Source: a virus
Length of the DNA: 40,945 nt
Virus record (IMG/VR): IMGVR_UViG_3300049856_000170
Coordinates: 1-40,945 of that record
Reading direction: 5' to 3' (one strand)
In this document: in pieces, positions 1 through 40,945 of the stretch
Position numbering within the stretch: the stretch's first letter is position 1
How the letters are laid out: every line of letters begins with the position of its first letter
Translations under genes and position numbers: made by a program
The notes under the pieces: generated by a model
What the model was told of the DNA's origin: nothing
The model's input: only the letters and a program-made list of their open reading frames with translations
Database searches by the model: none

Positions 1-31
1 AAGGTCCGGTAATTCATCCTTACCGGACCTT
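1..31 (-). terminator. Strong hairpin after the endolysin gene
   Basis: A perfect 12-bp inverted repeat, AAGGTCCGGTAA and its complement, flanks a 7-base loop. It begins four bases after the endolysin stop codon. No good U-tract follows on either strand (GTGCAAAGG on minus, AATTTAAG on plus), so it may be a 3'-end-stabilising or rho-assisted terminator rather than a classical one. The same hairpin appears at 40819-40849 because the contig ends repeat. On the plus strand it lies downstream of the promoter at 40744-40772 and could equally end a short RNA from there. Confidence 0.6.
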
Positions 32-34
32 AAT

Positions 35-484
35 TTAAGATACATGAGAACCAGATACGTCCTCGACCAACTTTATAATCCCCTGCTTAACAAGCTCCTG
101 CCAACCTCGTATTTCACAGTGCGGCATTTCAAAAAAGCGACTTCCAGGTTCACCATACCAGCATATCCACTTAGGCAAATTAGGAGATAGGACCTTACTG
201 AACCATTCTTTAGGATATATCGTAGTTGGATTCTTTGGATCAGTTACGAATAAATCAATTGCACAGTTGTAGTTGTGGCTTGATTGAGACCACCTAGCCC
301 GACTTGATCCTCTGGCAAAGTATGCCTCCTGATCTATTCTCCCTCGACCAGCGCAGGATGTGTGCATCTCAGGGTGCTTCTTTTGGAATTCAGTGAACCA
401 GGATCTAAGGTTCTCATTAAACCCTGGGTAGCGGTTTATGATAGTATGACACATTAAACAATATCCCGAGTTATCATGCTTCAT
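35..484 (-). CDS. Endolysin, M15-type (VanY/D-Ala-D-Ala carboxypeptidase-like) peptidase
   Basis: A 149-residue protein with the zinc-peptidase signature of family M15. SSHNYNCAID fits the S-x-H-x6-D pattern (His70 and Asp77 as zinc ligands), and PHCE supplies His122 with Glu124 nearby. In phages such proteins cut the peptide cross-links of peptidoglycan to release progeny. No signal peptide is visible, so it would need the holin encoded downstream around the circle at 40090. The N-terminus carries a CLMC pair of unknown role. The start is an ATG after an AGGGGT ribosome site. It is the last gene before the hairpin at 1-31. Confidence 0.8.
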   Translation of the reverse strand: MKHDNSGYCLMCHTIINRYPGFNENLRSWFTEFQKKHPEMHTSCAGRGRIDQEAYFARGSSRARWSQSSHNYNCAIDLFVTDPKNPTTIYPKEWFSKVLSPNLPKWICWYGEPGSRFFEMPHCEIRGWQELVKQGIIKLVEDVSGSHVS

Positions 485-500
485 AACTTACCCCTAAGGA

Positions 501-956
501 TTAAGTGTAACGAACCTCTGAAACGTAAACTCTCATGTTTCCTGATCCTAATATTCTCATATTTGGATACATTTTAACCGCAGGAGCATTTGCTCCAGAT
601 CTATATGTTCCATTACCAGCACTAGCAGTAGATCCTATGTCTACATTCATGTAATTAGGATCAATAGCAAATCCTGATAAATTAGATCCAGAATCTGGAA
701 TAATGTACATCTGTCCACTTACTCTTACCGCACCAGGAAGAGATCCTAAAGTGTACAAAGTCTCCCATGCTGAAGAGTTTGTATCGAATACTTGAACCGT
801 AAGGTCCATTGAAGAGCTTGCAGCTCCAGGAAGACTTGCTCCAAGAATCTTAACGATCGCCCATGATCCAGCAGGAGTGGTGTAAACTACTGTGCTAGCC
901 CCAACATCAACCGCTGTCGTAGTAACCTGTTGTCCTATTGCTCCATATGTACTCAT
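501..956 (-). CDS. Putative small virion protein, beta-rich
   Basis: A 151-residue protein rich in Gly, Ser, Thr and Ala, with alternating hydrophobic residues and no transmembrane segment or signal peptide. No catalytic motif is visible. Composition and position, between tail genes and the endolysin, suggest a small virion or tail-decoration protein. The start is an ATG preceded by AGGGGAATGAT. It lies 12 bases after the 178-residue gene, in the same apparent transcript. The family is not recognised; function is inferred from context only. Confidence 0.5.
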   Translation of the reverse strand: MSTYGAIGQQVTTTAVDVGASTVVYTTPAGSWAIVKILGASLPGAASSSMDLTVQVFDTNSSAWETLYTLGSLPGAVRVSGQMYIIPDSGSNLSGFAIDPNYMNVDIGSTASAGNGTYRSGANAPAVKMYPNMRILGSGNMRVYVSEVRYT

Positions 957-968
957 ATCATTCCCCTA

Positions 969-1505
969 TTATATTGGTCTGTAGTGAACGATTATTCCGC
1001 AGTTCTCGCCACCAGCCATTGAAGTAATCTTATCACAACGAATCGCATAACCAGCACTTACTGATAATGGACTGCCACCAGATGTAAGTACAGGAGCTAC
1101 GCATCCACCAACTGATCCACCAACCCCAATCCATGCAGCGGCCACAGCTGATGATGTAATCTTTGGAGTTGTTGCAAAGATCGAGTTAAACGCAGCCCCT
1201 GGAGAAGATGCAATCTTAATATCAAGCTCTGTCGTACCGCTACTACCTGGTACGATATTAAACATCCATACATTGAATATCTCAGCGTCGAACTCAAATA
1301 CAGCTAAACCATCAGCGTAGAACTGAGGATCTGCCCCTCTAGCGTAAGGACCATTCAAAAAGAATTGCTTCTCTGAATGCTCTTTAGTCGCAAGGAAATT
1401 CATGAACTGCCCCATGCGTTGCATCGTAAATTCTGATACAGCCGCTTTAAAGAAAGTTTCTTCAATCTGAATTAATCCCGGAAATACACCTGGCAGGTCA
1501 GACAT
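969..1505 (-). CDS. Putative structural protein of the tail module
   Basis: A 178-residue protein whose first 60 residues look helical (TFFKAAVSEFTMQRMGQFMN) and whose remainder is Gly/Ser/Ala-rich and probably beta-structured. That layout suits a small virion protein, but no family was recognised. The start is an ATG preceded by AGGAAGAGGG. Its first eight bases overlap the end of the HNH nuclease gene upstream, so the nuclease has inserted directly in front of it and its ribosome site now lies inside the nuclease reading frame. Confidence 0.5.
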   Translation of the reverse strand: MSDLPGVFPGLIQIEETFFKAAVSEFTMQRMGQFMNFLATKEHSEKQFFLNGPYARGADPQFYADGLAVFEFDAEIFNVWMFNIVPGSSGTTELDIKIASSPGAAFNSIFATTPKITSSAVAAAWIGVGGSVGGCVAPVLTSGGSPLSVSAGYAIRCDKITSMAGGENCGIIVHYRPI

Positions 1506-1968
1506 TTTTCACCCTCTTCCTAATACCATTAATCTGCTTTCTTCCAATATCGTGTTTTTTTCCTGCTAATCTTTGGCACAGCCGGCATCTCTTAACAAGA
1601 CCATCCTTTGATATTACTAGATTCTCAGGAGATAATATATGACCACGCTGACATTCTTTTCTATCGTGAAAATGATGCCTTCTTTTTCTAATCATATCCA
1701 TATTGTTGTCTAGATTTGTTCCTAAAAATAAATGATCTGGATTAACACAAAGAGGGGTATCGCACTTATGACAAACCAAAAGACCATCTGGTATTTTTGA
1801 TTTAAATACCTCGAAAGAAACCCTATGAGATTTCTTGAGTCTCTTATTTATTCTCATTACTCCATATTCATGATTACGAACCCTTATTGAAGTTCCAAAC
1901 CACAACCAGCACCCTGTATTTGGCTCTGGTACAGACTTTTTCATTATCTTTTCCATTAAAGATTCCAC
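1498..1968 (-). CDS. HNH homing endonuclease (HNH_3 type)
   Basis: A 156-residue protein with the HNH homing-nuclease core: HRVSFEVFKSKIPDG, then VCHKCDTPLCVNPDHLFLGT and NLDNNMDM (roughly residues 52-100). The histidines, the Asn-Pro-Asp-His segment and the two Cys pairs match this His-Cys/HNH family. A second CxxC-like zinc motif (CQRGH...CRLC) follows. Such enzymes cut phage alleles lacking the insertion and spread by repair. The GTG start has GAGAGG upstream. The gene fills the gap between the tail hub gene and the 178-residue gene, overlapping the latter by eight bases, as a free-standing homing gene would. Confidence 0.88.
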   Translation of the reverse strand: MESLMEKIMKKSVPEPNTGCWLWFGTSIRVRNHEYGVMRINKRLKKSHRVSFEVFKSKIPDGLLVCHKCDTPLCVNPDHLFLGTNLDNNMDMIRKRRHHFHDRKECQRGHILSPENLVISKDGLVKRCRLCQRLAGKKHDIGRKQINGIRKRVKNV

Positions 1969-1983
1969 AACACACCTCTCTCT

Positions 1984-4512
1984 TTAAATTAATCTGTAAC
2001 CAGAACCTGAATCTTTAAATCCTGCCAACTGAACTAGATCTCCAGACTGAGGAACGAATCCTAAATCCTGAGCTCCACTCACTGGAAATATACCAGTAAC
2101 AGTAACAATATCTCCAACGACACTTAAAATCTTAACATCATCACTGTACCTAGATCCATCTGGACTCATAACATAAATGTACATTCCAGACTGATATCTA
2201 GATGAGTATCCACTCTGAAGCGTAAACACAGTAGAGGAGCTTCCTGAGAAAATGTATCCAACTGGATCAAGAGATACAAACGTTGATTTTATCAGAGAGT
2301 TAGTCGCAGCATTCGTATCGTCATAATCCTCAAACTCCACCACCATATATCCACCAGGGACAAACGGTAGAGCTGGACTTAAATGCATAATCATTGGATC
2401 TGTTAAGTCTAAGGTAAATGTAGTATTCGCAGAGAATGCATAGTTCTTGTCATGAATCTTAACCCAGCTATTCTCATAGTCTTCCCACTTCTTATATTCA
2501 GAGTTTCCGAAGAACATTTGAAATGATGGAGCAATCCTTATTTTAGTTGTCGTATGAGTGTATGATTGATCAAGTTCTGAAGAAGGTCCAATGACTCCAT
2601 ACCTGTCTGAGAATGCAAATCCGTTATTAGATAGCAGTGTCACCTTAGACATACCGTTTGATATATCCACAGTTCTCTCTTGAACTTCCATCACCCTATT
2701 CATTACCCCACGTTTACCAGTCTCTGTATTAGCTATCTGAAGAGTTGGAGGATCTGTGTCGGTAAGAATAACAACATCGCCTGCATCTATCGTGTGCCCT
2801 GTTTTAAAGTTAGTACTTAAAGATACAGTCTCAGCTGCGAACTGATACCTCTGAAGTATCCTCTCAGCTCTTTGATTCATGATAATTACAGATGTTGGAT
2901 TATCTGCCAATCCCCTGCAATCAACCTTAAGCACAGATACCTGACGCATTCTTGATTGTGCATCAGCATTGATAACCCTTAAAGATCTTCTAAACTTCTG
3001 ATCTAATGGATTGTATGCATAATTAAATAGCATCTCATTGTAGAAGAACCTGGTGTTTAGACCCCTCTCAACCTCAATGTTTTTTGCGTTAATAACATTA
3101 TCCTGATCAATGAACTTAGATAGATCATTAATTAATGGAGCATGGGTAAGGCCAACTGATATCTTTGACCCTTGAGTTAAAGAGTATCCACCAATTGGTT
3201 TGAATAAATGTTGCTCAATCCACGTCTTTCCAGACGACTCCTCAGCAACTAAATCCATTTTGAATTGAAACTTAACAAACACATCTCTTAAATACTCAAA
3301 CTGAGATACCAACACATCATCAGGACTAAGTCCAAGACCAGCAGAATCAGGGTAAGTATCATATTGTGATCTGAATGCAGCCTCTGTTGCAAGATACCCA
3401 TTCACTGGAGGATTTTCTTGAACTAAGATACCAGTCTCTGAAACTAGTATTGTTCTGTTGTCTTTGATGATATCAGCAACCGTAAACGTTCCATTGTTGG
3501 CAGGATTAGGAGACCCAGATAGGATCACAAATGATCCAAGTGTAATGCCATAATCTCGAACCACATCTACACCATCAGAAAATGTAATCGTATCTGCTTG
3601 AGTAAGACTATCATCAGTATTCACAATACCACGAAGAGACAAGCCACTAACCCATGCTCCATCCCAACCTGATAGTTGAGACTTTAATGCTATGTTCATT
3701 GGATTATCTGTGACTGACATGAACATCGTTACTTCAACATCAATATCATGAGCTACAGCAGTTGTTCCAAACTGGCCACGAACCACAGTAACCTGAGTAC
3801 CAGATGTGATTCCTGAGTTAACAAATGTGCATATCTCAGAACCATCTAAAACCAACCCAATAGTTACAGTTGAATCCGCCACTCCTTTTGCGTTTAGAAT
3901 AGTTCGATAAAGGTTATCAGTAGAGCTTAAGTTAATTACTGTATCTGTAGAAAGAAGTGCTGTGGTAGTTCTGGATATTGAACCATTAAATAGGACTTGC
4001 TTCCTGCGAGAAGATGGATCTGTGAATGTGAAAAACACAGCACCTTGAACAATCTTTACGTTATTGATGTAGCCCTGAAATATCTTAATGTAATCCTCAG
4101 GGTAAGAGATCGTCTTATAACCAAAATACACCTTAACTTTTCTATTAAGAATATCCTCAATAGTTTGTCCTGGAGAACAAAGAGCAGTTACTGTTCCTTG
4201 AACATCAACAATCTTTATATTGAAGGTCTCAATCGACGCCTTACCATCCCACTGCTCAAGCTTCTGAGATAATGTTGATGAGCTTCCTTTGCGATCAATC
4301 CATGACTTCTGAGTATCTAAATCAATAGGCCTCATGCCGTCATAGACATAAGTACCGTCATAATTAACACCTGGATCATCGTACTTGATAGATGTATAAA
4401 TGGTTCCTGATGTGAAAAGTATTGGAGATCCTTCGATCTCTAGAACTAATATTGGTTCTTTTTGATCTTGAGAATTTGCAATGTCGTATGCAGCAGATGT
4501 AACTACGCCCAC
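1984..4512 (-). CDS. Tail tip / baseplate hub-like protein
   Basis: An 842-residue, beta-rich protein, the longest in the genome. The N-terminal 180 residues contain segments such as KVKVYFGY and FQGYINNVKI, reminiscent of hub domains (gp27-like or DUF2163-like) of tail tips, followed by repeated small beta modules. No lytic domain or Walker motif is visible. It follows the receptor-binding candidate and the small coiled-coil protein in the same transcript. The start is a GTG with AGGGA upstream. Size, composition and position support a central tail-tip role, but domain assignment by eye is uncertain; a very large fibre is the alternative. Confidence 0.55.
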   Translation of the reverse strand: MGVVTSAAYDIANSQDQKEPILVLEIEGSPILFTSGTIYTSIKYDDPGVNYDGTYVYDGMRPIDLDTQKSWIDRKGSSSTLSQKLEQWDGKASIETFNIKIVDVQGTVTALCSPGQTIEDILNRKVKVYFGYKTISYPEDYIKIFQGYINNVKIVQGAVFFTFTDPSSRRKQVLFNGSISRTTTALLSTDTVINLSSTDNLYRTILNAKGVADSTVTIGLVLDGSEICTFVNSGITSGTQVTVVRGQFGTTAVAHDIDVEVTMFMSVTDNPMNIALKSQLSGWDGAWVSGLSLRGIVNTDDSLTQADTITFSDGVDVVRDYGITLGSFVILSGSPNPANNGTFTVADIIKDNRTILVSETGILVQENPPVNGYLATEAAFRSQYDTYPDSAGLGLSPDDVLVSQFEYLRDVFVKFQFKMDLVAEESSGKTWIEQHLFKPIGGYSLTQGSKISVGLTHAPLINDLSKFIDQDNVINAKNIEVERGLNTRFFYNEMLFNYAYNPLDQKFRRSLRVINADAQSRMRQVSVLKVDCRGLADNPTSVIIMNQRAERILQRYQFAAETVSLSTNFKTGHTIDAGDVVILTDTDPPTLQIANTETGKRGVMNRVMEVQERTVDISNGMSKVTLLSNNGFAFSDRYGVIGPSSELDQSYTHTTTKIRIAPSFQMFFGNSEYKKWEDYENSWVKIHDKNYAFSANTTFTLDLTDPMIMHLSPALPFVPGGYMVVEFEDYDDTNAATNSLIKSTFVSLDPVGYIFSGSSSTVFTLQSGYSSRYQSGMYIYVMSPDGSRYSDDVKILSVVGDIVTVTGIFPVSGAQDLGFVPQSGDLVQLAGFKDSGSGYRLI

Positions 4513-4513
4513 T

Positions 4514-4840
4514 TCAATCCCTCACTATGACTTTACCGTGCTCATCAAGCTTCTTCTCATGACGATCTAAAACCTTTTCCATATACTGAGCTTGAGCTTT
4601 AGTCTTTTCAACAGATGAAACAATAGCCACTCTCAATAAGTTAAATGACTTAACCTGATCATCAAGTCTTGACTCAAGAGCCTTTACTTTAGCCTCTAGG
4701 AATTCCTTAGTCGCATGATTCTGTATCAGGAAAGACTTTCTGTCCTGATCAGCTTGCTCTTCCTTCTTCTTAGCGAAGAAGGAGTATATAGCCCAAGACA
4801 AAGCTAGTCCTGAAATAATAGGACCAAGGAAATCCAACAT
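4514..4840 (-). CDS. Small membrane-anchored coiled-coil protein
   Basis: A 108-residue protein with one N-terminal hydrophobic segment (about residues 2-22, LDFLGPIISGLALSWAIYSF), then a basic stretch (AKKK) and a long charged helix (residues 30-105) with heptad-like spacing. This is the layout of an inner-membrane spanin or of a small tail-associated membrane protein. The basic KKK after the membrane segment favours a cytoplasmic C-terminus, which argues against an inner-membrane spanin. It sits between the receptor-binding candidate and the hub gene. No clear ribosome site precedes the ATG, which starts next to the previous stop codon, so translation is probably coupled. Confidence 0.5.
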   Translation of the reverse strand: MLDFLGPIISGLALSWAIYSFFAKKKEEQADQDRKSFLIQNHATKEFLEAKVKALESRLDDQVKSFNLLRVAIVSSVEKTKAQAQYMEKVLDRHEKKLDEHGKVIVRD

Positions 4841-6808
4841 CTAATAATTACCAGTTCTTACAATAGAGAAGTAGTTGTATGCGGCAGTACTTGCGTAAGC
4901 TGGGCCTGTTGCATCGCAGTAATACTTTATCGTAACTAAATCCCCAGCCAGTAATGGTAGTGAATTTATATGCACAGAAGGACCTGCATCTGAAACGGCG
5001 GCAGCTGTTAAAATATATCCAACAGCTTTTTGAACTCCGTTAACATAAACACCTATTTGTGCGTACTTTCCAAGTATATAAGTAGCCGTTACCTCAGCTG
5101 TCGCTGCTACGGAGTATGTACCACTAATTGGAACTGTGTATGTACCTCCAGAATAAGCACCGTGCGTGTCTTTAACCAAAGTGCCAAAAGTGGTTGTGTT
5201 AAATGAACCAGTCAAAGTTCCTGTTGCAGGGGCTCCAGTGTACAGAGCACTCACGTTTTCACTCGCAGCAATCTGCGATGGGCCTGATAGGCGAAATCCG
5301 TAGAATATATCTGTTGTTGCTGATGGGCTTGCTGTAATACTAGCACCCGGTCGGACTTCCATCGTATCACTAGCATTCATCGGACCAGACCATGAAACCA
5401 TTGCAGGATAAGATGCGTTTGTTTGAACAGGACCCTGCGCAATAGCTGAACCATTTTTATATAGAAGTAAATTATTGCCAGCACTTGCTGAATAAACAGT
5501 CGCATAAAAGTAATATGTACCAGGCATTGGCGCAGTAAATTTACCAGTGCTAGAGTCATAAGATCCCGTAGTATTTTGCGTGATAGTTGTATACTTAAAA
5601 GGAACAGATGTCGTTGCTGCAGTATTTGAATCATTAGCACTGAAGGCAACAACATTCGTATTCGCATCAGTGCTCATCACGACAGATGACGACCATCCTT
5701 CAATTTCAAAAGCTGCTTCAATTGATATAGTAGTACCTGCTCCAGAAACTCCGTTACCGTTTTGTTTCGTTAGACTCCCATTGGCTGTTGAATTCTCAGC
5801 CCCAAATACCATGTATGTCTTAGAAACTTCTATAAGAACCTGTCTGTGTCTGAAGTCAGTAGTAGAAGACGTCCCAGTATCTGACCAATCACCCACTCTA
5901 GAAAGTGCTGGCAACGTTGATGCAGTAGTTACATTTCCACTTACTCCACCGAATCCAAGAGTGATTCTTCCTTCAGTAGCCGTAGGTGTTCCGTTAACAA
6001 ATGTTCCTGTAACGTACAGGATCTTGCCCACGCGCCATGATTTGAAGTTAACACTACTCGGAGTTCCAAACCCTGTGAATGTCGGAGTATACGCAACTGG
6101 ATCAGTAACAGGAGAACCATACAGCTTAGCTGTAGGACCCACTGAGATATCATCAAGCTTAATTGTATATGCGACAGCCGAGGTGGATGCAGTATGCACG
6201 ATCAATCGATACGAGTTAGAGTTACTTGCTGTTTGGAACTCAAATGGAATCTTATCACAAACAAGCAAATGATTCTTAATCTTGTATGGCGCCGGCTGAA
6301 TGAGTGCAGCATTAGTAACATCGTAGATCCAAATAGTCATGTCATCATCAGCATAAGTTCCTGATGAGATCGCGTAGTTCAGAACCCCTTGTAGTACTTT
6401 TCCTTTGTCCTCGTCAGCTATTGTGAACGCATACGAGAATCCTTCACCTTGACGATTCGCCGCAGACTTAGTCCATAAGAATGAACCTGATCCTCTGAGT
6501 GGTGATGATGTAGATCTTGTGAATGTTGATGATGGTGATCCACCTGTGCCATCAACAGGATTAGTTCCTGCTGCGTCTGCGTATGTGGCCCATCCAGTTG
6601 TATCACTCTCAGCACGACCGTTGGTGATGTAATTAATCCCACCACCTGATCCGCCAATATCTCCATCAGTAATTGCTTGAGAGAGCTGCTTATTTATGCC
6701 ACCAGATGTTACGTAAATCTTCGTATCGTTTAATAGAGATGAGTTGGTTGCTCCAGCTGATATCAACTCTGCTGAGCTTTTAAAGTCTTGATCTTGTAAG
6801 CGTCCCAT
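4841..6808 (-). CDS. Tail fibre / receptor-binding protein with C1q-like domains
   Basis: A 655-residue protein. A short N-terminal region with LNDTKIYVT and ITDGDIGG is the usual attachment part of such fibres. A carbohydrate-binding-like beta domain (about residues 60-230) opens with NGRAESDTTGW and ends with IKLDDISVG. A middle domain follows, then two jelly-roll repeats of C1q/TNF type: about 400-515 (FTAPMPGTYYFYATV) and about 525-655 (YTVPISGTYSVAATA). Tandem C1q folds are typical of trimeric ligand-binding tips. The start is an ATG with GGAGGA upstream; that site and the first nine codons lie inside the end of the GIY-YIG nuclease gene. The likely role is host recognition. Confidence 0.7.
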   Translation of the reverse strand: MGRLQDQDFKSSAELISAGATNSSLLNDTKIYVTSGGINKQLSQAITDGDIGGSGGGINYITNGRAESDTTGWATYADAAGTNPVDGTGGSPSSTFTRSTSSPLRGSGSFLWTKSAANRQGEGFSYAFTIADEDKGKVLQGVLNYAISSGTYADDDMTIWIYDVTNAALIQPAPYKIKNHLLVCDKIPFEFQTASNSNSYRLIVHTASTSAVAYTIKLDDISVGPTAKLYGSPVTDPVAYTPTFTGFGTPSSVNFKSWRVGKILYVTGTFVNGTPTATEGRITLGFGGVSGNVTTASTLPALSRVGDWSDTGTSSTTDFRHRQVLIEVSKTYMVFGAENSTANGSLTKQNGNGVSGAGTTISIEAAFEIEGWSSSVVMSTDANTNVVAFSANDSNTAATTSVPFKYTTITQNTTGSYDSSTGKFTAPMPGTYYFYATVYSASAGNNLLLYKNGSAIAQGPVQTNASYPAMVSWSGPMNASDTMEVRPGASITASPSATTDIFYGFRLSGPSQIAASENVSALYTGAPATGTLTGSFNTTTFGTLVKDTHGAYSGGTYTVPISGTYSVAATAEVTATYILGKYAQIGVYVNGVQKAVGYILTAAAVSDAGPSVHINSLPLLAGDLVTIKYYCDATGPAYASTAAYNYFSIVRTGNY

Positions 6809-7433
6809 TTATCCTCCATTTGTGCCCTTTGTAAGAGCCATTTTTTTTTGCTGCTCGAGAGACAAGGGCAGGGTCAAATCCTTTTTTCCTTGTAGACTCA
6901 AGGGACTTAAAAACAGTTTCTTTATCGTTCTTGTCTATACACACGACAGATATTGATCTGTTGGCACTTGCATTTTTTCTAAAGCAAGAATCAGAACACG
7001 TCCTCTTGTAAACACCCCTTATTTTGTAAGAGGAAACTAGCGTACTGCAAACAACGCAAGGAAAAGCCTTTAGATTCTTGTAGACACCAAAGTTTGGATG
7101 CCTTCTTGTTGCTATCATTGTTTCTGATATTCTTTTTTTCGTTTCTTCATGAACTTTTTTACCATACTGGAAATTGTAACCTTTTGGGTAAAGGCAATCC
7201 ATTTTCTTTATGAAAAAAGACTCCCACTTATGTAGAGATTTTTTTGTTCTTGGTCTCTTTAGAATTTCCATTGAAAATGACTTCTGTCCATTTGTTAGAA
7301 AGTCTTCTTTTAATTCTTTATTGGATAATAGCCTTGCGCACCAATTAATAGAATATCTCCTTAATAGAGATCTTTCGGTCGCTCCAACGTACTTCTTCCC
7401 AGAGAGATTGTTCGTTATACAATAGACTAGCAT
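6780..7433 (-). CDS. GIY-YIG homing endonuclease
   Basis: A 217-residue protein. The GIY-YIG core is at the N-terminus (VYCITNNLSGKKYVGAT), with a later Arg pair and a Glu (WESFFIKKM). A NUMOD3-like DNA-binding helix (HEETKKRISETM) follows, then a CVVC...CSDSC zinc motif and a C-terminal NUMOD1/IENR1-like domain ending YKGHKWRI. I chose the ATG at 7433 because AGGAGG lies four bases upstream; in-frame codons further upstream lack a ribosome site. It sits between two tail genes, overlapping the start of the next by 29 bases. It probably mobilises itself into phages lacking it. Confidence 0.88.
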   Translation of the reverse strand: MLVYCITNNLSGKKYVGATERSLLRRYSINWCARLLSNKELKEDFLTNGQKSFSMEILKRPRTKKSLHKWESFFIKKMDCLYPKGYNFQYGKKVHEETKKRISETMIATRRHPNFGVYKNLKAFPCVVCSTLVSSYKIRGVYKRTCSDSCFRKNASANRSISVVCIDKNDKETVFKSLESTRKKGFDPALVSRAAKKNGSYKGHKWRINGTLTRSRL

Positions 7434-7482
7434 GCGTCCTCCTTTTGAATTCAACATGCTATTCTCAACAAAACAAGTCAAC

Positions 7483-7746
7483 CTAGTTCTCCCCTCGAAG
7501 CATAATGTAATAAACCCTCACTGTTTGCCCTAGAGATGGTGCTGTGACAAACGTGATCGTTGTGCCAGAAATTGTCCAGTGGGTTACTCTGTCCATCTTT
7601 ATTCCATTCAAAAAAACCTGGACTGAGTCACTACCATCAAATGGGGTCTGTGACAGAGTAAATGTGGTATTGCTACCGTTGACAGTTCCTGTTGGGGTCT
7701 CATCGACGAAAAACTTCTTAAGTAATTCTGCATCTACTCTAGCCAC
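7483..7746 (-). CDS. Small tail protein, single beta module
   Basis: An 87-residue protein that is almost entirely one small beta module. It reads TGTVNGSNTTFTLSQTPF, then VQVFLNGIKMD, then a Trp/Thr/Ile strand pattern and VRVYYIM at the end. The same module recurs in the 499-residue tail protein (about residues 340-410) and in the 220-residue head connector (about 28-90). Such modules are common in phage tail appendages and probably serve as spacers or docking domains. It follows the 421-residue fibre by 14 bases. Originally it was probably adjacent to the 655-residue fibre, before the GIY-YIG gene inserted. Confidence 0.6.
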   Translation of the reverse strand: MARVDAELLKKFFVDETPTGTVNGSNTTFTLSQTPFDGSDSVQVFLNGIKMDRVTHWTISGTTITFVTAPSLGQTVRVYYIMLRGEN

Positions 7747-7760
7747 AAACCACCTCTAAA

Positions 7761-9026
7761 TTAATACTGATATTTAAATCTAACAATGTCTCCAGAAATC
7801 AATGCCGCTGCACCGCCGGTTGCAAGATCACCTGCAAAAGAAATCCTTGTCTTACCACCAGCACCACCAGTTAATGATACCGTGTAATCAGATCCCTCAA
7901 CCTGAACAACACCATTTACAACCAAGTCTAAAGAGCTTGCAATAATCACTTGAGCAAGATCCTTATACTGATTGGTAATGTCTGTTCCATTTAGAGTAAG
8001 GTTCTCTTTACCCCATGTCTTTTGATACTTATTAGTAGATCCCTGAGCAACATCATCAGTTGTTAATACGACAGTTCCAGTAAAACCATTAACAGAAACA
8101 ACAGCATTTGAGTTCAGAGACTTCTGCCAAATTGTACCATTGTAAATGATCCAGTCGCCGACTGCGAATGAGATACTACCTGAGCCTAAGTTCTGGGATC
8201 CTGCAACGCTTACTAAGTAAACATCACCTGCTGATCCAGCTCCATCAGCTAGCGTTGGTGAATTTGTAGAAGCATTCCAGTTTCCCAAGTAATCCATAAG
8301 AGTGCTTGGTAATTGAGAAGCAGGAACCTTACCGCCACCATCGAGTGTCGCAATACCAGAGTTTGCACCGAGTTGATCGAATCTCAGAGCATCACCATTC
8401 GCCGAAGGAGCTCCAAGACCTGTTACTTTACTACCGCCCATAGCTATGTTGCCAGACATTGTACCACCAGCAAGAGCCAGCTTTAAATCAGCATAAGCTT
8501 TGGTAGCAGCGTCTTGAGCAGATGTTGGATCAACAACGCTTGTTATTTTTCTAGTATTAACGCTTAAGTTAGTACCAGAGAAATCAAGAACTGTAGCTGC
8601 GGCAGTGTTCTTTAATGTCTTATTTGCAACATCAACTGCGACTACATTTGATAAATCTCTGAGTGTATCGATGTGCGCTTCAGAAGCAAATAACGTTGAC
8701 CACTTTAAAGAAGATGAACCCAAATCGTAGATCCCATCACTATCTGGGATTAATGCAATATTAATTGCTGTTGTGGTTAAGTTATCAAGTGCGGTAGTAG
8801 CTCCTGAACCAGTCAATCCATCAACATACAACTTATTTACTAAGTCAGCATTCACAGTAGGAACATCAGAACTCTGTGGTGTTGATGCGAATTGAATCCG
8901 ATCACTCGCGTTTAGTTTTATTATATCAACATCTGCAGAATTGGCAGCGTTTCTTGCCTTCATGAATACGTTATTCAGAAGATTCGCAACAGCGCCTTCT
9001 GATAGAAACTTCTTAACTATTCTCAT
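7761..9026 (-). CDS. Tail fibre protein
   Basis: A 421-residue protein with classic phage-fibre signatures. It has repeated segments of the type DLVNKLYVDG and ATKAYADLKLALAGGTMSG, the phrase MGGSKVTGLG, and GNWNASTNSPTLADGAG in the middle. The C-terminal 80 residues form a beta module ending DIVRFKYQY. Such alternating short helical and beta segments build thin trimeric shafts. The ATG start follows AGGAGGATGAAAAG. It lies between two other appendage genes in the same transcript. The precise position in the tail tip is not evident. Confidence 0.75.
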   Translation of the reverse strand: MRIVKKFLSEGAVANLLNNVFMKARNAANSADVDIIKLNASDRIQFASTPQSSDVPTVNADLVNKLYVDGLTGSGATTALDNLTTTAINIALIPDSDGIYDLGSSSLKWSTLFASEAHIDTLRDLSNVVAVDVANKTLKNTAAATVLDFSGTNLSVNTRKITSVVDPTSAQDAATKAYADLKLALAGGTMSGNIAMGGSKVTGLGAPSANGDALRFDQLGANSGIATLDGGGKVPASQLPSTLMDYLGNWNASTNSPTLADGAGSAGDVYLVSVAGSQNLGSGSISFAVGDWIIYNGTIWQKSLNSNAVVSVNGFTGTVVLTTDDVAQGSTNKYQKTWGKENLTLNGTDITNQYKDLAQVIIASSLDLVVNGVVQVEGSDYTVSLTGGAGGKTRISFAGDLATGGAAALISGDIVRFKYQY

Positions 9027-9050
9027 CTTTTCATCCTCCTGTTTGAAGCA

Positions 9051-10550
9051 CTACGTTATGTAATGAATCCTAACTTTATCTCCAGTGGTTAAAACTCCAT
9101 CTAGAGCGTATCCATTCCATCGGAATTCGTTAGCAACTACTGTATAGTCCACATTAAATTCTTGAGAAGTCCCTCCGATGATATCAACTAATACATCTCC
9201 TGCAGAAGCTGGAGTGTAAGCTAGAATTATCTTCTTAACCGATTCTTCACCACTCGTAACTGTCCTGAATTCTGTTCTAAGTGTTCCTGTAGGTGTTGGA
9301 GGTATTGCAGGAACTCCGGCGGAAACGTAGAACACATATACATCTTGTCCATAAACTGGCTGCTCACCACCGTTGAATGTTATTGTGTACGATGTAAGAG
9401 TCCACTTTGATTTATCAACAGGCAATCCATCTACAAAAACAATGACAGATTCTGTACTAGACGGAAGTTGTGATAGCGGTCCAAAAGAAGTGTTAACTCC
9501 GTTTACAGGACCAGCCGGTACTTCTTGAAAACCAATTCCACCAAGAGATGATATGCTAAACTTATTACCAGTCCTAGTGATTGTAACATTCTGGCCACCT
9601 TCAAGCTCTACATCACCTGATATAACTGTTACTTCACCTGTCTTAAATACTCCATGCACTCCCTCATGCGTGTGATCAATCTTAGCCACGCGAGTTCCAA
9701 CACCCTTAGATCCAGTAGAAGCTATAGCCGCAGGCGCTGCATTAGCTAGTAATACCTTACCAGCAAGAGTCTCTGAAGCATCAATAATGTCAGCAGTCGA
9801 ATTAGATGATTGAACGATCGCAAGTTCTGAATAAACAGGAGCATCTGATATTGGATTGTATAGTTGTTGGTAGAACCATTGAAGACTATTTGATCCAGTA
9901 AAAGTGTATGCGGTTTCTATTCCTGATTGAACTGAGTAGTAAGTAAGTGTGTAGTTAGGACTAGAATAAGTAATCTTAGCATAAACTTCATTCCCTAATG
10001 AGTCCTCAACTTGATCACCATTTAGGTAGTAAATTATTACCTTGTTGTAAGGATTAGTGACTACAACTCCTTTTGAGGTCAGACCCCCAGAGGGAGTTTG
10101 GCCAGTGAGTTCAGAAGTAACATCAGTATTGTTGCCAGTAACACCAGATAGATTAGTCCCAGCAAGGAAATACCCACGAAGCTTAACATTCGCGATATCA
10201 ACGGACGATATTGGTGGCGCATCTCCAACAGCTCCTGTGTGTTTATGACCAGTTGATAGATTGAACTTTGCAGTTAATTGATCAGCGCGAACTTTAAGAT
10301 TATCTGAATTAGATCCAACATCATTATTCGTCCACGCAGGTAATACATCCTTCGCAGAGTTTAAAGGCATTCCAGTATATGACGACACAGCATTGTGTGC
10401 TCTTTGAATATTTACAACAGATGAACCAGATTCAGTTAATGAATTGTTAAGATCTAATCTACCAATAGTAGCATCATCACCATTGGCGTCGATGAATGCT
10501 TGATTTGTATTTGCCGCCGATACCGGCGAACCAGGGCTCACGCCTCCCAT
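9051..10550 (-). CDS. Tail appendage / baseplate-like protein
   Basis: A 499-residue, Ser/Thr/Gly-rich protein. The N-terminus reads like a fibre or baseplate attachment region (NTNQAFIDANGDDATIGRLD). About residues 270-310 contain a typical fibre phrase ending GTRVAKIDHTHEG. Residues 340-410 form the NGVNTSFGPL beta module shared with the 87-residue neighbour, and a related module ends the protein (DKVRIHYIT). The start is an ATG with AGGAG upstream. It follows the distal tail candidate by nine bases. It is likely part of the tail tip or side fibres. Confidence 0.65.
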   Translation of the reverse strand: MGGVSPGSPVSAANTNQAFIDANGDDATIGRLDLNNSLTESGSSVVNIQRAHNAVSSYTGMPLNSAKDVLPAWTNNDVGSNSDNLKVRADQLTAKFNLSTGHKHTGAVGDAPPISSVDIANVKLRGYFLAGTNLSGVTGNNTDVTSELTGQTPSGGLTSKGVVVTNPYNKVIIYYLNGDQVEDSLGNEVYAKITYSSPNYTLTYYSVQSGIETAYTFTGSNSLQWFYQQLYNPISDAPVYSELAIVQSSNSTADIIDASETLAGKVLLANAAPAAIASTGSKGVGTRVAKIDHTHEGVHGVFKTGEVTVISGDVELEGGQNVTITRTGNKFSISSLGGIGFQEVPAGPVNGVNTSFGPLSQLPSSTESVIVFVDGLPVDKSKWTLTSYTITFNGGEQPVYGQDVYVFYVSAGVPAIPPTPTGTLRTEFRTVTSGEESVKKIILAYTPASAGDVLVDIIGGTSQEFNVDYTVVANEFRWNGYALDGVLTTGDKVRIHYIT

Positions 10551-10559
10551 TATTAACTC

Positions 10560-11339
10560 CTAACTTGGTATTACCCTAAATTTCATAACTCCAGTGTCGT
10601 AAAACCTATACAAACCTTCACCGCGCATTTGCGATAACCTATATCCCATGCCGTTACTATCTCCAGGGGTTGATTCCAATGTACATTGGTAATAAACATC
10701 TGGATCTTCTTGAACACTAGGCTCGAACTCAAACTTCAATTGCTTAGTCGCATACTTTAAGAACGTCTGCCACTCAGACTTCTGAGTAGATAATCCGAAG
10801 TCAGTTACATACTTCCACTGCCCTTGAAAGAAATACATCTGTGCAAATACGATGGTCTCTTTAATGCCACTGGCAGATATGTTCTTAACACCATCATTGG
10901 TCACAATATCATCTGGCCCAAGATAATCATATGTCGGGAAATCAGGATAAAGAATATTACCAGCGTTTGTAAATCCCGTGTATGTCGTAGATCCGGTATA
11001 ATCGTTATTAGAAAAGCCCATAAGAACCGCTGGACTATTCGCACTATTCGTTCCTGTTCCGAATAGAATATCTAAGTAAGATCCACTAGTGGTGACATGC
11101 ATTCTGTTTGATGATCCTGAGTTAATGGTTCTATCTAAAGAGAATATGTACGTGTTCGTTCCATCAGCCAACTCTACAGCCCTCTTAAGCTCTGCCATAA
11201 ATTGAGTGCACGTGTAGTTTCCAATATTAAGTACTGCTGTAATCTCGTTACCAAGATTAGATGTCTTGAAGTTAACGTACTTGTTATTGTCCGTAACATC
11301 CAGCCCATAAAGAAATAGTGCTCTATCAAACTGAGCCAT
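10560..11339 (-). CDS. Distal tail-like protein
   Basis: A 259-residue protein directly after the tape measure gene, sharing one base with it. This is the position of the distal tail (Dit) protein in many siphoviruses. It is beta-rich with many aromatic residues (FNTNTYIFSLDR-like strands, YFFQGQWKYV) and lacks membrane or enzymatic motifs. The role is inferred from gene order, not from a recognised domain. Another small baseplate protein is the alternative. Confidence 0.45.
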   Translation of the reverse strand: MAQFDRALFLYGLDVTDNNKYVNFKTSNLGNEITAVLNIGNYTCTQFMAELKRAVELADGTNTYIFSLDRTINSGSSNRMHVTTSGSYLDILFGTGTNSANSPAVLMGFSNNDYTGSTTYTGFTNAGNILYPDFPTYDYLGPDDIVTNDGVKNISASGIKETIVFAQMYFFQGQWKYVTDFGLSTQKSEWQTFLKYATKQLKFEFEPSVQEDPDVYYQCTLESTPGDSNGMGYRLSQMRGEGLYRFYDTGVMKFRVIPS

Positions 11340-13432
11340 TATCCGTAGTTCCTTCCTTGGGCTGTAATGGTATAATCTGTGATGTCAGAATTCTGACGTA
11401 GTATTTCAGACAAGTGATTCGCAGTCTCACGAGAGTTTAAGAAGTCCCCTTGAATGATAATACTTGCTTGCTTCTTATCCATCTGCGCTGGTTGAGCCTG
11501 ACCTGGAGCTGTTGGCGGAGCAGATGGAGGAGCTGTCTCTGGAGACATTGACCCAACACTACCACCACCAGAGTCTTGACCTCCACCTATTGATGCCGAA
11601 GCTCCAACGATTGCAGATCCTGCAGCAATCAAAGCAGCCCCTTGACCAAGCTCTACAGGATTTGGTGGCCATATGCCCATGAGTAAATGGAACACTCCAG
11701 CTTCAATCATTTGAGTACCGATAGACTCAACAAACTGAGCAGTCATCTTTTGCATAGCATCGCCATGACCTTTAGCAAGATCCACGAACCCTTTAGACAT
11801 AATACTATGTGTTTTGTTCGTGGCTGATGTGACAAAATTGCTAAAGCTTCCGAACTGTCCGCGCATTGATGTTAATGCGTTGTTAAGTCCGAACTGTAAG
11901 TTCTGTGTATTAATCTTCTCATACTGATTCTTAATGTTAGAAAGGTTCCTCTGATGAGCGACTTCCTCTTGCTCCATGCGCTTATCGAACTGAGCCTTAG
12001 CCATTCCAGAGCTTCTAAGTCTTTCGATCTCGCGCTGATTTCTTTGGTTTTCTTGCTGCTCCTGAATAGCATGATGTCTACTTTGAGCATTATCTGCGGC
12101 CATGATGTTACTCATCACCGCATTCATTTGAGCAGCCTGAAGAGACTTGTTGAAATTGAAGTCATCAACTCGAAGAGCTCGAAGTCTCTTATTCTTCTCA
12201 ATCTCCATCTCGACCAATTGAGTTTGGTATTCTTTTTCATCCTTTGCAGTAGAAGCAATCAAGCGCTTGCGATCTGCAAACTCAGACAATACTAATGCTT
12301 TCTTTGCAGCAGTTAGTTCTTGATTATTTTTTAAGTTAATTTCACCAGTCTCAGCTTCTTCCTGTGCAGATAGCTTATCAAGAGCAATAACGTTTGAACG
12401 AAGCTCGATCATCTTCTTTTCTTCGTCCGTCAGATTCTTCTTAAGCTCACGCTCTTGAGTGAAGTTCTTAGCCGTCTCTTCATGATCTTTATGCTCTTCT
12501 TCAACAGCCTTATGAAGATCACCCTTTGCTTTAAGTAACTCTTCCTCAAGCTTCTTCTTAAGCTCTAAGGCGGTTAGGTTTCTAGCTGTAGTCTCGCCAT
12601 CAAACTTGTAAACGGTGTTTGACTGCTCTCCGTATTCCTTGATTCGTTCTGTGGCCATCTTGATCTGGCCTTCTAAGAACTTAACCTTAGATGAGTTCTT
12701 ATCTACCTCGTCACCCATGAATACTAATGCGGTCTCGGTCAACATCTTGCCGAAACCCTTAGTAATGGTGTTGAACGTATTCTTCATTGAGGTCTCAAGC
12801 TTCTCGCCAAACTCTGTGTAACCATCACCTAGTGATTTACTCTGTTGCTCCGTCTGCTTTAATATTGAGTTAAGAACCTGCTGTCTTGTTCCAACCGCAT
12901 CTAACTCAATACCGTACTGCTTAAGGCTCCTAGATTGACCAGTCTCAACAGCAAAAGACACTGCATGAATTGCATCTTCTAATTTCTTCTGACCACCACT
13001 TGCTTTGTCTACCTTCTCAGCCCACTCAATGATAGCAGGTATTGCTTCAGCCTTAACCCCAGACTTCAATAGTTCAAATGCCATCTGAGTAGCTTGGACA
13101 CCAGTAACCGTACCACCTGTAAGTTTTACGATACCTTGAACGATCTGCTCAGTGTCTGCACCAATGACAGCACCAAGATTTTTAAGAGCAGTTGTTTGAT
13201 TGTTTATTTTCTCATAAGCAGAGATCTGAGATATAGCTGCTTCAAATCCATGGAGTAACTTTTCACCAACCTCAAGAGCCTCATTAAGGAAAAGGAATTG
13301 CATCCCAAGTCCTTCAACATGACCCTTGCCCTCGTTTCCTAGTTTGCCAAACTCTTGGCGAACATTGCCAAGCTTTACCTCAAACTCTTTGGACTCAAGG
13401 TTTAGTTCTATCGTTACCTTGTTGTCTTCCAC
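11339..13432 (-). CDS. Tape measure protein
   Basis: A 697-residue protein, mostly helical. The N-terminal 350 residues resemble the tape-measure family (TTALKNLGAVIG..., AVSFAVETGQSRSLKQYG). A long charged coiled coil covers about 240-500, and a hydrophobic Gly/Ala stretch (about 575-625) is followed by a Pro/Gln-rich linker. It sets tail length during assembly. At the commonly used 0.15 nm per residue the tail would be roughly 100 nm. The GTG start with GGAGG upstream lies within the end of the frameshifted chaperone frame (38-base overlap), the standard arrangement for these genes. Confidence 0.85.
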   Translation of the reverse strand: MEDNKVTIELNLESKEFEVKLGNVRQEFGKLGNEGKGHVEGLGMQFLFLNEALEVGEKLLHGFEAAISQISAYEKINNQTTALKNLGAVIGADTEQIVQGIVKLTGGTVTGVQATQMAFELLKSGVKAEAIPAIIEWAEKVDKASGGQKKLEDAIHAVSFAVETGQSRSLKQYGIELDAVGTRQQVLNSILKQTEQQSKSLGDGYTEFGEKLETSMKNTFNTITKGFGKMLTETALVFMGDEVDKNSSKVKFLEGQIKMATERIKEYGEQSNTVYKFDGETTARNLTALELKKKLEEELLKAKGDLHKAVEEEHKDHEETAKNFTQERELKKNLTDEEKKMIELRSNVIALDKLSAQEEAETGEINLKNNQELTAAKKALVLSEFADRKRLIASTAKDEKEYQTQLVEMEIEKNKRLRALRVDDFNFNKSLQAAQMNAVMSNIMAADNAQSRHHAIQEQQENQRNQREIERLRSSGMAKAQFDKRMEQEEVAHQRNLSNIKNQYEKINTQNLQFGLNNALTSMRGQFGSFSNFVTSATNKTHSIMSKGFVDLAKGHGDAMQKMTAQFVESIGTQMIEAGVFHLLMGIWPPNPVELGQGAALIAAGSAIVGASASIGGGQDSGGGSVGSMSPETAPPSAPPTAPGQAQPAQMDKKQASIIIQGDFLNSRETANHLSEILRQNSDITDYTITAQGRNYG

Positions 13433-13754
13433 GCCTGAAAGCCTCCGCGAACTTGTCTAGAACCTCTTGAGGTACTGGCTCCACACCTGGTTTACCTCTA
13501 GGTTGCCTTTTCTTAAGCCATTCATCAACATTAGTTCTGTATTCTTCTGCAGCGTTGGACGAGTCTAGTACATGAGAAAAGTGCTGAAGGTCTCGGGCTT
13601 TTAATTCGTCTAAGATAAACCAAAGTCTGTGTGCCTCAAAATATCCAAGACACATAACCTCATTCACCTTGTATCCAAACTCTCGCACAAGATCACCCAG
13701 CACTATCTCTTCAAGCAACGACTGGTCCTGGGAATATCCAGCATTGCTATTTAC
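13395..13754 (-). CDS. Frameshift extension of the tail assembly chaperone (GT-like part)
   Basis: This frame encodes 119 residues when entered by a -1 slip at 13754-13760, giving a 233-residue fusion with the upstream chaperone. The part from 13718 (LEEIVLGDLVREFGYKV...) has only a TTG start without a ribosome site, so independent translation is unlikely. It is Arg/Glu-rich at the end and overlaps the tape measure start. In lambda the equivalent GT product binds the tape measure protein; the same order (chaperone, shifted chaperone, tape measure) is seen here. Confidence 0.75.
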   Translation of the reverse strand, partial: VNSNAGYSQDQSLLEEIVLGDLVREFGYKVNEVMCLGYFEAHRLWFILDELKARDLQHFSHVLDSSNAAEEYRTNVDEWLKKRQPRGKPGVEPVPQEVLDKFAEAFRRGRQQGNDRTKP

Positions 13755-14095
13755 TTTTTTTCGACCTTCTCAACTATCGCTCCAAAAGAATTCTGAGTGA
13801 GGTCACTGATCTTATTCAAGAGTGCCTGGAAAGAAAACTCGCCAAGTTCATCAAGTGCTGCATCAGTAATATCTGGTAAGTACTGCTTAACCATCTTCTT
13901 ATTGATCTCATACATGGCAATCATGTAATCCTCAAAGTCCATGGTCTCGCGCTTATCCATCAATATCTTATGCTCCTTACGAAGCATGATTTTATCTAAG
14001 AACCTGGGGTCAGAGAATTTGAATGTCTTCTCTTTCCCCTTGGACTTTACGATAATCTCAGCATTCACACTCTTGATCTCAAACAGATCGCTCAC
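13751..14095 (-). CDS. Tail assembly chaperone (G-like)
   Basis: A 114-residue, charged, mostly helical protein between the tail tube and the tape measure genes. The beta-like N-terminus (EIIVKSKGKEKTFKF) followed by helices is common among tail chaperones. It ends VEKVEKK at a stop directly after an A7 run. The GTG start has GAGGAG upstream. It is expected to bind the tape measure protein before the tube polymerises. Identification rests on position, size and the frameshift signal. Confidence 0.75.
   Translation of the reverse strand: MSDLFEIKSVNAEIIVKSKGKEKTFKFSDPRFLDKIMLRKEHKILMDKRETMDFEDYMIAMYEINKKMVKQYLPDITDAALDELGEFSFQALLNKISDLTQNSFGAIVEKVEKK
13754..13760 (-). other. Programmed -1 frameshift site A AAA AAG
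   Basis: Read in the zero frame the codons are GAA AAA AAG TAA, so the heptamer is A AAA AAG, the dnaX-type slippery sequence, one codon before the stop. After a -1 slip, reading continues for 119 codons without a stop. Seven bases downstream a hairpin can form: CAATG (13742-13746) with CGTTG (13716-13720), and TGG (13738-13740) with CCA (13723-13725). The spacer length fits known stimulators. Confidence 0.8.
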
Positions 14096-14107
14096 TGCTT
14101 AACTCCT

Positions 14108-14971
14108 CTAAACATAGTTAGAAGCTGTTGTAGCAATTGTGAAAGTATCTCCAACTGCAAAATCAGTCGCTCCATCACTGATGGTGAATCCGATTTCACT
14201 GTTCGCTGGAGCAATTACGTTAGAAACATATGAGCTTCCAACCGTAGCGTTTCCACGAGCACCAGTTACAGATCCAACCACTGAGAAGATGCCACCATTT
14301 GCAACCGCATGGATACAAGTAAGTGACCAAGACTCTGTTTTTGTGAACGAGCTGTTAACACCGATTGATCCGACTGTACCATTACCCACGTTTCCGCCAC
14401 CAGCAACCGCTGCTCCAGCAGATGCAGGAACTAATGTACCAGCTGCAGGATCACCCATGTAACCAATCCATTGACCAGCAACTTCAGTAGTGTCTGGGTA
14501 GAAATGCATCTTTGCTTTGAAAACTAGCTTCTTGTCTGGACCGTAATCAACAGACGCCTCACCCATGAACACACCTTTATTAAAGGTAAAGTGACGACCT
14601 GCATAAGTTGTATCATCGCTTGTTGGAATGATCTTGAATTCCTTAGCAAGAGATAAGTAGTCGTAACCAACTTGTTTACCGAATGAAAGCTTGTAAGCTC
14701 CACCAGAGTTCACAAGGTCAGCTTGAGGGAATGCATATCCCATTTTGATTGCTGTAAATTCATCGAATGTGCACTCACCTGATGCTTCATGTCCTACGTA
14801 GAAATGGTTAGCTACCATCTTACCTAGTTGGTCAGTGTTTACTGGAGTGGTTAATTCTTTGATGCTTATTTTCACACCAGAGATTAATCCAACATCCACT
14901 CCATCTACCAATAACGCCGCAGAGCTTACGAAAATGCTCTGAGGTAGTCCGCTTATTGCTGGTTTTGCCAT
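14108..14971 (-). CDS. Major tail tube protein
   Basis: A 287-residue protein. The first 185 residues form a beta-rich tube-like domain (DVGLISGVKISIKELTTPV..., ASGECTFDEFTAIKMG). A Gly/Ala linker follows, then a C-terminal domain TESWSLTCIHAV...GIFSVVGSVTG ending FAVGDTFTIATT, which is often appended to phage tail and decoration proteins and would project from the tube. The ribosome site is AAAGGAGAAAA. It follows the terminator candidate and precedes the chaperones, the usual place of the tube gene. No sheath gene is adjacent, consistent with a siphovirus. Confidence 0.8.
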   Translation of the reverse strand: MAKPAISGLPQSIFVSSAALLVDGVDVGLISGVKISIKELTTPVNTDQLGKMVANHFYVGHEASGECTFDEFTAIKMGYAFPQADLVNSGGAYKLSFGKQVGYDYLSLAKEFKIIPTSDDTTYAGRHFTFNKGVFMGEASVDYGPDKKLVFKAKMHFYPDTTEVAGQWIGYMGDPAAGTLVPASAGAAVAGGGNVGNGTVGSIGVNSSFTKTESWSLTCIHAVANGGIFSVVGSVTGARGNATVGSSYVSNVIAPANSEIGFTISDGATDFAVGDTFTIATTASNYV

Positions 14972-14987
14972 ACTATTTTCTCCTTTA

Positions 14988-15521
14988 TTAAACCGTTAAA
15001 TTATTCTCAAAGTGCATTACTTTTAATTCTAAAACGACATCTCCCCTAAACCGCTGCTCTTCTTTTTGAAGCTTGTCGGTAATTGGAGTTGTGTACCCGA
15101 GTCTAGTTGGAACCGTTCTGATTTTAAGCCTACCAGTCGAATCATTAAGATCAATTAAGTTCAAACATCCAAACAGAACTCGACCATAACGCCACATCTT
15201 ACGAGTTAAAACATCAGCTCCAACATCTTCAGCTGTCAAAACAACGATCACTTCATCTTCAGAGTTAAGCCAATTGGGATTTTCTGTGTAATCAAACGCA
15301 TGGGATCCATACAACACATACAACGCAGGCAAAGTGAGAGTTTGAATCTTATCAGAAATATGAATAGCCTCATCATCTAATGGCTCAAGATTAGTTCCAT
15401 CAACGTAAGTGTTATCAAGCTCTTGCAGAAGTAAGTTAAACTGTAACTTTACCTGATTGATGATTAAATCAGCAGATGCTTCAGTTAAAAGAGGGTGTTT
15501 AAGTAAAGCCATTACTCCCAC
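14988..15521 (-). CDS. Tail terminator-like protein
   Basis: A 177-residue protein just upstream of the tube gene, where the tail terminator or minor tail protein normally sits. Residues 20-35 form a helix; the rest alternates strands such as LPALYVLYGSH, EVIVVLTAEDV and DVVLELKVMHF. It would cap the finished tail tube and join it to the head. Its start overlaps the previous gene by ten bases. Assignment is by gene order and fold-like pattern only. Confidence 0.55.
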   Translation of the reverse strand: MGVMALLKHPLLTEASADLIINQVKLQFNLLLQELDNTYVDGTNLEPLDDEAIHISDKIQTLTLPALYVLYGSHAFDYTENPNWLNSEDEVIVVLTAEDVGADVLTRKMWRYGRVLFGCLNLIDLNDSTGRLKIRTVPTRLGYTTPITDKLQKEEQRFRGDVVLELKVMHFENNLTV

Positions 15522-16054
15522 CTAACCCTTGATGATGCCTCTTTAGCTGCATTCTTAGGATCATTATAACTCTCAATTAGGTACTGCTCAGTCAGAGATT
15601 TAATAGCCTTAATCTGCTTATCAGCGAAACCAAAGAACCCTCTTGGTGGCATTTTAGATGTTCCATAGTTCAAGTACTTTGCGTAATCAACAGTCGTACC
15701 CCAGCGAAGCTTCTTAGAAGACATGATAGTAACCGTGCTCTTATTGCTGTTTACTAATGAGTTAAACAGCTCACCACTAGCTACTAGAGTTGGCTTCCCT
15801 GGCCACTTAACCTGCTTCTCTTTCAAGTAATCCTTATTCAAAGGAGCCCACTTAATCTGCGGTATACCTTTTCCTTGAGGAGGCTTCTTATTAATGAAGC
15901 TACTTAAAACACCACCTCTCAAAGTCCATGGTCTCTTATCTGCAGCTTGTCCTATGATCTCAACAAACAGTGGGGTGAAATTTTCAGTGGTATCCAGCAT
16001 GCTCTGAATCTTCTTAGTAACCTGATCTGCTGATACCTTAATACCCATCTTCAT
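15512..16054 (-). CDS. Virion morphogenesis / tail completion protein (Mu gpG or HK97 gp10-like)
   Basis: A 180-residue protein with the signature of phage virion morphogenesis proteins. SGELFNSLVNS precedes a strand region and then WGTTVDYAKYLNYGTSKMPP RGFFG, where the 'Y-x-x-Y-x-N-Y-G-T-x-x-M-P-x-R-x-F' pattern is diagnostic. These proteins complete the head-tail joint. The start overlaps the connector gene by four bases, so the two are probably translated together. Confidence in the family is high, in the exact step moderate. Confidence 0.8.
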   Translation of the reverse strand: MKMGIKVSADQVTKKIQSMLDTTENFTPLFVEIIGQAADKRPWTLRGGVLSSFINKKPPQGKGIPQIKWAPLNKDYLKEKQVKWPGKPTLVASGELFNSLVNSNKSTVTIMSSKKLRWGTTVDYAKYLNYGTSKMPPRGFFGFADKQIKAIKSLTEQYLIESYNDPKNAAKEASSRVRWE

Positions 16055-16713
16055 CGATTAGGCCCATATTGACGAGTGCGGGGAATCTTAATGCCAAAAG
16101 CTGGAGCACTACGCTTACCCTGCCGCTTATAGAAGTCGTCGCGCATCTGATGTCCATCTTTCCAGTAACTATCAGCAGTCTTTTGAAGAGCTGAGATCAT
16201 CTGAGAAAATCCAGAGTCATCATTACCGTCCTGCTCGATATTGAACTCTTCAGAGTGTCTTCGATTAACTAAATACTGAATCAATGAACGAGTAGATATA
16301 GAAGCCGCTACAAATAATGCCGCCGTCTTAAGTCCTGGCTGAATACTTAAATAAGCATCATCAGGAACAGTACTTGTCCACTGGCTTGTAATCTCAGCAC
16401 CTTTATTTAAGAAGTTCTTGATCTCATCATCAATCCACCAAGTAAAATAGTAGCTTGATGTGACCTTAACATTACCAACTGGAGCCTCATTAAGAGTTAA
16501 CAATCCCTTAACAGAATCCTCTAGAGTGAAGTTAACAGCCTCATCGTTTACGAACACTTCAACCGTGTCCTCAAGTAATCTCTTGTCATAGGTCACGAAA
16601 GTTTGGTTATTGCCATCGATCTTACCGATGATCTTCTTCTTAGTGGCCTTCTTATGAAACTCTGTGTCTGCAAGAATCTGTCTAAGCTCTGTAATTGCTT
16701 GAGTGTAACTCAT
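16051..16713 (-). CDS. Head-tail connector-like protein with an inserted beta module
   Basis: A 220-residue protein. The N-terminal helix and the C-terminal helices (WWIDDEIKNFLNKGAEI..., LVAASISTRSLIQYLVNRR) resemble small head-completion connectors that sit below the portal. Inserted at about 28-90 is a beta module DGNNQTFVTYDK...VEVFVNDEAVN ending VTSSYYF, of the same type as in the tail appendage genes. It overlaps its neighbours by four bases on each side. Its position, between capsid and tail genes, agrees with a connector or head-completion role. Confidence 0.55.
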   Translation of the reverse strand: MSYTQAITELRQILADTEFHKKATKKKIIGKIDGNNQTFVTYDKRLLEDTVEVFVNDEAVNFTLEDSVKGLLTLNEAPVGNVKVTSSYYFTWWIDDEIKNFLNKGAEITSQWTSTVPDDAYLSIQPGLKTAALFVAASISTRSLIQYLVNRRHSEEFNIEQDGNDDSGFSQMISALQKTADSYWKDGHQMRDDFYKRQGKRSAPAFGIKIPRTRQYGPNR

Positions 16714-17123
16714 GACAATCCTTTCAGGACTCTAGAGAAGTCCCCAGCGCTCTCTAACACATAGTACTTAATCCCATGAGTAGATAGAGCCTGCTGCTTA
16801 TACTTAGCCATTCCTGGCTCAATATGTCCGATATCTACAGCTATCTTTTGGTCTTTATAGAAACGAGTTACATCGAGTGGATGATGAACTCCACCAAACT
16901 CAAAAGTAAACCATGACCATCGCATCTTATGGAAGTAACCATCGGCACCGATTCTATCAGTGAGTGGATCTAATCTATTTAAGCGCTTTGTCTTAACATC
17001 TGATTTCTCAGGTTCAGTCATGCCACCGAATACAGATGCTTGATGCAAAGATGATTTCTCAGCCATTAAAGAAGGTGTGTCTTCATTCACATTTCTGGTT
17101 CTTCTAAATCCAGCCTTAGCCAT
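16710..17123 (-). CDS. Conserved-looking protein of unknown function in the head module
   Basis: A 137-residue protein directly downstream of the capsid gene. The first half is polar and basic. The second half (FGGVHHPLDVTRFYKDQKIAVDIGHI..., GIKYYVLE) has an alpha/beta pattern slightly like PD-(D/E)xK nuclease cores, but the catalytic E/D-x-K pair is absent. It may be an inactive fold reused for head assembly. The start codon is at the top of the connector operon after a hairpin. Function unknown. Confidence 0.5.
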   Translation of the reverse strand: MAKAGFRRTRNVNEDTPSLMAEKSSLHQASVFGGMTEPEKSDVKTKRLNRLDPLTDRIGADGYFHKMRWSWFTFEFGGVHHPLDVTRFYKDQKIAVDIGHIEPGMAKYKQQALSTHGIKYYVLESAGDFSRVLKGLS

Positions 17124-17141
17124 TCATCACTCCATCAAACA

Positions 17142-17171
17142 ATGGAGCCCAGGCTTAAACCTAAGCTCCAT
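17142..17171 (-). terminator. Hairpin after the major capsid gene
   Basis: On the minus strand ATGGAGCTTAGG pairs with CCTGGGCTCCAT across a 6-base loop, giving 12 bp with two G-U pairs. On the plus strand these two positions are mismatched (A-C), which supports function in the minus-strand RNA. A short TGTTTGA follows, so termination would be partial. Such attenuating hairpins after capsid genes help set the high capsid-to-connector expression ratio. Confidence 0.6.
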
Positions 17172-17179
17172 CGGAATCT

Positions 17180-18358
17180 TTATGTAGATTGGAATCCAGG
17201 GTTCAAGTTGATGATGAACTTAGGATCGATAAAATCTGATTCCCATCGTGAACGAGTTTTGTATCGGAAAACCTCTTGGCTGAACGCTGGTCCAGACTGT
17301 GGGTTCTCTTGAACAACCTCTTGTGGATCGCGACGTTGGAATGCAAATCCCTTAGGATCAATCAACAATGCGCCGTAATCACGGATGAATCGTGAAGACA
17401 CGATACCAACTAGATTCTGGATTGGATTGATTCCCATGATGCCGCCAACTTTGCCGATATCAGCAGAAGCTGTTGAACTCATGCTAGGAGACTGAGCAGA
17501 CTGCAACAAGATACTTGCGTAGAAGATATCCTGAGGACTAACTGCCAAGATCTTAGGAGTAACAACAATTGGACGTCCTGATTGATCTAACATCTTTTTA
17601 GACAAGATCCAACCAGCTTGAATTTGAGTTTGGCTCAATCGACCATCTGCCAATGCGTTCTTACCCAATCCAGCACCATGGATACCAGATGTAGAATAAG
17701 GAGTTGCATAAGTAACAGATACCGGAAGAGCTTCGCCATCTAAAGTAGCTGTAGTGTCGTTGCACATACGTGCCCAAACATAAGCTTCTTCATAGATACG
17801 AGCGTTCTCACCAAGTTGACTTGCGCGAGCAACAATCTGTCCAGTCATGTCGTCATCCATAAGCTCACGCTCAAAAGACAACATCATGCCGTACTTATGA
17901 TTGATCATCTCGATATCCAAACCTTTGAAGTTTGTCTCAGGAAATGAATCACCATTCATAGTACGTTTTGGAAATCCTACGCGCTCCAAAGGAGAGTAGA
18001 ACTCTTGACGCTTGTTAGAAGCAACTTCTCTAACCGCTGCAGTGTAAGTAACCTCAACTGCTTGGTAGATATCGTTGAAGGTGTTCTGAACACCAGCACG
18101 AAGAAGCTGACCGAAAGCAAGCTCAGATTGAGCCTCTGACAGCTTACGAGAAACACCATAAGCACCTTCACGGAACTTCTTGATTGAGAAGTCATGTCTC
18201 TTCATATCGAGAATGTTCTTCCAATCTTTGATTCCATAATGCTCAACTGTGTTCTTGATAGCTTTCTCGGTCTCTGCAACCTGGAAAGACTTCATGACCT
18301 TTTCATTTTGCTCCATTAAAGGAGTTTTTGCTGTGCCTGATTCATCAATAAATTTCAT
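17180..18358 (-). CDS. Major capsid protein (HK97 fold, inferred)
   Basis: A 392-residue protein. The N-terminal ~90 residues are charged and helical, suggesting a cleavable or scaffold-like arm. The core contains typical capsid phrases: EMINHKYGMMLSFERELMDDD, VARASQLGENARIYEE (the long spine helix), and WILSKKMLDQSGRPI with VTPKILAVSP. A C-terminal segment follows (ALLIDPKGFAFQRRDP). The ribosome site AAAGGAGGATAAT is the strongest nearby, as expected for the most abundant protein. It follows the decoration protein and is followed by a hairpin. It builds the icosahedral shell. Confidence 0.87.
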   Translation of the reverse strand: MKFIDESGTAKTPLMEQNEKVMKSFQVAETEKAIKNTVEHYGIKDWKNILDMKRHDFSIKKFREGAYGVSRKLSEAQSELAFGQLLRAGVQNTFNDIYQAVEVTYTAAVREVASNKRQEFYSPLERVGFPKRTMNGDSFPETNFKGLDIEMINHKYGMMLSFERELMDDDMTGQIVARASQLGENARIYEEAYVWARMCNDTTATLDGEALPVSVTYATPYSTSGIHGAGLGKNALADGRLSQTQIQAGWILSKKMLDQSGRPIVVTPKILAVSPQDIFYASILLQSAQSPSMSSTASADIGKVGGIMGINPIQNLVGIVSSRFIRDYGALLIDPKGFAFQRRDPQEVVQENPQSGPAFSQEVFRYKTRSRWESDFIDPKFIINLNPGFQST

Positions 18359-18373
18359 ATTATCCTCCTTTAA

Positions 18374-18838
18374 TTAAAGTACGCTTTTAACTAGTACATC
18401 AACTGTTACACCAGCTGCACCAGTTAGGGTTGAAACACCAATTGGTAATACAACTCTTCCAAGAGAGTTTGATCCAGCAACAGTTGTTACTGTCTGTGCA
18501 TCAGCTCCGATGTAAAGTGGCAAACCTGGAAGATAGGTCTCTGCTGCTGTAGTCTTAAAGCTACAAACAACATCCCAACCAACGATAACTGCTGGCTCAC
18601 CAGTAGCTACATTGTCGATGTTTGATGAAGCAACTGAAGGCTGAAGAGCAACACCAGCAAGAGTTGCTGCATTTGCATCAGACGCAATTGGTTTAATGAT
18701 ATGAGCAGATGTATCCAAGTACACAAGCTCGCCTTGTTTGATAGGGAATGAAGCATGAGTTACTGGCATGTGGAGTTGTGAAAACCCCTGTCCGCCAACA
18801 GATCCATACTTTACTGCATTTCTGTTTACTGTAGACAT
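18374..18838 (-). CDS. Capsid decoration (cement) protein
   Basis: A 154-residue beta-rich protein just before the capsid gene. The segment ASFPIKQGELVYLDTSAHII then AATLAGVALQPS resembles the small cement or DUF2190-type proteins that stabilise expanded capsids. No transmembrane segment, signal or catalytic motif is visible. The ATG is preceded by AAGGAGAATACAAA. It lies 12 bases after the protease/scaffold gene. Order protease, scaffold, decoration, capsid is standard. Confidence 0.68.
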   Translation of the reverse strand: MSTVNRNAVKYGSVGGQGFSQLHMPVTHASFPIKQGELVYLDTSAHIIKPIASDANAATLAGVALQPSVASSNIDNVATGEPAVIVGWDVVCSFKTTAAETYLPGLPLYIGADAQTVTTVAGSNSLGRVVLPIGVSTLTGAAGVTVDVLVKSVL

Positions 18839-18850
18839 TTTGTATTCTCC

Positions 18851-19675
18851 TTATTGATTAAATAGATGATCGTTTGAACCAGTTGATTCTGTACCAGAAA
18901 TCTCAGGGAAACCAGTAGCTGCATGACTGTAGAACTCTGCTTCGATCGCTTTCGAATGAGCTTCAGCCAATTTAACCGCTGTCTCTTTGATCTCTTCCTC
19001 AGTTTTACACTTCTCAAGAACCGGACGAATAACCTTAGTGACTTCTCGTCGCATGCCACTCTCGGCAAGAACTTTGTCAATAAAGTCTTCGCGTTTCTTA
19101 GCGATTAACTGGATCTTAGATTTAGCTGATTCCTCAGCTTCTTTTTTAGATTCTTTTTTAAGACCTTCGTTCTCTTTTTTAAGGTCTTCCATTTCCTTTT
19201 CCATCTTCTCTTTGTCCTTCATCATCTTTTTGATGAGGGCCTTATCTTGATCAGCATCAGCATGATCTTTGTCGCCATCTTCTTTTTTGGCTTCTTTCTT
19301 CTCTGACTTTTCTTTATCTTTTTCTTCGTCCTTATCCTCAGACTTGGCAGCTTCTTTTTTCTCTGCCTTCTCTCCGTCTTCCTTCTTCTCATCTTCGTCT
19401 TCTTTTTTGGCTTCCTTTTTCTCAGACTTCTTCATAGAAGCCATAGCTTGTTTCATCATACGAGCTTCGTACTTCTCTTCAGATTCTCCATCTTCTTTTT
19501 TAGACTCTTTTTTACAAGCCAAGAGAGCTTTAGATAGGCTTTCAGATTCATGAGCCTCTCCCTCTTTCTTGTCGTCACCTTCAGCTTGCAACATATCCTT
19601 TGCAGCTTCAGCAATCAGTTTATCGTCCTTCTTCTCTAGACCACGGAAAATCTTTGTGAACGCTTCAATGAACAT
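18851..19675 (-). CDS. Nested scaffold protein from an internal start
   Basis: Codon 213 of the protease/scaffold frame is an ATG (19673-19675) preceded on the minus strand by AAAAGGAGAT with a 7-base gap from GGAG, which is as good as any ribosome site in the genome. It lies exactly at the junction between the protease domain and the Lys/Glu-rich scaffold. Initiation here would give a 274-residue protein starting MFIEAFTKIFRG that lacks the protease. This is the lambda Nu3 strategy and supplies scaffold in excess over protease. Confidence 0.82.
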   Translation of the reverse strand: MFIEAFTKIFRGLEKKDDKLIAEAAKDMLQAEGDDKKEGEAHESESLSKALLACKKESKKEDGESEEKYEARMMKQAMASMKKSEKKEAKKEDEDEKKEDGEKAEKKEAAKSEDKDEEKDKEKSEKKEAKKEDGDKDHADADQDKALIKKMMKDKEKMEKEMEDLKKENEGLKKESKKEAEESAKSKIQLIAKKREDFIDKVLAESGMRREVTKVIRPVLEKCKTEEEIKETAVKLAEAHSKAIEAEFYSHAATGFPEISGTESTGSNDHLFNQ

Positions 19676-20311
19676 ATTGTATCTCCTTTTATTTTTTAAC
19701 TTTTTAGCTGACTCCAATAAAACTCTACCCTTAGCACCAGGCTCTGTAACTAAATCAGCAGACACGGCGTCTGTAAGTTTAGTGATAGCGTTGATACTCT
19801 CACCCTCAACCTGTGAGATCTTCTCCATCTCAGATGCCAATGGTTTGTACTTTTTTAAGAACTCTTCATACGATAACTCTTGTCCTTCACCATCTCCATT
19901 AATAGAAATTCCGATGTAGTTCTTGTCTGGGTATTTCTTCTTGTACTCAATAGCATGCTGAATCTTTCCATAAGCCTCTTGATTAGAAACCTCAGGAACA
20001 AACTCAGCTCTTAACTCCCACAATCCATCAGGACCAACAACAGCTTTACAATTCTCGTAGTGACCAGCTGTATGAAGAACAGAACGACCTGGCTGCTGCT
20101 CCATTTGATCTGGAGTTGGATGGTCGAAGTAAGCTTTTTTTCCTTCGTAAACAGCAACGCCTGATTTAATAGCATCTTCAGTATAGTAATTACGGTCTAC
20201 TAAGTTTCCTAGACCTTGAGAGATGATAACTACAGGGACCCTAAACAGTCCTGATGATTGGTCAGGAGTAGCTGCAGATCCTGATATTTCTAAACAATGG
20301 AGCTTCTTCAT
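18851..20311 (-). CDS. Prohead protease fused to scaffold
   Basis: A 486-residue protein. Residues 1-205 are an assemblin-like serine protease: His64 in YFDHPTPDQ, Ser136 in YIGISINGDG, and the family phrase SADLVTEPGAKG at about 184-195. Residues 213-410 are extremely Lys/Glu/Asp-rich and coiled-coil-forming; a helical tail ends in a short Ser/Thr-rich segment. The protein would guide capsid assembly and then digest the scaffold. The organisation matches lambda C/Nu3 and related fused genes; a separate scaffold start lies inside. The ATG overlaps the preceding gene's... start of the downstream order by four bases with its upstream neighbour. Confidence 0.85.
   Translation of the reverse strand: MKKLHCLEISGSAATPDQSSGLFRVPVVIISQGLGNLVDRNYYTEDAIKSGVAVYEGKKAYFDHPTPDQMEQQPGRSVLHTAGHYENCKAVVGPDGLWELRAEFVPEVSNQEAYGKIQHAIEYKKKYPDKNYIGISINGDGEGQELSYEEFLKKYKPLASEMEKISQVEGESINAITKLTDAVSADLVTEPGAKGRVLLESAKKLKNKRRYNMFIEAFTKIFRGLEKKDDKLIAEAAKDMLQAEGDDKKEGEAHESESLSKALLACKKESKKEDGESEEKYEARMMKQAMASMKKSEKKEAKKEDEDEKKEDGEKAEKKEAAKSEDKDEEKDKEKSEKKEAKKEDGDKDHADADQDKALIKKMMKDKEKMEKEMEDLKKENEGLKKESKKEAEESAKSKIQLIAKKREDFIDKVLAESGMRREVTKVIRPVLEKCKTEEEIKETAVKLAEAHSKAIEAEFYSHAATGFPEISGTESTGSNDHLFNQ
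19681..19690 (-). promoter_or_regulatory. Ribosome binding site for the nested scaffold
   Basis: AAAAGGAGAT lies inside the protease coding sequence, five bases before the internal ATG at 19675. A Shine-Dalgarno match of this quality inside a coding frame at a domain boundary decides the nested start. Confidence 0.8.
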
Positions 20312-20601
20312 GCTGTCATTCTCTTGATGCGGTTAAGGTTCCTAGACTGATGTTTTGGAACAACATTGATGGTAATCATATTCTTACCCATGTCACTCTT
20401 AAGCTCTGGTTCAATTACGTAATTCTTTGGGTTTAGCCCCTCATCATCAAAGAACTTCGCAAGCTCTGTAGCGGAAGAAAATACATAGCTATGAAATCTC
20501 CAGATACGACGGGCATCTTTAAGCTCTGGATGAGAAGAGTTCTCGCCAAGTTCAAATATGTTGTTAGGGTCATTGATGACGTAAGGATTAGTGTGTTTCA
20601 T
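20308..20601 (-). CDS. Small protein of unknown function between portal and protease
   Basis: A 97-residue protein, acidic in its first half and basic at the C-terminus (SRNLNRIKRM). ARRIWRFHSYVFSSATELAKFFDDEGL suggests one helical region between strands. It shares one base with the portal stop and four bases with the protease start, so all three are translationally coupled. No family recognised. Its place in the head operon suggests an assembly factor. Confidence 0.5.
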   Translation of the reverse strand: MKHTNPYVINDPNNIFELGENSSHPELKDARRIWRFHSYVFSSATELAKFFDDEGLNPKNYVIEPELKSDMGKNMITINVVPKHQSRNLNRIKRMTA

Positions 20602-22412
20602 CAGAGTTGTAGCCCATCCTTCTTAACCTGTTTTCTATTTAATGCACGGGTAGGTTTAGTCTCTCCATCCTCGCCATCACCTGTCAAGTCCGAGTCTGGT
20701 GACGGCGGCATGAACATAGCACTCTTCTTATCCTCACCGGCAATCTTCTCTTGTTCCGTTTCGTAATCATACTTAGTAATCTTTAGCTCTTTTGCGACAA
20801 TATATGATGCCGTCTCATGAGAAAGAGTCCTTCTATCCACTGCTGAGTACAAATCCTGGATCTTAGTAGAGCGATCTTCTTCAAGAATCTCTGGGAAGTT
20901 AACTTCGAACTTACATTTCATAGGGTCAAGACTATTGGCTACCAACACATCTTTAACGATACGACGGATTAATGTCTCCATCTTTTGCTGACGCTCTAAC
21001 ATCTTCTTAGCCACTGGCTCAGTCGCTACCAATGCTCCAGCCCTAGTTCCACCATTGCCGTTGAATGTTCCCATGTAGCTAGTCGGAATTCCTGTAGCCA
21101 TTGCCACATAAGACAATATGTCTTGAGCTATCTGATCAGCTCCGGCCTTACCAAATGTTGGCGATAATGGCGTACGCTTTACAGATTTGTTGTGGACATT
21201 CTCAGAACCTGGAGGGACATCAACAATACTCTCGGTCGAGTTAATATACGCCTGGACATCCTCGTCACTTCCATCAATCTCAACATCCCAGATGAATGCC
21301 GCTTCATTCTTAGCCCTTGCAAGCTTTGCTTGAGTGTAATCCTCGTAGTATTTGAAGTATAATAGAGGAGCTAGAAGATCAGACCTTCCACGCTTCTCGT
21401 AAGATGTAACATTGATCTTAGTGTGTGTTACCAGCTCTGGAGGAAGCTGATTGATGATGTACTTTGATATTGGTGCGTCTTTAGTTCCATACAGCTGATA
21501 CTGAGTATTGTACTGCTGATGATAGTACTTAACGTCTGAGATATTCTCTGGATCAGTCACAATCTCCCAAATAGTAGATGGGTCAAAAGACTTATGCATA
21601 ACCTTGGTGATCGGGTGAGGTACTTTTTTAAGCATATTCTCACCAAATTTAGTGAGCTCATCACACCAGTTTCTAGACTCCTCCTGAATATTTGAGATCT
21701 CTTCGTATCTATTCCATACATCTTGAGCCTTAGAGTCTTCGAAAGTTACGTTAAACCCTTTACCCATAACGAAGTTACGAGTCATATCTACGATCAATTT
21801 AGCTATTCCTGAATAGTTGGAGTACCAGAAACACTTAGAATGCATTGCCCAGTAGTCGTACAAGTACATCTGCTTGAAGAATGGAGTACCTATTAAAGGT
21901 GAGTATTCATTTCGAACAGGCAAACCAGTAATAGAATTACCGTTACCACCTCCGTCGTTCGCAAAGCCAAATCCTCCAAAAGAATCCTCCTTCGCAAGCA
22001 TACGTGAATAAGCATTCTGCCGGCTCTCTAGGAACTTCTTGTGATAAACACCAGACTTCTTCAATATCTCTCTAAGTTGATCGGTAGAGTTGATCATTCT
22101 CCATCGCCACTTGCCATCCTCTGCGATCTCAACGATACGAGATTGACCGGATAGATCTAGCATCTCCTCAGACTTCTCTTGAACCTCTTTCATCCAATTA
22201 TAGAGCCTAGATTCAACAGGACGTGATATGTCTTTAAAGAATTCCTTCGGAGATATTAGATTTATCTCGAAATCATGGGCACGTCTGATGATTGATTTAA
22301 TCTTAGGATCTGCATAGTCCTTTGCCATATCCTTAGTCATCTTCGCTTGGACGACAACTTGATTCTCTTTTGGCTTCCGGGCACGCTTTGGCTTTACAAT
22401 ATCTTGATCCAT
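20601..22412 (-). CDS. Portal protein
   Basis: A 603-residue protein. The first 40 residues are basic. The core shows typical portal features: FWYSNYSGIAKLIVDMTRNFVMG, the stem/clip region with DVEIDGSDEDVQAYI, and the long helix region around VATEPVAKKMLERQQKMETL, followed by the crown-like C-terminus. Portals form the dodecameric DNA channel and bind the terminase. It follows the MuF-like gene with a TAATG overlap, the reverse of the common portal-then-MuF order. The C-terminal 40 residues are polar and probably flexible. Confidence 0.8.
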   Translation of the reverse strand: MDQDIVKPKRARKPKENQVVVQAKMTKDMAKDYADPKIKSIIRRAHDFEINLISPKEFFKDISRPVESRLYNWMKEVQEKSEEMLDLSGQSRIVEIAEDGKWRWRMINSTDQLREILKKSGVYHKKFLESRQNAYSRMLAKEDSFGGFGFANDGGGNGNSITGLPVRNEYSPLIGTPFFKQMYLYDYWAMHSKCFWYSNYSGIAKLIVDMTRNFVMGKGFNVTFEDSKAQDVWNRYEEISNIQEESRNWCDELTKFGENMLKKVPHPITKVMHKSFDPSTIWEIVTDPENISDVKYYHQQYNTQYQLYGTKDAPISKYIINQLPPELVTHTKINVTSYEKRGRSDLLAPLLYFKYYEDYTQAKLARAKNEAAFIWDVEIDGSDEDVQAYINSTESIVDVPPGSENVHNKSVKRTPLSPTFGKAGADQIAQDILSYVAMATGIPTSYMGTFNGNGGTRAGALVATEPVAKKMLERQQKMETLIRRIVKDVLVANSLDPMKCKFEVNFPEILEEDRSTKIQDLYSAVDRRTLSHETASYIVAKELKITKYDYETEQEKIAGEDKKSAMFMPPSPDSDLTGDGEDGETKPTRALNRKQVKKDGLQL

Positions 22413-23578
22413 TACTGACCCCTAACCGAAGATAAATATTCATCGAATGTCATATCTTGCATACCAAGATCTTTCTCTAATCGGTCTGCTTTGTAGACCT
22501 TGCCATCTGTAGGATCCCATTCCACTCCGTCATTCTTTAAGACGTTATCTGCCCAGTCATCTTTTATTTTAGGTACGAGCATACAGCGACAATTATAGTG
22601 AAGAGGGGGGACGTCAGCCTTATGTTCATCCTTAATTTTTATCTTAATTTCCTTCATTGTTAATCCGTCTCTAATGGTACATTCGTCACATTCTTTTTGA
22701 GGCCGAGACACAACCCATTGCATATCCTCAATACCCATCTCTTCACTGCCAATTTTCAATACTCCAGCATGCAGTAGATTAATGGAATCACTCATAAGCA
22801 TCTGCTCTAAAGACCTGAGCCAGCGGTTATTAGCCTTCAATTCATCAGTAAAGTATGGACGATATTCACGAGATCCCCACTTCATGGCACGAGACTGCTC
22901 ATCTTGGAATCTCTCAACATCTTCTAGAGAGTAAAAACCCTCACTCACTTCTACTGGTCCTTTAAGAGAATTCTCTACAACATCTGACTCCGGATCGGCA
23001 TCAGATTTGACCCATGGATAGTTAGACTCTCTCACGCCTTGCTTAGAGCTTCGATTAAACAAACGACGAACCCTTTGCATGATCTGGTTCATTGTCTCTT
23101 CACTCAAAGCGCCACGCTGGATCTCTTTAATTATGTGATCAGCCATGGATATGAAGTAGAAATTAAAGTGACCCTTCCTTGGGTCGAACTTACCGTCCGT
23201 GGCAATTTGATTCTTAAGGTCAAACTTTGTCTTAACCCACGGAGGTGATGATTTCCTGCCTATAAATCCAACAGCAGCACGAGATAGAATATCGAAATCA
23301 CTTCTCTTCTCTGTCCAGTACTCCTCAAGCTTTTGAACCAATAGTTCATACCTTGAGTTGATGATGTAACGGAGAGAATCAAGAGTTCGATTAGCAAGCA
23401 GTACCTTGTAAGCAGCCTCATCATGAACTGAAATTGTAGCTGAAATAGTGCCAAGAACATCCTTGTTTGCTTCGTCAATAAGCTTACCCATATCAGAGCA
23501 ATACAGACTGAACATCAGTGATGACCGACGTTGAATGTCTGCATAGTCCTTAGCAATACGCCTTTGAAGTTGATTCAT
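22412..23578 (-). CDS. MuF-like / SPP1 gp7-like minor head protein
   Basis: A 388-residue protein, mostly helical until about 290, then the Mu F signature: VVSRPQKECDECTIRDG followed by PPLHYNCRCMLVPK (about 320-335). The paired Cys residues suggest a zinc site. These minor head proteins sit near the portal and are often ejected with the DNA. No C-terminal toxin or enzyme domain is attached. It shares one base with each neighbour (TAATG), so translation is coupled to portal synthesis. Confidence 0.85.
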   Translation of the reverse strand: MNQLQRRIAKDYADIQRRSSLMFSLYCSDMGKLIDEANKDVLGTISATISVHDEAAYKVLLANRTLDSLRYIINSRYELLVQKLEEYWTEKRSDFDILSRAAVGFIGRKSSPPWVKTKFDLKNQIATDGKFDPRKGHFNFYFISMADHIIKEIQRGALSEETMNQIMQRVRRLFNRSSKQGVRESNYPWVKSDADPESDVVENSLKGPVEVSEGFYSLEDVERFQDEQSRAMKWGSREYRPYFTDELKANNRWLRSLEQMLMSDSINLLHAGVLKIGSEEMGIEDMQWVVSRPQKECDECTIRDGLTMKEIKIKIKDEHKADVPPLHYNCRCMLVPKIKDDWADNVLKNDGVEWDPTDGKVYKADRLEKDLGMQDMTFDEYLSSVRGQ

Positions 23579-23937
23579 TAAGGATTTGCTCTATCCAATA
23601 TCTTAATTACCTTAGCACGCTCAGCTGTAGTGATAGTCCCATCGAGTGCCGACACAACTACATCTAAAGTCTGATTATCACCAAGCTTTAGAAGAGCTGA
23701 CTTAACAGCACTCATTAAGAAGCTGATCTGGCCTTGTAGAGCATTTAATATAGTAACCTCACCGATAACAGCCGTGGAAAGAGTAACCGTTGATACGTCT
23801 CCAGGGAATTGAACAGTGATTGTTGCCCCTGTTGGAATACTGTACACAACAGATAATCCAGAGACTGGATCAAGCGTGTAAAGATTGATCGTTGCAGATG
23901 GGGTATCTCCCCTAAAGATAGTAAGCTTCTGACTCAT
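23578..23937 (-). CDS. BppU-like N-terminal-type small structural protein
   Basis: A 119-residue beta-sandwich-like protein. TIFRGDTPSATINLYTLDPVSG with later strands and a helix near the C-terminus resembles the N-terminal attachment domain of baseplate upper (BppU) proteins, which anchors appendages. It overlaps the heptad-repeat fibre gene by four bases and the MuF-like gene by one. It may attach the fibre cassette to the virion. The match is by pattern only. Confidence 0.45.
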   Translation of the reverse strand: MSQKLTIFRGDTPSATINLYTLDPVSGLSVVYSIPTGATITVQFPGDVSTVTLSTAVIGEVTILNALQGQISFLMSAVKSALLKLGDNQTLDVVVSALDGTITTAERAKVIKILDRANP

Positions 23938-25133
23938 ATTAATACCCCATTTTCATCAATGATTTCGAAGTTCAAAGAAGGCTCTGTAGCTACAGCCAAA
24001 GCTAATCCACCAAGACCTGCAGCTCCTGCGACAGCTACTGCTAATGCATTTACAAGACCTGTGAGTATTCCAACTTGAGTAGTTAGAGCTGCGTTCTGAG
24101 TAGTGAATGTAGACAGATCTGTCGCTAATGTTGCTAAGTTCGCAGCTAATGTAACAAGCTGACCACTTAGTGTTGTAACGTTCGATCCTAGTGTTGTGTT
24201 GTAGCTATTGAATGTAGAAAGATATCCATTAAATGTAGTTAGATAGCCAGAGAAGGCTGCGAGGTCTGAGACGAAATTGGAATGATCTGTTTGGAAGTTA
24301 GTGTGATCTCCAACGAAGTTCGTGTGGTCTGCTGCAAGCAAAGTATGGTCTCCCTGAAATGCGGTGTGGTCTGATTGAAAGTTCGTATGATCGGATAAGA
24401 AGGCTGTATGGTCTGATCCAAACGCCGCATGATCGGCCTGCAAATCTGTATGGTCAGACTGGAAGTTACCGTGGTCAGACTGGAGGTTTGTGTGGTCAGT
24501 TCCAAAGTTCGTGTGATCGGTTTGGAAATTCGCATGATCCGCGTCAAATGCAGCATCATCAGCAACAAATGCAGCATGATCCGCTTGGAAACTTGTATGA
24601 TCGGTCTGAAAGTTAGTGTGGTCTCCTTGAAAATTAACATGATCTGCCGCCAAGTTCGTATGATCTGCCGCCAACAATACCTCTGTAGCCGCTAAGTTAG
24701 TTGCTATCGTCTGATAAACAGCAGGTAAATTTCCACTAGCAATTGCTGTAGCTGTCAAAATAGCCGTGTTAGTATTTATGTTTCCGACTGCATCCTTAGC
24801 TCTCACCCCTAATGTGTAAACAGATCCATTAACCAGATATGTAGTCTGATCTGACAATGTGAACACTCTAGATTGAACAGCTAATGCTGGAGCTATGGAT
24901 ACTAAATTACCAGACACAAACAAAGAAGCTGCACTTACTGACCCAATAGAAATGTATATGTTGTACTCAATTGGAACTGTCGCATCTGTAGCCGCAGACC
25001 AAGCTGCAGTGATAGATCCATCAGTATTTGTAGTTACTGACGTAATTCCTGCAAACGTAGGTGGAGTTGTGTCAGTCAGGCTTGAGTTAGGAACTCTCTG
25101 TTCAAAGTATCCTTGGAAATATTGACTATACAT
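23934..25133 (-). CDS. Fibre with fibronectin III domain and DH-heptad stalk
   Basis: A 399-residue protein. Residues 20-130 form a fibronectin type III domain (PPTFAGITSVTTNTDGSITAAWS..., TLGVRAKDAVGN). Residues 154-286 are 19 consecutive heptads of the pattern [F/L]-x-x-D-H-x-x, 18 of which keep the Asp-His pair. About ten further heptads keep the hydrophobic position but lose DH (FNGYLST, LSGQLVT). The last 45 residues contain a hydrophobic Gly/Ala stretch. The regular spacing indicates a long helical, probably trimeric stalk. It lies between terminase and head genes rather than with the other tail fibres, so attachment to the head or neck is possible. Confidence 0.7.
   Translation of the reverse strand: MYSQYFQGYFEQRVPNSSLTDTTPPTFAGITSVTTNTDGSITAAWSAATDATVPIEYNIYISIGSVSAASLFVSGNLVSIAPALAVQSRVFTLSDQTTYLVNGSVYTLGVRAKDAVGNINTNTAILTATAIASGNLPAVYQTIATNLAATEVLLAADHTNLAADHVNFQGDHTNFQTDHTSFQADHAAFVADDAAFDADHANFQTDHTNFGTDHTNLQSDHGNFQSDHTDLQADHAAFGSDHTAFLSDHTNFQSDHTAFQGDHTLLAADHTNFVGDHTNFQTDHSNFVSDLAAFSGYLTTFNGYLSTFNSYNTTLGSNVTTLSGQLVTLAANLATLATDLSTFTTQNAALTTQVGILTGLVNALAVAVAGAAGLGGLALAVATEPSLNFEIIDENGVLI
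24276..24674 (-). repeat. 21-base coding repeat encoding 19 heptads
   Basis: Nineteen in-frame units of 21 bases encode the Asp-His heptads. Codon choices differ between units (GAT/GAC, CAT/CAC; TTC/TTT) while the amino-acid pattern is held, so selection acts on the protein rather than on the DNA repeat. The unit FVADDAA is the only one of the nineteen without His. Confidence 0.85.
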
Positions 25134-25136
25134 TTT

Positions 25137-27281
25137 CTAACTCTCTCTCAAACTACTATTAATTCTAACTCCTGGAGGAGATGCCCACTCATAACGAACC
25201 TCCGTAGTGAGTGCTGTGTTTGGAATAGTTCCAAGAGCATTCCAGCTGGTACCATTATTAGTTGAGTACTTAAACAAAGTTGGATTGGCAGAAGTGTTGG
25301 CGCTGATAACTAAATTACCAGAGTCATCGTATGCTCTGAAATACAGCGTAGGAACAACACTTGAATAAACAGTTTGAAGCCTAAATGCAGAGTAGGCAGG
25401 TGATGCTCCATTGCCTGTAGTATTATCTACAGATCCTGCCCATCTATCAGATAATTCATTAGTTCCGGTTACAACCGCAAACAGTTCATTAACTTGAGCA
25501 GGGGTTTGTGCTGACAGTTGAGCGATATCAAAAGCTATCTTAAACTGTGTGAAGTTAGATAATAAATTAGTCGTCTGATACTTATTGTTTGGAAGAGTGG
25601 TCCAGCTTCCTGCTGCTGTAGTAAATATCGCATCCCCACTAGTTGCAGCAGTTCTGTAATAAATTGTTAATGAATTAGTGTAATCAAACAACTGCTCTAT
25701 CGTTTGCAGGAATTGGAACGATTGGGTATTTGATGTATTAAGAAGTGGACTTATTAGATAAGAGTAATCAAAAGTTACATCACTCCTTAAATCCATGAAA
25801 AACACCCCACGCTGACCAGCTGTAGTGCTAACAAAAGATAACCACCCAGAGCTGGTTCTGGCATCTATTTGAGATATAGTCACTGCTCCGAAGTTGGTAG
25901 TAAGCCTTGATGGAGTATTTTCCCACCACATAGTAGAAAGATTACCGAACGATAGAAGTATTGAATTAGATAGCCAGCGTTTAGCATAAAAAGCAGATGT
26001 ATTTGATGTGTATACAACCACTCCAGATGTTGAAGAATACGCAGCAGTGGCTGGAGTAATACCTGTGTAATCAATACCATTTCCACTAGAGTTAACAGAA
26101 GACATTGAAGCTAAGCTAGTGGCTGCATTCACAATGTCTGAAACTTTAAACAGATGAAAATTCGTACTGGTCGGCAAGAAGTAGCATAGCTGGCCATTTA
26201 ATCCAGCCGGTATATTTGGATCAGTAGTTGTCGATGGAGTTACTAAATGCTGGCTGCTAGTTAGCAAAATAGTACCAATGATACCAGTAATTGTTCCTGT
26301 TTTTGTAGACGTCCAAGGCGTTGTTATCTGTCCAAAAGCACGACCGACTACTGTGTTAGATGTTACCGATGTCGCATTAATTGATGCACCACCAGATGTA
26401 AGAGATAACTCAAATGTATTAGCCGCTGGATTTCTCACAAAGTAAACAGTCTGCACTGTCGTTGTCGATGCAGTAAATGATGTCGGTGGATTAGATGTAA
26501 TAATCACAGGATCATTAGCATTATATCCATGCGCTGTCAGTGTGAACGTAGGTGATCCGTTTGCTGTGGCAGCAGTCGTTGTTTGTGTTACGTATGTAAG
26601 AGTAGCTGCTGAATCCCATTTAATGAATTGAGTCGTAGCAAGGACGTTGTTGTTAACATAAACAAGACCAGTGGCTCTATCTAAACCAGCTCCCTGGATA
26701 GCTGTGATATTGTTATTCACACCAATATTTGAAGGATCTTGAAGCATGTAAACTGCTTTTGCAGATGATGAAATGGCAAGACCTATAGTTGGTGGAGAAG
26801 TTGGCACAAAGTCCGCGAGTGCTATACTATTAGCTATAAATGTACCACCATTAATCAGCACAGATCCGACAGTTGATAGAATGATCTTCCATCCAGTTAC
26901 TCCAGTGTCTAATACTTCTAATTGACGAACTGTATGAGTAGTCGCTGCAGAGTTTGGAAGATTCATAAGGATACGGCCAACATATGCTGGAGTAGCTGCG
27001 CCGGTTAAGTCAAAAGTATAAAGGGTGATCGTTAACTGTCCTGCAGTAGATGCATTAGCTACGAACATTCTTCCGTTTGGAGAATTGTAAACCCAATTGG
27101 GCGTTACAGAACCTCCACCAATAGTATCAGTAAAAACATCAACGAAGTTAGTTAAAGGCGGTCCTAATACAGTTTGAGAGTTAATGCTTTTAGATGAGGT
27201 TCTTCCCGCGAGGAATGTCTTTGTCGTATCACCGTATGTTGTAGTCGTTGATGTGGTAAGATTTGCTTGGATCGTTTTCAT
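25137..27281 (-). CDS. Large beta-rich structural protein, fibre-like
   Basis: A 714-residue, Thr/Ser/Asn-rich protein (about a third Thr+Ser by eye) with no cysteine-rich or catalytic motifs, signal or membrane segment. The pattern of short hydrophobic strands throughout suggests a beta-helix or beta-propeller-like fibre or spike. AHGYNANDPVII and VYFVRNPAANTFELS are typical of fibre proteins with repeated beta modules. It precedes the heptad fibre by three bases and follows a small chaperone-like gene. The most likely role is a virion surface protein; the binding partner is unknown. Confidence 0.55.
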   Translation of the reverse strand: MKTIQANLTTSTTTTYGDTTKTFLAGRTSSKSINSQTVLGPPLTNFVDVFTDTIGGGSVTPNWVYNSPNGRMFVANASTAGQLTITLYTFDLTGAATPAYVGRILMNLPNSAATTHTVRQLEVLDTGVTGWKIILSTVGSVLINGGTFIANSIALADFVPTSPPTIGLAISSSAKAVYMLQDPSNIGVNNNITAIQGAGLDRATGLVYVNNNVLATTQFIKWDSAATLTYVTQTTTAATANGSPTFTLTAHGYNANDPVIITSNPPTSFTASTTTVQTVYFVRNPAANTFELSLTSGGASINATSVTSNTVVGRAFGQITTPWTSTKTGTITGIIGTILLTSSQHLVTPSTTTDPNIPAGLNGQLCYFLPTSTNFHLFKVSDIVNAATSLASMSSVNSSGNGIDYTGITPATAAYSSTSGVVVYTSNTSAFYAKRWLSNSILLSFGNLSTMWWENTPSRLTTNFGAVTISQIDARTSSGWLSFVSTTAGQRGVFFMDLRSDVTFDYSYLISPLLNTSNTQSFQFLQTIEQLFDYTNSLTIYYRTAATSGDAIFTTAAGSWTTLPNNKYQTTNLLSNFTQFKIAFDIAQLSAQTPAQVNELFAVVTGTNELSDRWAGSVDNTTGNGASPAYSAFRLQTVYSSVVPTLYFRAYDDSGNLVISANTSANPTLFKYSTNNGTSWNALGTIPNTALTTEVRYEWASPPGVRINSSLRES

Positions 27282-27736
27282 TATTCATTCCCCTTGTATT
27301 TCTCGTCCTCTTTAACTTCCGCAGAGAGGATTTCATTAGCTCTCGCAGAGGTCAAGAGACCTAAACTTACCAACATTCCAAATCCAGCCACTGTGTCTGC
27401 GCGATTCAAATCAATGAACGTAGATACACTCAAGTTACCCATTAAAGCTTCAACTTGGACTATCGACTTTGCCGCAGTAGTTAATACGCACAATTCAGTA
27501 AAAGTAAGCCTTCGTCTAAGGCCTAGCTTTGTTATTTTTCTAGATGGGATAAATGATTGGCCCAGTGGTGGTATCAGTTTGTTTCCGTCAAATTCCCATC
27601 CAACGACAGCTCTAGGATTATCGTTAGTGATATCGATTATTCCAGCGTAAGAAGATGATAAGTGCTGTAACTCTTCTTCTGTATTTATGGTCCTAATCTC
27701 TGAAACGATATTATCTATCATGAGAGCGCAAATCAT
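27281..27736 (-). CDS. Small protein possibly acting as fibre chaperone
   Basis: A 151-residue protein. An N-terminal part contains VVGWEFDGNKLIPP, a phrase similar to that of tail fibre assembly and related proteins, and a helical C-terminal half has TFTELCVLTTAAKSIVQVEALMG and SLGLLTSARANEILS. It begins just after the stop of the NlpC/P60-like gene and shares one base with the large beta-rich protein, so it may help fold or attach that protein. The family is not firmly recognised. Confidence 0.45.
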   Translation of the reverse strand: MICALMIDNIVSEIRTINTEEELQHLSSSYAGIIDITNDNPRAVVGWEFDGNKLIPPLGQSFIPSRKITKLGLRRRLTFTELCVLTTAAKSIVQVEALMGNLSVSTFIDLNRADTVAGFGMLVSLGLLTSARANEILSAEVKEDEKYKGNE

Positions 27737-28228
27737 TTACTTGGCCCCTTTTAATATGATCATAGCCTTATCTGGAGTAGTCATTCCTAAGTCTATGTCT
27801 TCTGGTAATTTAGTGATCCATGGTGGTAGTTTAAATATCATCTCAGTGCATAGCTGCATGTCTGCCTTACCCCAAGCATTTCTTAAAGGTAATTCTTTAT
27901 CGAATAACTTATAGAGAAGTCCACGCCATGCAAAGTAAATGAAGCCTGGATAATCGTAAGAGTCCTCACTGCATTGAGATATCAATGTTTGAAACACTTC
28001 TTCTTCTTGATCCAGAGTCAGGTCGTATTCGATAGATTCAACAATCTCAGTTTTAGAGTGGTGGTTCATATAGGCTTTGAATAAACGAATGTTCACGCCT
28101 AGTAGGTTTGAATGAACCAGCCACTTGTCATCATCAAATACAAAGGCAATGTGAGATCCTTTGGAATTAAAAGCCCAGCGGATGAGCTTCGATAATATGT
28201 TCGATGATTTCGTTTCGATTATTTTCAC
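27737..28228 (-). CDS. Permuted NlpC/P60 (YiiX-like) papain-fold protein
   Basis: A 163-residue protein with the circularly permuted NlpC/P60 order. The His comes first (SHIAFVFDD, His26) and the catalytic Cys near the end (LCTEM, Cys127). This is the order in the YiiX/YaeF type, as opposed to standard NlpC, where Cys comes first. The family contains amidases, acyltransferases and peptidases acting on cell walls or lipids. No signal peptide. The GTG start has only a weak ribosome site. It sits between terminase and the fibre cassette. A role at the cell envelope is possible; activity cannot be judged. Confidence 0.6.
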   Translation of the reverse strand: MKIIETKSSNILSKLIRWAFNSKGSHIAFVFDDDKWLVHSNLLGVNIRLFKAYMNHHSKTEIVESIEYDLTLDQEEEVFQTLISQCSEDSYDYPGFIYFAWRGLLYKLFDKELPLRNAWGKADMQLCTEMIFKLPPWITKLPEDIDLGMTTPDKAMIILKGAK

Positions 28229-28295
28229 AGACTAAATAGTCGCCTACGAGATTTGTGATTGTCCATTTAAAGTAGAAACTTTAAGCCGTATCGCG

Positions 28296-28736
28296 TTAAT
28301 CACTATTAAGGTCCAGAGAATACAACTGCTCAATCGTTTTGTTTCTGATAAAAACTTCTCTCTTTATAAAAAGAGGAGAAAGATTAAGTATCCTGGACCA
28401 TTCGGCAACTGATCTTGATTTCCCATTGTGCTCAATAAATATATTGTTTCTTCGATTGTTGCCTTGCTCGTATTGAGTAGCCCATCTGCAGTTTGATGGC
28501 TCGTAGTTTCCATTGTTATCGATCCGGTCTAAAGAATGATCTTTTGATGGCTTTGGTCCCATATCTTGTAGAAAATTTAAAAAAGAATTTTCCCATCTTT
28601 CACAGACCTTTATCCCTCGACCACCATAGTTTTTAAAGCCTGGGTTATTGCTGTTCTTGCATCTTGCATGCATTCCTTGCCAAGAAATGTACTCTTTGGT
28701 TCTTGAGCATCCATGTATAATGTGTTTCTTTTTCAT
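28296..28736 (-). CDS. HNH homing endonuclease after terL
   Basis: A 146-residue protein with the well-known YGGRGIKVCERW, FLQDMGPKPS and SLDRIDNNGNYEPSNCRWAT sequence of free-standing phage HNH nucleases (about residues 37-86). A C-terminal DNA-recognition helix-turn-helix (SVAEWSRILNLS) follows. Its ATG overlaps the terminase stop (ATGA), so it is translated from the packaging mRNA. Homing genes commonly sit next to terminase genes, and HNH proteins there can assist cleavage at packaging sites in some phages; a role in packaging is possible but not shown. Confidence 0.9.
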   Translation of the reverse strand: MKKKHIIHGCSRTKEYISWQGMHARCKNSNNPGFKNYGGRGIKVCERWENSFLNFLQDMGPKPSKDHSLDRIDNNGNYEPSNCRWATQYEQGNNRRNNIFIEHNGKSRSVAEWSRILNLSPLFIKREVFIRNKTIEQLYSLDLNSD

Positions 28737-30307
28737 CTAAATACTCCAAAGGCCATTCCTTTACTCATTCGAGAAGCAGCGATGAGAGCATAGTTGAGTG
28801 CGTGTCTTAAGTGATCAGGTCCGAGCTTCAAATACTTGAGGCGTATAGATCCAGTTTCTTTATTCTCTTCCGGAACCTTTGCTACATTGGCGCAGTGAAG
28901 AGCCAGCATTTCCATCATTGGATTTCTCTGAGGGAGTGAGATCTTTTGTTTCAAGATCATGTCTTGTCCGACATCCATGGACTCAGTTCTGTTCACTAAA
29001 ACTTGCCTTATCTCTTCATCAAAGGCATAAGCCCCTTTTTGGTTGTCGTTATAGAAGCACATGAAAGCTTTATGCTTGTGTTTTTCCACGAAGAACCGTG
29101 AATTCCTAGTCTCTGGCAAGGCATCGATCACTGCTTGTTTCACATTGAACTTCAAGATCAATTCATCCAACTGATCAAAGGTCGTGATCTCACCAGCCCA
29201 GATAACCTTCGTTTGCACACCGGGCTCAATGATTACAATATGAAGCTTCGATCCAACGTCCACACCCATTGCGGTAGCCTTCGTATGACTCGCAGGCATC
29301 ACCCTCATCGGATCACACAAGCTTAAGACCATTTCAGATGTCACACGATCGGTTGCTGATAAATAAGGCAGACCGAGGACGTGATTGTAAAAGTGGCCCA
29401 TGAAGGATGTGGTCTGATACTCGTGCATGATCTCGTTTGGTGAGACGAACGGGCTGTACAGCTGACTAATTTGATATCCTCTAATCTTTGATCTCTCATT
29501 CAAACTGAACCAAGTTCCTTGGCTTAGGTCTAGCTTTGTATGGCACTTGTGGCAGCCGATATAATAGTCACCGTTTGCATCGTGGTAGAAGTTGTTCGGG
29601 AAGTGTTCTTCCAGCACGTTCCAGCGAGAGCAGGACCCACACTTGAAAGCGTAGTGACACTTGTCTGTTTCTTGAAACCTCTTATCAATACCGTAGTCAT
29701 TAATCGTAGGGGTTGAGATATCCATGGAGATCTTAACAGACGATGCTGACAGACGCTTACGAGCTTGGACCACCTGCTCAGGATCTGCTTCATCGAACTC
29801 ATCGTAGATGGCGGCATCAGCAGAGATGGACTTAACCTTGGTCTTAGACTTCAGCCCTCTCACGAAGAATGGTGTGCCATAGATGAACTTTAGCCCCTGG
29901 TTATCTGTGGACTTGCCACCTTTGATGCCAATGGATTTAGCGATCTCTTCATTGTCTGCGATGAATGGATTGATCTTGGTGTTGACGAAGTCACTGACAG
30001 ATTCACCTGTAGGCATCCAATAAATGATCCCCCGTGGGGTCATGCGGTTCTTGCACATCCAGAATGACTTTATGATGGCGAGAGTGGAGACACCGATTTG
30101 GGATCCTTTACGTATCCTGATATCCTGTGATTTGTCTTGTAATGGAGTTTTCAGCCAGTGGAGCTTCGTCCAGTCGATCGGTTGACCCTCCAGCTTCAGA
30201 TCCAGGGAATACATCAATGGTGACTGGCTGTTGAGCTTCTCGTTGTACCTCAAGTTTTCTAAGTACTCTGTCCTCGACCGCCCTATTGAATCTCTGCTCT
30301 GCCTCAC
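28733..30307 (-). CDS. Terminase large subunit (GpA-like)
   Basis: A 524-residue packaging motor. The Walker A-like motif is RKGSQIGVST (about 66-75), Walker B is AAIYDEFDEAD (165-175). A zinc ribbon between ATPase and nuclease domains has C223-x2-C226 and C252-x2-C255, typical of the GpA family. The nuclease (RNase H-like) domain begins with MGVDVGS (Asp350) and has AVIDALPETR downstream. The GTG start is supported by GGGGGA six bases upstream; the next in-frame ATG (codon 32) has no ribosome site. It overlaps the preceding gene by 200 bases. Confidence 0.9.
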   Translation of the reverse strand: MRQSRDSIGRSRTEYLENLRYNEKLNSQSPLMYSLDLKLEGQPIDWTKLHWLKTPLQDKSQDIRIRKGSQIGVSTLAIIKSFWMCKNRMTPRGIIYWMPTGESVSDFVNTKINPFIADNEEIAKSIGIKGGKSTDNQGLKFIYGTPFFVRGLKSKTKVKSISADAAIYDEFDEADPEQVVQARKRLSASSVKISMDISTPTINDYGIDKRFQETDKCHYAFKCGSCSRWNVLEEHFPNNFYHDANGDYYIGCHKCHTKLDLSQGTWFSLNERSKIRGYQISQLYSPFVSPNEIMHEYQTTSFMGHFYNHVLGLPYLSATDRVTSEMVLSLCDPMRVMPASHTKATAMGVDVGSKLHIVIIEPGVQTKVIWAGEITTFDQLDELILKFNVKQAVIDALPETRNSRFFVEKHKHKAFMCFYNDNQKGAYAFDEEIRQVLVNRTESMDVGQDMILKQKISLPQRNPMMEMLALHCANVAKVPEENKETGSIRLKYLKLGPDHLRHALNYALIAASRMSKGMAFGVFR

Positions 30308-30767
30308 CTAAGTCCCCCGAGTGATAACCAAATTCACCATCATCTTTAAGCTCAACAGGCTTCAAGAATCCCAAAGCCTTCTGAACCTCAATGAAGTTCT
30401 CATCCACTTTAACTAAAAGAAGCATGGCCTTAAGCTCTTGGTCAAAGTCTCCCTTTATTTTAGCTCGATTCATCATATCAATAGCTGCTGAGTATCTATG
30501 TCTTTGGCGTAGAGACCACTCAAGCATGATGTTGCCAGGATTTGCGAAGGCTTGTGAGATGATTGTGACGAGATCCTTCCAATACTTCTCACTGATGTTT
30601 CCAAATTTATCCTTCGCTTCATAGAGGCACTGTCCGCCAGCAACATATCTATGTAATCTGTTAATATCTTCGCGGAAGCGTGGGTCTTCTCTACGTTTTT
30701 TCAAACGCTTCTCTTGATTGACGCGCTCGCTTTCAGAATTGGATGACAATACTGATTTTATCTTCAT
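30108..30767 (-). CDS. Putative terminase small subunit
   Basis: A 219-residue basic, helical protein directly upstream of the large terminase. The N-terminal 35 residues are strongly basic (RLKKRREDPRFREDINRL); the middle is helical; the last 70 are acidic and low in complexity. Size and position suit a DNA-recognition small subunit, though no clear helix-turn-helix is visible. Its start overlaps the resolvase stop by four bases. Its last 66 codons share DNA with the start of the large subunit in another frame. Confidence 0.55.
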   Translation of the reverse strand: MKIKSVLSSNSESERVNQEKRLKKRREDPRFREDINRLHRYVAGGQCLYEAKDKFGNISEKYWKDLVTIISQAFANPGNIMLEWSLRQRHRYSAAIDMMNRAKIKGDFDQELKAMLLLVKVDENFIEVQKALGFLKPVELKDDGEFGYHSGDLGEAEQRFNRAVEDRVLRKLEVQREAQQPVTIDVFPGSEAGGSTDRLDEAPLAENSITRQITGYQDT

Positions 30768-31267
30768 TGCTTGTCTAGGATATCGACGCTTTGAATCATT
30801 CTCAAGTCCTGAAAGATACGATTCACGTTAATTATGCGGTTATCGCCTATTAGTATTCCGTCTGTTGGCTTAAGCCCTGAACGCTTTGTAAGTGATCCGA
30901 TCATTGATCCTGAGAAGAACGCGGTGAGGTTAAGCTCAGAGAAGTTGATGATGTAACCGGCTTTGAATCCTTCCATTTCGATCTTCACGAGAATGTTTAT
31001 TTGATGAGGGGTTAGTGCGGAAAATGAATAGGTGTTTGCTTTAGTTGTTTTTGCATCAACGAATAGTGCCTTTCTGTCTTTAAGAAAGAAGAAGTCAAAT
31101 GGTGACTTCACACGGATTAGTTTTGTAGCAGATAGTTGTTTACAGCCATCAGGGATTGGGACTACGAGCCAGCCATGCCTTTGAGTTTCGCCGTGGAGGC
31201 TGTTTTCAAAGTTAGAGCCTCTATTTTTTGCTATTCTTCCTCGCTGAACATTCCTAATGTCTTTCAT
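30764..31267 (-). CDS. RecU-like Holliday junction resolvase
   Basis: A 167-residue protein with the RecU nuclease pattern: Glu21 in NFENSL, then KSPFDFFFL (Asp58) and ALFVDAKTT (Asp71, Lys73), which supply a PD-(D/E)xK-type active site, then LTPHQINILVK and GYIINF as in RecU. RecU cuts four-way junctions in recombining DNA. It is the first gene of the late operon, four bases ahead of the small terminase, so it may trim branched phage DNA before packaging, as phage resolvases such as T4 gp49 do. It is transcribed divergently from the ParB-like gene. Confidence 0.8.
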   Translation of the reverse strand: MKDIRNVQRGRIAKNRGSNFENSLHGETQRHGWLVVPIPDGCKQLSATKLIRVKSPFDFFFLKDRKALFVDAKTTKANTYSFSALTPHQINILVKIEMEGFKAGYIINFSELNLTAFFSGSMIGSLTKRSGLKPTDGILIGDNRIINVNRIFQDLRMIQSVDILDKQ

Positions 31268-31297
31268 GAGTTCGATACAAACAAAGGAGATTGATTA

Positions 31298-31855
31298 ATG
31301 CAAACACAATCTGTGAATCGAAGTATAATGATTAAGTGCAAAGGTGCGGCCGAGATATCAATTGATAATCTTCGTGAGTTTCAAGGAGATTTGAAAGAAC
31401 TTACGAAAGAGAATTTTGATAAGCTTAAGCATACAATATTGACTGAAGGGTATTGTGATCCAGGTTCAGTATGGGAAGATGGCGGTATTTATTGGGTAAT
31501 AGATATGCATCAACGGTTATTTGTTTTGAAAGCTTTGAGATCTGAAGGTTACTATGTCCCACCAATTCCTGTTAATTTTGTGTATCCTAAAGATAAAGAA
31601 GAAGCGAAGAAGCTAGTTCTTACGTTCTCATCTAATTACGGGAAACTTACTGAAGACTCGGTTTCTAATTACTGTATTGATTCAAGTATTGAGCTTTCGT
31701 TCTTGGAGACTTCGGTTGTGTTTCCAGAGGTCGATCTTAATTACTTCACAGAAGGTAATGAACCATTAGAGGAAGCAGAGTCATTATCTCAAGATGATTC
31801 AGATTTAAGCCTTAAATGTGAGTCCTGCGGCGCTAAGATCAAGTCTAAGGCATAA
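31298..31855 (+). CDS. ParB-like (ParB/Srx superfamily) protein
   Basis: A 185-residue protein. A ParB-type N-terminal domain is seen in SIDNLREFQGDLKELTKENF, EGYCDPGSVWE, and WVIDMHQRLFVLKAL, where DMHQR replaces the usual GHRR box. The last residues form a CESCGAKI zinc knuckle. Phage proteins with this domain are DNA-binding or nucleotide-using (CTPase-like or nuclease-like) proteins, often next to methyltransferases or replication genes; none is nearby. The ATG follows AAAGGAGA. It faces away from the resolvase with only 30 bases between starts. Confidence 0.75.
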   Translation: MQTQSVNRSIMIKCKGAAEISIDNLREFQGDLKELTKENFDKLKHTILTEGYCDPGSVWEDGGIYWVIDMHQRLFVLKALRSEGYYVPPIPVNFVYPKDKEEAKKLVLTFSSNYGKLTEDSVSNYCIDSSIELSFLETSVVFPEVDLNYFTEGNEPLEEAESLSQDDSDLSLKCESCGAKIKSKA

Positions 31856-31880
31856 TCTGTATTATCTTGATACACTTCAT

Positions 31881-31892
31881 ACATATATATGT
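31881..31892. promoter_or_regulatory. Palindrome in a short intergenic gap
   Basis: ACATATATATGT is a perfect 12-base palindrome in the 82-base gap between the ParB-like gene and the next gene. A TTGATA lies just upstream (31867-31872). It could be an operator or part of a promoter, but AT-rich palindromes also arise by chance. Confidence 0.25.
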
Positions 31893-31937
31893 CACCCAAA
31901 GGGTTTCCTTGCTACTATGTATATATGGAGGACCTGT

Positions 31938-32138
31938 ATGAACGAAAAAGTAAATAGCAAGATGATCGAGGTTTCAGCGGTACTGATCGAGATGGAGAAG
32001 ATCATTAAGTCGCAAGTAGTGACTAGTGTAAATATTGACCCCAACGATCCAGTGTTGCAGATGACTGCGGTTGAGTTAGTTGATCTCGGTATAGAGGTCT
32101 ACAAGAACCTGCAAATGTCTACATGGAGTAAGAAATGA
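31938..32138 (+). CDS. Small protein of unknown function, early region
   Basis: A 66-residue protein starting MNEKVNSKMIEVSAVL, mostly helical with acidic residues. The ATG at 31938 is preceded by GGAGG (spacer 6). Longer in-frame upstream codons overlap the ParB-like gene and have no ribosome site, so they were not used. It overlaps the next gene by four bases. No family recognised. Confidence 0.6.
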   Translation: MNEKVNSKMIEVSAVLIEMEKIIKSQVVTSVNIDPNDPVLQMTAVELVDLGIEVYKNLQMSTWSKK

Positions 32139-32305
32139 AAAAGGTAAAGAGACCTAATAGGTCTTTCAGAGTTAGAGCGGACCTTATGGCTGAGGCGGAG
32201 AAGCAGGGGATCATATTCTCTCAGTTCGCTGAAAAAGCTTTAGAAGATTATTTAAATGGCAAGACTACATGTCCGACTTGCGGACAGAAAGTGAGTACCA
32301 AATGA
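32135..32305 (+). CDS. Small ribbon-helix-helix-like protein with zinc knuckle
   Basis: A 56-residue protein, MKKVKRPNRSFRVRADLMAEAEKQG..., that fits a ribbon-helix-helix fold: a basic strand SFRVRADL and helices MAEAEKQG and SQFAEKALEDYL. It ends with CPTCGQK, a half zinc ribbon. Such proteins often are phage repressors of neighbouring promoters. It overlaps both neighbours by four bases (ATGA). It is short but strongly coupled, so it is probably real. Confidence 0.65.
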   Translation: MKKVKRPNRSFRVRADLMAEAEKQGIIFSQFAEKALEDYLNGKTTCPTCGQKVSTK

Positions 32306-32430
32306 TTTCCAAAGAGATGATGAAACATATGCTTAAACAAAGACTCCTTGAACCAGATGTTCTATCTATCGCAATCTTTGCAATTGTCTTCGTATTCATC
32401 CAACTCTATTTTTCCTGGACGAGCTTGTAA
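32302..32430 (+). CDS. Small single-span membrane peptide
   Basis: A 42-residue peptide with a basic, amphipathic N-terminal 20 residues and a hydrophobic stretch DVLSIAIFAIVFVFIQLYF (residues 19-37). Start overlaps the previous stop by four bases. The layout suggests a membrane protein, possibly affecting host envelope or superinfection. No family recognised. Confidence 0.5.
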   Translation: MISKEMMKHMLKQRLLEPDVLSIAIFAIVFVFIQLYFSWTSL

Positions 32431-32516
32431 CAATGAAATCAAGTGATTTCTGTAAAACTAGACTTGCGCTATGCGGCTAAAGTAAATTACTATCGGTTAA
32501 ATCAAGGAGGTATGAA

Positions 32517-32711
32517 ATGGACGCTATTGCCCTTTTAAAGACCCTTTGTGATCAGGTTACAATAACGGCTCAGCTAAACGAAACAAATGCAACCATGACC
32601 GGATATGGCGATTTTAAGCGTGCTTCTGGTCAGGTTGTCGTCGAGGTTGAAGGCTGCCAGCGTGTTTTTTTGGTAGAAATAAAAGAAACTCATCCAGCTA
32701 TCGATTCTTAA
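32517..32711 (+). CDS. Small acidic protein
   Basis: A 64-residue protein starting MDAIALLKTLCDQV. The ATG at 32517 is chosen over the one at 32512 because the latter opens a nine-codon frame ending in a stop. AAGGAGGT lies five bases upstream, so initiation is efficient. The protein has beta-like strands (GQVVVEVEGCQRVFLVEIK). It ends 19 bases before the end of the opposite-strand operon. Function unknown. Confidence 0.6.
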   Translation: MDAIALLKTLCDQVTITAQLNETNATMTGYGDFKRASGQVVVEVEGCQRVFLVEIKETHPAIDS

Positions 32712-32729
32712 GATGCAGTGAGCCAATTA

Positions 32730-32891
32730 CTACATAAACATCTGGTGGTACGCGTCATCATCGCCATCGAGTGTTTTGATCGCCCAACGGATCATGTTCA
32801 TGGTTCCTGCGATTGCAAGAAAAGGAATTAGGACCAAAATCAATAAAGCGGTAAATGGTGCGAGGATCATGTGAGCGGCTATTCGTTTCAT
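32730..32891 (-). CDS. Small membrane protein, last gene of the embedded minus operon
   Basis: A 53-residue protein: a basic start (MKRIAAHM), a hydrophobic segment of about 20 residues (LAPFTALLILVLIPFLAIAG) and an acidic tail (DGDDD). It overlaps the previous gene's stop by four bases, the strongest sign that it is real. No family recognised. The charged tail would lie in the cytoplasm or periplasm depending on topology, probably periplasm given the basic N-terminus. Confidence 0.55.
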   Translation of the reverse strand: MKRIAAHMILAPFTALLILVLIPFLAIAGTMNMIRWAIKTLDGDDDAYHQMFM

Positions 32892-33115
32892 AACAATCTT
32901 CTTCCTTGGTCAAACTTGTGGCGGATGGTTAATGTTCTATCATCAAACTTATTCATTCTCTGCAAGATTCCCATACTGATTCCAAGTTTCCCGTGAGCAC
33001 TCCAAAAAGAATATCCAGCTCTCAAGTGGTCCTCTAAAATCTCATACTGCCTAGGTGTAAGTTCTGTGATGAATCCATTCTTCCCACGCTTGTTAATTAT
33101 TCTCAAGGCATTCAT
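32888..33115 (-). CDS. Possible HTH-containing small protein
   Basis: A 75-residue basic protein. ELTPRQYEILEDHLRAGYSFWSAHGKLGISMGILQRM reads like a three-helix, helix-turn-helix-type region (about residues 18-54), recalling LuxR-type or sigma-type helices. It is coupled at both ends by four-base overlaps. A role as DNA-binding regulator of the early region is plausible but not proven. Confidence 0.45.
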   Translation of the reverse strand: MNALRIINKRGKNGFITELTPRQYEILEDHLRAGYSFWSAHGKLGISMGILQRMNKFDDRTLTIRHKFDQGRRLL

Positions 33116-33309
33116 TTTCTAGAGCTCTCTACCAACAATCGAACTTCAATCTCTAAAGCATTAATCCGAGATAGTGCTACGTCCAAACTATGCTTAACTT
33201 CATGAGCGTAGCCAACTGATCGTTGATGTTCCTCTAGCAGCATCGCGCACTCTTGCTCAGTGATGCTTAGTAAATCTTTGATGATTCGAAATCTGTCTGC
33301 AACACTCAT
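33112..33309 (-). CDS. Small helical coiled-coil protein
   Basis: A 65-residue protein, helical throughout, with heptad-like leucines (IKDLLSITEQECAMLLEEHQ..., LDVALSRINALEIEV). It overlaps both neighbours by four bases. No signal or membrane segment. It may pair with the 125-residue coiled-coil membrane protein upstream. Function unknown. Confidence 0.5.
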   Translation of the reverse strand: MSVADRFRIIKDLLSITEQECAMLLEEHQRSVGYAHEVKHSLDVALSRINALEIEVRLLVESSRK

Positions 33310-33683
33310 TGGCTTAACCCATCCATTTGCTTATTGATCTTCTTAGCTAAGGTTGTAAATCCTACAGGTAGTGTTACCTCTAACCGCTTCACCATGTTCT
33401 CTCTCAGAATCCTATTTTGCTTTAAGATAATTCTCTGCGTATCTCGCATCTTCGCCATATGTTCTTGATAAGCGTCAACATCAGCGGAAAGCTTCTTGTT
33501 AGACTCCAAGCTTGCCTGATGAGAGATTTCAAGTAGGCGCTGCTTCTTCATCACTTCCAGGTAATCGACTTTCAACTTGTTGATGCCAGCCATGAAGGTT
33601 CTGTGATTCGTTGAGTCTTTCTGGATGTAGTAAATAAATGTGATGAGTAGCGATAGAAGTAAAACTGCTTGAACGTATTCCAT
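33306..33683 (-). CDS. Membrane-anchored coiled-coil protein, first gene of the embedded operon
   Basis: A 125-residue protein. Residues 3-20 form one membrane segment (YVQAVLLLSLLITFIYYI), then a charged coiled coil from 23 to about 105 and a short tail. The layout resembles inner-membrane spanins, but it lies far from the lysis cassette in the opposite-strand operon. The ATG is preceded by an unusual GGGGGG and an upstream 8-bp hairpin. A different envelope role, such as blocking superinfection, is possible. Confidence 0.5.
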   Translation of the reverse strand: MEYVQAVLLLSLLITFIYYIQKDSTNHRTFMAGINKLKVDYLEVMKKQRLLEISHQASLESNKKLSADVDAYQEHMAKMRDTQRIILKQNRILRENMVKRLEVTLPVGFTTLAKKINKQMDGLSQ

Positions 33684-33691
33684 GGACCCCC

Positions 33692-33714
33692 CTGTGATTG
33701 GATCAAAACCACAG
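33692..33714 (-). promoter_or_regulatory. Hairpin in the leader of the embedded operon
   Basis: On the minus strand CTGTGGTT pairs with AATCACAG across a 7-base loop; the sixth pair is G-U there but A-C on the plus strand, so it is an RNA hairpin of the minus transcript. It ends directly before the GGGGGG ahead of the first start codon. It may modulate translation. Confidence 0.45.
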
Positions 33715-33805
33715 TCTGCTTGTTAAGTCTACATTGATGGAATGATTATGCCACGAGGCGGCATCAGTTGAATTATTAGGGCTAATGATTGATCTTGGGG
33801 ATAAG

Positions 33806-33835
33806 AAAAAAAAAGGCCAGTGTTAGTTGCTGGCC
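33806..33835 (-). terminator. Intrinsic terminator, minus strand
   Basis: On the minus strand GGCCAG, a 9-base loop and CTGGCC are followed by nine Ts, a textbook rho-independent terminator. Nothing recognised as a gene is transcribed into it from the right on this strand, except the proposed non-coding RNA. On the plus strand the tract is weak (CTCTTT). Confidence 0.85.
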
Positions 33836-33854
33836 CTCTTTAAGATATGACAGT

Positions 33855-34315
33855 CCTAAAGATGCCCGAAAATCAACAAAGCGGCAAGTTTTTTCTTCAA
33901 GAAGTGTAGATGCTGCAAAACTTGTAAAATCAGCAGGTAACGGACGCTGTAATGGCCGGTCCGGTTAAGGCGACATTGACTAGGGGCAAACCTATTCCTG
34001 GATAGGATCCTAGGCCGCTGATGGAAAAACTTAGTTGAAGAACACAACTGCCCACCATCAGGTTTAGTCAATTAGTCTTACCCCGGATGAGAGACAGAAG
34101 GTATTGAGGAAGATGGTCTAGAACAAGCACGAGCCCGAACAGAAAGATAGGGACGCTCTTTGTTTCTAAGTTTTATTTGAGCAAAAGCTCTTTAAATGGC
34201 TGCAAGAGTTACGCAGCAAGCAGACGCTAGACCAGACAGAAACAATCCCTTAGGGAAAGCTGGAGCTCCAGAATAGGATGAGCGGCCAGTAATGGGCATC
34301 CTATTGTCTTTTAGG
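33855..34315 (-). ncRNA. Large structured non-coding RNA candidate
   Basis: About 460 bases with no credible gene but dense base pairing. Ends pair: 33861-33867 with 34294-34300 (GATGCCC/GGGCATC) and 33855-33860 with 34310-34315 (CCTAAA/TTTAGG). Internal helices: 33885-33892/33917-33924; a branched domain closed by 33975-33982/34065-34072 with arms 33991-33995/34002-34006 and 34018-34024/34055-34061 (plus 34033-34037/34045-34049); a second domain closed by 34114-34121/34227-34234 with 34199-34203/34213-34217; 34179-34182/34187-34190; and 34272-34280/34297-34305 as an alternative to the closing helix. The minus strand is preferred because a strong terminator follows the closing helix. A-rich loops on the plus strand argue the other way. 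No sequence match to tmRNA, RNase P or group I intron cores was noticed. Confidence 0.6.
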
Positions 34316-34358
34316 TATTTAGTTAAATCATGAATAAGTTTCATAGCTGCAGGTTAGT

Positions 34359-34374
34359 ATTTGAACTATCAAAT
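34359..34374. promoter_or_regulatory. Inverted repeat upstream of a 92-residue gene
   Basis: ATTTGA and TCAAAT are separated by four bases, 24 bases before the next start codon. The size and symmetry suit a dimeric regulator's operator. No good promoter elements were identified around it. Confidence 0.3.
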
Positions 34375-34397
34375 CAAACTGATTACTAGAGATAAAT

Positions 34398-34676
34398 ATG
34401 AAGTCCATTGCGAATGAAGAAGTTAAAGATATACTAGAACACTTAAACTCTCTAGGTATTGATGTTAATTCAATAGACGATGTAGCCAATGGTATAGTTA
34501 TGTCCTATTCAAGCTATGATTCATTTTACGAGTGGTTTAACAGGTTCCTTGGTCAACCTAGGTCTAAGAAGATTATTGAGGATAAAGACACCGAAGCCTT
34601 TACTAGATACCTTGCTGGGGCATTAAGAAAACGTATCTCATCAGCTCAGTTAATTAACGATCAGATCTTTCGATAG
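34398..34676 (+). CDS. Small protein of unknown function
   Basis: A 92-residue mixed helical protein starting MKSIANEEVKDILEHLNSLG. It has acidic helices first and a basic end. AGAGATAA before the ATG is a weak ribosome site. It stands alone between the structured-RNA region and a 316-base gap. No family recognised. Confidence 0.55.
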   Translation: MKSIANEEVKDILEHLNSLGIDVNSIDDVANGIVMSYSSYDSFYEWFNRFLGQPRSKKIIEDKDTEAFTRYLAGALRKRISSAQLINDQIFR

Positions 34677-34992
34677 TTTTGCTCATTTTTTGATTCATTT
34701 TTGCATCACTAGGATCAAGTGATTACAAATAGTTACGCAAAATAAATGCAGTACTTCTCGTCAACTTCGCATCTACATCTTATAGGAAGCTGATTGAGGC
34801 GAAAACTAGGGAATTGTAACTTTCTGCTTGCAAGCTTACCAAACATCATCTACATGTTCATCGAAACAAGGGCCGCTCACACCCCTAATTTATAATTTAA
34901 TCCCGGAATCCCCGGTCTATTTTTTGCGAATCCTTGAGCGGCTGCGCAAGATGGCCGGGGGATCCCCCTTACTAGAGGTTACTAGAGGAACT
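34677..34992 (+). promoter_or_regulatory. Intergenic region with operator-like and palindromic elements
   Basis: This 316-base stretch has no convincing gene; longer in-frame codons run on upstream of the 34993 ATG but lack a ribosome site. It holds ATCACT/AGTGAT with a 7-base gap (34705-34723); an 8-bp inverted pair GCCGCTCA (34872-34879) and TGAGCGGC (34935-34942); a perfect GGGGGATCCCCC palindrome (34957-34968); and a tandem 10-base direct repeat TTACTAGAGG (34969-34988) just before the start of the next gene. Candidate roles are operator, leader RNA or replication control. No AT-rich iteron array is seen. Confidence 0.5.
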
Positions 34993-35250
34993 ATGTCTGA
35001 CCCACTAGATACGCCAAATTATATAGAAGAATCACAGATAGATACAGCCACTCGTAAATCACATGAAGAGATGGATTCTAAATCAGTCCAAGCTCATGCG
35101 GCAGATGCCTTCAGAGACGTTGTAATGCCGTCGAAAGAGCAGTGGGCGACTATGACTAAAGATGAGAAGTACGCGTTCAATAGAGAGTATTACAGGGCAT
35201 TAAGCCTAATATATACCAACCCCTGGCATAGAATGAAAGATGGTGAGTGA
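34993..35250 (+). CDS. Small protein upstream of the annealing protein
   Basis: An 85-residue acidic, helical protein starting MSDPLDTPNYIEES. The start at 34993 follows AGAGGAAC; both units of a tandem repeat upstream contain AGAGG. It overlaps the Rad52-like gene by four bases, so the two are probably co-translated. A recombination-accessory role is inferred only from position. Confidence 0.6.
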   Translation: MSDPLDTPNYIEESQIDTATRKSHEEMDSKSVQAHAADAFRDVVMPSKEQWATMTKDEKYAFNREYYRALSLIYTNPWHRMKDGE

Positions 35251-36068
35251 TGAGCGATGAATCTACTAAGATAGATAGGCTGAAACTTTTGAGAGAGCCA
35301 TTTCAAAAACACCACATCAGTCTTTTGCCTAAGCCTTTTAAAAAAGATTCAGCAAAATCTAATTGCAATGTGTGTGGAGGATTTCATGGTATGCCAGCTG
35401 CCCACCTAGAGTATGTAGGTCATGCAGCCCTCACGCATAGGCTTCTAGACGTTGACCCTGAGTGGAGCTGGGAGCCATTAGCTAAGAATGATCTAGGTCT
35501 TCCCTTGTTTGATAAAGAAGGTGGACTGTGGATAAATCTTACCGTGTGTGGAGTTACTAGACTTGGCTATGGCAATGCAGAATCATCCCAGTACAAAGAA
35601 ATTGGCAGTAGAGAAAAAGAAGTCATTGGTGACGCTCTAAGAAATGCTGCCATGAGATTTGGAGCTGCTTTAGATCTTTGGCATAAAGGTGATCTTCACG
35701 CTGATGGACCTAAAAAACCTGAAGCTGCTGGAAATATACCTCAAATAGGTGAGGCCTCAGGTAAGCTTACTGGCACACAGGCTGTCAGCAACCGACCAAC
35801 TCCTACCCCTAAGAAGCTTCAAGAACCAACAAGAGTAAATGTCATGACTACAGCTAAACCAAGTGAGGCTCAAATTAAGAGATTATTCTCTTTATCTGGT
35901 GCAGCTGGATGGACTCAAGATCAGGTGAAAGCCTTTATCTCAATCACTTTCAAATTAACATCAACTAAAGATATGAACATAGAGCAGTACAATCAGACAT
36001 GCGACATCCTGGAGAAGAAGTATCCATATGATCAAGTAATGTTTGATTCACAAAGTGGGCCAAGATGA
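35247..36068 (+). CDS. Rad52-like single-strand annealing protein
   Basis: A 273-residue protein. An N-terminal Rad52/Sak-like domain (about 15-150) has LREPFQKHHISLLPKP, CNVCGG, HLEYVGHAALTHRLLDVDPEWSWEP, GLWINLTVCGVTRLGYG and IGDALRNAAMRFGAALDLW. The last of these is the best signature. A Pro/Thr-rich linker leads to a C-terminal helical region (SEAQIKRLFSLSGAAGWTQDQVKAFI). Annealing proteins pair complementary single strands during recombination-dependent replication. No partner exonuclease or SSB is recognised, so host factors or the RecU-like nuclease may serve. The first codons contain two ATGs. Confidence 0.75.
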   Translation: MMSDESTKIDRLKLLREPFQKHHISLLPKPFKKDSAKSNCNVCGGFHGMPAAHLEYVGHAALTHRLLDVDPEWSWEPLAKNDLGLPLFDKEGGLWINLTVCGVTRLGYGNAESSQYKEIGSREKEVIGDALRNAAMRFGAALDLWHKGDLHADGPKKPEAAGNIPQIGEASGKLTGTQAVSNRPTPTPKKLQEPTRVNVMTTAKPSEAQIKRLFSLSGAAGWTQDQVKAFISITFKLTSTKDMNIEQYNQTCDILEKKYPYDQVMFDSQSGPR

Positions 36069-36310
36069 GCCTTTCTAAATCAGGAATAAAAATATGGCTA
36101 CATCCAGAGACGATGAGTTTAGTCGCTAGCTGGCATGTATTCGCATGCACGCAAGATGAAGCGAGTGCTTATTTCATCTCAAGCTCAAGGACAGATATGA
36201 CTTTGACAGCGTATAACTACATCGGAGAGGCCGTTGATAACGGCGAGATCATATTGATATTTGAACAGTCATATTTAGAACGACACTTTGAATTGATTGG
36301 TGAGCTGTGA
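36065..36310 (+). CDS. Small protein of unknown function
   Basis: An 81-residue protein starting MSLSKSGIKIWLHPETM, alpha/beta, with no membrane segment. It overlaps the annealing protein by four bases and the next gene by four. No family recognised. Confidence 0.55.
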   Translation: MSLSKSGIKIWLHPETMSLVASWHVFACTQDEASAYFISSSRTDMTLTAYNYIGEAVDNGEIILIFEQSYLERHFELIGEL

Positions 36311-36561
36311 TCTCCGAACAAATACTGCACGAGATACTGTACTACGAGAAAAATAATGGCAAGAAGCCATCATTTCTTATCCTCGTAGATAAAGAATTGA
36401 GAGATCAGTTTTTCTCAGAGCAATACAATTTCGTGAAGGATCATCCTAGAGATGATGTTAATTTTAAAAGACCAGGAGAGTTTGTGGGTGTAAAGTTCTT
36501 GTGGAAAAATATTCATTCTTATGGTGGATCCGCTAAGTGGATGCTGGTAGGTGATGAGTGA
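36307..36561 (+). CDS. Small protein of unknown function
   Basis: An 84-residue protein starting (GTG) ISEQILHEILYYEKNNG. The GTG overlaps the previous TGA (GTGA). A basic middle and Trp-rich end (LWKNIHSYGGSAKWML). No family recognised. Confidence 0.55.
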   Translation: MISEQILHEILYYEKNNGKKPSFLILVDKELRDQFFSEQYNFVKDHPRDDVNFKRPGEFVGVKFLWKNIHSYGGSAKWMLVGDE

Positions 36562-36737
36562 TAATTCTAACAGAAAAAGAAACAGAGTTAATTGATTTTC
36601 GTGAGGCTGCAAAAACACTGGTTAAGTGGTTAAATGAAAACTGTCGTTCTGATGCGACAGCGATTATTAGCCAAGACGGAGCTTTTTTACTTGAAACCAG
36701 ATGTACGGTTGAGTTTGAAGAATATTTGAAAGATTAA
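36558..36737 (+). CDS. Small protein of unknown function
   Basis: A 59-residue protein, IILTEKETELIDFREAAKTL..., acidic and helical with strands. It begins at a GTG that overlaps the previous stop (GTGA), the same coupling as the neighbour. Two cysteines. No family recognised. Confidence 0.5.
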   Translation: MIILTEKETELIDFREAAKTLVKWLNENCRSDATAIISQDGAFLLETRCTVEFEEYLKD

Positions 36738-36761
36738 TTTCTGCCGAGTGTAAGGTGATGA

Positions 36762-37328
36762 ATGACAAGTGCTCCTAGAAACAACAAACATAATCACATG
36801 ACTAGAGATATAAAGCCACTAGGGAAATGCCCATTGTGCGATGAATATCATGACAAGCATATTCCGAAGAAGAACATACCGAGGGAATGGTGGTTAGAGA
36901 AATTCAATTATTACTCACATGCTATTTTTACTACTCTGACAGCCTATACAAGAGAAGAGAAGGATAGATTTAAAATACTCGACGATGGTGACACTATTCA
37001 TGTCGTGGAACACTCGGCCCTTGTAGCAGCACAAGAGGAGATCGAGAGATTGCGAAAAGAACATGAAAATTTTTGCGAACAAGCGCAAGAAAAAACCGAT
37101 GATGATTTCGCTGTAGTTCGTGACTATATAGAAAAGACCAAAGATGAACTCACCTCCCTGAGAGCCAGACATGAAGGTTTGCGGTTGGCATTACAGCAAA
37201 TATCGAAGACCAAATACGGGTTAGAGCTTACTGACACCGACGAATATCTTTTGGAGCACTGGTCAAAGCAAGCACTTAGTTACGAACAAATTGCCCGCGA
37301 TGCTTTAGCGAAGTATGGGAGTTCGTGA
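36762..37328 (+). CDS. Coiled-coil protein with a CPLC zinc-like motif
   Basis: A 188-residue protein. The N-terminus has GKCPLCDEYHDKH, a plausible zinc-binding CxxC...H...H. From about 85 to 165 it is strongly helical and charged (ALVAAQEEIERLRKEHENF). AAGGTGATGA precedes the ATG. It is followed directly by the homing nuclease, whose start region it overlaps. Function unknown. Confidence 0.55.
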   Translation: MTSAPRNNKHNHMTRDIKPLGKCPLCDEYHDKHIPKKNIPREWWLEKFNYYSHAIFTTLTAYTREEKDRFKILDDGDTIHVVEHSALVAAQEEIERLRKEHENFCEQAQEKTDDDFAVVRDYIEKTKDELTSLRARHEGLRLALQQISKTKYGLELTDTDEYLLEHWSKQALSYEQIARDALAKYGSS

Positions 37329-37329
37329 G

Positions 37330-37806
37330 ATGACCGATAGGAAAGAAATAGAACTATCACAAAATAAGGTTGCAGTAGTGGACGCCGACATGTTCGATGA
37401 ATTATCTAAATATAAATGGTGTTACTACAGGGGTTATGCTGTTCGACTGGCTATAGATAAAATCACTAAGAAGTACTCAATGATCCACATGCATCGAGTG
37501 GTGAATACCACTCCCGATGCATTAGATACTGACCACATAAATGGGAACAAGCTAGATAATAGGAAATCAAATCTACGTTCCGCCACCAAATCAGAAAATA
37601 TGTGCAATCGTGGTAAGCCTAAGAATAACACATCTGGATTTAAAGGCGTTTATTGGCACAATCAAAATAAGAAATGGTACGCACGAATTGAGCTGCACAG
37701 TAAGGGCCAGCATCTAGGATACTTCAGTACTCCAGAGCTAGCTGCCGAAGCGTATAACGCCGCCGCCGTTTCGTTACATGGAGAGTTTGCTAATTTAAAT
37801 AAATAA
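37330..37806 (+). CDS. HNH homing endonuclease with AP2 domain
   Basis: A 158-residue protein. The HNH part has MHRVV, ALDTDHINGNKLDNRKSNLR and ATKSENMCNRG (about 55-95), and an AP2-type DNA-binding domain follows (SGFKGVYWHNQNKKWYARIE, LGYFSTPELAAEAYNAAA). I chose ATG 37330, which follows GGGAG, rather than the in-frame ATG at 37315. This is the third HNH nuclease in the genome and of a different subclass from the other two. It overlaps nothing downstream and is followed by 53 non-coding bases. Confidence 0.88.
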   Translation: MTDRKEIELSQNKVAVVDADMFDELSKYKWCYYRGYAVRLAIDKITKKYSMIHMHRVVNTTPDALDTDHINGNKLDNRKSNLRSATKSENMCNRGKPKNNTSGFKGVYWHNQNKKWYARIELHSKGQHLGYFSTPELAAEAYNAAAVSLHGEFANLNK

Positions 37807-37859
37807 CCGCCTCATTCCTACAGCAGGAAGAGTCGAAATATTTGAGAGGGAGATGAGGG

Positions 37860-38072
37860 ATGAAAATACAAGACGCAGTCTACCAGTGTGATTTTTGTGA
37901 AGAAAAAAGCTCAGACGAATATTCCTATATATTTAAATATGCTTGGGATGATTCTTCACATGCGACATTTATTAGAATTGGTTTGTGCAAACAGTGCCAC
38001 AATGAAAGCGGAATAAAGCACAGTACGATCCAGAAAATAAAGAACTTCCTAAAAAATAGTTATCGCCCATGA
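37860..38072 (+). CDS. Small zinc-ribbon protein
   Basis: A 70-residue protein with two CxxC pairs, CDFC (residues 10-13) and CKQC (43-46), separated by about 30 residues with strands: a zinc ribbon. A basic helix ends it (IQKIKNFLKN). GGGAG precedes the ATG. Small phage zinc ribbons often bind nucleic acids or host polymerase; no direct evidence here. Its stop is overlapped by a mini ORF. Confidence 0.6.
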   Translation: MKIQDAVYQCDFCEEKSSDEYSYIFKYAWDDSSHATFIRIGLCKQCHNESGIKHSTIQKIKNFLKNSYRP

Positions 38073-38107
38073 CCCGCTTATTTAATATTGAGGTGATAAA
38101 TGAGTGA
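38069..38107 (+). pseudogene. Twelve-codon relict ORF (MTRLF...)
   Basis: ATG overlaps the previous stop and starts MTRLFNIEVINE before a stop within the next gene's first codons. Its first five codons encode MTRLF, as in the 38-residue gene at 38366, and the DNA start ATGACCCGC is shared. It looks like the truncated copy of that gene, kept as a coupling relay, or chance. Confidence 0.3.
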
Positions 38108-38369
38108 ATGGTCACAGAGAAAAGCAGCTAACAACGATGGCATGGACCCAGATTGGCGGCCTGACATTGGAGAGCCACCAAAATCAGATCCTTTAGAGAA
38201 AATTAAAGCGTTGATCCGAGCCTGCGATTCAATTGCGAAGACGGCGAAAACCGTTCCTATAGAGGAGAACGTGAGCGGTCGTCAGACAATTACTTGGTAT
38301 AACGTCTCTGCTAGCAGCACCGTGTGGAACGAGTTTGTAAGAGCTTATGAAGAGGTGATGTTCAAATGA
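38100..38369 (+). CDS. Small protein of unknown function
   Basis: An 89-residue protein, hydrophilic at first (MSEWSQRKAANNDGMDPDWRPDIG), then helical. The ATG follows GAGGTGATAA. It shares four bases with the next gene. No family recognised; the Trp-Asn pattern in the second half is suggestive of a small binding protein only. Confidence 0.55.
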   Translation: MSEWSQRKAANNDGMDPDWRPDIGEPPKSDPLEKIKALIRACDSIAKTAKTVPIEENVSGRQTITWYNVSASSTVWNEFVRAYEEVMFK

Positions 38370-38482
38370 CCCGCCTATTTTGTTTCTTCGGATGGCATAG
38401 GTGGAGTGAGATATCTATCAGCGGGTATGACGTAGTCTATGTAGATCGCTGCGATAGATGCACAATAGCGAGGGTAAGATGA
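38366..38482 (+). CDS. Very small CxxC-containing protein
   Basis: A 38-residue protein beginning MTRLFCFFGWHRWSEI and ending with RCDRCTIARVR. A Trp/Phe-rich start and one CxxC pair are typical of tiny phage zinc peptides. ATGA overlaps at both ends tie it to the neighbours. No family recognised. Confidence 0.5.
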   Translation: MTRLFCFFGWHRWSEISISGYDVVYVDRCDRCTIARVR

Positions 38483-38631
38483 CAATCCAAGAATTGCGAA
38501 TAAAATTACTAGAACTGGAAGTGCAAGCATTACGAAGTGTCTTGAGTGAATTCGAAGGAGATAAGACTGAGTATCTTCAAATGAGCACTGCTGATGCTAT
38601 TGAGCGAGTGCTGGAGGTATTGCCAAGATGA
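38479..38631 (+). CDS. Small leucine-rich helical protein
   Basis: A 50-residue helix-forming protein, MTIQELRIKLLELEVQALRS..., with leucines in heptad spacing. It is coupled upstream and downstream by ATGA overlaps. It would form a coiled coil or bind another helix. No family recognised. Confidence 0.5.
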   Translation: MTIQELRIKLLELEVQALRSVLSEFEGDKTEYLQMSTADAIERVLEVLPR

Positions 38632-38720
38632 TCGTACAATTAATTAATTCCAGCACTCCATGGATTTCTTGGCTTGCAATTTGCCTAGCAATTGGATTCT
38701 ATTTATCAATGAGGAACTAA
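38628..38720 (+). CDS. Thirty-residue membrane peptide
   Basis: A 30-residue peptide, MIVQLINSSTPWIS..., of which about residues 12-27 are a membrane segment (ISWLAICLAIGFYLS). It overlaps the previous stop by four bases and the next start follows its stop immediately. Small membrane peptides in such early operons can inhibit host functions, but nothing here shows it. Confidence 0.4.
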   Translation: MIVQLINSSTPWISWLAICLAIGFYLSMRN

Positions 38721-38924
38721 ATGAGTAATTACTATGCACCACCAGTAACTGGATTTTATATAGTTTATGGTAAGAAGATTTTCTTAGAAAGCGGATCACA
38801 TGTCAGAATCACAGGAAAAGGGGAAGTCGAGTATTTCCCTCCAGTTAGAGAAGTTAGAAAAGATAGCGCAGAGACAACGAGCGTGGGCTCTAACGATGGG
38901 GAGCATGATAAGCCCCGAGACTAA
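38721..38924 (+). CDS. Small protein of unknown function
   Basis: A 67-residue protein, MSNYYAPPVTGFYIVYGKK..., beta-like at first and acidic at the end. AGGAACTAA precedes the ATG. Its second half overlaps the next frame by 125 bases. It is the better supported of the two because its start is tied to the previous stop. Confidence 0.5.
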   Translation: MSNYYAPPVTGFYIVYGKKIFLESGSHVRITGKGEVEYFPPVREVRKDSAETTSVGSNDGEHDKPRD

Positions 38925-39036
38925 AGAACTGTTTGAGAATCTTTCTCGTGAACTACCTCGTGGCAGAGAATATCATGTTGATGATGAAGTGCCCCAGGTG
39001 TCAGTCAAACGCGATATCAACAGTTCACAAGTTTAA
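38800..39036 (+). CDS. Overlapping small protein
   Basis: A 78-residue helical protein, MSESQEKGKSSISLQLEKLE..., in a frame overlapping the 67-residue gene by 125 bases and the next zinc-ribbon gene by about 50. No strong ribosome site. The helical composition (LEKLEKIAQRQRAW) looks protein-like, but it could be a spurious frame. Confidence 0.35.
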   Translation: MSESQEKGKSSISLQLEKLEKIAQRQRAWALTMGSMISPETKELFENLSRELPRGREYHVDDEVPQVSVKRDINSSQV

Positions 39037-39250
39037 TACTCTTCTCGTTCAATTCCTCTGCGGGAGGACTTGTGAAGTTTTCGGAACAAGTAAACGGATG
39101 ATTGATGTAGTAGACGGAGGAGATTCTTGTCTAGAGCTGCGTGCCTCGGGAAATGTGGAAAAGAAGTCGTCACAAGATCAGGATTTTGCCAAGACTGCAG
39201 AATACAAAAATGCAGGGGCTGTGGTAAGAACTTCTCATACAAAGAAATAA
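38975..39250 (+). CDS. Zinc-ribbon protein with overlapping tail
   Basis: A protein of about 91 residues. CPRC at the N-terminus and the CGRTC pair later form a zinc ribbon, typical of small phage nucleic-acid-binding proteins. Three closely spaced ATGs (38975, 38981, 38984) could start it; none has a clear ribosome site. Its last 40 codons read through the 69-residue zinc gene in another frame and look less protein-like. The true end may be earlier if that gene disrupted it. Confidence 0.45.
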   Translation: MLMMKCPRCQSNAISTVHKFNTLLVQFLCGRTCEVFGTSKRMIDVVDGGDSCLELRASGNVEKKSSQDQDFAKTAEYKNAGAVVRTSHTKK

Positions 39251-39336
39251 GAAAATCAAAGTGTCAATTCTGCACTGGTAGACCGAAAGAGGCGACCAGA
39301 GGAATACTTGATGCCCACTACGGTTTTAGCCTATGA
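39127..39336 (+). CDS. Multi-zinc-ribbon protein from a TTG start
   Basis: A 69-residue protein with four Cys pairs: CLGKC, CQDC, CRGC and CQFC, giving a double zinc ribbon, and basic residues between them. The TTG at 39127 follows GGAGGA with a five-base gap, so the rare start is well supported. It overlaps the previous frame by 124 bases. The role is probably nucleic-acid binding. The stop overlaps a four-codon ORF. Confidence 0.65.
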   Translation: MSRAACLGKCGKEVVTRSGFCQDCRIQKCRGCGKNFSYKEIRKSKCQFCTGRPKEATRGILDAHYGFSL

Positions 39337-39347
39337 TTAACAAATGA
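39333..39347 (+). other. Four-codon relay ORF (MINK)
   Basis: ATG overlaps the stop of the zinc gene, and after ATG ATT AAC AAA its own TGA overlaps the next gene's ATG. A ribosome terminating at the zinc gene could restart, read four codons and restart again. This would couple the next gene, which has no ribosome site of its own. Confidence 0.4.
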
Positions 39348-39517
39348 ACTCTGATGATGCTCTAAATATAGGCATACTACTGTTCTGGACTTCGGTCTTT
39401 TGGCTGCTACTTAAATGTGCATCTGAGTTTGGAGATACTCCAGAATCAAAGATCAACAAAAAAGGAACTAAGCTTACCGTAAAGCTTGGAAGAGAATACG
39501 ACGATAGGAATTCATGA
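39344..39517 (+). CDS. Small membrane protein
   Basis: A 57-residue protein with an acidic start and one membrane segment (about 8-25: NIGILLFWTSVFWLLLKC), then a polar, basic tail. It has no ribosome site; the MINK relay upstream supplies coupling. It overlaps the next gene by four bases. Function unknown. Confidence 0.5.
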   Translation: MNSDDALNIGILLFWTSVFWLLLKCASEFGDTPESKINKKGTKLTVKLGREYDDRNS

Positions 39518-39750
39518 TGGCGAAGAAAGACAAGTACAAATTTGAAGAGCAAGCTGCAGCTATACTTCTTCACTACATTGAAGCTATCGATAATGACGAT
39601 CCTAATAGGATTGGCGATCTTAAGCACAGAGCCATTGATTGGTTCATTAGACTAACGGCTAGTGACATCCCTGATTATGAAGCCGATGGCTACTCCGCCG
39701 ATAAATATAAGAAGCTTCTCAGTTCCAGTCGCGATAAACGCAGACTCTAA
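39514..39750 (+). CDS. Small protein at the convergent end of the early operon
   Basis: A 78-residue helical protein (KFEEQAAAILLHYIEAIDNDD...). It overlaps the previous gene by four bases. Its last 99 bases are antisense to the end of the last minus-strand spanin-like gene, so early and late transcripts collide here without a visible terminator between. No family recognised. Confidence 0.5.
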   Translation: MMAKKDKYKFEEQAAAILLHYIEAIDNDDPNRIGDLKHRAIDWFIRLTASDIPDYEADGYSADKYKKLLSSSRDKRRL

Positions 39751-39945
39751 CATTTTTGGGTCCACACGATTTTGCAGGTCTATCTCCATTTGTGATTTCA
39801 TCTTAAGGCAAGAGTATATCTTTTCAGCCTCAGTCCTGGAATAACAGAACTTGTTCTTATCCTTTATCGTCTCGACGACCTGTGCCTGCAAGTTCAAGCT
39901 TAATAGCAGCATCAAGATCATCGTCAGACTTGGTCTTAACCTCAT
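39652..39945 (-). CDS. Spanin-like protein with signal peptide and C-terminal membrane segment
   Basis: A 97-residue protein. An N-terminal signal-peptide-like segment (residues 3-22, LRPSLTMILMLLLSLNLQAQ) is followed by a charged middle with two cysteines and a C-terminal membrane segment (about 75-91, EKLLIFIGGVAIGFII). The N-terminus resembles outer-membrane spanins, but there is no lipobox Cys. The order signal, soluble, membrane resembles single-gene spanins. The ATG follows AGGAAG. It starts inside the 76-residue gene in a different frame, as Rz1 genes do within Rz. Confidence 0.55.
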   Translation of the reverse strand: MRLRPSLTMILMLLLSLNLQAQVVETIKDKNKFCYSRTEAEKIYSCLKMKSQMEIDLQNRVDPKMLESAFIATGTEKLLIFIGGVAIGFIIRDVTSR

Positions 39946-40087
39946 CGTTAATCTTCCTTTCAGCCTCTATTAGCCTGGCAGCAGCAAGCTCTTGTTCTTG
40001 GTAAACGCTCTTACGAATTAGTGATGCAACCCACGCTATGGCCCCTGTAATGAATAACCCAATGGCAATACTGAGCCCGCTCATCAT
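39857..40087 (-). CDS. Inner-membrane spanin-like protein (Rz-like)
   Basis: A 76-residue protein. An N-terminal membrane segment (residues 3-22, GLSIAIGLFITGAIAWVASLI) is followed by a charged helix (YQEQELAAARLIEAERKINDE). AAGGA precedes the start. It directly follows the holin candidate and overlaps the next gene by 89 bases in another frame. This is the Rz/Rz1 style of organisation, but it is short for Rz. Confidence 0.55.
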   Translation of the reverse strand: MMSGLSIAIGLFITGAIAWVASLIRKSVYQEQELAAARLIEAERKINDEVKTKSDDDLDAAIKLELAGTGRRDDKG

Positions 40088-40089
40088 CC

Positions 40090-40326
40090 CTAATCCTTCT
40101 TACCGTACACAGCACTTGCCGCAATATCGATCTTAGCTAGACCTGTGACAAAACTTACGCAAATAATGGTTACGCAAATTATCTCCGTAGGAAGTACTAC
40201 AAGTAAGACATTGTCAGAAAGTCCAAGTTTAGCTGCCTGAATAATAGACAATAATATGCATACGACTGCGAATGTTGAGAATATAAGCTTCCTAGATAGG
40301 AAGTTCTTAATAAGCTGGAGAGCCAT
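40090..40326 (-). CDS. Holin candidate with two membrane segments
   Basis: A 78-residue protein with two hydrophobic segments (about 13-32, KLIFSTFAVVCILLSIIQAA, and about 38-60, DNVLLVVLPTEIICVTIICV) and charged ends (NFLSRK, YGKKD). Length and layout fit class II holins. It shares its start with the previous stop (TAATG). It is the first lysis-type gene after the small virion-like protein. In circular order it follows the endolysin. Confidence 0.6.
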   Translation of the reverse strand: MALQLIKNFLSRKLIFSTFAVVCILLSIIQAAKLGLSDNVLLVVLPTEIICVTIICVSFVTGLAKIDIAASAVYGKKD

Positions 40327-40601
40327 TAGTAAGCCACTCTAGCAAATGCTCCAGCTCCAGATAGGTCTAAAGTAATAGGAGTAGTGAGGATTGGACAATT
40401 GAAGTCGTTGCCACCTTTACCGCTTGGATATTCAGCAGATGTTCCGGCTTTAGCAGCTAGTCTGATCTGCTCAACTCCATTAGAGTATAGCTTTACGACA
40501 GCGTCAGCAGCTCCTGCGGTTAATAGAACAGAAGATATTCTTACTTGATCTCCTGAGATTACCTGACCTGTAGCGATGGTTGTTGATAAAAACAATGCCA
40601 T
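40326..40601 (-). CDS. Small beta-rich protein at the head of the lysis cassette
   Basis: A 91-residue, Ala/Ser/Gly/Thr-rich protein (STTIATGQVISGDQVRISSVLL...) without membrane segment or signal. Composition resembles the small virion proteins at 501 and 969, so it may be a structural or decoration protein. GGAGG lies nine bases before the ATG. Just upstream is a structured leader. It is probably co-transcribed with the holin. Confidence 0.5.
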   Translation of the reverse strand: MALFLSTTIATGQVISGDQVRISSVLLTAGAADAVVKLYSNGVEQIRLAAKAGTSAEYPSGKGGNDFNCPILTTPITLDLSGAGAFARVAY

Positions 40602-40674
40602 TTTGGTGATCCTCCATTGTGGGTTTTAAAACTAAATTGCAGCTCATATTGGATTATCGGTCAAGATTTAAGGG

Positions 40675-40728
40675 AGCTAGGGACCTGGTGAAAGCAGACA
40701 GCCCGTAAGATTAACCAAGTCCCCAGCT
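40675..40728 (-). ncRNA. Structured leader RNA hairpin upstream of the lysis cassette
   Basis: On the minus strand AGCTGGGGACTTGG pairs with CCAGGTCCCTAGCT to give 14 bp with two G-U pairs, closing a 26-base loop. On the plus strand both those positions are A-C mismatches, so the minus RNA is the structured one. It lies 74 bases before the first cassette gene. A cis-regulatory or stabilising role is inferred. Confidence 0.55.
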
Positions 40729-40743
40729 AAAGGAATGATCGTA

Positions 40744-40772
40744 TCTACATTTTCGGTTGCCTGTGCTATAAT
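40744..40772 (+). promoter_or_regulatory. Extended -10 promoter reading across the junction
   Basis: TCTACA (-35, 4 of 6) and TGCTATAAT (extended -10, perfect TATAAT at 40767-40772) are 17 bases apart. An imperfect 8-bp dyad (40761-40783, one G-T pair) overlaps the -10 and start, like an operator. Transcription would begin near 40779 and meet the 12-bp hairpin at 40819 after about 40 bases. No plus-strand gene follows, so it may make a short RNA or antisense to the endolysin end. Confidence 0.5.
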
Positions 40773-40818
40773 CTTTAGTACAGAATTAGAGCAAGTCTTT
40801 CGGTGGGTTCCTTTGCAC

Positions 40819-40945
40819 AAGGTCCGGTAATTCATCCTTACCGGACCTTAATTTAAGATACATGAGAACCAGATACGTCCTCGACCAACTTTATAATCCC
40901 CTGCTTAACAAGCTCCTGCCAACCTCGTATTTCACAGTGCGGCAT
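40819..40945. repeat. 127-base direct terminal repeat
   Basis: These bases are identical to 1-127. The length equals a common assembler k-mer, so the repeat most likely marks a circular assembly (circularly permuted or circularised genome) rather than a true terminal repeat. It contains the hairpin and the end of the endolysin gene (complement of codons up to the repeat edge). Unique genome length 40,818 bp. Confidence 0.9.

Follow-up and report, generated by a model that had tools for sequence, protein, structure and literature searches.

A plausible large structured RNA candidate between the divergent gene blocks of a phage genome

Large noncoding RNAs are carried by some phages, and one of them, GOLLD, rises in expression during lysis. 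GOLLD occurs in both phages and prophages, and many of its representatives exceed 800 nt (PMC12286853). ROOL is likewise a large noncoding RNA of phages and prophages, has complex helices and pseudoknots, and is often located near tRNA islands; the functions of GOLLD and ROOL are not known (PMC12286853). In the early control region of phage HK022, the put RNA is about 70 nt long and comprises two stem-loops (PMC9378689). Here, we describe a noncoding region with extensive long-range pairing in a virus record of 40,945 bases (IMGVR_UViG_3300049856_000170), the whole of which we refer to as the window. The region is a plausible RNA candidate from a single genome, not an established new RNA class.

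An Rfam cmscan of the region returns nothing at gathering scores and chance-level matches alone at E ≤ 10. Neither GOLLD nor ROOL appears at this threshold, in keeping with the initial annotation, which had recognised neither. The HDV-like ribozyme, a nested double pseudoknot with P1, P2, P3, P1.1 and P4, matches weakly at 33912-33975 (RF02682), where a GCTG/CAGC stem is followed by GGTAAC. We rejected this candidate, as the match scores 16.6 bits (E 1.3-2), below the gathering cut-off of 44, and the full P2/P3 set could not be placed by eye. A group I intron was also rejected: it has no Rfam match at E ≤ 10, and no coding sequence lies upstream in the plus direction. GACTA/TAGTC and AGCGGC/GCCGCT recall group I P7 and P3, by eye only. 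Pfam or PHROGs scans of part of the ORFs in the window found no reverse transcriptase, as would accompany a retron or DGR RNA.

The structural and packaging genes of this phage form a leftward block, and the early genes, including a single-strand annealing protein (SSAP), form a rightward block. The leftward gene at 33306-33683 and the rightward gene at 34398-34676 are separated by 714 bases in which no gene is credible. The former encodes a 125-aa orphan protein on the minus strand and is the first leftward gene past a terminator discussed below. The latter encodes a 92-aa orphan protein on the plus strand and is the first rightward gene past the candidate region; its predicted fold is all-helical, at low-to-moderate confidence, and comparison with the PDB gave no significant match. 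An A+T-rich spacer (34325-34397; 27% GC) precedes this gene and is a possible promoter region, in which we found no good match to a sigma-70 promoter. Further along, the early region has another noncoding stretch (34677-34993; about 315 bases), which contains GGGGGATCCCCC. Its perfect 10-base tandem, two copies of TTACTAGAGG at 34969-34988, lies immediately 5' of a start codon. Elsewhere, HNH_3 endonuclease genes sit at opposite ends of the window (1498-1968 and 37315-37806, the latter also weakly matching AP2), and small rightward ORFs form an island within the otherwise leftward block (31298-32711), the first of them having a methyltransferase-like PHROG match.

We find the region at 33849-34324 to be noncoding: none of its frames has a score like that of this phage's genes, which bears out the earlier claim that some 460-500 bases here lack a credible gene. 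Its longest ORFs encode 71 aa (minus strand, TTG), 59 aa (plus strand, TTG) and 50 aa (minus strand), and none of its ORFs matches Pfam or PHROGs at E ≤ 1. Under a codon model trained on the larger genes of the phage itself, neighbouring genes are positive in their true frame and the candidate region is negative in nearly every frame. The exception is the 50-aa minus-strand ORF (34192-34344), which is slightly positive (up to 0.14 bits per codon). This ORF, together with a GC content and purine skew like those of the rightward genes, would fit the remnant of a decayed protein gene. Such an origin is very improbable, as all plus frames of the region contain many stops and score negatively, and its ORFs are without a family match.

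The pairings on which the initial annotation rested are present in the sequence. The candidate RNA body spans about 475 nt (33849-34324) and is purine-rich on the plus strand, the strand we infer for it. Its closing helix has a 5' strand, CCTAAA GATGCCC (33855-33867), and a 3' strand at 34294-34315. CCTAAA (33855-33860) pairs with TTTAGG (34310-34315) and GATGCCC (33861-33867) with GGGCATC (34294-34300), with predicted pair probabilities of 0.69 and 0.73 on the plus strand; the two parts of the 3' strand are separated by a 9-nt bulge of unpaired bases. Just inside, an H-type pseudoknot is possible at 33885-33935, combining 33885-33892/33917-33924 (8 bp) with 33911-33915/33931-33935 (5 bp); hairpins at 33881-33886/33911-33916 and 33920-33925/33933-33938 compete with it. 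A 19-base direct repeat (89%), AAAATCAAYAAAGCGGYAA, occurs at 32836-32854 and 33869-33887, one copy falling within the candidate RNA, and is compatible with chance.

The closing helix would enclose two larger domains. The long arm (33959-34088) is built on 33959-33964/34083-34088, 33966-33971/34075-34080 and 33975-33983/34064-34072, all three predicted at a pair probability above 0.9, with hairpins at 33991-34006 and 34018-34061 inside. The third of these helices contains the first of two 8-bp long-range pairs described earlier (33975-33982/34065-34072). The other, 34114-34121/34227-34234, closes the second domain (34098-34251), lies within 34098-34106/34243-34251, and is predicted at 0.96 on the plus strand and 0.39 on the minus strand; hairpins at 34179-34190 and 34199-34217 belong to the same domain. 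Two further helices cannot be nested with these and thus suggest pseudoknots. One (34160-34167/34238-34245, 8 bp) crosses 34114-34121/34227-34234, and the other, a possible 9-bp long-range contact (34026-34034/34166-34174), would join both domains.

These pairings are genuine and exceed chance. Between 33850 and 34320, we count eight perfect helices of at least 8 bp against a mean of 1.39 in dinucleotide shuffles, although several share the repeated words AAGTTTT/AAAACTT and so are not all independent, which makes the effective excess smaller. Eight helices are reached by 3 of 12,000 shuffles (p about 2.5e-4 for this segment, which was picked after the sequence had been read; such counts are blind to strand). 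Across the genome, only 2 of 810 segments reach eight, those at 33801 and 33851, which represents the genome maximum. Folding energy is weaker evidence than the helix excess. The plus-strand minimum free energy (MFE), a measure that takes no account of pseudoknots, is mildly low (z about -1.4 to -1.8) and ranks 29th of 542 genome segments, in about the lowest 5%; that of the minus strand is ordinary (z -0.3 to -1.2 relative to shuffles; rank 128 of 542). By a greedy score permitting any pseudoknot, the region is not separable from shuffles.

Energies this close to chance, and the several helices that a single repeated word (AAGTTTT/AAAACTT) yields, also fit an ordinary divergent control region, with promoters, operators, one terminator and possibly a replication origin, in which the RNA-like appearance comes from repeated words and chance pairing. 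The location between leftward and rightward blocks would suit such a region, and another noncoding gap lies nearby (34677-34993). However, a phage promoter region would not usually be as long (476 nt) or as rich in G+C (45%), and the helix excess holds against shuffles and is exceptional genome-wide. We regard this explanation as somewhat unlikely.

A strong intrinsic terminator of leftward transcripts lies at 33809-33841 on the minus strand (-15.3 kcal/mol, z -4.4, U9 tail). Its stable stem and U run confirm the earlier claim of such a terminator near the closing helix, beyond which it begins by about 14 bases on the minus strand. It is among the two best of the genome; one terminator scan, limited to loops of 3-8 nt, did not list it, as its loop is 9 nt. 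The window also holds a very strong minus-strand terminator (17124-17179; -21.3 kcal/mol) directly 3' of the capsid gene (17180-18358), a position that suggests separate control of capsid expression. Close to where the leftward RecU-like gene starts, the plus strand has a terminator-like hairpin (31190-31235); immediately upstream of this hairpin, there is no rightward gene.

The absence of coding signal, the significant excess of long perfect helices and the strong terminator nearby fit a large structured RNA, as had been proposed. Folding energy lends this proposal less, being near chance on the minus strand and mildly low on the plus strand. Taking both strands together, we consider a large structured RNA somewhat probable.

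The evidence on strand is divided, and we lean toward the plus strand. The initial annotation had set the terminator, favouring minus, against A-rich loops, favouring plus. The first of these arguments stands, and the second fails: shuffles of the same composition give an equal share of unpaired A. Other features speak for the plus strand. The named long-range helices have probabilities of 0.69-0.96 in the plus ensemble and 0.18-0.90 in the minus ensemble, where the outer closing helix falls to 0.18 and the second arm to 0.39. The purine share of the region on the plus strand (0.569) is close to the mean of the rightward genes (0.561) and exceeds that of every sampled leftward-block segment of equal length (maximum 0.550). 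Its GC content is 45%, whereas the spacer next to it has 27%.

Apart from a transcript of the region, no leftward RNA that the terminator might end is obvious, and the interval from it to the rightward early genes contains no leftward gene that it could serve. Furthermore, spacer, closing helix and terminator follow one another on the minus strand in a gene-like order. The product might be a minus-strand RNA of about 500 nt, with a promoter in the spacer (34325-34397) and its end at the terminator (33809-33841), acting either as a leader or on its own, as a noncoding or antisense RNA. In lambdoid phages, terminators ahead of genes hold expression back until antitermination, and a minus-strand leader could, by analogy, withhold the leftward genes in the same way. 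We consider a minus-strand RNA rather unlikely. It folds no better than shuffles do, its outer closing helix and second arm have low predicted probabilities, it would be rich in pyrimidines, and we found no good leftward promoter. Both strands may be transcribed.

Our preferred reading, held tentatively, is a structured noncoding RNA of about 475 nt from the plus strand that heads the rightward early genes. It would be a long 5' leader of the operon encoding the 92-aa protein and the annealing protein, or a product processed from that leader. The closing helix would join the ends of the RNA around two multi-helix domains, possibly linked by pseudoknots, and the leftward terminator would serve to insulate the leftward genes or to stop antisense transcription. 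Against this reading, no homologue was found, the MFE z-score is only -1.4 to -1.8, the pseudoknot score is at chance, no recognisable promoter lies immediately 5' on the plus strand, and the sole strong local terminator is on the other strand.

The ends of a plus-strand RNA could also switch. In place of the closing helix, its 3' strand can pair locally in a 9-bp hairpin (34272-34280/34297-34305), found in the sequence as claimed earlier, whose loop at 34281-34287 also matches 34013-34019 (7 bp). The closed and hairpin forms are nearly equal in predicted energy on the plus strand (-132.5 and -131.4 kcal/mol; forcing the hairpin costs 1.1), so the proposed switch is energetically possible, although otherwise unsupported.

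Searches for relatives of the region among 50,697 phage and 72,556 plasmid records found no similar DNA beyond chance. Four exact probes of IMG/VR gave no match that extends along the region; among the matches listed, none to TCAGCAGGTAACGGA, GGTTAAGGCGACATT or CCGGATGAGAGACAGA extends, and those to TCAGCAGG have unrelated, mostly coding-like flanks. We also rejected an exact 21-nt IMG/VR match, apparently inside a gene and without extension, and a phiEco32-like match (44 nt, 82%, E 0.04) that sits at an intergenic terminator and does not extend. A covariance model of the main arm (R1) had no match in 94 sources other than the window itself; in 50 whole virus records, it had none. This structure-model search covered about 1 Mb of loci plus the 50 records, and its negatives are weak because a single-sequence RNA model is insensitive and the record search had no positive control.

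As protein baits, the large terminase (TerL) and the 92-aa protein recovered no relatives, and INPHARED phages yielded no close relative of the terminase. In none of the loci found with the SSAP (80 viral, 17 genome) was the candidate RNA present; at most, they have scattered genes in common with this phage, HNH endonucleases for example. The portal protein identified two true relatives, L261 and L262, which are short IMG/VR contigs belonging with this phage to one uncharacterised group. Their portal (61-64% identity), terminase (61%) and capsid (69%) resemble those of this phage, and most genes are collinear (36-80% identity). Both contigs end before the candidate region: L262 stops inside the RecU-like gene, and L261 lies on the other side. 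Seven distant relatives (30%) recovered with the same bait are without the candidate RNA.

We consider it unlikely that the region, at the divergent early control region of an uncharacterised phage group, represents a large, pseudoknotted phage RNA of a new class, with switchable end helices and no relationship to GOLLD, ROOL or any other Rfam family. If it did, this would be an independent class found at an early control region and not at a tRNA island, and would offer a test system for RNA-based control of early phage transcription. At present, the candidate is a single sequence without relatives.

Among described systems, the put RNA is a structured RNA from a phage early control region near terminators (PMC9378689), as the candidate would be, although the candidate is far longer and the similarity was checked via Rfam only. 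GOLLD differs from it in that the candidate is about 475 nt, lacks an Rfam match and has no tRNA array; like GOLLD, the candidate would be a large noncoding RNA of a phage. Compared with ROOL, the candidate has no Rfam match at E ≤ 10 and no known relatives, and the window contains no tRNA, a location near tRNA islands being frequent for ROOL but not obligatory. Nevertheless, as modelled here, the candidate would share with ROOL the character of a large phage noncoding RNA with complex helices, possible pseudoknots and no assigned function.
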